Below the pieces are notes generated by a model, which worked only from the letters and a program-made list of their open reading frames with translations, did not search any database and was not told the DNA's origin. Made by a program: the position numbers and the translations under genes. From assembly GCF_029227915.1 (NCBI RefSeq), contig NC_079883.1, forward strand, positions 28,210,001 to 28,274,000: a stretch of DNA of 64,000 nt. Direction: 5' to 3'. This stretch comes from Hydractinia symbiolongicarpus (taxonomy: Eukaryota; Cnidaria; Hydrozoa; Anthoathecata; Hydractiniidae). This document shows, piece after piece, positions 1 through 64,000 of the stretch (within the stretch, counting starts at the first letter, position 1; each line of letters opens with the position of its first letter).

Positions 1-157
1 AATTCATTTACACATTTTGACAGCTATTACAAAACGTAGTGCTTAGCTATATAAAAGAGTAGCAAGCAAGTATTATACTTGCTGTGGTTATACAAATAAA
101 AATCTTACTCTGATAATTTGAAAGATGTATTTTATTGCAGTTATAAAATGTACCAAC

Positions 158-3100
158 CTTTCTTCACTTGTGTCTTTATGTTGATAAATGATAACACTTG
201 TCAACCATTTCAAATAACATTTATTTTTCCTACTTGCAACTACTGCAAATAAACTTTCTAATGTTCGATTGCTTTGCATCTTGGTTTTGCAGTTCACATC
301 TGCCAAGTGGTTTAAGAAATTCAAGCTTGTATTAGCTTGTTGTCGAACTGTTTCATCTTCATCTTGTAAAAGTCGCAGTGATGCAGTTAATAAACTTAAA
401 AATAAAATAGACAATTTTAGTGCATACCTTGTCCCAAGAAAATAACAAGGCACAAAACTAACATGAACTTATCCCAAGAAAATAACAAGGTACAAAACTA
501 ACATGAACTTACATGAAAGAATTTAACGTAAATGCTATAACAACTTATGAAAAAAAAATTTTTAATTAATGAGATTCAGCTCAACTGGCTGTAAATCAGA
601 AAACCGAAATGACAAAATTTGATAGACATGTTGATCTTTTTTAAGAAGGAGTTCATTGACAATCAGTTTCTCTTGCTTTCTTCAAAACTTTTACAATAAA
701 AGCTGCCCTCCAGCCTGCCTTAATTACATTGAAGTGAACCATGCATGCTATCAAACGGAATGAAGTATGTGTGTGGGATCTGTATTGCAATTACTCGATA
801 AATAAATTGTGAAACTTTATCATGTTTTAAATTAAGTAGTAACATCCTGAATATTTACTTCACACTTTATTAAGACACATTTAATTAACGTGAATTTCCT
901 ATTCTTTAAATAAAGAAAGGTATGAAAAACTTCTTTTGTCAGCTATTCACATGCAATACAACATTTACCTTTCTATAGACGCGGTATAGTATTCACAATC
1001 TCCTTCTTCATGTAATTTGAATAATGGCTTAAAGACAGCAAGTGATAAGGCTACACTAAGTCGTAAATCTTCACTATTCTCAGCACTGCTAAATTTTAGA
1101 ATCATCTGTGAAACATGATTGACATCCAATGAGAATTTTTCATCATTTTCTTCTAATAAAAACACAACAACCACGCTGATAGTTGGTAAAACAGATGGCC
1201 ACATACCAGGAAGGAGTGTTGATAAATTCAAGAGTCTGTGGTAAAATGACACACAGTCAATGGATCCCAAGAACACTTTGTTATTGTTTAAGCAATTCAA
1301 AAACTTTAATGCGCTTTCTAGTAAATTCTTATTTCCACTTGTCAAAATGACATGGATTGCAAAACATGACAAGCTGTTGATGTGCAACTCTTTCTCTTCA
1401 GGAATATACTGACGTGCAAAACCAAATAATAAAGTATGAAGATCAGTGGATCCAAATTCAATCAGAAGATTTAAAACGGATGTATCTAAAGGTAATGGTT
1501 TATAATATATAATATACTAGTGATTTATGGATGATCCAGACATAAAGACATTTCCTACTAAATGCAAGATTTTTTCCATTCCCTTTATCAGCTGTGTGCA
1601 TTTCTAATGAATTAAGTGGTCTACTAAGATGGTAAGAGGATGTAAGTAAAGCTAATTTCCTCCACTTTTTTAGTTATGTACTATTTTAATCCACAGGTGG
1701 CATGCAGCTTAAGAATAGAATTATATTTTTTCATAGCCTACTGTGGTGACATGACACCCAACCTTCTAGTCTGCTATTAATCATTTAACAAAAACTAAAT
1801 ACAATAATAAAAAATGCCATTATAATATAAGCTATTTATACAATGCTTTTAAAAATCAAAAGGTAAAAATTCCTACCGTTACTGTTTAAAATAGTTGTAA
1901 CAACAGCATGTGTTAAGGACTTTTCGAGAAATACTTTACCAATTGCAATGTTTTTCATCTTTTGCAATGACATTAGTGTTTTTTTTGTGAAATTTTTCAA
2001 CAAATCCAATATTTCGTCTGTTTTGAAAGCTTCGTAATGCTTTATCATCATATCTAACGTTAAACTTTGTGCAAATAAATGAGTATTAAAAATTTGATTT
2101 TCTAAAAGATTTGGAAGCTCCGGAACCAACTGAATTTCTATATGCTCTGACAGTTTATAAAGTACCAGAAAATATGTATGAATTCCGTTTCGAGATATGC
2201 CATTAACCATTTCGTTAACAATATCCTTGCATAACGACTCGTAACATTTCTTTGGAACAAATGCTAATAAAGAGCTTGCCACCAAATCACGTACCACAAA
2301 AACAGCCGAATCTTTCATGGCACGCAGAACATACGTGTACATTTCAGACATGCTATAACCAAATAAAGTTCATACCAACAAAAATTTACTACTATGGTAT
2401 ATATAGCTTTAAATTGGAGATCAAAATAACAATATAAACCAATCCGTTAACCCCCTATACAAATGTAATTTTATTAGAAAACTATTTGCGCACTGGATAG
2501 AGTTCGAAGAGAGGTATAGAAATTGAATTTACACCCACAAGTAAAATATTTCTTTGCAACTATTTTTAAAACACTTTTTACATTGTCATTACATCATCCA
2601 ACCTAGCTGCCTGACTAACATAAAATAGGATAAATAGAAATAAATTAAAAAAGACATTAAAGTTACATGAATACCTCGTTTTACTTTCTCCACATCGCAA
2701 CTTTGATAAAAATGTAAGGACTGGAACAACATGTGGGAGAGTGGCAACGCAGCCACTTTCTTTCATATATACCAGTTGTTTTTTTAAACAATTTAAAAAG
2801 TAGTGTTCTAATCTTGGGTATCGATAAAAGAACACATCAGTTGTGCTTGCGTTTTGTTGACTGCTTTCTTCCTGACTGAGACGTTGACCAAGCATTCTCG
2901 GTACCAGCGTACCAAGCAATGTCGTTGATGCATTTCTGATTGACCATGACTGTGAAGAGAATCCATCAATAGTCAACATTATACCTTCTTCAACAAATTG
3001 TAACACAGTATTTCCAAGACTTGTATCACGAAAAATAGCTCTTAAAATGTTGATAGCATTAAACTGTGGTAAGTCATAGGTAGTGTTTATAACTTTTGGT

Positions 3101-6100
3101 AATTCTAATTGTGCAACTGCAAACAGATTTTTTATACAAGTATTTAACAGTTCAAATCCATGTGATGCTGACTCTGCAGATATTATAGCTTGTATGAACA
3201 ATGGTATACCAGCACTATAAAAGGGTTCATGAATAAGTATTTTTGGGGATTCACATCAACAAACATTTGATGAAATATCATATCGTGAATATATCTATTA
3301 GGCTAACAACTAAAAAAAATTCTGCTATTGGTTGTGTCTTTATGAGCTAATTATTCCTAAATTTCCTAAATTTTAGGAACTTTCTAAATTAGTAATCAAC
3401 TTAGCCATATATTCATCTAATCTCTATTTTTTTCATTTAGAGTATGATTAGAGTACTGTAGCATTAGTGGAAAGTACAAATAGAAGAACATATTGGTGAG
3501 CTTTGTTCATTATTCTCACATAACTCTAATCTTTTAACAGACCCTGGTACTGATACTAAAAGTAAAAAAAAAGATATAAAATACCTTCTTTTGGTAACAG
3601 ATCCATGCTTTTTTAAATCTGTAGCCGTAACCAACACATCACTACACCGCTTTGAAACAAACTTCCAATATTGCGGAACATCTGCAATACACTTAGCGAA
3701 ATAACTGAGACTTGCATAGCAATTCTCTATTACTCCTTTATGTCGACATTTTATCAAAGTACGAACATAAAAATTCAAAACAATTTCTAAATCATTTGGT
3801 GTAAGTATCAAGTACTCATTCTTCTTTTTAGCTAATAAACTTCCAATCTCAGTCATAACAATGCTAAGCGCTTTAAGATTCAACCAACAAAACGATACAA
3901 AAACTTCGCGACAGTGCAAATGTCCTACAGTCGACTTTATGTCTTTGTAACTATCACAAGTTTTTATTATTTGATCCAAGGCTTCATCAATATCTGCAAA
4001 GGAGGGCGAAACAGCATCCATTTCTATATGATGTGCACCACAAAACAGTTGAATCATGGTTTCACTCACCGCATCTGAATACTGCAATAATTCTTTTATG
4101 AACTTTAGGAAGGTGCTTTTCTGTAATAGGACATTGGAAAGTGAGTTTAGGCACACTGACAAGGCGAGAGATAAACCTAAAAATTCAAGTAAAACATAAA
4201 GCCTCAATGAAAGTTGTTGACTATAGTACCAAAAACCACAGAGGCAAGCCAGGGGATACTCTACTGATTTTTTGGATAACATTTGGCCAACAAACTAAAT
4301 GAGATCGAATATCTTTTTTACCATGTACAATTAAAAGTGCATATACCTTACCATACACTGGTTGAAAACAAGCAGCTCTCAGCAAATCTTTTTTTGCTTC
4401 ACCAAAGGCTTGTTTAGCTCTTTGAAGGATAAAATTGCATAGCAGTATTGGTGCGTTTTGTTCACAGTCAAATTCCATGCGTGCATCATTCATAAAATCA
4501 CTCATATGAGATTTTATATAGTCGTCGTTTATAAGTCTAAAAATATATGACAACAACATCTTAACAACCTGTAGTAATGGTATGAAATAAAGTGCTGTAG
4601 AAAATTTTCTTTATTTTTGAAAATCTATGTCCAGCCGACATATTTCAAAATAAATCAGTAAATTTTAACTGTCTCTACCTGTTCATTAGAAAAGCAATAA
4701 TTGTTGACCCACTTTCTGTTTCGTAAAATTTTGAGCTATTTAATAAGTTTAACCCAACTTTTAACAATTTATCAAAAAATTTCTTGTCCAGTAGGTTCTT
4801 CTCAGCAGATACGTTGTGATGGTATGTTAAAACCTTTAAGGCTAAATTTCGAATCTAGAGAGGAACAAGTTTACATCAATGGTCACACGCAATTATCAAA
4901 TATGAGCATAAACAATAAAACAATAATATTTTTAGTCAACAAGAGAACCTTATTTACGGTTAATTTGGGGTAGTTAAGGCATGTTGCTATATGATCCACT
5001 TTATAGCATTTATTGATAAGTAACTTTGTGCAAAAACTCTGAAAAAATAATGAGTTAATCTCGAGAAAGGCAGTGACATATAGACGTACAGATTCACAGG
5101 TCACTAGCTATCGCGTGTGACCACAAAACATTTGAATTTATAACAAAATTAGATGCACATATAAAGAAAACACAAAGTTATAGAGCTTGACAGTAGTAAC
5201 ATACCTCATCATGCTGGTCCTCTATACAAGATAATAATTCAAAATCACTAAATAAATTTAAATATTAAAAGAAAAATGAAGTCCAATACCAAATATAAAC
5301 CACCTCGTAATTCACTTGTACAAAATGGCTACACGCTACTTGTTTCTCTGGTTTATGACTAGTTACTATTCAAAAAGTATTCACAACAGTAGTGACAAAA
5401 CAACATACACAGTCATCATGTTCCACTTTAAGGGAAAACTTTTGGTGACAAATTCAAAAAGTGGTAATGCATTTTCTAAAACAGAGCAAAGAGGTACATA
5501 AGCACAAATTGATTATACAGGGGAGGATAGAGGGTATTTTACTTGTTAAAATAGAAAAAAGTGGTATGTCCAAGAAGTAACACAAAAAGAAAATATTATG
5601 GTTTTATTGAAAGAGCAACTGGTTCACAAAAATGAGGCAATTTGAGGTACTCTAACACCTGCAATTCAAGATGAGGAGAAAATTAAGACGATTCAAAGTA
5701 GTATGAAATTTTTCACCTGCCCCCCCCCCCCCCCCCCTACATTGTTTAAAGCAACCATAGTAAACCCTCAAAGGCTGGATAAAAATAGCAAACTTTTGAC
5801 ACACCCTTCCCTACTCCTTTTTCTCTTAAAAAAAATATTTCAATTCAAGGGCTTTTTTTTAGTTTTCTTTATTGCTTTGTTGATAAAAGCAAGCGAGTTC
5901 CTTGGTTTGGAAGAGATTTATTACATGAATTAGTCGATAAGGCCCGTGGAAAAATCCACTGAGGCAGTATAAAAATAAAATTTGAATTTTGATGACGTCA
6001 GCAACCCATCCACAAAAAAAATAATTCAGAAGCTTGTTTTCACGTTGCCTATCTATTGTGTAGAGCTTAAAGCGCTGATCAAGAAAATGTATATGATCAT

Positions 6101-9100
6101 GTGCTTTTGATATGACCGGTTAATGAGATATAAGGACGGGTTTAAAATTTTTTTTGTTGCCTTCATCATATAAATCTTAAAACACTGATGAAGAAAATGT
6201 ATAGGATTATGTACTTTTGACAAACGGTTGCAGAGATATCAAGGTTTAAAGGTTTTTTGGTGACGTCATCAACCCGTCCATTCCGAAACGGATTCGGGGA
6301 CCCAGGTTTGGAAAACTTACCTAAATTGGTCCCAGGTAGTCCCTAGTTACTCACGGAGGAGATGACGTCAGTTATTTCCACCCGTTTCCAAGTTATTTAG
6401 CCTTAAATTTAAAAGTGCAATGCAATGGCTTCACTAATCTTAATATACTTTCCTTTGACGTCAATATTGCTCTAACGTCAAAGTTTGCTAATTTACAGAA
6501 CAAATTTATAGGCGATGTTTTATAGACTTTATCAAAGAAATTTTATCCACTTTGCAAAAGTCACAGACAGAACTGGCGTATTATTATATAGATATACAGA
6601 ATATATTATTTATAAAACAAAAAGGACAAACAAAAAACAAGACATGTTCAATAAACATGTGAAGAGTGTAAAAATGGAGTACACAGAAGTGTTCATTCCT
6701 TATGGGAGAGAAACAATGATGTTTCTTATTAAAAAAGGAGAAGCACAGAAAGAGATATTTGAGATGAAATTTCTCTTGATTGTTTATGTTTTTAAAATTT
6801 ACCTGTAGCAGCACCTTTTCTTCGAAATTTCAGATCTTGTACGTAAACAAACAAATCTGACAATAATTCCATTAGCTGTAACCCTATGTCAACAAATTAA
6901 AGATACAAATTTTCAGTGGCAATTTAAAGATGCATAGTTAAAAAAGTAAAAAATATTTTTCATATTGACCTGTCTTTTTTCTTTGAAAGGATGCAGATGG
7001 AATGAGACATGTTCTACTGATTTTAAAAATATTATCAACAAAATCTAAAAGACATCAGTAAACATAAGTAGATTATATTTAGCTCAGAAGGATCATATAT
7101 AAATACAGGGAATATTCCTTGACATAATATACTTTAAAAAGTATAGTTGATATCATACTCACCAACCAATGTTGTCAATATATTAAAAGATTTGCTGCCA
7201 TTCTTTTCCTTTGACATTTTTCGATGTAAAACAACACTACAAGATAATAAAATATTGTTCAAAACCTATTGATATGCAAATCTAAAATTCACTAAAGATA
7301 TATCAATGGATACCTGCTGTCGCGAATATTTATTAACAATCTCTTCAAAGAAGAGAACACTTGCTGTCTAAATTTTGATGAATCACTGTTTAAATTGTTC
7401 AAAATAAATTGTAAAACCAAGTTTTGGAAGGTTGGTGAAAATGGTTCTAAAGTAAATAAGGTCATGATAAAGGTTTGTACCTTTCAAAAACAACACAACC
7501 AGGTTACAACAAATTTACAGTCTAATTTTGGGCAATGGGAGCATATTTGCGTGTATTAATTTTTATGCAGCAAGAATTACAATTGAAGATTAAATTATTC
7601 AAATGTACATTCTTCTTGCTGGTGTTTTCACAAACTACTGAACTGAATACTAAAACTGAACACCACTTTCTAGCAAAAAATAATTACAAATATATTTATT
7701 TCTTTATAATCAGTCTTGGTCATGAATGACATGCGATCGCAACGCACACCTTCACGCCCACGAAATTTGAGTATTCTCTTTATCACACCCCAAGCAGAAC
7801 TTGGTCTACTTCGTACACACGCCAAGCAGAACTGTATCTATAAAATGTATTTCTATTAAATACCCACCTTCATTAAAATTACTGACGTGAGATACATTTT
7901 AAATGTTTTGTGTCTGCATTGAGTGACAATATTTTTTTTGTTTTTCAGCTGGCAAAAAATTTCGTCATTAACCTTGCATTGCTCTCCTTAAGGCGATGAC
8001 AAATGGAAATGAAGTACAAGTCCCATTGACCTACCTTCCTGATGGTGTACTTCTTAAGTTAATAGTTCTGTCCCAACTAGCTCTCTATGTTTTAAGATAA
8101 ACTGATTAGGAACTAAGTTGTACACATGCTATTTACGAACTGAAAGTCAGGGCATCATTAAGTTGAATATCACCTATCTTCTCCCATGTTCTGGTTATAT
8201 TAAACTTGCATGGGTGCGCACTCTTCTCACAGTATTCTCTGTGACGATGAAGGTCAGACTGACTTGTGGCATGGTTCCAATTGGTCTTCCGTCTTTCGTT
8301 CGAGTCTCAGTGTAATGCACCAGCTGAGCATAAGAGTGTCAGCATGAAGGAAAGGGCCGACTTTAATGTTCTCTATACCTTACGTTCTTCATAATAACAC
8401 CATTCATTTAAATTTCACAACAAAAATACGTGGGCAATTTTTTTGCCAACTTCTAAAAACTCTTCACGCCAAAAAGCTAGGCGTGCGATACTGATCGCAC
8501 GCCTGTATTAGTGTAGGCGTACGTACCACCGCACGCTGGTGCAAATATTCATGACCAAGACTGTATAATAATATCCAATTTTTTCTGTGTGTTAAAAAGG
8601 TTGCTGAATCACTACTTTGTGTTTGGGATGAAGGAAATAGTGACGCCCGGGATATGTATGTTGGAGAAATATTAAATGACTAGGATGTGTATGATGGACA
8701 ATCTGTGAATGTTCTAACAGCTTGTTTACGTAAACAATATACAGACAGCAAAGTTGTAAGATTGTTAAAACTGTACCAGTTCTTTTGGGATTGTTACACA
8801 AGATACTCAAAGCGTCAGCACGGATATCATCACTGGAATGAAACAGAGCTTCTTCAAGAAAAACTTGACGCTAAATAAAGCAATTTAATTTTACTTTTTC
8901 CTGCGTTATGAAATGATTTTAAAATAGACAAACAATATACACACCTTCATCATTTTGTCACTTGTCATCAGTCCAAAATTACTTGCACACTTCAAAATTA
9001 ACATATACGCATGTAAAACGTTGTCAGAGGTCAAGTTATTCAATAAATTTAAATTTATTTCGTTTTCTATTACATTTAAACAGCTTGGGAGAATACGCAA

Positions 9101-12100
9101 AGTAGTAGGTATCCAATATATACCAATGTTTTGTCGCATCAGACTAAAACGAATAAAATAATTACTATACATTCTAGCATCAGGAAAAGCAATCTTTTTC
9201 ATGTTTTATTTTATTTTGTAATATTAAAATGATGATGCTTATAACAATTTCAGGGTATTAAAAAGTTGTACTCTGTGTTTTTGTTTAGATTAAAATTAAA
9301 TTAATTTTAGAACTTTAACAAGAACTTGATTTTCTCAAACGAATATGGTGGATGACTGTTTTGACTAGACAGGATAATAACAAGCTTTCTAAAGTTACCA
9401 AAAAGTTGCTTTTAGAAAAAGCTACCCTGTGAGCACTCTCCTTCTAGTATACTTAGAATAAATTGCTCTCCTGAATGTGCATCATCATTTACTCATAAGA
9501 ATGTCTCTTGGCTAACTCTTTAGTTTTGCCAATAAAATCAGATTATTATCAAAATCTGCATTAACCTGACAATGAATAATTTAACACTTTAACAAAAATA
9601 GCATATTTACAAATTATCAGATTGTAGATGCTTCAAAATTGTTTCACCAAAGATCTTTAACCATTTTGTTGTTGCAAGATCCTCAAAAAAAATAGCTAAA
9701 AATTATTCCAGGTCAAATTAAAATAAACACTAAAAAAAGAAATTAAAATTAAAATAATCAACAAACTTACAATATCTGAGCTGTATCTCTGTCTAAATGC
9801 AAAATTATGTCTGTGTATCATGATAGTATTTCAAATTTCAACTGGGACAAATTAAGTAAGTACATAATCACTTTAAACTAAATAAAAATCAATACATACT
9901 TGATATCCTGAAGTATTTTTTGATATACTTCATTTGAAACGCTTGCAAGTCCACATGTTTTCATGCACCAACTGAGTTCATCAGCAATCATTGTATGGGA
10001 TTGAAATAACTAGCATGTAAAAAGTCGATTTAAAATAAGAAACTAAACAAGAGCACTGCAAAAATTGTACCGCAAAGTTTCTACTTTGGCGCATTTAAAA
10101 ATACCTTTTCATAACCAACATATGGTATCATTTCAGCTAGCAGTATCCATCTTCCTTTCACATGCCAAGCTTGTGCAAGTATTTCCTTTGTCAGGTCAAT
10201 ATAAAACTAAAAGGAAATGTATAGAAACGTTTAAAAGTTATACCACACTTAAGGTTTTATGGATATAGCTGCAGCATGTAGATGATAAATTAGTGTACAC
10301 CATATCTGCAAATATCAGGTTTAAAACATATAATTTACCAAAATACTACAAAATTTGTTTTTTAAGAAATCATTTTTTAGTGATATGTATTCATATATTA
10401 TGTTAGGATGTTTGTTACACTTTCCTTCCAAACATTGCTACCTTATTTTTGTCTTCAATACAATTATAAGATTGAAGAACCAACTATACCTCCACCTGGT
10501 CAACAATTTTTGTTTCGTGCAGCACAACTTCATCCATATGCAACTTTAAAATAGTTGAAAGTAGTTTTTGCACAAACTGCGGAATTCCATCGACCTAAAG
10601 AAGTATATTTAAATTCTTCATTATTTTAATGATAAACATTGGAGGTTGTATACCCAGGAGGTTCTGTCTACGTTTTATAAAATTAAATTTTCAAAATACT
10701 CGAAATACAAAAACCCTAACCTTTATTCCTTTCAAAAAATTTTAAACCAAAACGAGATGTAGCAAGGAGGACAAAATGAGGAATAGAAAATACAAACTGG
10801 TATCTTTGTGGAGATACTTGTTTATACACAGAAACCTTGTGTCGTAGAGATATAAATAAAATCCCCCACAATCTGTTTGCATGTAAACATGTTTTTTAAC
10901 CAGAAAGCAATTTCTCTTTTTGTTAAACAGATCAATATAACAACAACTACACCATAATACTTGTATTAACAAGCTTGTTCAACAAGCTGTTTTAAAAACA
11001 GAGTCTATTAAAAAACTACAGGTGTTCATGTAGCAGTAGTTAAATTTTTCTGTGTACATCTTAAAAAGAACATGTTATAATCTTGATGAGTTACAATAGT
11101 CCTGGTAAAGGAGTAAGAAACGTTATTCCATCATGTACCTTCATGAGCAGTAAGGATTGCCTTCCCACAAAAAAAATCAAATATATGTGAAACTAGTGAG
11201 TAAGATATAGAATCACTTTTGGGATAATGGTAAGGAGGCTAGAAAATTATCAATATTTTTTACAACATGCAAATATTCACATCAAAATTCCTGTATGCAT
11301 ATTTTGTACTGCTTCTAGTTTTTTCAAAGACAAATACTTGGATGTGTCAGATGGTTCTGGAAAAGGTTAATATTAGTTTTGAAACCTGCTGTTTTATCCA
11401 CAAGCTCAAGTACATAAGTTTTTACTTTTTTTCAACAACCCAAGAGTACGATACTTTAGAAAAGCATTGCATAAAACAAGATTTGTTGTCTTTAGTTCTG
11501 GCTTTTTGACATTTTACTCTGTCTTTGTTATTCATGACTGAAATTTGACCAGCATATTTTAAAAATAAAATATATTAACTAAACCATGTTTACCAACAAG
11601 TTGCAAACATTAACTTGAAACTGATTTTTTGATTTACTGATTTTCCGTGTTTGTATGTGTTGGATAGATATTCAATTATAAACATTAAAAAAGCATCTAA
11701 TTACCAAATCTTCAACGTAACGCCAAACAATAGACAATAATGGCTTCATGTACAAAGAATCCTTCTTTAGAAACAATGCAATGTTCTGAACATGTAAAAA
11801 TTTCAATAATCGTTCATTTCTGTTGATGTCCGGTGATGCTTTTGATTTCCCATTAGAAAGAAAATTTGCCCAGCTGTTCAGACCTAGAATGGAGAAAAAA
11901 AAGTAAGTTACAAAACACAGTAAGGCATATAAGGAAAAAGATATGAAAATGTGATAAACTTTAAAACCTTACAGTGCAAATACTCAGGATTATAATGACT
12001 CCTTATCAAGCCTATCAATATGAAAAACACCCAACCAATAAATAGCTCGCCCAAGGTTATTTAAACTGGGCGAGCAATCTGAATAAATAAAATAAGTTTA

Positions 12101-15100
12101 TAAACGCAAGTCATTTTTATCATTTTATTTGATCTTTTTTTATACATTTTGGTATTTTTTAACATAAATAATAAGAAAGATAACATTGATTTCCATGTGA
12201 GATTAATTGATATTGCTCATCCAGTCAAACTTTTTGTGGGAATGGGGTTAGCAATTAATGGCTCAGCTAGTTTCTTATTTTTCAAAATTGGGTGAGTCTT
12301 TGCGTGAGACTTTTTCCGTACTTGTTCTTGCACGTGCATTATAATTATATAATAATACAAACAAGTATACGCAAATAACAGCTTACTCTGAAAGCAAAAA
12401 TACTTTGCAGTGGCGTCTGTTGTAGTTAAATTTGAGCCCACCAGTAATTTGAAGAAAGTATGAAGCAGTGTATCACCATTCTGTATAATTAATAAAGCAG
12501 AAGTTTTTAAAACAAGAGTCCAACCACAAAACAGGGTTTCCACCCTTTTTATAAAGTCGGCATCAACGAAGATATGTAGAGAATTATAAAGAGCTCTGTT
12601 TATGGGGGGGGGGGGGGGGGGGTAAAAAAGATAATTCTGTAACTAGAAAAGTTTATTCTTCCTTTATTTACATAAAAACTCCTAGCATCCTTGCCTTCAA
12701 GGATGCTAGGAGTTTTTCAAAAAGATTAAACCCGCAATTTTGAAACAGGTTTTTGAAGGAGATTTCGAAATAATACCACTTTTAGACAAGATTAAAAGAA
12801 ATTTAAGAAAACTTTTTACAATTGAGAAAAGAATTGGGAAAAATGGTTAATACAAATCATTTTAATATAACAGTTTTAGAAATAATGTGCTGTTATACAT
12901 TAATTCCAATCATTACATCATTTAATAAAGGACATCTTTATAAGCTAAGAAATTCTGCAAAAAAAAGGACAGCTAAAGCCTGGTAAGAAAGTACTAGTTG
13001 TATACCTCAGTGAGCAAGAAGAGTATTTCTGATGTTGTATTCAATAATCCATTGATAACACTCAGTTGCGCAAAGTGTGATGTAACACTCCCTGGGAAAT
13101 TTATTGCCAGTGAGGAAACTCTTAAATTCCTTTTCTCCTCTTTGTCTAATCTATAAGCTATGCAAGAAGAAATAAAAACAGTGATTTTACCCTGCTAAAT
13201 AAAAAACATTTCCACCAAAATAAATTTCCTACCAAGCATGTGGACAAAATTAGAAATGTTGTTTGATATGGTGAAATCATCTTTGAATAAGTTAAACAGC
13301 AGTGCAAAAGCTGTCCCTGCTAGCAAACAACAATCTTTTGAAAACCTCTGAAACAAGAAATAAAAAAGAAGTTGGTAAAGAAAGTGCATGATATCGTTCT
13401 CATAAATTTGTTAATAAAGAGAAATGACCTTACTTTATCACACATGGCAATAACTATGTTATTGCATACACTCTCTAGCACATCTAAAGTACAAAATAAA
13501 TAAGAAAATGCAATGAAAACATTTCAAAAGGGTACTTTAAATTCAGGTAAATTCACCTGTGGCGAAACAATGCAATAACACACTAGTGATCCCCTTAAAA
13601 TTGTTTAACTAAATCAAAAAAATCAAACATAACACAGAAGGTCTTAGTATAATAATTCGCTATATTTCCCAAGCAAGTATTTTCAGAAACTAACAAATTG
13701 TAATCAGTTTTGGAAATCTCCTTCCTCACAGTAACCAACTGCTACAGCTACTGAAACAATGGAGAAAACATACCCTTCATATCTTCTTTTTTTTCTTTTG
13801 CTTCTCTAATTTTCTCAGGAAGAAACTGGATAGTTTGTAGGCATACCTAATAGAAAGAACTCACAGTGCAAAGCTCATATACATTTTAAACTTGGTTTCA
13901 AATAAAGTCTGTGATTGTTGCACAACAGTTGTTGAGAATGTATTTCCAATAACGTCGTAATGTCAACTGTTGTGGGGGTGTCAGCACATAAAAAGTGTCA
14001 ATACTTTAGTTTTTGATAAAAGGATGAAACTTTCCACAAAAACATTTTTTTTATCTTTGTAGGTGAAATTTGGACATATACTAATTGATATGGATATACT
14101 AATTGATATGGATATACTAATTGATATGGATATAATAACCAATAGGAAATTTAGTGGTGACTAATTTTAAATAGGAAACATGGATTAAAAATGACCTGAA
14201 AACAAGTTATATGCATTAAAGTCACATAGTCGACATAAATGTTGCTTACAACGAATTTTGTTGTTATGGCTTCTGACTTTTGAATTAAGAAGTAATTCCT
14301 ACATTACAACAGGTGAAAAGTTATTTAATTTAAAGACAATCAGCTTTCCAGAAGTCTCAATTGAAGAGTGTCAGCCTATCCAAACATCGAGTAAACTGAA
14401 TCAAATGTTTATAGAGCAACGTATAGTGTTCGAAAATCATGTATTTTACTAATTATAATAAATAAAAACAGTTTAGAAAGAGTAAGTTATGTGGTATGTA
14501 GTCAGAGTAACAAGATGTGATCAACGAAAAAGAAGAGCCTGTTAGCCAAATTGTATCACAAATCTTGGTCGATTAGATTTAGGTATTTTGAAAAGAGTTT
14601 AGTCACAAACAAGAGAATCCTGAGGTACTAAAAGTTGTGTAGTTGTTGAAATCGAAATATCTATCAGCAGCAAGTTTTCGGATTTTATGAGAAATGACCA
14701 AAACAGAGTTGTTTGGCTTGACAGCTGAAGCTATTGCTTTTCAGCGTTATTTTGACAACAAAGGAGCAGGTATTGTCCAACTCACGATTTATAAAGGCTT
14801 GATATCTTCTCGTAATCACAAGGAGAGTGATACACCGTGATACCTCATGTTCATGATGCCTCAAAGCAAGGTCACAGAAAAATAATAACAACGACCGTGG
14901 ACACAGATGATGTTGTCATTGCCTTGTTCCACTTCTTTTGCCTAAACATTGAAAAGCTATGGATTGAAAAAACTGCATGAAAAATATTGGAGTGTTTCAC
15001 TGAAGTATCGGTAGCATTTGTACGGTAAATGAGCTTTTTTAAAATATTAGTCTTCTATAAAAAGAATATTCTCATTACAAGCTCGTGAGCTTGTATTAAA

Positions 15101-18100
15101 ACGCAAATGTGTCCTACAAGAATGGAAATTTTTGCCTCTCTGAGCACCGACACGGGAGTCGTCGTGTGTTCGAATCTCATCTTGGTAACTATTTTTACTT
15201 TTTTTTTCTTTTTTAAAAAGATAAGACAAGTGTTCAAAACACTTGTTTAACTAACTAGTAAATAAAGGTGTTTCCACCAAACTTTTTAAAAGTGAATGTA
15301 GGCAGAATTAACTGAATTAATGAATTTCGCAAATTTTGGGGTTTGTGGGTTTGTGGTCTTTCTTCTTCCTGTCAGTCGGTTCACCCAAGACGGACCCATC
15401 GAAAATTAAAAGTTCGAGGAATTTTCCGTTCAGGAAGGTCTCACAAATCAATTTTGAAAAATAAGTGTGTAACAAATATTATTGCGTATCTGAATAGTAA
15501 AATATGTCGTGTCTAACTTCGTAACAAAAATCCCAATTTGATAGACAGCTTTTTGTAAACTTTATTCGCGAGGTTGTTTGCGTATATCATACGTCTTGTT
15601 ATTCTTAAAATGACATATGATGTTTTATATGCTTGTTTTTATCTTCTTCTTTATTCTCTTCGCTTTTTAAAGAGTGTTCAATAAAATGGATAGAAACATA
15701 GATAATTTTTAATTCAATACTATAGCTTCATATTATTTTTACTTGTATTTCTTATTCTTGCAGCTTGACAAATTTCAGAACAAAAATCAAACAAAGATTT
15801 TGCCAGAGTAGGGAGATTCATTATTCAGATGTACGACAAAAAAAGTGAAGGAAGGAACTCTTCACAAAAAAGGAAGGCAAGTAGAAGCGATGCTACCAAC
15901 AAAAGATGCTTTGAAGGAACATGTTCGACTGAGATTGTTGCAAGCTAGGTCAGCATTTTTGCATTACTTAAAATTAAACTTTTAATATAATATGAAAGTT
16001 TGCAAAAAAATATGATACATGATGTTTACAACCTCACTTTACTATTATTTTTTTCCAGTATATGGTTATGCTCTGTTAAAGGGTAATGTCTACATAAAGT
16101 CTTTCAGATTTTGGTTGGCAAGAAGAAGAAACCTGTACAACACCAATCTGGATCACTATAGGGGAAGTATAAAAAGTTTGCAAAGAGCTTATCAAATGGT
16201 GTTGAAGAAGACATGTAAATTCAACAAACGTTGTTGCAAAAGCTCTAATTTGAACTGCACATATCTGTGTTACTGCGGAGGAGATTGCAACAATTAATGT
16301 GGATTTATAGTTGCTAAAATAATTTTTTTTTTTTAAATCTGTAGACTTATCTATATAATAATATGCCAGTTCTGTGTCTCTGTAACAGGCAAAGTTGATA
16401 TGTTCATTTTCCTTTGATGTTGCAAAAAATGCATGTCTAATATGTTAAATTTTCTGACATTACGGCGCAACGTCAATAACACTACTTAACGTTGATATTC
16501 TATATTAAATTAATAAAGCCATTACAGTGCACCTAAAAGTTTGAGTCCCAATAACTTGAAAACGAGGTGGTGACGTCAATGATTTTTCACCGCGTGGGTA
16601 ACTACAGACAACCTAGGACCAATTTGGGTAATTTTCCCAAACCGGGGTCTCCGAATCCATTTCGGAATGGACGGATTGATGACGTCATCAAAAAACCTTC
16701 AAACCCTAATATCTCTGGAACCGTTTGTCTAAAGTACATCATCCTATATATTTTCTTGATCAGCGTTTCAAGATCTATATGATAAAGGCTTTCTTTCCAA
16801 TATGCATATGCATATGCACTGCTGACATCAGCAAAACGTCTAAAATAACCAATTTTTACATTCTCCTCTTGCCTTCTCCACGGGCCTTATCGCCTAGTAT
16901 TGTATATAACTCATTTCCGAGCTATTTTCAACCCACGTTTCTTATTTGAAAATTAATCACCAATAAATATCCTATTGATTGGTATGTTTAAGTTTAAAAA
17001 CTTTTCCCTACAAAGATAAAAATTCTGATGTCAGCAATCACTTTTGAGTATATCTCCCTCAAAAAATCTCTTTCTTGTGTAATAAAGAGTATTTGTGAAA
17101 ATTTTCATGCATTTATCAAAAACTGAAGTATAAATGAGCTAACACCCCCCCCCCCCCCCAACTATATAACTGCTGAAGTTTAGCTCTGTTTCAGATCTTA
17201 TTTTCAATTTCATCCCTGGTTACATAATAAAACTTACCTTTACAGCAAGCACAGCCTGCTCTTGAAAACTTTCAATGCTTGTAAACAAAACAGAAAAATT
17301 GTCCTGAAAGATGTCAGAAAAATGATTTTACAATAATTTATAACCAATCAACTTCATCATAATCAAAAATAAAACTTTCAAAACCATTTTTCACAACAAT
17401 ATAATATTTTCATGTAGAATCCACATTATCACTAGGTAGGTTTTATTATCACCATTTGACTTTAGTCACAGAAAAAAAAGTTCTAAAATATGCGTTCTGT
17501 TCATGATTCACACAAGCATTATGTACAGGCCTATCATAAAGAAAATAACACCCGAGCAATAAATCGCTCCCCAAAGGTTAAAAATAATTTAAACTGGGCA
17601 AATCTAACTAAATAGAATAAGATTGTAAACACATATTTTCACAAAGTCTTCTTTATCTATTCTATTTTATCTTTTTTTATATATTTTGGTTCTTTTTTAT
17701 TGTAAATAATAAGAAGATAACATTGATTTCCATGTGAGATGAATTGATATTGCTCAGCAAGAAAAAATTTTTGGAATCGGGGGAGCAATTAATGGCTCAG
17801 CTAGCTTCTTATTTCTCAGAATTAGGTGAGCCTTCGCGTGAGCAAGAGCAATTGCTCTACCCTTATTGATAGGTGTGATATGACTAAATTAGTCAAGTTA
17901 CTTTTGCAATGGAGGAGAGAAAATAAAACAAAAGTGTTTATTTAATTTTAGGTTTGTTTGTGCAGGCTTTTGAATGAGGAATACTAGCAGGTAAGCTACT
18001 TAATCTGTACAGTGGCAATTGAAAAATAGCACAAAAGTAATGGCTGTCATGATAGACATCATCTGGCTAACTACGTAGGTTCAGATACAACACTTTTTAT

Positions 18101-18984
18101 TTATTTATTAGTTGCAAAATATGAAGTTATTAGGGATGTTTAAGTAGTAATTTGTCAAAAGCATTCAACATTAATTATCCTAGTTAGAATGTCATGTCAT
18201 AAATTATATGTACCTGATCGACAACCAATTCAAGGATAGTATCCAAATATTTTAAATGTGCATCAAAACAAACTGCAATTGATTTACGAGTTACTACAGA
18301 GGACTCCAAAAACGATGAAACTGCAATAAAGAACATACATCATCAGTTAGCAAAAAAACTTTAGATGAATCGATTTTTATTGTTATAGGTGTTTACCTTT
18401 TTTGAGCATCATCATATCTTTGCCATCATAAACATTTGTCAGCCAGGTGTTAGCTAGACTTTCAAACTGATTGTCTGATATCAAGACATCAAGCATCTAA
18501 AAATATATAAAACCAAGAGAGCTTAACATTCGTTTCCTTAATTCATTTCCTTCTGTTTTATCAACAACGACCGATAAGGCTTAGTACTGCAAGTAGCAGT
18601 ATTGTTCTACAATGGTTTTACATAACTATTGATTACTGAAAAACGTTTTATAACACACTTATGTAACGCATGCTATTTTTTTTTTTTTTCATGGTTCAGG
18701 TGAATAAGAAGAAGAAGAAAGTGATGCACCCTCTGTGGACATGTTTGTCATAGAGTTGTGAACAAGAGGTGAAAGGATTGCAGTAACACCTTGAAATGTT
18801 GCGTTGATGTAGGTTAGATAAGCTAATATTATGTACAAAATAACAATGTTCTTCAACATGCTCTAAATAAATATACCTGATTTTTTTGTTTCCTTTTCTT
18901 GATATCATCAACAATACTTATAAAATCACCAAACGTTGATGAAGATTCTTGAGAAATTGTGAGGGTTGCTAATTTTTTATCCAT
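158..18984 (-). CDS. THADA: THADA homologue, multi-exon, 3' end outside window
   Basis: THADA is a large HEAT/ARM-repeat protein with a DUF2428 core; in vertebrates and flies it is linked to thermogenesis, SERCA interaction and thyroid adenoma. I could chain exons by splice sites and phase: 18984-18877, 18496-18397, 18320-18214, 17303-17238, 13846-13774, 13483-13434, 13347-13233, 13157-13006, ~12595-12387, 11883-11705, 10594-10496, 10206-10105, 10009-9900, 9143-8945, 8870-8777, 7446-7314, 7236-7163, 6883-6803, a possible 17-nt exon 5221-5205, 4559-4352, 4176-3585, 3214-2675, 2352-1877, 1485-969 and 394-158. All junctions keep frame except 13006 to 12595. The start ATG at 18984 opens MDKKLATLTISQ. 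The exons total about 1,535 residues against roughly 1,950 in human, so a few hundred C-terminal residues lie left of base 1. Diagnostic segments include SAGIPLFIQA, FRDTSLG and WSIRNASTTL. Intron sizes vary from 77 nt to 3.4 kb; the longest hold transposons. Exon edges are my reading, not transcript-supported. Confidence 0.92.
1877..4559 (-). CDS. THADA: THADA exons encoding the DUF2428 core
   Basis: These four large exons (4559-4352, 4176-3585, 3214-2675, 2352-1877) hold the most conserved part of the protein. The third starts with the junction codon that completes RRSAGIPLFIQA, then DLPQFNAINILRAIFRDTSLG and WSIRNASTTLLGTLVPRMLG, which are the hallmark DUF2428 blocks of THADA and yeast Trm732. 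Trm732 partners the tRNA 2'-O-methyltransferase Trm7, so a link to tRNA modification is known for the family; whether this copy does it is inference. The first exon ends best at the donor in TATG^GTAAGG (after base 4352), because only that donor restores phase with the exon beginning at 4176. No stops or frameshifts were seen, so the gene looks functional. Confidence 0.92.
5719..5737. repeat. Homopolymer C run in a THADA intron
   Basis: About 18-19 consecutive C residues interrupt AT-rich intron sequence. Similar runs occur as G at 12604-12622 and C at 17145-17159, all within THADA introns. Exact lengths may be unreliable. Confidence 0.9.
5930..6592 (-). mobile_element. Non-autonomous Helitron, copy A
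   Basis: On the minus strand this 663-bp copy begins TCTATATAATAATA and ends with a GC-rich stretch and CTAA, preceded by A and followed by T. That is the 5'-TC...CTRR-3' structure inserted between A and T expected of Helitrons. It has repeated TGACGTCA-type palindromes inside and no coding capacity. It is homologous over most of its length to copy B at 16350-16897, which lies on the opposite strand of the same host gene. It sits in the THADA intron upstream of the exon at 4559. Confidence 0.7.
7711..8563. mobile_element. 853-bp non-autonomous DNA transposon with 6-bp target duplication
   Basis: The ends are a perfect 17-bp inverted repeat, CAGTCTTGGTCATGAAT at 7711-7727 and its complement at 8547-8563. 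The flanks carry the direct duplication TATAAT at 7705-7710 and 8564-8569. Subterminal stretches rich in GCGATCGCA/GTGCGAT lie inside both ends. I see no transposase. The superfamily is uncertain from ends alone. It lies in the THADA intron between the exons at 8777 and 7446 and does not disturb splicing. Confidence 0.75.
11985..12310. repeat. Interspersed repeat family, copy A
   Basis: This segment in a THADA intron is clearly related, in the same orientation, to 17527-17880. Shared blocks include 'AACATTGATTTCCATGTGAG' and 'GCAATTAATGGCTCAGCTAG'. The copy begins with CCTATCAATA; the other copy ends with TATTGATAGG, which suggests short terminal inverted repeats of a MITE, but the far end of this copy is not clear. 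Confidence 0.6.
12604..12622. repeat. 19-nt G run acting as a THADA polypyrimidine tract
   Basis: Read on the minus strand this is a run of C immediately followed by ATAAACAG, the probable 3' splice site of the THADA exon that ends at 12387. The homopolymer therefore occupies the polypyrimidine-tract position. Its length may vary or be mis-assembled. Confidence 0.6.
12674..12717. repeat. Perfect 20-bp hairpin in a THADA intron
   Basis: Two 20-nt arms (12674-12693 and 12698-12717) are perfectly complementary around a 4-nt loop, CCTT. The core arm is CTCCTAGCATCCTTG. It is not a transcription terminator in this eukaryotic intron context; a foldback or small MITE remnant is more likely. Confidence 0.85.
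14077..14130. repeat. Tandem repeat, 18 bp x 3
   Basis: Three exact copies of TATACTAATTGATATGGA in tandem, within a THADA intron. Confidence 0.95.
14640..16297 (+). pseudogene. Decayed transposon-derived ORF with cysteine-rich tail
   Basis: Several out-of-frame pieces on the plus strand belong to one repeated protein type that I recognise from cnidarian and other animal genomes but cannot name with a curated family. The first piece (about 14,700-15,000) has QRYFDNKGAG and, after stops and shifts, TVDTDDVVIALFHFF, resembling a nuclease-like motif region. The second (about 15,850-15,955) has KGRQVEAMLPTKDALKEHV. The last (16019-16297, 92 codons) ends in a cysteine-rich tail, CKFNKRCCKSSNLNCTYLC. 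The pieces are in the order expected of one protein, and in-frame stops separate them. It lies inside the large THADA intron and is antisense to it. Host-gene exaptation is unlikely given the damage. Confidence 0.55.
15115..15190 (+). repeat. tRNA-like B-box remnant
   Basis: GTTCGAATC inside an imperfect T-arm (4 of 5 stem pairs), followed by a T-rich stretch, looks like the 3' half of a tRNA or tRNA-derived SINE. I could not pair a 5' acceptor half, so it is not called a tRNA gene. Confidence 0.3.
16350..16897 (+). mobile_element. Non-autonomous Helitron, copy B
   Basis: The 548-bp copy starts TCTATATAATAATATG after an A and ends GGGCCTTATCGCCTAG before a T, matching Helitron termini (TC...CTAG, A^T target). 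It is the opposite-strand relative of 5930-6592. It contains TGACGTCA-like motifs and no ORF of its own kind. Confidence 0.72.
17527..17880. repeat. Interspersed repeat family, copy B
   Basis: Direct-orientation relative of 11985-12310. It begins GGCCTATCATAAAG and ends TTATTGATAGGTGTG, giving an approximate terminal inverted repeat around CCTATCA. No ORF. It sits in a THADA intron. Confidence 0.6.
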
Positions 18985-20240
18985 TTTGCAACTAAAGAGG
19001 CTATTAAGCTTAAAATATGATACCGCTATTTGTAAAAAAACAATAATAAAATGCAAAACATAAGACTGACAAAAAGGCAGAAATTACCATCAACATTCAA
19101 AACACAACCTTTAAAATTAAAAATCCATTGCATTGCATGTGTGTGCTTTAAAAGTGCCAATTTGCACCTCTACATTTATTTACTTATTATATACCTATTT
19201 TGACATTTTGAAATTGTCAATTTTGGTCTGAAATCGCATAATTAGTCGACACTGACATTCATTTTTTTAAGTATTATCATTACCCATATTGAGAATACTG
19301 GCTATATTTCCTGAATGGTAAAATAAAGCCAAATAAATTTCCTATCATTTAGTGTTTTTTTGTCGTAAAATAATAAACTGGGAAGGTGTAAAAAATTATC
19401 AGTTTAGAAGGTAATGACATTTAAGGAAACTGCATAAAGTGCACATCATTTAAATCCACTCCACTTGAGTACTGCAATATTTTGCTTTCTAAGATCTAGT
19501 TTCGAATTAATATAAAAAAGTTTTTTTCCATGCTTCCCTGTTGAGATTTTAATTCATTTTGGAGTAAAAACAGACACTGCTCAGCTTGTCCAGAATAATA
19601 ACATTTTAGTTTCGTATTCATAAACACTTTACCTTTTAGCTTAAAATATAGAGGCGTATCGATCAAAATTGTTTCCAAGACATTGAGATTAAGAAGAATT
19701 AAATTTTATATTTTTCTTTTTTTATCTTTTTCCTGTTAAAAATATATACTTTTTTGTTTTCCAAGATTTCCAAAAAACAAAAATTTGGCGAAAGTTTCCC
19801 TAAATGCTCATTATTGTATACTTTTTCTTCAAAGTTTAAGTTAGATGATACATTTTCCATATTGCCCAATAAAATTTTAAGCAGAAACTTCAAATTAAAT
19901 CCGCTCCTCAGAAGTTTTTCACTTCCATCAAATTAAAACCATGTTTAATTTCTTCACGCCCTTGTCAAATTAAAACCAGACCAAAAAACAAACAATTAGC
20001 CACATCACGAAATAAAATCCACACCAATATTAACAACAAGCATGATTAAAAAAAAGTGATAGATATCAGTATCTCAACAGTAAATTTGCTGAATTATGCA
20101 AAAAATGATGAATGTGTTAATTTACAAACAATAAGATGGAAATTCTCAAAATATGAAAATAGGGGAATTAAACAATAATAATATATTAATAATTTTAAAA
20201 TAATCAAAATAAAAAAATAACTAATTCAATTTTGCTCATA
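18985..20240. other. Intergenic stretch between THADA start and CCHCR1-like 3' end
   Basis: AT-rich DNA, probably holding the THADA promoter and 5' UTR. The open frame at 19496-19678 has no recognisable content, and I find no continuation of the upstream coiled-coil gene here. Confidence 0.5.
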
Positions 20241-20246
20241 TTTATT
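20241..20246 (-). terminator. Polyadenylation signal of the CCHCR1-like gene
   Basis: AATAAA on the minus strand, 28 nt after the stop codon at 20274. It supports a real gene end here rather than a missed downstream exon. Confidence 0.6.
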
Positions 20247-20273
20247 ATAAATATCCAGAGAAGTAAAAAAATA

Positions 20274-21716
20274 TTATATTTCACTCTCAGTTGTTTCAAT
20301 GTATCTTCTTTCTTTCAGCTCATATGTTTTTAATAACACTAATAAACTATAAACTTTCTCTCTCCACATTTTTAACAATTTATCATACTTTTCTCCACTT
20401 AAAACACCTTTTGAGGAAACATCTTGCAGCTTTAACATATCGTTTACAGAACTTAGTCTAACATTAAGTAACTCATTTGTTGATTGTAGTGTTCTGCATG
20501 TGTATTGCAACATTTCAATTTCTTCATGTTGCAATTTCATCTGCTTTTCGGTAATGTTCTGCTTTTCAATGTTTTTGTTTAAATCTTTAATACATTTACT
20601 TGCTTGTGCTAACTTACTTTCCAGCTGTGTTACTAGCATATTTTTTTCATTCAAGTCTGCTTCAAACAATACTTTTTGACTTCTTTCTTCCTCCAATTTT
20701 CTTCCAATATTTTCCATCTTTAACTGAAATAGCTCCTTGTTCTGTTTAATTTCCTCTAACATTTGCAAAATTTTCTCATCTTTTTGTTCTATTTTACTGT
20801 TAAAATCTTTTGTCAGACTTTTTTCTAACTGAAGTTCTTTCTCTTGTTCTTGTATGGAAAGTTTAATTTTTTCTAAATTAGTTGAAAATTTCATTCTTTC
20901 TGTGTCTGACAACTTCAACTTTTGATTGGTATTATCTAGCTCAAGGTTTAACTTTTTAATTATATTTTCAAGGTTGGAAATTTCGGCAGAATTTATCTCT
21001 GATGCTTCTTTAATTTTCACTTGCATCTTGTCCACTTCACTTTTAACAACACTCTTCTGATTACTACAGTCGGAGAGCTGCTGCTCAAGAGTTTTTATTT
21101 TATTAACAAGAAAACGTTTTTCTTCATCAAATTGAGTTTGTAATGCAATGTACTTATCATAAACAACTTTAACCTCATTAAAATGGTTTCTTTCAACTTT
21201 CTGTAAATTATTATCCAATGATCTATTTTTTACTTCAAGATTTTCTATTTTTTGACAATGTTCTGCAATCAATTTATCATATTGATTTTGTAGCTCAAGT
21301 TTTTCATTCACAAATACATTGTACTGTTCTTGCAATTTCGTATTCAACTGTTTGACTTTCTTCTCTTCATTTGTGTACTTGATTTCTAATTGCAAATACT
21401 TTTCTTTGAAAAATTCTTTATTTTCAGAAAAAGGTAAGCTTTGGTATTCAGGAGCTGCAATCTTTGGTGATATTTTTGAAACCATTTTATGTGCTGGTTT
21501 TAAATATTGGTCAGGCGGTACATATTGTTCAACACCCACATCCTTGATCGACTTTTTCTTCTTCTTAACAAAATCAGATGGCGTGACAACATGATGCTTT
21601 TTATCAGATTCTTTCATGCAAAATGTAGATGGCGATTTTAAATCTAAGTCTTTTGTTTTTACTCCAAATTGAGAGGGCCTTCTCAAAACTACATTGGACG
21701 ATTTAGTGGAATGCAT
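20274..21716 (-). CDS. CCHCR1: CCHCR1-like coiled-coil protein, N-terminal half only
   Basis: A 480-residue single-exon ORF. Residues 1-90 are basic and low-complexity; 95-430 form near-continuous coiled coil. Near the end, LNVRLSSVNDMLKLQ and WREKVYSLLVLLK (451-463) match the conserved centre of vertebrate CCHCR1 (coiled-coil alpha-helical rod protein 1, a centriole, centriolar-satellite and P-body protein). In human CCHCR1 about 350 further coiled-coil residues follow this motif; here a stop comes 17 residues later and a polyadenylation signal just after. A good acceptor (TTTATCAG) lies just upstream of the ATG, so at least one 5' non-coding exon is likely, which argues against an intronless retrocopy. 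The gene is upstream of THADA on the same strand, 1.3 kb away. The CCHCR1 match rests on the short motif block, so other centrosomal coiled coils remain possible. Confidence 0.65.
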   Translation of the reverse strand: MHSTKSSNVVLRRPSQFGVKTKDLDLKSPSTFCMKESDKKHHVVTPSDFVKKKKKSIKDVGVEQYVPPDQYLKPAHKMVSKISPKIAAPEYQSLPFSENKEFFKEKYLQLEIKYTNEEKKVKQLNTKLQEQYNVFVNEKLELQNQYDKLIAEHCQKIENLEVKNRSLDNNLQKVERNHFNEVKVVYDKYIALQTQFDEEKRFLVNKIKTLEQQLSDCSNQKSVVKSEVDKMQVKIKEASEINSAEISNLENIIKKLNLELDNTNQKLKLSDTERMKFSTNLEKIKLSIQEQEKELQLEKSLTKDFNSKIEQKDEKILQMLEEIKQNKELFQLKMENIGRKLEEERSQKVLFEADLNEKNMLVTQLESKLAQASKCIKDLNKNIEKQNITEKQMKLQHEEIEMLQYTCRTLQSTNELLNVRLSSVNDMLKLQDVSSKGVLSGEKYDKLLKMWREKVYSLLVLLKTYELKERRYIETTESEI

Positions 21717-22640
21717 TCTTCAATGTTAACTAACCTGATAAAGATATAGAAATATATAAAATAAAATTTCTCAAATTTTAGTTAATAGCTCTATCGACAT
21801 AAAACAGATTTTTGTTTTGTAAAAGAAAAAAAGAAAACAAAGTAAATAAGCAGGCACTGAAAATTGTTAGATCTGAAAAAACAGGAATGTTATGGTCAAA
21901 TTTGTAGCAAATTTTTAAGCATATATGTATTGCCTTCATGTTATGGGGTGTAAAGTACTCCAGGTAAAAAAACATGTTACGTATGGTAGCCCATTGTTGT
22001 TGTACTTAAATGATAGTTATATTTTAGTAGTTAACACATGTATATTTTTCATTGTCACATTGATGTTCTTCTAGAATTACCTTTGCATGGAAAACTTAAA
22101 ACTAAAACAATGTCTTTATCTCTTTAAAACTGGTATTTTCAGATTAATTTTTCAAAACATATAACACATTTGGTTGGTAAGTATTGTTTTATACTTTAAG
22201 TATTGTTTTATACGTCCTCTGTGTATTAGGTAGTTTTTGAAAATTATATTTAAAAAACTTGTAACATAATTGTAACAATTTATGTTGATAATTTCTTGTA
22301 GTAACAAGAAAAAATATCCATTAAAATAAAATAAAATAAATTACATTTAGTGCCGCGTTCGCTATTTTATTTCTGAAACTCAGATGATTGAACATAGGGG
22401 CTGGTATGGTGAAAGTGTGTGACAATTTTCTTATCCTGTCATCAAAATTAATTATTTTTTAATGACGCTGAGAGGGGTGGGTGGGTCAATTTCTTAGCGT
22501 GCAAATGTTGCTAAAAACCCAGAAATCAATATGACTGACCCCTTAATTAAAACCATTGTAAAACCATTGTTTTTATCTGTTTAGATACTTATTCATGCTA
22601 TTTTTAGTATCACATCAAATAGCTTTCTTTAAATCCTCAC
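21717..22640. other. Intergenic, no gene seen
   Basis: AT-rich sequence with an 18-bp direct duplication near 22183-22215 (TAAGTATTGTTTTATAC type) and an AAAAT simple repeat near 22322. No coding pattern beyond short chance frames. Confidence 0.5.
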
Positions 22641-22644
22641 TAAG

Positions 22645-23600
22645 TAAGTAAGTAAGTAGTAAGTAAGTAGTCATTTATTCAGAATAAGAAATTTACAAGA
22701 CTTATTCATTTGTAAGGATAACAGCAAAAATGAAATACAATATGAATATAAAAATAATGATATCCACATAACTATAAAAATTATCCAGGAGACCACACTA
22801 TAGCATGGCTAAAAAAAATGTGTGGCCACCTTTGATTAAAGAACTATGATCAGTGACAATTCAGGGATATATGAAATGGGGTATATATCAATTAAATAAC
22901 CAGAAAAAACAATAAATAAATAAATAAATGAAGCAAAAACAATAAACAATAAAAAAAAAAACTGAAAACAATTGGACACACATTTACACACAAAGAACCA
23001 GCACATTATCACACAACACACGCACACATGGCCCTAGTGTAATGACAAAAGTTTTAAACAATTGGCTTGAAATAAACAGTTTAAGAAATAAGGAACTATT
23101 GTTGGGTATAATATTGTAAAGAAAAATCAGTTAGTTTAATCCTTAAAGCATTAGATGATAAATCGAGGAAGGATAAGTTGAAATGTTGGATAAACTTGTT
23201 CCATGATCGAATGGATTGAAAGCGAATTGAATTTAAACCGTAGGATACCGTTTGAATAGAAGGAACACTTATGAGACCATTACTATATCCACGAGTACCG
23301 TAGTTAACATAAAAAAAATACCAAAAGTTTTAATGACAGAGAATGGAAGTGTGTTTAAAGTAACTTTTTTAAGAAATAGGACATTGTGAAAGTGGACATA
23401 ATTTAAGAAATCTTAAGATTTTAAGTTGGGAGAAGCAAGATGAAATACCAGAAAGGGAGACAATTTGTTTTCGATTTGAGAGGTAAAACGAAGAGTTCTT
23501 ATGAATGTCCACGAATGTTATATTGTGAGAGTTTACGAAGAAGTATAATGTGGTCAATCGTATCGAATGCTTTTTCAAGGTCAATAAATACTAACAGTCT
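22645..23600 (-). pseudogene. CR1/L2-type LINE fragment, internally deleted
   Basis: On the minus strand the segment from about 23,590 encodes IDLEKAFDTIDHIILLRKL, the palm motif region of LINE reverse transcriptases, then in a shifted frame YLSNRKQIVS. Most of the rest of the reverse transcriptase is missing. A C-terminal-type segment (YGLNSIRFQSIRSWN) follows near 23,230-23,180. The 3' end at 22,645-22,675 is a (CTTA)n-type tandem repeat, as in CR1/L2 tails. Frames are broken and it is not functional. Confidence 0.75.
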
Positions 23601-23643
23601 GAGTCTGAGTCTTTAATTTAAGTTTTAATAATTTAATTTCTTT

Positions 23644-23689
23644 AAGACTTTAATTCCTTCCAGTGAGTACTGGAAGGAATTAAAGTCTT
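23644..23689. repeat. 21-bp hairpin at the 5' border of a BEL/Pao element
   Basis: Arms 23644-23664 and 23669-23689 are perfectly complementary with a 4-nt loop. The right arm is already BEL/Pao coding sequence (gag), so the left arm is an inverted copy of the element's own truncated end. Confidence 0.85.
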
Positions 23690-26600
23690 GGCCAAAACTC
23701 GAAGTTTACGATGGAAAGGGATTCCGGAAGTTTTACAGTTTTTTGATGAAATACAAGTCAACAATGATGTCCCTTAGGAATTGCCAACATTACGATAGTC
23801 CAGAGCTACTTCAAAGGCTTCAGTTGATCTTACCATCCAACTCACAATAGGATGGAATAGGAAAAGCTATCACATTAGAAAGAAGCAGCAAGTCCAGGCA
23901 AGATTTGATAATTTCATAGACTTCATGGAAGATGAAATAATGCTTGTTAATGAACTTCTCAAAAAATTCATTGTTTGAGCTAAAAGAAGATTCATCTCAT
24001 TCCAATCAGAAAAGATTCATGAAGACATTGCTAACGAGCTCAAAAGGAAAGCCAAAACCATGCCCTAAGTGTACCAGACTTCATGATTTGGACGAATGTA
24101 GAGAACTTTTTGACAGACAAAAATTCGTTTTTCGGAACAGACTTTGCTTTTCGTGTTACGAACCCATTAGTGACAATCACATTGCTGTAAGTTGTCCAAA
24201 AAAAACAAAAATGCGATGTGTGCGATGAACCACATCATACAGGTCTACATGGTTGCAGACACAAAGACAAGCCTCCTGATGGAAATAAGTTGATAGGTGT
24301 TAATTACTCCAAACTAAAAATGGAAGTGATAAGTCTCAATGTGGTTCCTGTAAAGATAACGCATCCTTCGTCATCAGTAGAGATAATCACGAAAGCACTA
24401 CTAGATAACGGAAGCCAAGGAACGTTCGTCACAAAAACACCTTGGAGGAGTTGAATGTTATAACAATACCGACAGCAATTTCTATTAAAACAATGACAGG
24501 TGAAACAACTGAATGATGTAAATCGATCAATAACCTTCAAGTATCCGCTGTTGAGGATTCGAGCAAAAGGCTTAATTTACCCAGAGTGTTTAGCAGGAAA
24601 TTTCTACCTGTTGATAAAGAAGAAATTCCTACGCCAAATAAAGTAGCAAAATGAAGTTATCTAAACAAGATCTACAAGAACCTTCAACAAGATGAAGACG
24701 AAACAGATATAGGCATATTGATAGGTGCCAATTGTCCTTGAGCTCTCGAGCCTATTGAGATCATTCCAAGTCAAGGAAATGGACCTTATGCCTTTCGTTC
24801 AGTGCTAGGATGGTGTGTAACAGGTCCAATAATTTCTAAAGGTTCACGAAACAGCTCAAAAAGATGTAATTATGTATCAATTTCTGATGATAACGTGCCA
24901 ACTCGATTCCTTCTTCAAGATAATGTGAAGGAGCATGGTTTGGCAGAAATGATGCTTATGATGATTCATCAGGATTTTAGTGAAAATACATTGGATAGAG
25001 AACCTGAAAAACTTTTATTGCAAGATCGAAAATTTCTAAAGCTGATGGATGAGAACGTAAAATTGGACATTATCAACTTCCATTGCCATTCAAAGATCCT
25101 ATGTGTGAAGTTCCAAACAATGAAAGTCAAGCCATTAAATGAGCCCATAACCTCAAACAAAAGCTTAAACAGAATCAGCGGATGCATGATGACTATTGCA
25201 CATTTATGAAAACCATCCTCGATAAAGGATTTGCACAGAGAGCAGATCGTTCTTGTGAGAAGGGAAGAACTTGGTACTTGCCACACCATGGGGTGTACCA
25301 CCCGAGAAAACCAAATAAAATTAGAGTTGTATTTGATTGTAGTGCTACAATTGGTGGTGTATTTAGAGAAGAGCAAGTGGCAGTTGCTGGTGACATCGAG
25401 AGTATGTTCTACCATATCAAAGTACCAGACAATTAAAGAGACATGCTACGTTTTGTTTGGTGGCAGGAAGGTAACCTTGACGCTGAATTGCAAAAATATC
25501 AAATGTGTGTACATGTATTTGGAGGCACACATTCTCCAAGTACTTGCAATTATGCTTTAAGGAAAACTGCTCATGACAACATCGATAAATATGGTAAAGA
25601 AGCTGCTTTAACCCTGATAAGAAATTTTTACGTCAACGATATGTTGAAATATTCATCAAATGCCTTGTCGACTTTACGCCTTATTGAGAAAGTAACATAA
25701 TGTATGCTGCTGGTGGCTTTCCTTTGACCAAGTTTGTAAGTAGCTCAAGGGAAGTATTAGAAGGTATTCCAACGGAAGAAAGGTCGAAAAATGTTGAAGA
25801 CCTAAATTTGATGCTCAAACCCTCCCAATCAAAAGAGCCCTTGGCGTCAGTTGGTGTGTTGAAACAGACTCGTTTTGCTTCCGAATTGTGTTGAAGGACA
25901 ATCCACTGACCCGAAGAGGTATTCTATCATCAATTAGTTCTGTGTATGACTCTCTTGGATTCGGAGCCCCATTTCTTTTACCAGCCAAGCAACTCCTACA
26001 ACAATTTTGCAGTGAACGAAAGGATTGGGATGATGACATCTCTCAACAACAACGAGCAATATGGGAACAATGGAGGAATTCTTTACCTCTGCTGAAAGAC
26101 ATAAGCATACCACATTGCATTGTTCCGGAATGTTTTGGTAAGTTTGTGATATTTCACTTCACCATTTCTCTGATGCTTCCACAAGTGGGTATGGGCAAGT
26201 ATCGTATCTTCGACTAGTCAATGATCAAGGTGAAGTTCATTGTTGTTACATGATGGGCAAGGCAAGAGTCACACCATTAAAACCAATTACTGTCCCACGT
26301 CTCGAGTTATCTGCAGCTAACACATCAACCAAAGTAGCTACGCAGCTTAAAATGGAGCTCAATATTAATCTATTGTCTGAAGTTTTCTGGACAGATAGCA
26401 AAGTTGTGTTAGGCTATATAACAAATCAGTCAAGGAAGTTTCGTTTGTTTGTGGCTAATAGAGTACAGACTATTCATGAAGCTTCCAGTGTTGAACAATG
26501 GCGTTACGTTTCGTCTTCTCAAAATCCTGCTGACGATGCATCACGTGGTCAAACAGTCTTCAACTTTATAAAAAATGGCCGTAGGTTATCTGGACCCAAA

Positions 26601-27614
26601 TTCCTACTCCAATCTTCTTTTGATCAAAGAAGGAAGAGAGGAACTTAAACGCTATGGCATTTTATTTAATGGTTCTCTAGTCAAGCCATTCATTTGAAAA
26701 GTACAAACAGTCTCGAGACAGATTTTATCATCATGGCCGCCGCCGTTTTATTAATAGAAGAGAGGAAGTACGTTGATTACGATCTGACAATGGGATGAAT
26801 TTTGTTGGTGCTTCAGTAGAACTGAAGAAAGCTGTTAAAGAAATGGACCAACGAAGATTGCTGAATTTCTTCTAAGAAACAACACAGATTGGATCGGCTG
26901 GGACTTTAACACTCCTACTGCAAGCCACATGGGTGGTGTCTGGGAGCGACAAATAAGATCTTATCGTTCCATTTTATCGTCATTACTTAACAACCACAGT
27001 CATAGTTTGAATGATGAATGTTTTCGAACCGTTCTAACAGAAGTGGAAGCGATAGTTAATAGCAGACCTTTGTCTGTAAAAACTATTAATGACAGTGACA
27101 GTCTTATTCCCTTTACCCCTAATCTTTTACTGACAATGGAGTCTAAGATTGTCATGGCACCACCTGGGGAATTTAATAAAAACGACATGTACAGTAGACA
27201 ACGATGGAGAAGAGTGCAGCATCTGGTCAATGAGTTGGCGTACAGAATATCTCCAAACGCTTCAACAAAGACGAAAATGGCAAACTCAAAGACGCAATTT
27301 CGTAGTTGGCAATATAGTGATAATTAAAGACGACGCTCATCAAAGAAATAAATGGCGTCTTGCAAGAATTGCAGACGTCCGTCCAAACAACAACGGTCAA
27401 GTGAAATGTGTTTTTGTTCAAACTTCAACACAAAACGCATACGAGCGTCCGGTTGTAAAGATCGTATAGCTTCTAGAATCACGTGAAAAGGAAGTAAAAG
27501 GTCGAATCCCCGATGAGGAGCCACAGAAGCTGAATCCGTCATGTAGCTGAAATTTATATGATAGTAGTCAGTTTTGTTTGTCAAGATACTTCTTATATCT
27601 TAAGGGGAACCAGG
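23669..27614 (+). pseudogene. BEL/Pao LTR retrotransposon internal region, decayed
   Basis: The plus strand holds a recognisable gag-pol order broken by many stops, shifts and deletions. It has a gag segment (about 23,670-23,850), zinc-knuckle regions with CPKCTRLHDLDEC (from about 24,061), a protease motif ALLDNGSQGTF (about 24,396), the GWCVTGPI segment (24,802), a reverse transcriptase core with GIES-type palm and FYVND in place of YVDD (about 25,630), RNase H with FWTDSKVVLGYI (26,385), and integrase/BEL C-terminal segments MGGVWERQIRS (26,929) and WRLARIADVRPN (27,352). The motif NPADDASRG marks the RNase H/integrase boundary. The RT fingers region is deleted. No 5' LTR is present; the element is cut at the hairpin at 23,644-23,689. 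Confidence 0.9.
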
Positions 27615-28050
27615 TGTTCCCGTATTGAGCGCGAGTAGGCCTCAGACTCTGCGAAGGAACACTTGGTTCTCCTTCTTAGTGTTTTGCTATATGTTTTATG
27701 TTTTGTCTCTTAGGTATAGTGTATTTGTCGTAATTTGTGTGCGTAAGTTTCTTGTTCGTTATTGTGAAGTATCTGTGCCGTGTGGTGTGCTATTGTAAAG
27801 GTGAAGTATTGGGATTTTTGTGTTTTAGTAAGTATATGTTTTTCGTATGTGTTATTTCTTCTTTATGTTGTATTGGCCGTTCGTCATCACGCATTTTGTA
27901 GTTAGGTTTAATTTTCTGTTATTTTATACGTAGTTTGTAACTTAGTTTTTTTGTTTTTGTTTGTAGCGTCGCGTGTGGAATAAATGTTATTAAAGCTACT
28001 TTGTGTCAGGTAACCCACCCCCTTACTCGCTACGCTAAGTTGTCGTAACA
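27615..28050 (+). mobile_element. 3' LTR of the decayed BEL/Pao element
   Basis: A purine-rich tract (AAGGGGAACCAGG) precedes TGTTCC..., and the segment ends ...GTCGTAACA, giving TGTT/AACA LTR ends and a length of 436 bp. An AATAAA lies near 27,980. It follows directly after the pol C-terminal region. No second LTR is in the window, so LTR identity cannot be used for dating. Confidence 0.7.
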
Positions 28051-28989
28051 ATAATTGTGTGTTACAAAAAGTATATTTGTCTGTCTTATTTTTTCACTAT
28101 TTTAGTGATAGAATAAAGAAACAGTTTTTTTAACCCTAAGCCAGTGAGCACAGTACAAGAACAAAATGCGGGGATGTTTACGTTATACGATTGGGTTTCG
28201 GTGATTAAAGGTAACGGTATACCTTTTGAGCATGGTTTGGCATGGTAAATCAAAGTTTATTTATTCCTACTTCAGTAAGACGCATTTTTAAATACCTATC
28301 AAATGGTATAAAAATAATTTTAAACTTTTCAACTTGTAAAAACTACAAAGACACTTTTGAAACACACCCTGCCTTCCCAAAAGTGACTTCATTTTCAAAA
28401 CTACTTCTTTTCCAACTCTTATTTGATGTTTTTTAATTATTTTCCACAAAGTTCCTGTTTTTGATTTATTTTACTTTTTCCAAAAAAACCATTTTTTAAC
28501 TAAAACTTTCGTCTTTAAGAGGTAATTTCTAGAGAATATTTTCAGATAAACACGTTGGTTATAGCACAGTAGCACACCCCTTGTGAAGTTTCTGTAGTTT
28601 TGTAAAAGGGATTTGTAATGTAATAGAACACTACGAAAAAGTGTTTTAAATTTTTTTTAAAATATCACGCCTTTCAAGCATACTTATGATAAGGGTGATA
28701 CTTTCACACTTCCTAAGCGATAAATATTCCGAAGGTTGTTTTTTTAAATTTTATTATTCATAAAGAGGCGACTGAGTATACCATAGAACTCAAAGAGTGT
28801 TAAAAACATTCACTTTTACCTCCTATTCAATTAAAAAAGTGTGAAAGACTAATCAGAAAAAAAAGTTAGTTATTTGGATAAAGTCAACATTCCCTCTCAA
28901 AAATAAATAAATAGTTTCACCATTAGAGATGTTGTCATTTCTTTAGTATAAATGGCTAATAAAAAAATCAATTTTTTGATACAATATAA
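28051..28989. other. Intergenic, no gene seen
   Basis: AT-rich sequence between the LTR and the next transposon. Only short chance frames; no recognised repeat. Confidence 0.5.
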
Positions 28990-29339
28990 GGGATCGTCTC
29001 CACGATCGTTTCAAAAATAATCGTTTCAATTCGTATGATTTTTTTTTGAAAGGATCTCTATACGAATTTGAAACGATTTTAAAATATTTTTTGCCAAAAA
29101 AATCGTTTCAAACTCGTTTCAAAATAGTATAAAATCATTTTGTTGAAACGAAAATCGTTTCGCAATCATTTCGCATTCGTTTCATAATCGTCTCACAATA
29201 TCAACATCAATACGTTTCAATTTAAATCGTTTCAAAATCCCTTTAAATTTAACACCATTATTATTATGTTTATCACACGCACCGATTTCTAAAGAAATTT
29301 TAATATCAAATTATTTAAAATATCTACATACATCAATCT

Positions 29340-29690
29340 ACAGCGATGTTTTAGCTTCCTATACGATCCTGTTTTTATAATTGGTAAACGATCTACGGCC
29401 ATGTTTTAGCTTCGTACAATTGTGTTTTGATGGTTTTTAAACGATCTATGGGGATGTTTTAGCTTCATACAATCGTGTTTTGATGGTTTTTAAACGATCT
29501 ATGACGATGTTTTAGCTATATACGATGGCGTTTTGATAATTTTTAAACGATTTACAGCGATGTTTTAGCTTCTTATCATCTCATTTTTATGGTTTTTAAA
29601 CAATCTATGGCGATGTTTTCGCTTCATACGATCGTGTTTTGATGGTTTTTAAACCATCTATGGCGATGTTTAAGCAATTAATTTATCACG
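29340..29690 (+). repeat. Minisatellite, about 58-bp unit x 6
   Basis: Six imperfect units each contain 'GCGATGTTTTAGCTTCATAC' or a variant, followed by GATCGTGTTTTGATGG and TTTTTAAACGATCTATG. It lies inside the TAA-flanked element. Confidence 0.85.
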
Positions 29691-29786
29691 TTTATTGTTT
29701 TTTAATTGTTTTGGGAGAACAATTCACTTCAGAATTCGTTTCGAAATTCGTTTCAAAAGTTTTTTCTGCACTCGTTTCAAAATACA

Positions 29787-31999
29787 GTACAGTCCAGATG
29801 TAAGCGTACGCTAACGCTCAACTTGCAAAAAAAATTGCTTTCATTAAAAAAACAATAGGATAGCGAGTTCCTTTCAAATTGCGCAAAAATAATTGCTTTG
29901 TGTTAAAAACAAAAGCATAGCAAGAAACATTGTTTAAAAACAATACTCTGCACGAGAAAAAATTAAATGCGAAGGCCATTGAATTTTTATTTCTTTTAGC
30001 AACGAAACTAATTATAGTAACATGATTTTAATCTCAAGATATTTAAAAAACACAAGCTCCTTTAAAAAACAAATCCAATGATCTAAATATTTAAAAAAAT
30101 TTAATTCTACTTTCAAAACTTTTAGTAATATTTCTTTATCGTCGAAACATATTTTTTAAAAATGCGAAACTTTTAAAGGTTCTTTTTATAAAAAGCAACG
30201 TTTAACAACGCAATAGGAAAAACCCTACGTTCGGGATAGGATTTCGAAAACAAATTAAATTTTAATACCAAAAAAAAAAAAATCTAGAAATATAACTTTT
30301 AATGTTCTAGAAAGATCAAACACTCATTGTGAGAACATTTTGTTTTAAATTTTAATACCAAAGAAAGAGTCTAAAAATATAACTTTCGACGCGCATAAAA
30401 GGTGAAAACGCTCGTTCTGGGAACAATTTGTTCTGGTGAGAATAAAAAGATAAGAAGTTAAAAACAAGTGTTTTTTCTAAAAAATAAATCTTGGAAAAAG
30501 AGTTAGTACAAATCAATGTTTTAACATTATTTGAAACATAATTACTTCTATCTCTTAAAGATTTAAACAATGCTTCCAACAAACTATGCTTCTCGCTGTC
30601 TATTTAGTTTTCGCACAAATCTATTATTTAATAAAACTATCAAACAATGGCTCGCTGTGTCACATTGGTTAGAGTCGATAACATTTCAAATACTTAAAAC
30701 ACTATCTAACGAAGCCTTCCTATCGCCCCTCTTTGTCTACTTTGTTTATTTTTGTTTTAACAGGTCACTCGATATATCATATCATACTGAAGATGTAAAC
30801 CGGTATAAATATGATTAATAATAATAATTATTCGTTCTTAAACTTTCTAAAAAATCATTTCTATCGCCGCTCTTCGTTATTAAACTTTTAAAATGCGATC
30901 TAAAAAAACATTTCTATCGCCGTATTTCGTTTTTAAATTTTTAAAACACGATCGAAAAAGCTTTTCTATCCCCGTTTTTCGTTTTTAACTTTTAAAATGC
31001 GATGTAAAAATGCTATTCTATCAAAATTAAAGTTTCAATCTTTGTTAAAATATAATTATTTCTATCGTTTAAAAGCTTTATTCAACCCGTGCAATCAACA
31101 ATGCCTTCTCGCTAGTTTATTAAGTTTCCATGCAAAACTTTTATTTATAATAAAACTATTAAACAATGGCTCTTCGTGTCACATTGATAGAGTTGATAAC
31201 ATTTGCAATTATGCTATTGGGAATAATTATTTTCACACTATTTAAATGGAGTTAAACACAGTTTAGCTCATGTAATTGCAGTTTCCAGTTGGGTTGCTAG
31301 TTGGTTGGGTAAACTAAAATATAAAAACACTATATTGAGCTTCAAAATTGGTGCATGATGTTTTGTTTACCCACAATGGGCATTGTCTCAATTAACCAGG
31401 CCAATGAGTCTAGCCTCTGTTACCAATGGCCTATAAATTAAGAATTTCACATCACATTGGCCTCTGACCTAAGCTGACAACATTGTCTTCAAAAAACAAC
31501 GAAAGATTTCTTAAGCTCAGGCTCAGATTTAAGCTCAGGTGTATGTTATAACATAGCGTAATAAACAATGAGACAGTTAAAGGAAAGGAAGGTACAACAG
31601 GTAGTTGTTACCAAATACGCTTACGAGATTAGGATAGGTGTCACAGAGAGTGTTATTAAATTACACGCGCAGGAGAGTTTTGTGTCATTTTGCTTGACCA
31701 GCATCCTCACCCCTTTTCGCCAAATACCGGTTTATATTAACATCACAAAGTCGTTAAATGAAATACATTTGTCTTTCTAATATTGTGTTTTTTCTGGAAA
31801 CATTAGCAATTGACAATAGTTATGTGCAGTTATAATAAGCTATTTTTTCTTTAAGAATCTTCTGTTTATTGCGCGCAAGTTAACGACTTACAAGACTCGC
31901 AAGATAATTAATAAGAACAAAAGACAAACAAATACAGCCTCTGAGAAAAAGGTGTGAAACTTAAGCGTACGCGTATGCTTACATCTGGACTGGACTGTA
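29787..31999. mobile_element. Nested 2.2-kb inverted-repeat element
   Basis: ACAGTCCAGATGTAAGCGTA near the left end and the complement of CAGTCCAGATGTAAGCATAC at the right end face each other inside the larger element. The interior contains an imperfect direct duplication (30568-30700 and 31085-31215, each with an ACAATGGCTC..GTGTCACATTG block) and three units of about 60 bp at 30830-31010 with TTTCTATCGCCG. No transposase ORF was found. Confidence 0.6.
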
Positions 32000-32308
32000 G
32001 TTCTGTAATCGTTTCCCATTCATATCCCATTCGCTTCCACTTCGTATCATTCTTAAGCTTAGAGTTTAAAATAAAATTCAATCGTTTCACCTTCATTTCA
32101 TTAAACGATCCGTAAACAATTTAAAAAAATGATGATACAATCTCGAAACGATCATAATCGTTTAAATTTGTATAAAATTTGAAACGATTGTGGAGACGGT
32201 CCCTAAAGGTATGGATGACTTTCAATGTTTATATTTTTACAGGATTCTTGCCCATGCACGAAAAAATTTTAAAAAATGGACAGACAAAAAATGCAGACCT
32301 TAGGGGTC

Positions 32309-32689
32309 GTCGACGAACAGTTTTCGTCTCTGTTAACGGCAAATTGGCTGCTAGATTTGGAGCCCCTTAACGGCAAGCCCATTTCCCCTACGTTGGTTTT
32401 TGTCTCTGTTAACGGCAAATTTGCCGTTAAATAGAATTTTGCCCCCCTCCGCGCTTTACAGAACAATCTTTGTGGAGACTTATACAAACACGAGATACAT
32501 TTTTTTAATAACCAATTCTAGATTATGGCAGATTTTTACTGTGGAAACATTTTCTAATTTGTTGAATTTTTTATTTTCCCTAAAAGAAACAAAAAAGGTT
32601 AGAAAGTGAAATTTGTCTCCACAATGCATTACCCCCTCCCCCCCTAACGGCCAATTTGCCATTAACGGAGACGAAAACTGTTTGTCGAC
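32309..32689. mobile_element. MITE with ~39-bp terminal inverted repeats
   Basis: The left end (GTCGACGAACAGTTTTCGTC, continuing through CTGTTAACGGCAAATTGG) is matched by the complement of the right end with only a few changes. A second internal copy of the GTTAACGGCAAA block is at 32,408. It is 381 bp long and non-coding. The superfamily is not assigned. Confidence 0.75.
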
Positions 32690-32833
32690 AGTTAAATTAT
32701 GGTCTTTTGTACTGTGGCTACCCAGCTAGCATCCTTTCACTGATTGATAAGTCTAAACTACATCATGCAAGCTATATTCTAATTCCAAGATCAAAACATG
32801 CCTCTAACTGAAAATAAAGTTTGGAATGGACTG

Positions 32834-33184
32834 GTAGATAGATAGATGTGCATATTTTGCATGGCTAGATGGCCTCACAAATATCAAGGGATATATATAC
32901 CCTGTCTTTTATTTCCAGGGAGAAGCCATGACTTAGATGTCCTAGAGAGTCCCAAGAGTAATGCTCATTTTGAGTTACGCAGATCCAATTGCAGTCCGCA
33001 CTCTACTAAGCAAATCCTAGCAACATCCAACTTCCCATACAGTATGCCATCTCCCCAATTCCCTTTAACCCGGGGCTATGATGATAACATTCACTCCCCC
33101 ATGTTAAATATAGCCGCAAGGGGGAATCAAACCTTGGTCTCCTGCACTTAGTAAGAGAGTTATAACCACTAAACTATGGCGCCA
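32834..33184 (-). mobile_element. tRNA-derived SINE, copy 1
   Basis: On the minus strand the head has an A box (TAGTTTAGTGGTTA) and a B-box-like GGTTTGATTCC, then a shared body, ending in a (ATCT)n tail at 32,834-32,846. The body matches 47,733-47,990. The family is tRNA-derived by its promoter boxes. Confidence 0.75.
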
Positions 33185-33715
33185 CATGGCCCCACGGCTT
33201 AGGCCTGCATTATTTTGCCTGTCAATTTGCGTAAAAAAGAGGTCTGTGGATTATATAAACAACACACGTCACGATACTAACTTTGTATAGCAAAATTAAC
33301 TTTATTATTTTTCATATGAAATTCACTTAGGTAGCTAGCTAGAGTCTAGCTAATATAAATTACCACAAAGATTAAAACAGGTAACAACCAGGCTTTATAT
33401 TTAGGGCTTAACGAAAAATGTAAACATCCAAATAACAACAACAGCTTCAACTACCATTATTGTAATGTGCATGTTTTCCCGGAGCAAAGAGCAAAATCAA
33501 GTTTAGGCCAACATACTTCCCGCACCACTAGGCGGATTTACGTGCGGAGTGTGGATTGGGGATTTGTTATGATGCGGGTATCAAAATTTTCCCAAAAGCT
33601 CTTAGAGGGATTTTAGCGAATTGAACAGAGAATTTGCCTGCGAAATGTATCAAGCATGTGCACTTGTTCTGATTTGGTTCAAAATATTTGCTTCGCCGAA
33701 AAGTAGAAACAGTTA

Positions 33716-34200
33716 GGCTCAGTTCCCACTGTGGTTTAAGTGTGTTTTAAGTGTGTTTTAAATAAGATTTTAAAGTTAAACCATAATGTGAACTTGTTCG
33801 TGTTTTAAAATTTTCGGCATAAAACCTATAAAATAAAACCTTAGATCAAAAAATTTTGATATTGTGGTTTAAAGTTTAAAGGCGCCGACAAATGCCGAAG
33901 GAGTTTTCAACGATTTTAGGGCACATTTGGCGTATTTTCACGTTAAGACAGAAAAAAGAGAATAAAAAATGGCAGAAAAAAACTAAGTTTGGTACAGGAA
34001 GAGAATCTTAGCGTACTTACTCGCCAATATCCAGTGATTTTTGATAAATCACACAAAGGCTACCAAGAGAGAAACGCTACATGTTTTTGCTTTTAAAACA
34101 CAGTGGAAGTGCCCAGGTTTTATTTTAATTTTCAAAACACATTTGAAACCTTTTAGGTTTTATATTTAAACCCAAGTTAAACCACAGTGGGGACCAAGCT
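33716..34200. mobile_element. MITE with TTCCCACTGTGGTTTAA ends
   Basis: AGTTCCCACTGTGGTTTAA at the left faces the complement of GGTCCCCACTGTGGTTTAA at the right. Several GTGTTTTAA/TTTTAAAAC repeats are internal. It is 485 bp long and non-coding. Confidence 0.7.
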
Positions 34201-34279
34201 TTACCACTTTTAGTTACCATATTCCACTGCAACACTTTTAACCAATCAACGCAATTTTCAGTATTTATCATCAGTTTAT

Positions 34280-35213
34280 TCCAGCGAAACTGATGGTCAT
34301 GTCGTAAATGAAGAAGAACGAATTCTTATGTCACTGCCGCCCAGATTGGGAGGACTTGGTTTGAAAAAAAAAAGCGAATACGCTCCAGTCGAGCTGGAAA
34401 ACTCGATACAATTGACGTGCCTGCTTCAAAAAGAAATCGTGGGAAAGATCGACGATGACAGTAGTAAGACAATTGCAATGATAAAAAGCGAGCGGCATCA
34501 ACAAAATAAAGAAAAGCTCGAGCTGTTAAGAGCAAACATGAATGAAGAACAGAAGAGGATTAATGATGTAAACATGATGGTGGGAGCATCGAATTGGCTG
34601 ACGAGTTTACCTATAAAAGAACTGATGTATGACTTAAACAAAGAACAATTTAGGGATGCGTTACGTATCCGTTATAATTCGGCATTACCTAGACTCCCTT
34701 CAGATTGTGCACGTGGTAGCAAATTAAACGTGATTCATGCTTTATCCTGCAAGAAAGGTGGTTTTATCATGATGAGACACAATGAAGTTCGTGATGTCAC
34801 TTCTGTTTTCCAAACGAAGTGTGTAAGGACGTTCGACGTGAACCAATGTTGATTCAGTTGGATGGTGAGCAAATTCAACCACAAAGCGCCAATAGAAGTC
34901 AAGAAGCTCGTCTTGATATAGGCGCTATTGGGTTCTGGACTCCTGGTCAAAGGATATTTTTGGATACACGGGTTTTGACCTAAACGCTCAGAGATACCAG
35001 GGTTTGGAACTCAATAAATGCTTTAAACGCAACGAGGATGAGAAGAAACGCCGGTACAATGAACGTATGCTTGATTTTGATAACGGGTCGTTTCACCCAA
35101 TGGTTTTCTCAACAAATGGTGGAATGGGGCAAGAGTGTAAGCTGTTTTACAAACGTTTACCGGAAATGATTGCAGAGAAAAGAGACATACCTGTATCACA
35201 AGCAGTCAATTAA
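34280..35213 (+). pseudogene. Retroelement polyprotein C-terminal fragment
   Basis: The frame at 34,318-34,852 has LPPRLGGLGL, GASNWLTSLPIKE, FRDALRIRYN, a C..H-type segment (SDCARGSKLNVIHALSC) and RHNEVRD. After a shift, 34,900-35,213 carries FLDTRVFD, CFKRNEDEKKRRYNER and FSTNGGMGQE. This order is typical of the region downstream of reverse transcriptase in a retroelement type common in cnidarian and sponge genomes, and D..RV spacing hints at a restriction-like nuclease fold. The RT proper is absent, and at least one frameshift and a stop break the frame. The family name is not certain. Confidence 0.65.
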
Positions 35214-35978
35214 ATTAAAACAAAAATTTCCTTTTTCCTGTTACGGTCAATGTTGTTATGCCTTAGAGGTTCTCGTTCGCTGAAGAAAGAACATTACATC
35301 CATGACATTGAACTGTCAAATGTCATGTCGACGATATAACGAATGATTTATTAAAAAAATAAAAAAAATGTACACCAGCGGCCTATCGGTATAATAACGG
35401 AGCCAACAAGTGTTGTATCTTATGATCGTTCCGTGTGAAAATCAAAAAGATATTTTACAGCTAATTTGCCGCTTCGCCATTCACAATTCGCTCCATAAAA
35501 ACCTCCCTTTGAACTCACCCAACCTCGTCCCCAGTGCTCTTTTACGCCTATCCCACGCATCCCAGGCACTTCCTCCCCAGAGACAATTATACAGATCCGC
35601 CCGTAGGCGGCGAGGGCGGAAATCAAATATTGTTTTTTCTTTTTTTTGAGTTACGAAATGTTAGAACTCGATAAACTCTTCTCCTCTCAGAATGTTTGTG
35701 TACAGCTATATTACGATGTCACTGAAGGGTCACACTTCCATACAAAAAATTGAAACTTCTATACAAAAAATTGAAACTTCCATACAAAAAACTGAAACTT
35801 TTATAAAATCTCTCAAGGTTTTAGAAACGTTTTTGGAACTTCTACAAATTGTTTTTGAAACTTTTATAACACATTTTATTTTTTTCATAAATATTTGAAA
35901 CTCTCCACAGTTTTTAAAACTTGAAAATTCTTGATCAAGCCAAATAGAGATGATCTGAGGAAGAGCTGAAGAGGAAGG

Positions 35979-37133
35979 ATGGATGTCATCCGAGACTATT
36001 TTGTAAAAGGCTTTTCATATTCTGGAATAATTGGGTTATTGAAACATGTTCATGGGATTGAAATTAGTTTATCGACTCTTAAACGAAGACTCAGACAGCA
36101 TGGCTTGAAACGTAGAGCTGTAGAGGGAAATCGTAATTCAAATCAGGAACTTGTTCAAGCAATCCAGCAGGAGATGAATGATAGTGGTTTCATCTTAGGT
36201 TATCGTAGAATGCGAGCAGCAATGATGTCTAGGTCAATTATTTGTCGTCACGAAGACGTAAGATTGATAATAAAATCGTTAAACCCCGAAGGAGTAATTC
36301 TTCGAAAAAACAGACGACTTCACAGACGCAAATATGTTTCGCGAGGGCCTAATTACGCATGGCACATTGACGGTCATGACAAATTGAAACCCTTTGGTTT
36401 TTCGATCCACGGTTGTATTGATGGCTTCTCGAGAAAATTAATCTGGCTTGAAGTGGGATCCTCCAATAAACTCCCGGGAATCGTAGCAAAATTTTATTTA
36501 GACTCGATCAAGAAATTGGGAGGCATACCCAGTCAGATCAAGGCAGATGACGGTACCGAACATTCTTTGATTGAGCCAATTCATGTTTATATACATAGTT
36601 CAACTGACAGTCAAAACAGCTTGGGTTCTTTTAGTATTATCTCTTCCCCGGAAAATCAAAGAATTGAGTCCTACTGGTATACCTTACAGCGTGATCGCAT
36701 TGGTTGGTGGAAATTATTTTTCAGAGATATGACCGACCTAAATGTTTTTACGAGTTCGGATCCTGTGTTAGTCGATTACATACGTTTTTGCTTTATGCCG
36801 TTAATCCGCAAGGAGTTACAGACTGTTCGGGATGAGTGGAATTTACACATTATTTCTAAGAGTAGGAACTCTGCCCCTCGTGGAAGACCGGATGTAATGT
36901 ATTACTTGCCACATTTGTATCATTCCACTGATTGCCTAATAAACGTAGATGCTGATGAAATTGAACAATTTTATCCATGCGTTACCCACAACACAGTTGA
37001 AGATGTTTCCCCCGAGTTTAAGGAGTTCGCACAAACTTTGATGCAGCAAAATGGATGGGACTTTCCTAATGTTGTTTCAAATGCGTTACGTCTGTACATG
37101 TACTTGCTATCAAAGATCGAACAGTATTCATAG
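35979..37133 (+). CDS. IS3-like DDE transposase (integrase core)
   Basis: A 384-residue intact ORF. Residues 1-46 look like a helix-turn-helix (STLKRRLRQHGLKRR). Residues 73-125 carry the HTH_21-like LGYRRMRAAM and end in the linker PNYAWHID that precedes IS3/retroviral-type integrase cores. Candidate catalytic residues are D131 (WHIDGHDK), D190 or D191 (KADDGTEH) and E230 (ENQRIESYW), followed by WWKLFF. Spacing between the second D and E is about 40, close to DD35E with an insertion. This architecture matches 'integrase core domain' proteins of fish and cnidarians. The start ATG is followed at once by the HTH, and the product is nuclear by role. The frame is undisturbed, unlike its neighbours, so this gene may be the last functional part of the element. 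Upstream lie the subterminal repeats. Confidence 0.85.
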   Translation: MDVIRDYFVKGFSYSGIIGLLKHVHGIEISLSTLKRRLRQHGLKRRAVEGNRNSNQELVQAIQQEMNDSGFILGYRRMRAAMMSRSIICRHEDVRLIIKSLNPEGVILRKNRRLHRRKYVSRGPNYAWHIDGHDKLKPFGFSIHGCIDGFSRKLIWLEVGSSNKLPGIVAKFYLDSIKKLGGIPSQIKADDGTEHSLIEPIHVYIHSSTDSQNSLGSFSIISSPENQRIESYWYTLQRDRIGWWKLFFRDMTDLNVFTSSDPVLVDYIRFCFMPLIRKELQTVRDEWNLHIISKSRNSAPRGRPDVMYYLPHLYHSTDCLINVDADEIEQFYPCVTHNTVEDVSPEFKEFAQTLMQQNGWDFPNVVSNALRLYMYLLSKIEQYS

Positions 37134-38556
37134 AACATAGTTAACTGTTTAAACTCTTTTTTTAATCCAAATTTAGTATTACGTGTTTAATATCGAAGTA
37201 TGAAACAGACCCCTTTATAATTTTCAGGCATTCTTCAATTTTCCCAGATATTTATACAATTGACAAAAAAACACAATAAAAATAAATCGGAAAGTTTTTT
37301 ATTGGACCTAAAAACCCTCTTAAAAATTGTATAAAAAAGTGTTAACAAAACAGAATACTGGTAACTCTATTGTCTGTCAGTTCAAACATAACAACAAAAC
37401 AAAAAAGGATCCAAAATCAGTTTAAATGATGTCCAGCTCCCATTCAGATGACTGCAATATATTGCTGAATTCTTCACGGAGTTCGCAATAATTATTATAA
37501 GTTGAAGGAAGTTCTAACCTTGGTGTGCATGTGTGAGCTACTGGTCTACGACTAAAATTCGATTCCGGTCGCGTGAAAATTATTTCTACTGTATCAACAA
37601 CCATGTTATCTGAGCCTGTTATGAACTTCATAAATTTTTTCAACATAATGGTTTCCAAACCTCTCACATAACGCTTTAAATAATTGAATGAGTCTTGTTC
37701 AGCACTGCTACTCGTATGGACATTTTTGAACAAGGCTACAACCTTTTTTGTGGTTGGTTCCAATCTTTCATAAAACTTCACAATATTCTTCATGGATGGA
37801 AATTCTGGCTTCTTTTTTAGCTCTGAAAAGGCAACTTCCCAACATGAGGCTAATTCAATGATAACTGATTTCACATTTGATTCTATTACTACAGTTTTAC
37901 ATTTGAATTGTTCCAAAATTTCAGCAAATTCATCACTGTGAATAACATTCTTACCTTCGTTTTTACCAATGGCTTTTGTCACCAACTGACTTTCATCTGA
38001 TGACAAGTATTTCAGGAATGAAGATATCAGCAGCTCTTCTGGAACTTCTCCGAACAAACAAAAACATAAAAATGCTCGACTCAAACTGATTGGAAAGTAA
38101 CCAGTGTCAACATACCCCTTTAAAATGATCATGCCAATTGCACGCCACTCTTGTTTGTACAAATCATGCCGAACTTGTGGCACTCTTTCTTGCTCGCCAT
38201 ACAAGTATGCATTGTATACTTCATTCCAGAATGAAGAATAAATATCCCGAGAAACACCTGACCCTGCACCATTATCTTCTTGGCCACGAGGATCAATCCA
38301 TATATATCGGATGTCATCTGTCACATTGATCTAAGATGAAAACCAAAATACATTGTGTCATTGTGTTATATTCTATATATGCAACAAGATAACTGTTTAT
38401 TATAGAAGAGCAACATAAAATAATGAACTGAATACTTTAGACTTTATGACTTAGGATACCTGGACTTGAAGATAACTAATTCAATAAGACATGTGTTTTT
38501 ATTATTGTTTTATTGTATTCAGAGAGGGTCTTAATCATTGTAAAATACAAAATGGT

Positions 38557-38594
38557 CTCACCTGCTTAGTAATAAATAAATCCATCAAATCTTT
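38557..38594. repeat. 38-bp duplication flanking the Pao insertion, copy 1
   Basis: Identical to 42965-43002. It contains the last 33 bases of HECT-gene exon 2 and the start of its donor (CAG^GTGAG on the minus strand), so a second usable donor now sits 250 bp from exon 3. Confidence 0.9.
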
Positions 38595-38845
38595 GCTGCC
38601 ATTGTTCTTTTACATAATGGTAATGGCCTTAGGTATGTCTCAAGGGACACATATATATATGATGTTTTTTGCATTTTGCAGTCAGTTGGAAATTAGTCTT
38701 CTTACTAGTAAGACATGACATAAAAAATTGTTTCTGTCATTTTTTGTTCATTCTTGGTGTTGACCAAGTATTTGTCATTCTTGGTGTTTACCAAACACAT
38801 TGTTCTTGTTGCTGCACTGCATAAGTTAGGCATAAACTTTACCAC

Positions 38846-39003
38846 TTTTGTTGCTGCCAAAGTAAGCGACACAATTTAACAAACTCGTATTTGTTTTCAA
38901 CGGCTAAAATAATTATATTAGTTAGTTTCTGTATAATTATTTTAGCCGTTGAAAACAAATACGAGTTTGTTAAATTGTGTCGCTTACTTTGGCAGCAACA
39001 AAA
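38846..39003. repeat. Perfect 72-bp inverted repeat (foldback)
   Basis: Arms 38846-38917 and 38932-39003 are exactly complementary around a 14-nt loop. It directly adjoins the 3' end of the minus-strand BEL/Pao fragment. No ORF; origin unknown. Confidence 0.92.
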
Positions 39004-42000
39004 TTCTACCGAGATGAAAGGTTAAATCCTCCTGCTTGACAAATATGTGTCAAGCAGGAGGATTTAACCCTTATTCCTCGAGAAGCATAATCAGCTGGAT
39101 TGTCTTTAGTGTTTATGTAATGCCATTGATTAACATCTGAGTGATCTTTAATGATTTGAATCCGATTTGCCACAAAAATTTTAAATCTTTTTTCTGAATT
39201 ACAAATGTAACTCAGAATGACCTGACTATCCGTCCTGAAGAATTCATTATTTATGGGATATGTTAATTCCTTCTTTATGACCTTGGACATCTTGATCGAC
39301 AAAACAGCAGCGGTTAACTCCAAACGTGGTATTGATATAAACTTCTTTGGGGCCACTCTTGATTTTCCAGATACAAAGGCACAATGTATCCTCCCTCTTT
39401 CATTTTTTATCCTCAAATAAGACACCTGACCATAACCACTACTACATGCATCAGAAAAATGATGTAATTCAGACTCTACTATTTCTCCAAAATCTTTTGG
39501 ATGAAAACATCGATTTATTTTTACATTTTCTAACTTTCTAACATTACTTATCCACTTATGCCAATTCTCCACAACGTCTACTGGTACTCTGTCATCCCAA
39601 CCAAAGTTGTCATAACACAGATGTTGGATTATTCTTCTACCTCGAAGAATGAACGGTCCAATAAATCCTAATGGATCATATATTGAACTTAGCATCGATA
39701 ACATCCCTCTGCGTGTCATGGGCTTTTCACGAAATGTAACCTTGAACTCAAAACAATCGTACTCCAAATTGCACGAAATTCTAAGAGCTCTTTCCATAGT
39801 TGGGTCACTACAAGTGTTAATATCGAGTGGTGAAGATGAAATCTTCTTCTTGTCGTCTGGAAGACTCTCTAAAACGTTGGAATCATTACATACAAATTTC
39901 ACAAGGTTAAATCCTCCTGCTTGACACATATTTACTACCTGCTTTATTAATTCAATCGCCACTTTTCTTTCCCTCACAGACTTTAATAAATCATCTACAT
40001 AGAAGTTATTTCTTAGTATTTCAGCTGCTGCAATTCCAAATAGATCTATAAAGTCGGTTGCAGTTCGTTTAAGGGCATAATTACTGCAACTAGGCGATGA
40101 TGCTGCTCCAAACACATGAACACACATTTCATGGTCTACTGGATCTTGATTGATATCGTTTTGTGGCCACCACAAATAACGATACATACTTCTATGCTTT
40201 TCAGAAACTCTCACTTGATAAAACATTTTTTCTATGTCTGCCATGAATGCAATTAATTCTTCTCTAAACCTCATCACAACTCCTACAAGTTGATTGGTTA
40301 GATCAGGTCCAGACATTAACATTTTGTTGATTGAAACCCCGTCAAACTCAGCCCCACAATCAAACACAACTCGGATTATGCCAGGTTTATTTTCATTATA
40401 TACACCGTGGTGTGGGATATACCATGTTTTTCCTTCTGGAGGTGGATTATCCGATTGTTTCGCAAACCCACTAGTTATCATGTCTTCCATGAATTTCTTG
40501 TAGTCTGTGAAGAACTTGTCATTTCTTTTGAAACGCCTTTTAAGTTGTTCTAACCTTCGTTCTGCTTGTTTGCGATTGTTTGGTAGAATAATTTCTGGGT
40601 CCTTTAATGGTAATGGCAAGATATAGTGTCCATCTTCATACTTGGTCTCTTTTTCCATTAACTGCATGAATTTGCGATCTTCAAACAAAATTTCCTCGGA
40701 ATCTGGCTCATTCACCTTCAAGTCAGCAAGTTTTGGCTCTGTAAAATCATGAAGATAAATTTGATGCAGCATTTCTGCAATGCCCGAGTCGTGTATACTT
40801 TCTTTTGCGACGAAGCTAGTTGCTGATGATGATACGCTTTCAATGTTGCTAATAATAATGTTATGACAATTGATACTTCTGGCGCTACCATTTGACTGAA
40901 TTGGTCCAACAACACACCAACCAAGCTTAGTTCTAACGGCATATGGTCCGCCCATCATACTAGAGATCAATTCTAGTGGTTCCAGAGCTTTCACACAATT
41001 TGCACCAATTAAGAGACCAACGTCCCCTGGAGTTTTCGAAATTTCGTCTTCAATATCATGCAAATAATTCCAACTTGATATCTTTTTTGAAGTAATAATA
41101 TCCTCAGAATTCATTGGGAGATCGTGCTTTGTGTACGACTTTGGTAACTTGATCCAACATTTTTCCAATTTTGGTATTGCTGTACAAACCTCCAAACCAG
41201 TCACTACCGAAGATGAAAACGTCCGATCGCCGTTCATCGTTTTAACAGTCACTGAAGTTTTTGGAGCATCAATATCAAGGGCACAAACCAAACTTTCTTT
41301 TACAAAGGTCCCTTGACTGCAACAGTCCAGCATTGCAAAAGTTTGAATTTCTTTTCCAGTATTTGTATGGCGGAGAATAACAGGTACGACACACATACTG
41401 GTAGCATTGTAATTATTTTCGAAGCCAGTAGCAGAAGATATTAAAGGTTTCTGCTCGTCTTCTTCCTTTTCTTTATTTGACTTCTTCAGTTTGAAACCAT
41501 GGAGTCCAGTAGGGTGGTTGCCATCACAGGTTTTACATTTTCTGCGCTTAGAACAAATTCTAGCATAATGACTTTTACTAATTGGCTCATAACCTCCATA
41601 ACAAAGTCTTTTCTCTGATAACAACTTGCTACGATCATCAACTGTTTTGGATAAGAATTTGTTGCATTCGTCTGGATCGTGGTTTCCGTCACATATCTGG
41701 CATTGATTCTTATCAGATGATTTATATCCTGAAGTATTTTTATCTTTGGTACGAGTAAAATTACATTTTAGCTTTCTTCTGTTGTTCGAACCATTTCCAT
41801 ACATTTCAATTGCTTCACGTGAAAACATAGGGTCACAAACTAGTGTAGCCTCCTCATCTATAAATCTTTCAAAATCTGCAAATACTGGTTCTTTCTCACA
41901 CTTTCTCAAAGCAAACACTCTTCTATTCCATTTATCTCTCAAATACATGGGTAATTTGGTGAGGAGAAGACAAATGGTGTCTGGATTATCCAATGCATTC

Positions 42001-42962
42001 CAAGATAATATTGAACACAGATTTTTGCATTTGACAAGAAAGTTATGGAACTTTCTGAAAGCGGATTTATCGCCAGACTTTACAGCAGGCCATAGTCTTA
42101 TTTCTCTACGATATGCAGCAACTATAGCATATTGATCACCAAATTTTTCTTTAAGTAATTCTCTAGCAGTAACGTATCCAATGTCTGCAGGTAGATGTAT
42201 GCAATGCTGTATCAGATCTTTAGCATCCCCACTGGTAAATTTAATCAGCCTAATCAATCTTCCCCTGGCATCAAGAACATTCTTTTCGACAATTCTTCAA
42301 ACATTGAAATAAAATACGAATAGTTTATTGGGTTACCGTTAAAAGATTCCATATCTACTTCTGGAGCAGATTGTTGGCGTATCAAGTTGCAGAACATGTC
42401 ACTTATATTTCCTTTTTCGGGTAAAGGATTTGCCCATTTATGCGCCAATTCTGGTCTAGCTTCGAAACCTGATAGTGACCATTTCTCAGTGTTGTCAGCA
42501 TGAATAGTTTTATGAATATAATCCTTTGATTTTAACTTAACATGACTGGGTGGTAACATGACAGATGCCTGAGATTCTCTTTCTAAGTCTTCATATACTT
42601 TATTCCGCGCTTGGGATTTGGCTATTTCTGCTTCTAATTCCAACTGCTTGCTTAAGTGTTCTGCCTTCTGACGGTTTTCTAACAACGACGCTTCTGCCTT
42701 TAATTCGGCTAACCTGATTTTTTCCTGAATTGCCTTTTCTTTGGTTGATGATTGCGATCTACTTGATTTACTCGAACCTGATGAGTACTTTGATAAACTT
42801 TTCCTATTGGATTTTTGAGAATTTTTCTCTAAACGATTTTCAATTTCTGCTATCCAATTTTTTGACTTGTGTTTCAAAGCAAATACTTGCTCATCGATGT
42901 CTACAAAATAGTTAGCTTCGTCTATATCACTAGATGGATTTATCTGGCGATTTAACTCACAA
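39004..42962 (-). pseudogene. BEL/Pao gag-pol fragment inside the transposon
   Basis: Reading minus, coding sequence starts abruptly at 42,962 inside gag, continues as a gag ORF to 42,254, shifts by one base near 42,285, then runs open for about 1,080 codons to 39,006. Motifs in order: zinc knuckles CQICDGNHDPDEC and CKTCDGNHPTGLHG, protease-site region AMLDCCSQGTF (Cys where Gly is usual), GWCVVGPI, the reverse transcriptase segment GVYNENKPGIIRVVFDCGAEF, palm ADIEKMFYQV and NNFYVDDLL, then RNase H with FFRTDSQVILSYICNS and NPADYASRG. Integrase, LTRs and the start of gag are missing. It is much better preserved than the copy at 23,669-27,614, so it is younger. The end is replaced by a hairpin built from an internal piece of the element. 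Confidence 0.9.
39020..39069. repeat. 22-bp hairpin copied from within the Pao pol gene
   Basis: Arms 39020-39041 and 39048-39069. The same 22 bases occur at 39905-39926 in the RT coding region (CQAGGFNL). The inverted part plus loop matches 29 bases of that region. Confidence 0.9.
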
Positions 42963-42964
42963 TA

Positions 42965-43002
42965 CTCACCTGCTTAGTAATAAATAAATCCATCAAATCT
43001 TT
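42965..43002. repeat. 38-bp duplication flanking the Pao insertion, copy 2
   Basis: The original exon-2 end of the HECT-like gene; identical to 38557-38594. Pao gag coding sequence starts immediately beside it. Confidence 0.9.
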
Positions 43003-44089
43003 CTTTATCGTCATGTGGTGTATTTTAGCAATGTGCTGTACTACGTCTGTAACATCAGAACTTGCGCTTGCATTATCCAAATTCGTTCACACTGGTTGCT
43101 ATAGCTATTGACGCTCCAGCTAAAGTTTGAATCCTTCTTTCTCTCAATTGATTTAAAGATGGCCTTTCTTCTTCGTTTTCATTTGAAAGTTAAGTCATCA
43201 TCAACACAAGAAGGTTCAAACAAATTGCCAAACAAGTTCAAGTTGCTATCTGCAATACAAGAAGCACTATACTCATTATTTTGGATGCAAATAATACATT
43301 GGTTTCCGATATAGCTGCAATTACAAACAGAACATATACGTCACCTGCTAATTTCCTTTGGTTCTGTTATTGCATGGCAAAAGTTCTCAGTGAAAGTTTC
43401 AACGTAATCATTTTGTTTATTAAAAGTTTCCTGACCAGCTTCTTCATACTCGTTATCATGGTCATATGCTACAGATTTAGTTGATAAAACAAACCAACAC
43501 TTCGATAAAAATAGACCTTTCCTTTCAATGTATGCCCAAAGGTCTTCATCTTCATCTAATGTTTCCCCATTTGGACCACATAACGACTTCATGCACTCTG
43601 ATTCTGCCTCCATGTAACTATTACAGTCATTTTGGTCAAAATACAACTTCAAAGCTTTGTATTTAAGCTCTTCAAAATTCAATGGTGTTCCAACTTCCAC
43701 CTTGATGAATCGATATCCACCCCCATCTTTCTGTTTTACTATTTCGTATCCTTCTCTCGATGGATTATATCGCTCCCATTTCACTTGTACTTTTTTGATC
43801 TTTCGAGGTGTGTAACTTTTCAAAGAGGATGATGAGGCCTTTTGACGAACTCTTGACAATAAATTGCCAAGACGAGTTTCTGTTTTCCGTTTTTTGTTAG
43901 CACTATTAGTGCTCGAAGAACTTGAAGAACCGTCATAGGGGTTGTTTGCATTACCATAACTACTTGCTGTTGACTTTGAAGTATTCATTATGTACAATTC
44001 TACCTGTCTGCGTAGCGTACAATTTGCTCAAGCACGGCGTCCATGTTTGTTTATAATTTAGTATCATTAATTTTACGGTAGCCGATAGA

Positions 44090-44300
44090 ACCTTTCAAAA
44101 AAAGTTATAGAAGTTCCAAAGTTTTTTATAGAAGTTTTTTGAATTTTTTAATGAAAGTTTTTATTATTATGAATAGAAGTTTGCATTTTTTTCAATAATA
44201 GTTACTTCAATTATTTGTATAGAAGTTTTTGTTTTTTCAAACAGTCTAAATTTTTTGAATAGAAGTCTCATTTTTTTTGTATGGAATTGTGACCCTTCAG
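44090..44300 (-). repeat. Right subterminal repeat array of the IS3EU-like element
   Basis: Several degenerate units of (C/T)ATAGAAGTTT..TTTTT, the mirror of AAACTTCTATACAAAAA units at 35,735-35,900. Such arrays commonly bind transposase; that role here is inference. Confidence 0.75.
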
Positions 44301-44779
44301 TGCCATGGTACTATATTAATTTCTTACTGGGTGGATCTTTTGTGATTTAACCAAAGATCAATTTAGCAACAATATATAGTTGAGTTAATGACTTGAATTG
44401 ACTACAGCAGTCGTGAACAGGCTGGTAATGAAGGATCAATCAGTAGTCAGAGGAGTCCTATCACTTATTTTTTTGATACAGCAGAAACATTATTGGATTG
44501 GATTAGCTAGCTAGCTTAGCTTTTGACTTCAATACACTTATGTGATCGCTTATGTAAAACACATTTTTAAGCCTCTATGTATGCATTGATCACTTTCCTC
44601 TGAGTTATTTGAGTTAGTTATTTATGTATTTATTTATTTTTCGATTATTTTATTTTATTTTTTTAAAAATTAGTAGTAAACTGTGCATACTTTGTAAAAC
44701 GATCTTATTTAGGTGGCCATCACATCGAATTAGTTTTTACTATTTGATGGTCTCCTCCGTACTTACTAAACTGAGGAAC

Positions 44780-44890
44780 CACCTACAATGACCTAAAAAC
44801 CATCTACAACGATCTACAACGACCTACAACGAACTAAATACTGTCTACAACTACCTAAAACCATCTACCACCACCTAGAACCAACACATT
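44780..44890. repeat. Short-unit minisatellite (CTACAACGAC-like)
   Basis: About ten degenerate 10-12-bp units such as CTACAACGAC, CTACAATGAC and CTAAAACCAT in tandem. Confidence 0.8.
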
Positions 44891-45429
44891 ATATACATTT
44901 GTTGGGGGCTTGTGTTTTGTTTTTCATCATGATCAACTTTGTGTTTTTTAGGCTAGCTACTGTATATATGTTCTGGGTTTTTAATATCCTCTGACAGTAC
45001 TAAGGAATTTTCTTCAGCTTGCTTGGTTTGGTCTAGAGTTCAGCGCATGTTTTTGTAAACTCGTGGATGGTGAACTGATGTTCAGAAAACAAGAAAAACA
45101 AATTCATTTTTACAAGGAGATGCATATAATAAAATTACGAAACACAAGAAGAACCGCGCCAACTAATAATATTCCTATCGAAATTCTTCATAAAAAAGGC
45201 TCTTTAAAGTGTTCATTTTACGCTTAAAGCTTAGAGGAAAAGTATCTTTAATAGTTCGAAACCTAAAGCAGTATGAGAGTACAATGGAAACAAGAGAAAT
45301 GACGTTTATCACATCAACTTTTAACAAAACAACTTTCAACAAAAAGAAAAATAACAAATATATAAAAAGCATATACAAATTTTATGCCCTTTTGTATCAA
45401 CAATGCCCTACTTCCATCAAGTAGCATAT

Positions 45430-47731
45430 CAACAGTACTAGGTTTAACTTTAACTGATGCAAATGTAAATCGTTGGTCGTTTTTCTTTAAACATGATGTA
45501 AGAAAATGCAAATAGATGTTGCCCTTGTAGGTTACCTTCTTCCCATTTTTTGATATCTTTCTCTTTCACCAGTGGTTTTAACTACCACTATATCTGTGTT
45601 TTGAAACAATACACAGCACTGCTGACAACAAGTTACGTTTTTGGGACATAATTTGTGGTCATTTTGTGCAACTAGTTGGTATGAATCATGGATCAAGATT
45701 AGACAGTGTTTCACTATCATTTGCATCCACCTAAAAACTTATCAGATAGAAACTTTTGTAAATATGTTGTAAAATATATTGCATATTGTAAAATATCTCT
45801 TAGCTATTTCTGCAGGGTAAACAAGCATCTGAAAACAAATAAACAAAACATGATTAGTAAGTACGTTACAATGTTCATGCTTGAAATTATTCTCGATAAT
45901 ATACTTGATACACATTCTCAAGCTCTTAACAAGTGCTTTTAAGAAGTGTTTTCCTTCCTTCAAGATATCCAGAGTATAGTGTAATACAGAAATGAAATTA
46001 TATAAGTTGGCAATATTACCTCCCAATTGGCATCTTGTCTTTTTAATCGAGTTAGTGTTACACATGCCTTCTTTGTCGGAACAGGGTTTCTTTCCTCAAA
46101 TAATTCAGGACTTGGCAATCTAGTTCTTGCAGATTTTGACTTAGGTGAACTTTTTAGCCCCATTTTATTTGGCTTTTTGTAGGTATCATACATTGCAGGA
46201 ATAAAGCTGTGGTCACTTCAACTTATAATAAAAAACTGGTCAAATCCGGGTGCCAACCTGTACTTCCCACCTCTTATAGCCCTAATTTCTTCATATTCAA
46301 AATCTCTTGACCATTTCTGAAGAACTTTCGTCACAGCAGCTACTTCTTTTGGTATCTCTGCCTCGTTTAGCTTTTTTTCTATAACTTGTGTTTCAATTCC
46401 AACCCGTTTGTATAAAAACGTCCTTCAATACCTAACTCCTCCCTTGCTTCTAAAGTAATGCATTCAGTAAACATTGATGGTCTTCTTTTAACAAACCATG
46501 CATGAAACCCTGGAATAAGATCTTCCCAGGTATATATCTTTTAAAGACTCTAACTTTACTTCAAAGTCAGTTTTATCAATAGCATCTGCCAAACCTGTCT
46601 GATATAAAATGTCTTGCTGAGAGCCATAAATGTCAGCCATAATTTTAGACAATGACTTTTCGTTTGCTCCAAATTGCTTCAACTTCCATGAATCTCGTTC
46701 TTGTAAATGTTACGTGCACCATTATTTTTTAGCATTTCGAAAGACATCTGTTAGACCATTTGGAATTGCATGATCCAAATCATGTCCTACTTTTTTCACA
46801 AGAAATAAGTCTGGTTCAACCATAGCCATTTCAAGGGCAAACCTTCTGTATGTTTCCCTGTTTTTTTTAAAGTGCCACATACTTGGCCCAGGAAACTCAG
46901 GGTGTTTCCCAGAACTATCAGTTAATGACCCATTTGTGTACGTAGTGTCTGTGAGCCACAACCCATCGACAAGTTCGAAAGTTGTGTCTACCCTTAGAAT
47001 ACAGTTTCCTCCTACACAAAATTTTGGAATATTACCTATCATAACAGGGATATAGTTTATTGCCACATAATCTGTTGGTGAAAATATATAACACCATTAA
47101 GCATACAGTTTGCATTCTTGACTTGATAAATAAGTGTCTCTGCTTCACTTTCAGTGGATTGCTTAACCTTGTTGTCTTCTTTAAATTGTACTTTTTATTA
47201 TCAATAAATTTTGGATTGGCCAAATTTTTGCTGACAGTAGATGTTTCATTTTTTATTAAATCTGTATATATGTTATCAGTAGAGAACCCATACTTATACC
47301 TTTCTCTATCTTTGATACCAATAACAGATCTTTCTTATAATATGCAGATGTTTCAGGCTTTTTTGAATTACCATGGCGCTGTTCGATGAAGTTCTGGGTA
47401 GAACCTTCTGCCCGCCTTTAACCATGTAATATGGACGAGTCTCTTTTTCTAAATAAGCACGTACTGTGGTTATTGTATGCTTATAATCAGGATTGTGCTT
47501 GCTTGTTCTATAATACCTGGTAAGTTCGTATATATTTTCTTCATCTATAATTTCTTTCACATAGCCACCAGCATCTTTCACAATAACATACCATGCTCCA
47601 TTAACACCTTTATGTGCAATTCGACATATATCGTCATTAAAAACGTAATACTTTCTGACGCTCCCTTTTGAAATGTAAGCACCGTTATCATCAGACTGTA
47701 CAGAGGCAATTGAGATTTTTTGCTGATCCAA
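45430..47731 (-). pseudogene. MULE-type transposase, decayed and 5'-truncated
   Basis: Minus-strand blocks appear in the order of a cnidarian MULE-like protein. They are an N-terminal part with RPYYMVKGGQKVLPR (47,306-47,731), the DDE-type core ILRVDTTFELVDGLWLTDT with FPGPSMWHF and VGHDLDHAIPNG (46,722-47,066), a segment with GFHAWFVKRRPSMF and RGGKYRLAPGF (about 46,490-46,230), and a C-terminal zinc-binding-like part, LCPKNVTCCQQCCVLF with VVVKTTGE (45,532-45,700), then IYLHFLTSCLKK in a different frame. Several single-base frame changes separate the blocks. The 5' end is cut at 47,733 by a SINE. No terminal inverted repeats were located. Confidence 0.75.
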
Positions 47732-47732
47732 C

Positions 47733-47990
47733 GTGGTTATAGCTCTCGTACTCTGTTAACCCAAGCCATGTGAGGGAAATTGGGAAGATGGCACACTGTG
47801 TGGATGTTGCCCAGAGTTGTCTAGTAGAGCGCAGGCTCTAATTGGGTCTGCGTAGCTCAAAATGAGCATTAAATACTCTAGGACTCTCCATCTACACCAT
47901 GGCCCCTCCTGGAAATAATAGACAGGGTATATCCCTCGATATTTGTGAGGCTAGCCATGTAAAATATGCACATCTATCTATTTATCTCAC
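47733..47990 (+). mobile_element. tRNA-derived SINE, copy 2
   Basis: Starts with A-box-like GTGGTTATAGCTCTCGTACT, shares the body of 32,834-33,184 (opposite orientation) and ends with an ATCTATCTATTTATC tail. Its 5' end abuts the MULE pseudogene frame. Confidence 0.75.
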
Positions 47991-49012
47991 GGCAAGAAAA
48001 GTTATCATGAAAGAACGTGTGTTCTCCTTAATAAACTCCTATAAAAATGTGATGTTTAACGTATGATCACACAATAACATAATGGATGGAGACAGGTTTT
48101 CACAAGTTATAGGTAATTCTTGGTAACTTGAACATATAAATAAAAGCACAAGGAAATTAGTTCAACATAACAAATTTTTGTGAATGGTATCTTGAATATA
48201 ATACACCTCCTACACAGTTTAAGTTGTTTGCTCATTTTCTGTATTGAAAAAAGGAAGTAAACACAGTGAATTTAATAAGGTTTTTACCATGGACATATTG
48301 AATATTTCTCATTTTATGAAGAAATAATTAGCCTTGTGGCATTGAAATTTAGTAGTTATTGACAGTAACCCCGACACAGTGTTTTTCTTTTTCACTTTTC
48401 TTTATGGTCAAAACCTTAATTTATAACAGTTTACTTCCTTTTTTTATTCTCAATAAGACTTTGTAACAAAAGAAAGATTTATTTAAACAATGGTTAGCTG
48501 AAACTGTCAACTTGTGTGTATATATAATATAATATTTATTAGTTATATATAATGTACTTAAAAAAATAAGCACTCTTTAAGAATAGACTCCAATAATTGG
48601 TAAAATTGTCATTTGGCAAAAAAAATTATGTTAATCAGTTCACCTTTATAATATCTATGCATTGACAAAGTTTGAATGTACATCTTTTATCAGGTCTAAA
48701 ATTACTTATGACAAAAAATGCCAAAGTTTGCCCTTATATACTTAAATATGACATCATAGTTCATGCAGCATAATTAAATCTGAAATTCTATTAATGTGGG
48801 TATCTTGAAAAAAAATTAAAAAGACTTAAAAAGTCTTTTTAAGCTCTGTAATGTAAATCCAACATCGTTTTATACTTTGGGTTCTTAATTAACTCCGTGG
48901 TTTGTGTGCATGCTTCACTGGTGTTTTGTATCATACAAGTCTTTTACAATGTTTGTAGAACATCTAAAAATGTATGCCTTTTGAAGAAACAGTTGGTGAA
49001 AGGGTATTGGAC
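47991..49012. other. Intergenic, putative SYNJ2BP promoter region
   Basis: AT-rich. A perfect short palindrome, AAAAAGACTTAAAAAGTCTTTTT-like, sits near 48,816-48,840. No coding features. Confidence 0.5.
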
Positions 49013-51785
49013 ATGGAAGATCTTAGTCAGGTTAGTATATTTCTTGTGTAAGGTATTGTTGGGTAGTTCTTTAAAAACATTTCTTCAGTAAAGAGATTTA
49101 TTTTTGTAGCTGTTAAATTTTCTATTGTGTGTTAAAAGGGCAAACATAAAATGGCTTTTCTTTCCTTTCTACATATTTTTAAAGGTTTCTTAAATAAAGC
49201 CAAATTTACAATAGCAAAAAGTTCAAGTGCTTGCACAAGTATTTTAGCTTGTAAATAAAGATATGATGTAACTAAGGTCTAAAGTTTTAAAAACTCTTGC
49301 TGTTACATGTCTGTTGTATAAATTGTTATTATTTCTCTCTTTTATATTGTTAGTATTCATTGCGTGCCTCTGTTTTTAGCATGAAACTACTGATGAAGAG
49401 GACAATTGCTTAGAATTGCGTAACCTGTCTCCATCTCTGGATAACATAGAAGTGATTCTCACTAACAAATATCCACGTAGGTCTAGCAGTTGAAATGGAG
49501 TGTTTTCTTTTACATAGACTTTTTAGTAGCAGTAACAATATAAACTTTTTCAAGAATTTTATCAATGTGAAATATATACAAACATTATTTTGCAGTAGTC
49601 AAAAAGTACAAAAAGCATCATTATAAGGCAAACTCAGATTTGTGTATTTTTTTAACACGAAATAGCTGCAACTTAATGCTATATTCATTTGAAACATTTT
49701 CCTATTTTTTTTATGACTAAACAAGCATCTAAAGGTATCTTAATTTATGCACAGAGCTGTTGCATTAACAGTCGTTTGTGTTAAAATGCTAATGTGTGTG
49801 GAATATTTCTTTTCAGCAGGTGAGAAAAAATTAAATTGCATGAAACTGAAGAAAACAAATAAGATTTTAATTTCAAGTTGAAAACTTTTTTCACTGAAAA
49901 TTAATTATACATATTTAAAATTGAAGAACATCAATAAATACACAATATTCAATGTTATTTGCCACAAATTCAAGAGTGCTGAATTTTTTAAGCACCAATC
50001 AACCTTGTAAAACGATCCATTTATAAAAGCTAAAGTCTGTGCAATACAGTCTTCCTTAAAAATTATATTGTACATGAAACCTAGTGAGTCAAAAATAAAT
50101 GCGTGAAATAAAGAGATTCTGAAATCTCCCTGGTCATAATAAAAAAAACTGGGTTAATATATAAAATAATAAAAGATCAGTAATGAAGGAGCTTTTCTGT
50201 GAAGGTCTTGTTATACAAACATGTTTCCTAAAATCCAATAATGATCTAGTTTTATCAACTATTTTACCTGTGTAAATCATTTGTAGAATTGCAAGGATTT
50301 GGACTGGATATAAAAGGTGGGAAAGATCGACCTTACATTTCTGATGATCCTGGAATATTTGTCAGTGCCGTGAAACCTGCTGGTTTGGCTGAAAGATCTG
50401 GAAAAATTAATGTTGGAGACAAAATTGTTGAAGTATGTAAGAGTATGCTTTATGTACAGTTTTATGCACTCCCATTATTATTATTACTATTATTCCGAAT
50501 ATTTATGCATGATATAGCCCCTGTTGGAAACACTGTTATCAATGTGGGTCCTGTGTTCCGAATGTATACATTAAGTATACACCGGCAATACCTACCCAAT
50601 TTCCCTCACATGGCATAGGTTGACCCGTAGCTGTGGTAAAGGCATTTGCTAAACATGCCAGCGGTGTGAACCGAACCACGGACCTTGTGATTACGAAGCA
50701 AAATCCATAACCACAAGGCAACATGCCTAACTCCATTTTAAGCATAGCACTTCCAAGCAGTCATAAAGTTACGAAATAGCTAAATGGAGCATATTTCCTG
50801 CCATCTGGGCATGGAAATTGAGTGGACAATACAGAGTGATGTATTCAAATTTTTGTTAGACACGTCTCTGGCAATATGTATGTTTAAAAAGACAGGGTAT
50901 TTTCATTTGGGATTTTTTACAGTGGAAAAGAACCAAGAATTACTTAGCATATTTTTTAGCTTCTAACCACAGCTTTAAGATATATGTTGTTAATTCCGCT
51001 TGAAAATTATTACCAATATTCCTAAGTGTCCCTTTTATAGAATGCCTACTGATATGCCTACTGACTTTGTTTACGTAAAAACCTGCTTCAGACTTCTACT
51101 AACCTCCAAACACATTTCACAGCCAAGGATTTTGCATTGCAGTTGTTATTATAGGTAAATGGTAAACCTGTGGTTAGTGTGACTCATGCAGAAGCTGTAG
51201 AATTGTTTTTATTGGATCGAAGTAAGGTGACACTCTTTTTGCAGAAGAATGCAGCTCAACTGATAAGAGTAAGTGCTATATAGGCGTATGGAAAGAAAAA
51301 ATGTATTAAAAACTAATTGTACATCCAGTAAAGCAGAAGAACGGCAAATATCAATGACTATAAAAATTTTGATTACGTCAGCAATCGCCGCTTTAAGTAT
51401 AAATTTTTTTTGAAAAATTGCTTAATGTTTGATTGAAATGTAAGGTATGATGTAACGTCAAAAAATTAACAAATAAGACAATTCGCTTTAAAGAAAAACG
51501 TGCATGTGTGAGTGAAAAAACAAACAGACAGCGCGATGCAGAATTATAAATCTTTAATATCTGCTCTTGTGTCTTTAGGCTGCCTCCCTTACACCGACCC
51601 CAACATCTGCTACTGGTTCCATAACTCCAGATAGTGATCGCAGTATAAGTCCAAGAAGAAATGGACGAGCTCCAGAATACGAAACGAACTTATCTATATC
51701 GGGCTTTGTGATTGGATTAGCTTTAGGTTGTGTAACCGTAGTTCTATTACGACGATATTTAAATGCCACGCCTACTAAAACTTGA
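49013..51785 (+). CDS. SYNJ2BP: SYNJ2BP/OMP25-like tail-anchored PDZ protein
   Basis: Five exons join in phase: 49013-49030, 49380-49476, 50287-50432, 51155-51268 and 51579-51785, giving 193 residues. Residues 1-38 form an acidic N-terminus (MEDLSQHETTDEEDN). A PDZ domain spans about 28-118 with carboxylate-binding loop GFGLDI (42-47), GIFVSAVKPAG and GDKIVE|VNG. A Ser/Pro/Thr linker follows, then a C-terminal hydrophobic helix (about 164-182, SGFVIGLALGCVTVVLL) flanked by RR. In vertebrates the homologue sits in the mitochondrial outer membrane by this tail anchor, binds synaptojanin-2A and RRBP1, and affects mitochondrial distribution and ER contacts. Order, size and tail match the family (human 145 residues); the linker is longer here. 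The tiny first coding exon (6 codons) was placed by an ATG, a CAG^GTTAGT donor and phase, so it is the least certain part. Confidence 0.88.
50523..50755 (-). mobile_element. tRNA-derived SINE, copy 3, in a SYNJ2BP intron
   Basis: On the minus strand it has TTGCCTTGTGGTTATGG (A box region) and GTGGTTCGGTTCAC (B box region), then a body segment (ATGTGAGGGAAATTGGG-like) shared with copy 2. It lies in intron 3. Confidence 0.65.
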
Positions 51786-52204
51786 TGCATGCATGAGCTG
51801 CAAGTTGTCTAATTTGTTAGATGGTAAAAACCTTTTTATACATTTATCCCAACGGAAATTTTAAAGAATTTATATGTTTATTTGTTTACCCTTTTTATTA
51901 TTGGTATTTTGTGTACATAATTAACGCTTAAGATGCTTATTTAAGCGAGGAATAGCGCTTAATCGATAATTTATGGTATTTAATCCGCCTTATCATTTTT
52001 TTAGAAGGTTGTACATGTTTTGTGGTTTCTTTTGATAATTTCTAAGTAATGTGTTTCATAGTGAGGTCTTTTGACCAACAGATTTATATAAAGGTGCAAG
52101 ATGTTTATAGTTGTACAGTATATTTCGAATGAAAGATTTTCTAAAATATTCAGATTCTTTTAACTGTGTTGTTTTTTATATTTTTTATTAAACAAAAGAT
52201 AAAA

Positions 52205-52235
52205 TACCCTTGTACCTACAAGGGTATTTTTCCTT
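52205..52235. repeat. 14-bp hairpin near the SYNJ2BP 3' end
   Basis: AAAATACCCTTGTA and its complement with a 2-nt loop, followed by T-rich sequence, about 420 nt after the stop codon. AATAAA occurs at 52,411 and ATTAAA near 52,188, so it lies within or just after the 3' UTR. Confidence 0.7.
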
Positions 52236-52419
52236 TTTTTTAACAATCATTTTTAATTAGTGATTTGGACTACCAGCACTTTGTGTGTTTTGTGATTTAG
52301 TGCGATGACAAAAAAGAGCATTTTTTTGTTAAAAATTTGAGCCACACACGTACATGATTTAAACCGTCTGTTGTCACACCCCATTAGATCTCACATCTTC
52401 ATGTTTTTAAAATAAAGTA

Positions 52420-54377
52420 AAGCAACAAACATAAAATTATTGAAAAAAGTCAATTGGTTTGACCATAGTGGCCATTTAGTTGTAAACGAGTTTCCAGGGA
52501 CCCGTTTTGTGAAAAACCAAAAGTGCAATCTGATGAAAAAGAAAGATGAAAAAGGAAAGTTATTGAGCTAAAACTTGTTATGAGATGCTTTTAGGCTGGT
52601 CTGATGGGATTAGCATAAAAAATGATTCTGTAATAGCTATACTTTCCGAATTTCAGAATTTAGGCATTTAAAGCAGGGCAATAAGATTTTTTTTAAAGAC
52701 AATTATACGAAATTGCACGAAATAATCGTGAGCCAACGTGTCAAGAAACAAACAGAATTAGCATATACGTCTAATTCTTGCTTTAAAAAGTAAACCCATA
52801 CAGTCTTTTCTCCTTCCTGTTTTTTCTAACAACAATAGGAAACAAAAACTGGCCATAACTGTTAAAGATCTTCGAGCCATGTCTAAATGTGAAACAAATT
52901 CTGTCACGTCCTCAAAACGTGACAAAAAAGATCATAATTAAATAGAGTAAAACTTTACACGTGATTGACACTATCGGTTTTGGGACACAACAAAAGTGTC
53001 AAGGATGAATTACAAAAGAGCAATATTAGCATTACTAAAACATGATCCAACATAATTTTTTAATATGCCACAACACTACGTTGCATTGACTACTAACAAA
53101 TAAAAGCATTTGCGTTTTTAGTAATAACACTTGGCTGCCTAGCGAAATCAGTTTTCCCAGGGTTGCTACGCATCCTCATTTTTTTCTTTATTTTGAGAAG
53201 TCTCCTGAAAACTTTTCAGTAATTTTTTTACAACTTTTTTCTCCAATTTTCTCAATTTGTTTCAAAACTAAATGGTTTGTCATGTTTTTATTTTTAAGTT
53301 GAGAAATATTTGTTCTTCATTCGTGGCGTTTAAAACTTTTCTATGAAAGCAACATCACCTCGTCAAAAAAGCTTAACATTCTCATCAAAAGTCCTTAAAT
53401 TTAAGTCTATGAAAAGAGTGGTAACTCTCATTCTGCTTAGGATAATCTCTCTAGAGTGGGTTTCGCATAAAACATATTTTTTTAAATCTGTTTGATAAAA
53501 AAAATAATTCTCTGTCTCCTCCTAAGTTTCTTACAGGTTGGTCTTACACTTATTTTACCGACTTAGTGCTGGCATTGTGAACCTGGAGTGTTCAGCATAA
53601 GAATAAGTTCAACATCTTGGGCGGCTGTCTAGTTGGGCGTTAATGCAGTTGCACGCCTTACATAGCTAAAATAGGAGCTTTATATGCGTTACACTTTGTT
53701 TCGGATACACAAGGTTGGGAAAAAAACATTCTTACTCGTCAACATTGTATTATTAAATATGTGACGATACATACATCAATGATAAATGTATTATAATCTA
53801 AAATGCTTGCTTTATAATTCTTTATGTATTGCTAATTAATAAATAAATAAATAAAGTACTTTAAGTGTTCAATTTTTGCAGACTTATTTTCGTAAAGTCA
53901 AACATTTTGAAGATTTTATTTTGTGAATGGACTATGCATTTTTTTTTCACAAGGAGTTATTTTTGCGAAGGTGTAGTACTTTTTTCAGGCCTTAAAGACT
54001 AAGGATTACAAGAACGACAGGAATTAGTTATTAGAGAGAATTCAAACGCTGACTTTAAAATGCTTTCACCAAGCTGCCAACTTAACTTTCTTTTTTAAAA
54101 ATTTTCATGATTTTCATTTCTAGTAATACGAATTTTTTGCGGAACAAATAAAGTTGGCAAAAATTGATCAAATTAAAGCAATAATTCTAAAAAAATAAAA
54201 TAATGGCTAATCCTCAATAAAATTTATCAATTTTTTTTATTATATTTTTAGTTCACTCTCTATGTTTTCTTTTTTAACAGTGAATTATATTTTTTAATTT
54301 AAAGATCCATAATAAATAAATAAGGAAAAAAAGAAAATTTTTAAAAGCGTAGTAAGCTGAACAAAAATAAGTAATAT
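52420..54377. other. Intergenic, no gene seen
   Basis: AT-rich DNA with an AAATA simple repeat near 53,838. No credible ORF or repeat structure was recognised. Confidence 0.5.
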
Positions 54378-54440
54378 CCTCGTCCCCAGGTTCTCTTGCC
54401 TTATGAGCCGTTATAATGACAAAACGTCCTGGGATCGAGG
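54378..54440. mobile_element. 63-bp CCTCGTCCCCAGG mini-element
   Basis: CCTCGTCCCCAGG at the left faces CCTGGGATCGAGG at the right. Related ends occur at 35,523, 58,284-58,371, 58,523 and 60,195-60,226; this short family is abundant in cnidarian DNA in my experience. Confidence 0.65.
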
Positions 54441-54657
54441 TAAATTGAGTAGCTCCTGTTTTTTTGCAAATAACTCAAAAAAGAGATCATTTGTCATTTT
54501 TTTGTGAATTCTTAGGAATGAGAAGTTTTAAGAGGGCTTACACTCGCTTTATAAAAATGATCAAAATCAGAGCTGACTGAACTACTAATTTTCGGGCTGA
54601 AATTATTACGTTAAATCTTAGTTGGTCATGAAAAAATGTATTGGAATTTTGCAGCAT

Positions 54658-57600
54658 TTAAGACTTTTCAAAGAGAATCACTTCTTCATGTAAGCTGGAA
54701 GACATCATAAAGGTTCCAGAAAAAATTAAAGTGATTGAAGTTACGGCTTCGAGATCTATACCTTCTTCTTTATAATCAGGAAGCGAGATAACCCAACTTG
54801 AGAACGGTGTCGGTTTGTTGAACAAGTAATCAAATTCTTTGTACACATCTCCCGACAATTCTTCACTGTTTGATGAAGAACCTAGCTTATATCGATACAT
54901 CCGCCGCCACATATCTCCTGAGAAGGCAAACTTTTTACCTCTTAAACGATCCTCACAAGTACCTCCATTGCTGATCAAAACAGTAATATATCCCTTCGAC
55001 GCTGTTACACCATTGAAGCGCACCTTGATATCGTCGATGCGGATTCGGTCTAAGCCCTTAAAAGCTTGCTCGTCCATTGTTATCGAAATCGTAGCTGTTT
55101 TTTTCTCCTTTAACTGGAACACAGGGGAGGCCAAGCAATCCATGTACAATTTGGTTTTTTGGGTGACTTCCTTGTCTATCAATTTCTCAGAAGCATCGTT
55201 TGGTAGCTTTGATAACAAAAACTTCTTTACTGCATTGCCGCAAGTTACCGATCCCAATTTTTGACATTCGGTGCTTTTAAGAATTAGCTTAAGCGATGAC
55301 ATGTAATCTCCACATTCGGGCTTCTCTTTGTATTCTAGGACCGTTTCTTTAATCGTTTGTGGTGGTGGGTATAAATCATTGATTTTATCCAGTGATTCAA
55401 TCAGCATTTTACTTAGGATGTACTGTGTATGTTCAAGAGAGTACTTAAATGAAAATTCAGAAAAAATGAAACAAGAGCTTAAGGTGTAATAAGATTGAGC
55501 GTCGCAGTAATCGTTGATGTGTAGAAACAGTTCAACCTTTAACTGTTTCTCTGCAGTTTTTAAATTTTCGTGAAACTCTTGATTGTCAAAAGCCCTGATC
55601 ATTTCACCCTTAACGTCCATAATGGCACCCAATTCTCTACCATAAGCTCTTTGTCGGTATTCATTCATGTAGATGTCGACTTTCAACTGAACAAAATCAA
55701 TTGCTGCTTCTGTATGTGCTTTTCCTGCAGCAATCAACTTTAAGATAGCTTTTTTGTAAGACAGAGCTTCAGGTATTTCAGCAGACAAAGATGCATCCAT
55801 CATTCCTTCCACATGTGCTTTTGCCAAATCCCATTCAAGAACTTCAAACGCGTTCAGTTTACTTGTCTGCTTCAGTATTTCATTTAACTTCTGGTCACTG
55901 TAATCTTTTGTTTGTTTGTCGTACTTGTCCCAATTTATTTCTTTTTGTTCTTTTATTGTAAATCCTGGATCGAATCCCTCCTGTGCTACGTTCACTTTGT
56001 TGTAAGCATTCATTACGTTGCTAGCTAGTCCCCCCAATGTTTCAATTAGTACGGTTATCCTCTTAATCATATTGGCAATTTTTCGTATTGTACTAAGCAT
56101 TTTCTCAAATTTCTGAAACACATCCCCCACTTTTTCAATGCCACTAATCCCACCAGTAAAGATGCTTGCTATTGCGCTAAAAAAACTTACTACAGCATCC
56201 AACACGGCTTGCCTCTGTCTCCGTTTTACCGCTGCTTTGAACACTGCTGTTCCTTGCTCAACCTCACGTTCAAAAGACTGTCTTTTACCTTGTAGCTTCT
56301 TTAACGTCATCAATGACTGTTTCCGCATAACTTCTAAAAGTTTTCCCTCTTCCTGAGTTAGGGATATCTGTGTTTCTGTTTTTATTTTGGCCGCACTCAG
56401 TAACAATTTTTGTCCTTTTTGCAAACCCTGGATCTGTTTTGTGCTAATAAGAAGTTTTACCATGTCTTGATATAACAGGGTTTTCTTGCTGTACAGTTTC
56501 TGTGAGAGTCTTGGAAGTCGTTTCATGTTTGCCTTTTGATTGCTTGCAAACATAATCAAATCATTTCCTCTAATCATAAGATCCTCCATATAGTGTCGAT
56601 TTACTGCATTCAAACCAGAGATCATACTTTGCTTCTTCAGTTGCGTAAATTGCTTTATCTGGTGTAAAAAATTAAGTGACATATCTCTTATGATTTTCCT
56701 TAAGTTATTTGAAATAGAAAACGTTGCAGGTCGCACGTGTTTTAAGATATCAATAATATAATCATAAAGCTGCACCATTGTCAACGGACTCCATGTTTGT
56801 GCTACCAAGTCATCGATTTGCTTAAACTTTATTAATTCAAAGGAGTAAACATGACGATAGTTAATATACACCATCTTGGAGAAGTTAATGGTAATGCCTT
56901 TAGCAAGAGGTACTGCATCTGGAAATGGTTCATCAATTACCAAGCAGTAAGTGTTTACCACGTTCACTTTCCCTCTCTTGGCATTCTGTATGATCGTTTT
57001 CAAATTGGCCATAACATAGTGTTGCTTTATTTCACCATTTGGTAGTGTTACTTCGGGAGGATTGGGTGTTGATATTTGTTCCAAATACTTTCGATCGGAG
57101 CTTTCCGCTTGCTTTTTATGTTCCGCTGATAGTTGGTAGAACATTTCAAGACTATTTGTTGATAAGAATTCATATGCATGATTTATATTTCTAAACGCAA
57201 GATTGATGACTGGAATTTTATTTTGTATGTGAATTGGCGGCAAAAGATATCGAAAAGATTCAAGATAGCTGTTGATGGATATAGTCAAACTCTGCATCCC
57301 GCGCGTCGCTGCGCTGTAATCCAAGCTAATATGTTGTGGATGTCTGCCTAAAAGCCAACGAACAAACGAAAATAAATTAATAAATAAAATACAAACAACA
57401 AGAAAAAATAAAACAAAACTAAAAACAGGCAAGAAAACAAATAAGTTACCTATGTATTTAAACTCGACGTTTCTTAGTCGACCATTCTCAACATTTGGAA
57501 TTTTCACGTTGACGTTTTGAGCACTTGTTTTCACAGTAAAATCGGCAAGATTTGATAGCTGGAGTAATGAGATAGTTATCGAGCGTTGAAAAGACTGGTC

Positions 57601-58185
57601 AAAATAGAATTCACCGATTGGTTTTCCATTCGTGGTGGTGTCTACAACTTGTGCTAACGGCTGAGTGTTTATGAGTTCGATTTTCAAATTGTTTTTGGAA
57701 GACCTTGGTACGACAAATTTCTTGATGAGATGAGAATTTTGTAAGCGGAATAATTTTATACTGGGACAGCTGCTTTCAATTGCAAATGGACTGACATATT
57801 CCGTCTCTCCTTCCACCGTCACCTCATAAAGTTTTTTGGCTTTATGCTTGAAAGCACTACTTCTTGGTAGTATTGCGGCTGTTCTGCACGCTTTCTCACT
57901 GCTATCAGCGAAGCATAGCGCACGTTTAGTTTTAAATCTAATCAGTAATGAGGCATTGTCTGCTGGCTTAATTACATGATTATAAAGGGAAAGGAAGTCC
58001 TCTGAGGTGGAATCTTTCTCCAACTCTACCACAACCATTCGATTTCTTCCAGTCCCTTTTTTTCCATTTAGCGATCGCTTTTCAGCGCCAACAGCACTAA
58101 ATTTTTCTTCGATTTGGGCAAAAGCGTTATGCTGGTGTCCAAACATCACCATCAGAAAAACAATAACCGCTTGTTTAACTGACAT
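54658..58185 (-). CDS. Large predicted secreted protein, unknown function
   Basis: Start chosen at 58185: MSVKQAVIVFLMVMFGHQHNAFA is a typical signal peptide, and a 3' splice site (TTTTTTACAG) lies 4 bases upstream, so the open frame continuing to 58,350 is probably 5' intron plus a MITE. One intron, 57449-57348 (donor ATAG^GTAACT, acceptor TTGGCTTTTAG), is 102 nt long and stop-free; removing it gives 1,141 residues. The N-terminal ~330 residues are mixed, beta-rich early on. Residues ~330-960 are predicted mostly helical, with a hydrophobic stretch (AVVSFFSAIASIFTGG, ~631-646) inside long amphipathic helices. From ~997 to the end is a beta-rich domain with RIRIDDIKVRF and paired cysteines nearby. 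I do not recognise the family. The layout (helical bundle with a hydrophobic hairpin, then a beta domain) is loosely like some pore-forming proteins, but that is inference without motif support. Confidence 0.75.
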   Translation of the reverse strand: MSVKQAVIVFLMVMFGHQHNAFAQIEEKFSAVGAEKRSLNGKKGTGRNRMVVVELEKDSTSEDFLSLYNHVIKPADNASLLIRFKTKRALCFADSSEKACRTAAILPRSSAFKHKAKKLYEVTVEGETEYVSPFAIESSCPSIKLFRLQNSHLIKKFVVPRSSKNNLKIELINTQPLAQVVDTTTNGKPIGEFYFDQSFQRSITISLLQLSNLADFTVKTSAQNVNVKIPNVENGRLRNVEFKYIGNLFVFLPVFSFVLFFLVVCILFINLFSFVRWLLGRHPQHISLDYSAATRGMQSLTISINSYLESFRYLLPPIHIQNKIPVINLAFRNINHAYEFLSTNSLEMFYQLSAEHKKQAESSDRKYLEQISTPNPPEVTLPNGEIKQHYVMANLKTIIQNAKRGKVNVVNTYCLVIDEPFPDAVPLAKGITINFSKMVYINYRHVYSFELIKFKQIDDLVAQTWSPLTMVQLYDYIIDILKHVRPATFSISNNLRKIIRDMSLNFLHQIKQFTQLKKQSMISGLNAVNRHYMEDLMIRGNDLIMFASNQKANMKRLPRLSQKLYSKKTLLYQDMVKLLISTKQIQGLQKGQKLLLSAAKIKTETQISLTQEEGKLLEVMRKQSLMTLKKLQGKRQSFEREVEQGTAVFKAAVKRRQRQAVLDAVVSFFSAIASIFTGGISGIEKVGDVFQKFEKMLSTIRKIANMIKRITVLIETLGGLASNVMNAYNKVNVAQEGFDPGFTIKEQKEINWDKYDKQTKDYSDQKLNEILKQTSKLNAFEVLEWDLAKAHVEGMMDASLSAEIPEALSYKKAILKLIAAGKAHTEAAIDFVQLKVDIYMNEYRQRAYGRELGAIMDVKGEMIRAFDNQEFHENLKTAEKQLKVELFLHINDYCDAQSYYTLSSCFIFSEFSFKYSLEHTQYILSKMLIESLDKINDLYPPPQTIKETVLEYKEKPECGDYMSSLKLILKSTECQKLGSVTCGNAVKKFLLSKLPNDASEKLIDKEVTQKTKLYMDCLASPVFQLKEKKTATISITMDEQAFKGLDRIRIDDIKVRFNGVTASKGYITVLISNGGTCEDRLRGKKFAFSGDMWRRMYRYKLGSSSNSEELSGDVYKEFDYLFNKPTPFSSWVISLPDYKEEGIDLEAVTSITLIFSGTFMMSSSLHEEVILFEKS
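57348..57449 (-). other. Stop-free 102-nt intron of the secreted-protein gene
   Basis: GTAACT...CTTTTAG with a strong pyrimidine tract. The length is a multiple of three and the frame is open, so retention would insert 34 residues of which most are hydrophobic (FVFLPVFSFVLFFLVVCILF). Confidence 0.75.
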
Positions 58186-58283
58186 CTTGCTGTAAAAAAG
58201 AAATGCAATTGTAGTGTAGCAACAAAGGCAGTAAAAATTTATCACAATTTTTATTTTCTGCGTCCGTAAAACCGCTATTACAT

Positions 58284-58371
58284 CAACCTCGTCCCGAACA
58301 CTATTTTTCTTTTCCGACAGTCTCGCTGTCCGAATGTCAGAAAGATACAAGATGCCATAGGGACGAGGTTG
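58284..58371. mobile_element. 88-bp MITE of the CCTCGTCCC family
   Basis: CAACCTCGTCCC at 58,284 and GGGACGAGGTTG at 58,360-58,371 form perfect 12-bp ends. It lies upstream of the secreted-protein start codon, inside the probable 5' intron or leader. Confidence 0.75.
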
Positions 58372-58868
58372 TTATTAAATCGTACAGAAACAAGCAGCCA
58401 CGGATATTACAGAGATTAGTCCTTAGTCCGTGGAAATTCACCGGAAACAATAAAAATATATTTGCTATTTTAGCAAAAACTATTTGGTGTATTTCAAACA
58501 CAAAATCGATCCGTGTCACAACCTCGTGCCCAGGGTTCTCCTATGGCTATAATATTCTGACGAGACGGCTCCCGAATCTAGTCCGAATCTAGGCTGAAGA
58601 AAATCACCCTTATTTGCGTGTTTTTTAATGGTGAATTGGCGAGCAAAAAGTAAAAGTGGATGTTTGTTGGCGAGGTAGTTGGGAAATCGAGTGAAGGGTA
58701 TTTAGAGAAGTTTTGTATTGTTGTTCTTAACAATTTTTACATTAATTGCCTTTAAATATACTATTATATATAAAAATATTTTTAGAAGTTAAGCTTGTGG
58801 CATAACAAGGTTTGTGTGAAGTTTTTATGCTTAACAGCGACAGCTTAGATAGCTAGTTAGCATTTTAA

Positions 58869-59210
58869 AGGGGCTACGAATCGGTTAAAATTCTCACATT
58901 CCGTATATCCCGCGCTCGTATTAAAAATCCAGCAAACGCGTTTTGCGCAATGAACAGACCAGCGCACTTTGCTCGGTAGTTCAATATTTTTTTTAAAATG
59001 TACATTACAAAGAAATATTTCAGCAAGACTTATTCTGGATGAAAACATGATCAAGGCTGGAGAAGATAAAAATTCTAGATATATCTATATGTTCGAGTCT
59101 GTAAATTACATACATGCCGGAAAAATAGCCATTTTTGTTTTTCGCTACCATCAGCTCGACTGTCGTGTAAGTCACTAAAGTCGAAAACCAACAGCCGTTC
59201 CGTAGCCCCT
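58869..59210. mobile_element. 342-bp MITE with TTAA target sites
   Basis: AGGGGCTACGAATCGG at the left and the complement of AGGGGCTACGGAACGG at the right are flanked on both sides by TTAA (58865-58868, 59211-59214). That fits piggyBac- or Kolobok-type insertion. Non-coding. Confidence 0.75.
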
Positions 59211-59600
59211 TTAAGGCTAATTAGACTTCATTGATACAACGCGCAGTATATACTTAATATGATTAACATCGAAATTAGAAATTAGTTGCGAAAAAATGAA
59301 AGACGATTTAATAAAGGTTCTTATAAAATAATAAGCGTGTAACTAGACTCTTACCTTTACTGCTATCGACCAAAGCAAATTGCAAATTGAACCCAACTTT
59401 CATGGTTACCTTTAATAATCTGTGATTTAAGGTAAACAAGAAAAATATGTACAGGTACGAAACTACAGCAAATGTGTATATGTACAGGTACGAAACTTTA
59501 AGATTAGTTTCACATGGATTCAGCTTTCAAAAAATAATAAATGTTTTTTGAAGCGTGCCACTATACTGCACATTGTGTTAGAAGCATGAAATCTTACTTT

Positions 59601-60161
59601 CCGTAATGCTTCAAATAAACGCCCCCTTCTATTAAACGCCCCCTCGAATAGACGCCCCCCCCTTTTCAGTCATTTTTTAAATAAACGCCCTCCTCGAATA
59701 GTCGCCCCCTTAAATAGACGCCCCTGTCTCATGAGGGGGCGTTTATTCGAGGCGATAGTAAAAGTATATGTGTTATTGTTTTGCTCCTTTAATTAAAAAA
59801 GGCAAGTTTAATAATGGCTATTATAATATAGAAATTTCATAAATACAACCAAACACAATCTCCCATATTTGATACATCGGTAAAATAAGGAAATTTTTAT
59901 AAACACCTTTTTTCCTAAATCTTAAAAATGGTTGGAAATTTAGTTTTTTGCTTTTGAAGTTCATTCTCTAAAACATGTGAATATCTTTTAATTTCTGTTG
60001 TGAAGATATGTATTATAGGTATCCTTAAAAACTGCAAAAGAGACGAAGTGTAAAAAATTTAATAAACGCCCTCCTCTTTTAAACGCCCCCCTCGAATAGA
60101 CGCCCCCAAAAATGTCAAAAAATTTAATAAACGCCTCGGGCTATTATTCGAAGCATTACGG
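59601..60161. mobile_element. 561-bp MITE with repeated GAATAGACGCCCCC motifs
   Basis: CCGTAATGCTTCAAATAAACG at the left is matched by the complement of the right end (CCGTAATGCTTCGAATAATAG). Both ends hold clusters of AATAAACGCCC and GAATAGACGCCCCC, at 59,610-59,760 in both orientations and at 60,060-60,140. No ORF. Confidence 0.75.
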
Positions 60162-60194
60162 TAATAAATTGTATTTTATGGGTAGTATAACAAT

Positions 60195-60226
60195 CAACCT
60201 CGTCCCCAGCTCTCGTGGCGAGGTTG
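60195..60226. repeat. 32-bp hairpin of the CCTCGTCCCC family
   Basis: CAACCTCG and CGAGGTTG surround a short core; it resembles a strongly deleted copy of the 54,378 and 58,284 elements. Confidence 0.6.
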
Positions 60227-61197
60227 GTAAAATACTCTATTTTAAATATCGCGTTTTAATATTTCTAATGGGTTGTTATGAACTGTTTAGACGATAAATT
60301 CGTGTGACAAATTCCGACAGTAGAAATACAGGAATAAATCACTCGACGTAAGTCACTTTCGCACCTCAAAACGCGATTACTAAGGAAGTGCGGTCAATAT
60401 TGTGAAGAAGGAAGCACAAAGCAAGTTATTCTCAATTTTATTACAAGTGTCGCGGATCGACACAGTATTTGACATATAAAAAAGAAATTACGTTTAAAAA
60501 ACAGGCCAGAGAAAACAGAATAAATCAGGATTTCGCAGATGTAAGGTGTAACTGTTTACTGTCAATCCAGTTTAGTCTACACGTCTCTTAAAAACGCTAT
60601 CATCCAATTTTTCATTTTTCGTCGACCGTGGGTAACCCCGCGAAAGACCTGAAACGAAATTGGCTTCTGTTTGGAGCAGTGCGAATGGTTCGCTTCGATA
60701 AAGGTGAAAAGTGCTGTTTGTTCTTTATTGCATGAAAGAAACAACCCAAACAGTACGTATTTAGTTTTATTCAACGTCTTTGACGTCTCTTTTTCATTTG
60801 GTTCTAGAATTTATTTCCGTCCTCCCCTCCTGCTTCCTCATCCAATTGGGGCATTAGATTTTTCCTTTCTTCCTGTCAGTTTGCCCCAGACTGACCACTG
60901 AATAGATCATATTGAAATATCATCATATTAAAGTGTATAATCTGAAAAATACAAACATCTGCAATATCAATAAAAATTCATGAGGAAAATATTGAATGCA
61001 CAACACCAGTTGATATGCAACAACATATAGCTAAAGCTAACTATAACTAACTACACAGTTGGAAAAAGTATACATTTGTGATAATCTGTGAAATCAGTAG
61101 TGTAGCATAGACTTTATTGTTTGTCGTGTTTGCAACACAGGTTTTATTATCATCCATCAGACAGTTTTCACTAAGAAGGTAGCTAGCAGGACTAGCA
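60227..61197. other. Intergenic, no gene seen
   Basis: Moderately AT-rich. The overlapping frames at 60,577-60,901 show no recognisable protein features and are on opposite strands. May include the Helitron 5' end, which I could not delimit. Confidence 0.4.
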
Positions 61198-63290
61198 GTG
61201 GTGATCACATTAGAAGCCTATCAAGCCGCAATTGGTTCCTTTCATTGCTTCTCAAGAAAGTCACCACAAAATCAATTAGCTTCCCTTGTTAGTGATTTTG
61301 AAACATTTTTAATGATACAAGAATTATTGTCATGGAAGAGTTTCCTTTGTAATTTTCTGATTAGTGCTGTAGTGGTCATTATTGAGTTCAATATTAATAT
61401 GTCATTTTTGAAGTTATTACAATTGCTGGCTGATGGCGATGTGGAAATTAATCCTGGTCCAACATACAAGATTGTTAAATCTGTCCAAGGAACTCTCAAC
61501 CAGGCAGATGCAAAATATGGAGAAACTTCGGGTATGCAATGTGTTCCTAATGCATTATTTGGTCAGTAATTCACAAGGTCTCACTATGAACTAGTTGGGA
61601 TCTGGACTATATACTAGATAACGGTGATACTATTTTTAAATCTTTGAATACATTTGGTGCCATTTCCTTCGATCAAATCCCAAATTCTATTACCGTTGAA
61701 GGCACACCAGTAATTGTTACGTTTTTGAATCTTATCTCAGGAGAAATAACATTATCTGGAAAAGCATTTCTGAACTTTGATGGTGACCTGAACGGACTAA
61801 TGTTCATGACAGGAGGCTTCACCACTTCAATATTTCTTTACAAAACACAATTCTTTGTATTTGATTCTCACAGTCAAAGTATTGATGGTTCAGTTGTTGC
61901 TGATGGACACTCTCTTTTGATGAAGTTCAAGAGGCTTTGTGATGTAGAGGCCTATATTAGAGACTTTTATTTGCGCAAACAGAGTCTAACTTCCCAATAC
62001 TACCAGATACAACCGGTGAAAATTAATCTGACAGAATTAGAAATATCCACTATTGCAGCTTCTATCAAGAGACTTAAGAATAGAAAATATTATCAAAATT
62101 TAGTTGGTAGTGCTAAACACAATCAAAGAAAGGAACAAATGAAATCATACAGTGCTCAACGGTCTGATAAAAAGAAGTGTACCCAATTAGGTGAATGTGA
62201 CATACAAAAAAATATGAAAGCAAAATATACAAAGAAAGTGATCAAGTTCAGACAAGAAGTTGCAAAAGGCCCATATTATGTTTGTTTTGTTTGCAACAGA
62301 TGTCTATATCGGCGTTCAGTTAAAATATTCAAAGATGGATATGCAGAGTTAAGTAGTGATTTCTATTATTCCCATGTTACCAGCTTTGATAATGAGGCAT
62401 ATATATGTGTGACATGTGATAAGAAATTGAAGAAGAAAGTTGTCCCATGTCAAGCTGTATGTAACAAATTATATATATGTGAAATACCAGAAGAGTTGAT
62501 TGATTTGAGAAAACTCGAAAAAGTCATAATTTCACAGAGGATTCTTTTTAAAAAAGTCGTAATAATGCCAAAAGGACAATCTCCGAAAATGAAAGGTACA
62601 ATATGTAATGTACCACTTGAGGCAGATGATGTTTGTAATAATTTACCTAGAGGTGCTGATAGCAATGGTGTAATTATGCTAAAATTGAAACGAAAGCATG
62701 TTTTCCGTGGCCACGTACTGTTTGAACCAGTAAGACCACATGTTGTTAAGGCTGCTCTGTTATATTTGAAGCTTAATAACCCATTGTATGCAGAAATCAC
62801 AATAAACATGGAGCAGTTGAACACTAGTTCGATTATGCAAAATGAAAATTCTACTGATGAGAATGAGCAAGGTAGCTCTACGCATGACATACCAGAAGAA
62901 ATAGAGGAAAATCCCCTAGATCAACATAGACTTGGTTGTAATGAAACTACATTGATATCTGAGATTCCAGTTACTGAAACTGAGAATGTTTCGATCGCTC
63001 CTTGTGAAGGTAAAAATCCATTGGGTGTTTTGAGTGATCAATTCTGTGAAGAGTTAGCACATCCTACTGGAGTAAAAGTTGATCGTAAAATCAAATTATC
63101 TCCATCTAAGTATTTTAATCAAAGGCTATTGAACTATAAACAAAGATTTGCATCAGAGCCAGATTATATATTTTTTGTTCATTCAATTTGGCAACAACAA
63201 AGTTTAACTAATAGTATCAACATTGCAATGAAAAAAATCAGAGGTAACTGCGGGTATGCTCAGTAGAAATGATACAAATCTGGTCCAAGT
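61198..63290 (+). pseudogene. Helitron N-terminal region with 2A motif, protease-like segment and DUF6570-like domain
   Basis: The first frame (open 61198-61569; ATGs at 61312 and 61399) ends in QLLADGDVEINPGP then a segment with GMQCVPNALFG, like the catalytic-Cys region of OTU/C76-type cysteine proteases. After small frame changes near 61,570-61,600 the next frame (61,610-63,266) carries WDLDYILDNGD, a candidate catalytic-His motif FVFDSHS (about codon 77), a cysteine cluster (YYVCFVCNRCLY), ICVTCDKKLKK, RILFKKVVIMPKGQ and GTICNVPLEAD, typical of DUF6570 in Helitron proteins. It then begins the Helitron_like_N region (YFNQRLLNYKQRFAS, YIFFVHSIWQQQS). A one-base shift near 63,241 leads to ITAGMLSRN-type sequence, after which similarity stops. 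The Rep catalytic region and Pif1 helicase are absent. A transposon origin is clear; activity is not. Confidence 0.8.
61438..61461 (+). other. 2A (StopGo) peptide coding motif
   Basis: Encodes DVEINPGP, an exact match to the 2A consensus D-(V/I)-E-x-N-P-G-P, preceded by the usual Leu-rich stretch (LKLLQLLADG). In known 2A sequences the ribosome skips the final Gly-Pro bond, giving two polypeptides. Confidence 0.85.
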
Positions 63291-63299
63291 TTGAAGTAA

Positions 63300-64000
63300 A
63301 CATCACGAACTCTTAATCAAATGCTATGTAAGTTTGAAAAAAAGTAGCCTTTTTGCCTACATTTTTACCTTATTTGACAGTATCGACAAATTGTACTTCA
63401 AGTTAAAAAGCCTAAAAATTTCTTCGTTTTTTTACTGAGGAAAATTTGAGGCAAGGTCATTCATGGCCTTATGCAAAACTGTTACTATAATTTTTTCCTG
63501 CTTAAATCTATGTTGAGCACAGGTGAGGTCTCGGTAGATAGGAAAATTTTTGTCCATATAAACACAAGGAAAATGTCATATTGAAAAACAAAACATGGAA
63601 TCACAGTCCCGATATTTACTTGCGCACGCATCTAAGTGATTACGTAATGCCCTATGCGCACGCCGAAATGGAGGTAAAAATGTAAACAAACTAAGCGGAA
63701 AAGTTACCTCCATTTCTGCGCGCGCAGGAAAAACACGGCACTATGATTGAGTGTCCTTTGTATCGACTCTTTATATTTGAGTAAAACAAAGCACTTTATA
63801 ATTTTCTGCGAATACTTTCTCTCTAAAAAGATGGTTACAATGATATTTTAGGCGAGACCAAGTTGATAAGTCATTGTACTAGCCAAGTATACTTAGCACT
63901 CTTATTTCGAAAAAACGAGCGCGGAAATGAAATGTTGTGGACGGTTGACCTGGGTAGCTATGTCGGCTATCATTGTACGGGCGCGACTGACTCATTTTTT
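63300..64000. other. Right-edge non-coding stretch with an inverted repeat
   Basis: GAAATGGAGGTAA near 63,666 and its complement near 63,706 face each other within a CpG-rich patch (GCGCACGC / CGCGCGCAG). No ORF follows. May be the end of a further element. Confidence 0.5.

Follow-up and report, generated by a model that had tools for sequence, protein, structure and literature searches.

Two genes converge between matching inverted termini in the window, by which we mean the whole 64-kb stretch of Hydractinia symbiolongicarpus DNA analysed here; one encodes a transposase and the other, broken in this copy, a protein with a HECT ubiquitin-ligase domain. The locus raises the question of whether the second gene belongs to the transposon and, if so, what it does there. 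The reading that we favour, with a probability of roughly 0.68, is that of a two-gene IS3EU-type cut-and-paste transposon, whose HECT protein most likely is a working E3 that aids the spread of the element in trans; the ligase activity, the benefit and the target are the parts of this reading that we infer.

Ends and transposase of the element

Positions 35,712–44,310 are a single DNA transposon. An exact 6-bp target-site duplication, CTATAT, flanks it at 35,706–35,711 and 44,311–44,316, and its terminal inverted repeats (35,712–35,749 on the plus strand and 44,273–44,310 on the minus strand) pair at 35 of 38 bases, giving the termini TACGATG...CATGGTA. Repeat searches combined with motif counts further revealed a left subterminal array (35,734–35,808, plus strand) of inward units spaced by 21 bp, three of them with ACTTCYATA, and a right array (44,106–44,277, minus strand) of inward units of the same kind, the latter detected by both direct- and inverted-repeat searches. 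In the 64-kb window, ACTTCYATA was counted in three inward copies at each end of the element, and neither in its body nor anywhere else. The units vary from subfamily to subfamily while mostly retaining ACTTC, as would be expected if they were transposase sites. The preliminary description had taken the termini, the duplication and the arrays to delimit one insertion, as they do; its picture of a complete element inserted as one piece stands for the ends, but overlooked a 4,370-bp BEL/Pao insert nested within them.

The IS3EU-like transposase gene (35,979–37,133, plus strand) encodes 384 aa with no stop and matches the integrase core profile PF24764 with an E value of 2.1e-30, in agreement with the intact IS3-like transposase described before. 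Open copies that are 94–95% identical to it are present elsewhere in the genome. Counted along this protein, D131, D190, and E230 are its likely catalytic residues, chosen by inference from the transposase alignment, alongside a residue census across copies. Upstream of the integrase core, where IS3EU members have no HHCC zinc domain, the general profile searches obtained only weak matches, some of them HTH-like. Because the transposase is open and both ends are kept, the window copy may still be mobile.

The published hallmarks of IS3EU, as given in the accessible part of PMC10045372, are TA..TA termini and target-site duplications that are usually 6 bp long. The window element ends in TACGATGT..CCATGGTA, the 6-bp duplications are exact in it and in 12 further elements, and the PF24764 match points to kinship with IS3 and IS481. 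The sister transposase of element M2 matched the NCBIfam profiles of IS3 (E 7.4e-10) and IS481 (E 2.5e-9), both below the curated cut-offs. Judged from these features, an IS3EU-type assignment agrees with the hallmarks, and the label given earlier from family knowledge appears well chosen.

A broken HECT-like gene with a nested insert

The second gene of the window element runs convergent to the transposase. Its last exon (37,422–38,330, minus strand; 302 aa) is open, is publicly annotated as LOC130656470, and keeps the AHTC motif; it matches PF00632 with an E value of 4.8e-10 and a score of 40 bits (cut-off, 23.9), the best stretch covering the C-lobe only. Both profiles named in the preliminary description, integrase core and HECT, found their match. 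The exon lacks 12 residues of its relatives, a deletion seen by aligning the window with P0169 and P0002. It is preceded by the remaining original intron (38,331–38,556, minus strand), recognised from the relative P0170, which, itself uninterrupted, continues from the exon directly into the side at 38,594–38,538 with 19 of 19 residues. The upstream exon itself (42,970–44,044, minus strand), located by tblastn of P0038, P0169, and P0170, its start and splice sites assigned by visual inspection of the sequence, encodes an N-terminal domain with GGGYRF and then a CxxC...CxxC motif, and is broken by a TGA at 43,341–43,343 and by frame breaks near 43,190 and 43,085. Because of the stop, the two frame breaks, and the 12-residue deletion, the HECT gene of the window copy is a pseudogene. 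The convergent gene with its HTC motif is thus present as first described, but its broken state had been overlooked. With its own HECT gene dead, the window copy would need a supply from other copies.

The insert (38,595–42,964, minus strand) consists of a BEL/Pao fragment and fold-back DNA. It matches Peptidase_A17 (E 3.6e-42) and, weakly, DUF1759 and reverse transcriptase, and its BEL/Pao frames are largely open; no LTR-like pair was found for it among the 20 largest direct-repeat families listed. According to the repeat search and the comparison with relatives, it is bordered by perfect 38-bp direct repeats on the minus strand, one (38,557–38,594) holding the exon end and splice donor and the other (42,965–43,002) the end of the upstream HECT exon, and an inverted-repeat search revealed a perfect 72-bp inverted repeat with a 14-bp loop inside it (38,846–39,003). 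The perfect fold-back, together with further inverted pieces at one insert edge, the perfect repeats on both sides, and the absence of the insert from the sister copies M12 and M24 would all be compatible with a misassembly of the insert and its palindromes, the true window copy being uninterrupted; against this stands the length of the insert, 4.4 kb, over which the BEL/Pao frames are mostly open, and we consider such an error, which concerns the insert only and does not compete with any other reading, quite unlikely.

Linkage of the two genes across the genome

The preliminary description had proposed searching the genome for other two-gene copies, and such copies are abundant. A transposase (104 clusters in the genome) lies within 6 kb of 53 of the 94 HECT-like clusters, and 50 of these 53 places are convergent, whereas 2,000 random placements gave a mean of 0.27 linked places and a maximum of 3; an accidental neighbourhood was dropped as an explanation. 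From 37 transposase groups, the window's own among them, 12 further elements were delimited by a rule that required TA..TA ends and scored duplications at 6 bp only; all have exact duplications, with 28–30 of 30 terminal bases matching. HECT sequence lies inside ten of the 12 (on nine contigs), always convergent to the transposase, and in two copies that share 98.5% identity both genes are open, with 403 aa for the transposase and 681 and 701 aa for HECT. The association, which HECT-less copies were to have exposed as accidental, is supported, though M32 and M33 have lost the HECT part while their ends and duplications are still clean.

These delimited copies contradict the view that the HECT sequences are host genes into or beside which related transposons inserted repeatedly. 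Such a view could draw on the 41 of 94 HECT-like clusters that have no transposase within 6 kb; it has to contend with ten elements that enclose both genes between matching termini and exact duplications, all in one convergent layout and with correlated distances of the two genes, and we regard it as scarcely credible. The unlinked clusters are concentrated below 30% identity (21 of 26 unlinked), and some of them may be host genes.

Delimitation was uneven. Flank stretches yielded an element in eight of 12 cases (none for M18, M25, M27, and M30), and M10 and M11 gave none although ends were expected in the available stretches; a failure to delimit says little, because most other stretches end short of both element ends. 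The calls for M1 (four mismatches in the duplication) and M6 (A-rich ends, one mismatch) were discarded as chance. One more delimited element was found in a separate analysis.

The HECT query found no partner for 55 of the 104 transposase clusters, few of which were inspected locally. In hmmsearch of six loci (L062, L063, L064, L077, L078, and L079), the main HECT family profile had no match. Among four loci examined, weaker matches revealed a divergent, probably HECT-like partner in three (L064, L077, and L078), the separate pieces scoring below the curated HECT cut-off; L078 showed just the N-lobe and N-terminal part and L064 just the C-lobe, and local inspection of L079 found no HECT-like frame. 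No clean ends were found for L064, L078, and L079, and the divergent C-lobe pair, when searched against the PDB, gave four matches up to E 1, none of them HECT. Viral contigs provided no useful relatives among 59 and 25 pattern stretches, and the prokaryote collection provided one distant, intron-rich contig among 20 stretches (L001, from a sponge-symbiont bin), useless for HECT.

Conservation and possible role of the HECT protein

Both genes have descended together: the distances of transposase and HECT correlate with r 0.92 over 29 elements, and with r 0.51 (permutation P 0.001) over nine representatives, M9 and M25 having degraded transposases. Between subfamilies, both are conserved at the protein level, with saturation at synonymous sites (pS 0.73–0.91 and pN 0.21–0.38 for both genes). 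Within families, HECT is under little constraint, with dN/dS of 0.58–2.85 in the five pairs with synonymous change, against 0.23–0.75 for the transposase. This low constraint, the broken HECT genes of many copies, the window copy included, and the clean M32 and M33 elements minus their HECT part would suit a host HECT gene captured once by an ancestor and hitch-hiking since as idle cargo, with no effect on transposition. Idle cargo would decay, however, and the HECT protein is kept between subfamilies about as well as the transposase, with joint descent and a retained cysteine; deletion copies, moreover, can be mobilised in trans by others. We hold idle carriage to be very unlikely, and the best reading is that of a second gene of long standing and not of accidental cargo.

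The cysteine of the HTC motif, catalytic in HECT E3 ligases, is retained in 30 of the 33 copies that cover the motif, and its column is invariant in an alignment of 34 relatives. The open 701-aa protein of M2 scores 25.9 bits for HECT (cut-off, 23.9), and the N-lobe is present as well, P0169, a relative within H. symbiolongicarpus itself, spanning HECT positions 35–286 of 306. A PDB profile search returned 14 matches, all of them HECT ligases, at E values of 1e-4 to 1e-2, which denote weak similarity; a search with the 701-aa protein alone was empty up to E 0.1. No Pfam profile matches the N-terminal domain above cut-off.

In two-gene transposons such as Harbinger or RAG1-RAG2, the second protein is regarded as a non-catalytic partner of the transposase that serves as a tether or in nuclear import or complex assembly. 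The HECT-like protein might likewise be such a partner, tethering to DNA or chromatin, importing, or assembling complexes, with the HECT fold used for binding only. The convergent layout in 50 of the 53 linked places, the N-terminal domain and CxxC...CxxC motif that subfamilies share outside the HECT part, and the weak similarity of that part to known ligases accord with this possibility; a scaffold would nevertheless not need the retained cysteine, and we consider a non-catalytic partner unlikely.

For the favoured two-gene element with a working E3, we propose that the first protein, a DDE transposase, would recognise TACGATGG-like termini and the subterminal arrays and make the 6-bp duplications, and that the second, from the convergent gene and composed of its own N-terminal domain, the CxxC...CxxC motif, and the HECT ubiquitin-ligase domain, would in trans ubiquitinate a protein involved in transposition or restricting it. 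In our judgement, a host silencing or repair factor as the target comes close to even odds, the transposase itself is a possible but doubtful target, action without catalysis as a scaffold or cofactor is unlikely, and some other target still less likely. The preliminary description had likewise suggested action on the transposase or on host silencing factors, which is still conjecture. More tentatively, and with clear doubt, animal IS3EU elements might generally be two-component. Their own HECT ligase would then be required for transposition or escape from silencing and would have co-diversified with the transposase from a time before the present subfamilies arose, and the elements would have given rise to the HECT-like genes annotated here and there in the genomes of cnidarians, fish, and echinoderms. 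Counts of HECT-like genes in invertebrates may partly be counts of transposons. If many subfamilies have kept a ligase as their second gene, this would point to a mobile element that places ubiquitin marks to its own advantage, and the two near-identical copies with both genes open offer a tractable pair for asking what a transposon must control in its host.

Among the papers searched, none mentions IS3EU together with HECT. The window element resembles IS3EU of PMC10045372, in the part available, in its TA..TA termini, 6-bp duplications, and DDE transposase related to IS3 and IS481, but HECT and ubiquitin are absent from the main text of that paper. Transposons have been reported to carry deubiquitinases (PMC9741609) as well as kinases and DNA demethylases (PMC12730594), in the accessible portions of these sources. 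The TET-positive IS3EU elements of fungi likewise have 6-bp duplications, TAYGG..CCRTA ends, and a transposase opposed to its partners; they differ in their fungal hosts, in the partners, an alpha-kinase and a TET/JBP dioxygenase in place of HECT, and in the termini, the window end starting TACGATG, and the available part of the text mentions neither HECT nor ubiquitin for them (PMC12730594). Styx of Zymoseptoria, which is IS3EU-related, shares an IS3EU-like transposase but has four reading frames (transposase, GATA-like, CCHC-like, and DUF3577); its authors propose an ancestral two-protein IS3EU, and the part of their paper at hand does not mention HECT or ubiquitin (PMC10853768). Helitrons with deubiquitinases (VTD, some also OTU) are alike in bearing a ubiquitin-system enzyme on a transposon; as described in the accessible part of PMC9741609, however, these enzymes remove ubiquitin and lie inside the Helitron reading frame of rolling-circle elements. 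With HECT E3 ligases such as HUWE1, AREL1, UBE3A, and their kin, the element protein shares the C-lobe with its HTC motif and the profile matches, while being distant from them and carrying the N-terminal domain of its own.

Structure of the element and disruption of its second gene

The transposon at 35712–44310 has inverted ends that agree at 35 of their 38 outermost bases, with an identical 6 bp (CTATAT) on the outer side of both; the motif ACTTCYATA occurs in three copies per end, all inward, and is absent from the body and from the rest of the 64-kb window. These features bear out the preliminary description of a single insertion, and the transposase is intact, as it had also claimed: a 384-residue frame without a stop (35979–37133, plus strand) matches the integrase core (PF24764, E 2.1e-30) and contains D131, D190, and E230, whereas some open sister transposases, from stretches around the best genome matches, deviate at 131 (V in M11 and M12) or 190 (G in M21). 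On the minus strand, the last exon of the HECT gene (37422–38330, a 302-residue frame; PF00632, E 4.8e-10) is identical to the annotated LOC130656470 of Hydractinia symbiolongicarpus, and the two genes converge across a gap of 288 bp. The HECT match and the convergence claimed earlier thus stand, but the gene is broken, a point that had been missed: a TGA at 43341–43343 and two frame breaks interrupt the upstream exon, and 12 residues present in the relatives P0002 and P0169 are missing from the last one. The HECT gene of the window copy is a pseudogene, beside an open transposase.

A BEL/Pao fragment of 4,370 bp (38595–42964; Peptidase_A17, E 3.6e-42), bordered by two identical 38-bp stretches, sits between the exons of the HECT gene. 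In the related protein P0170, the upstream exon continues directly into what flanks the last exon (19/19 residues identical at that point), and alignment of the window with two delimited sister copies, M12 and M24, holds on either side of the insert with a 38-bp overlap. These three are uninterrupted, so the insert is a later arrival in an original element of ~4.2 kb. No LTRs were seen for the fragment, and its 38-bp repeats are perfect (window 38557–43002); such a duplication exceeds the usual length for LTR integration. One edge shows a perfect 72-bp fold-back and inverted copies of the insert's own internal sequence, and the insert edge also holds two repeats, one of them inverted, of a 28–29-bp stretch from the BEL/Pao coding frame (39017–39072, 39903–39933). 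This structure is more like template-switching repair or misassembly than LTR integration.

Linkage of HECT and transposase genes in the genome

The 481-Mb genome was searched with the window transposase (at least 118 matches) and with P0002 (at least 122), and the matches were clustered into 104 transposase places and 94 HECT places (lower bounds; the best candidates were scored). The search for further copies that the preliminary description had proposed found both genes together elsewhere in the same genome: a transposase lies within 6 kb of 53 of the 94 HECT places listed, in convergent orientation at 50, on the same strand at 2, and divergently at 1, and random placement gave 0.27 linked places on average and at most 3 (2,000 runs). 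By identity to P0002, linkage was seen at 11/16 HECT places (≥80%), 10/15 (56–79%), 24/29 (40–55%), 3/8 (30–39%), and 5/26 (<30%). Conversely, any HECT match lay within 6 kb of 10/11 transposase places at ≥80% transposase identity, 8/10 at 60–79%, 25/31 at 47–59%, 0/16 at 42–46%, and 7/36 below 42%. Partnerless transposases numbered 55 of 104 with each HECT place given to its nearest transposase, and 54 by the looser count of any HECT match within 6 kb. Five of the 41 unlinked HECT places were examined; transposase matches were present in two (L034, L057), and none was found in L049, L054, or L059, the last of which, with its neighbor M4 at 5.5 kb, looks like one gene split by insertion.

At L018/L019 (C13:6773707–6783300), two equal-scoring transposases share a strand at a distance of ~4 kb, one with a HECT partner beside it and the other with none within the stretch examined. 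An intron-rich transposase relative (L001) lies on a contig assigned to a sponge's bacterial symbiont, probably host DNA in the symbiont bin.

Delimited copies and divergent partners

The stretches surrounding the best matches were merged into 37, which gave 37 transposase groups (the window's included); the sample is non-random, and many stretches fail to span an element from end to end. An end-finding rule requiring TA..TA termini gave 14 candidates, and M1 and M6 were rejected. The 12 accepted elements have exact 6-bp duplications and 28–30 of 30 matching terminal bases. HECT sequence lies between the termini of 10 of them (C-terminal part only in M15 and M20) and is absent from two; some N-terminal part of the second gene occurs in all 12. 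M32 is a derivative of M35's family by internal deletion. Both genes are open in M0 and M2, which lie on different contigs and are 98.5% identical over 5 kb (transposase, 403 residues; HECT, 681 and 701 residues, single exon); the HECT protein of M2 scores 25.9 bits (cut-off, 23.9), and the M2 transposase matches the IS3 and IS481 family models at scores below their cut-offs. M35, with a predicted two-exon HECT gene, may be a third such copy.

The subterminal units vary by subfamily, with the core ACTTC retained in most: the family of the window copy has ACTTCYATA, M29 has ACTTCTATT, M19 AACTTCTAT, M15 and M20 ACTTCCCGC, and M32 and M35 ACTTCTGCA. The units of M0 and M2 are CTTCTGCAT and TTCCCTTCA, and that of M33 differs from all these. 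They look like putative sites evolving together with their transposase. Since the arrays of the window copy sit just outside the starts of both genes, the binding predicted there could also tune both promoters.

P0002 finds no partner for the transposases of the 42–46% class (best genome matches), and the profile of the main HECT family (A3, 34 relatives) has no match in L062, L063, L064, L077, L078, or L079. The first two are the already delimited M32 and M33; among the four loci not delimited beforehand, inspection by eye revealed a whole or partial HECT-like partner in L064, L077, and L078 and none in L079. L077, of the 42–46% class, is a further delimited element (4,663 bp, 30/30 terminal bases, ATTTCG duplicated), whose opposite strand carries an N-terminal domain of the same type, together with frames resembling, by eye, HECT lobes. 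The divergent C-lobe pair aligns STC to the main family's HTC (hhalign E 5.8e-4, a single comparison, probability 29%) and matches no HECT ligase in the PDB; the N-lobe pair aligns to the main family (E 4.1e-4, probability 35%), and its 15 PDB matches up to E 1 are all HECT ligases (best E 0.06). All the divergent pieces fall under the Pfam HECT threshold, and their N-terminal domain is common to the main family and the Clytia protein P0171. We assign the divergent partners to HECT with moderate confidence. The shared domain, VKQ..GGG.RF followed by CxxC...CxxC in P0170, P0171, L051:310–2412, L077, and L078, has no Pfam match above cut-off and is possibly a substrate- or DNA-binding part.

Retention and predicted role of the second gene

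The HTC cysteine is kept in 30 of the 33 copies covering the motif (exceptions M9, M27, and M30). Between-element distances of the two genes correlate. For 29 elements in which both genes had sufficient aligned residues, a set with many near-copies, r is 0.92; for 9 representatives, which include M9 and M25 with degraded transposases, r is 0.51 (P 0.001). Between subfamilies (10 pairs), pS of 0.73–0.91 is saturated or nearly so, and pN is 0.21–0.34 for the transposase and 0.27–0.38 for HECT; protein-guided alignment favors low pN with high pS, but in our view it does not create this outcome. Within families, dN/dS is 0.23–0.75 for the transposase and 0.58–2.85 for HECT (six pairs with few differences; one HECT pair without synonymous change is omitted from the range), which fits post-insertion decay of copies, with no sign of constraint. 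Collectively, these comparisons show what is expected of a gene needed for lineages to persist while individual copies decay.

As expected for its family, the transposase would cleave at the element ends and insert with a 6-bp stagger. The HECT protein, a predicted ligase, probably ubiquitinates a protein that limits or joins in transposition. A literature search across the main texts of open-access papers found none combining IS3EU with HECT, and a wider one found no transposon-encoded HECT ligase in titles or abstract openings among the matches listed; an earlier annotation of a transposon-borne HECT, for instance in Repbase, may exist. The TET-positive IS3EU families of fungi (PMC12730594) encode an alpha-kinase, opposite in orientation to the transposase, and a TET/JBP dioxygenase whose gene separates the two, and the author ties this cargo to escape from silencing; as in the window element, an extra gene opposes the transposase, whereas the partners there are the kinase and the dioxygenase. 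Helitrons encode deubiquitinases (PMC9741609), whereas the window element has a HECT ligase-like gene. By analogy with both kinds of cargo, a regulator of the host or of the transposase is the likeliest role of the HECT protein.
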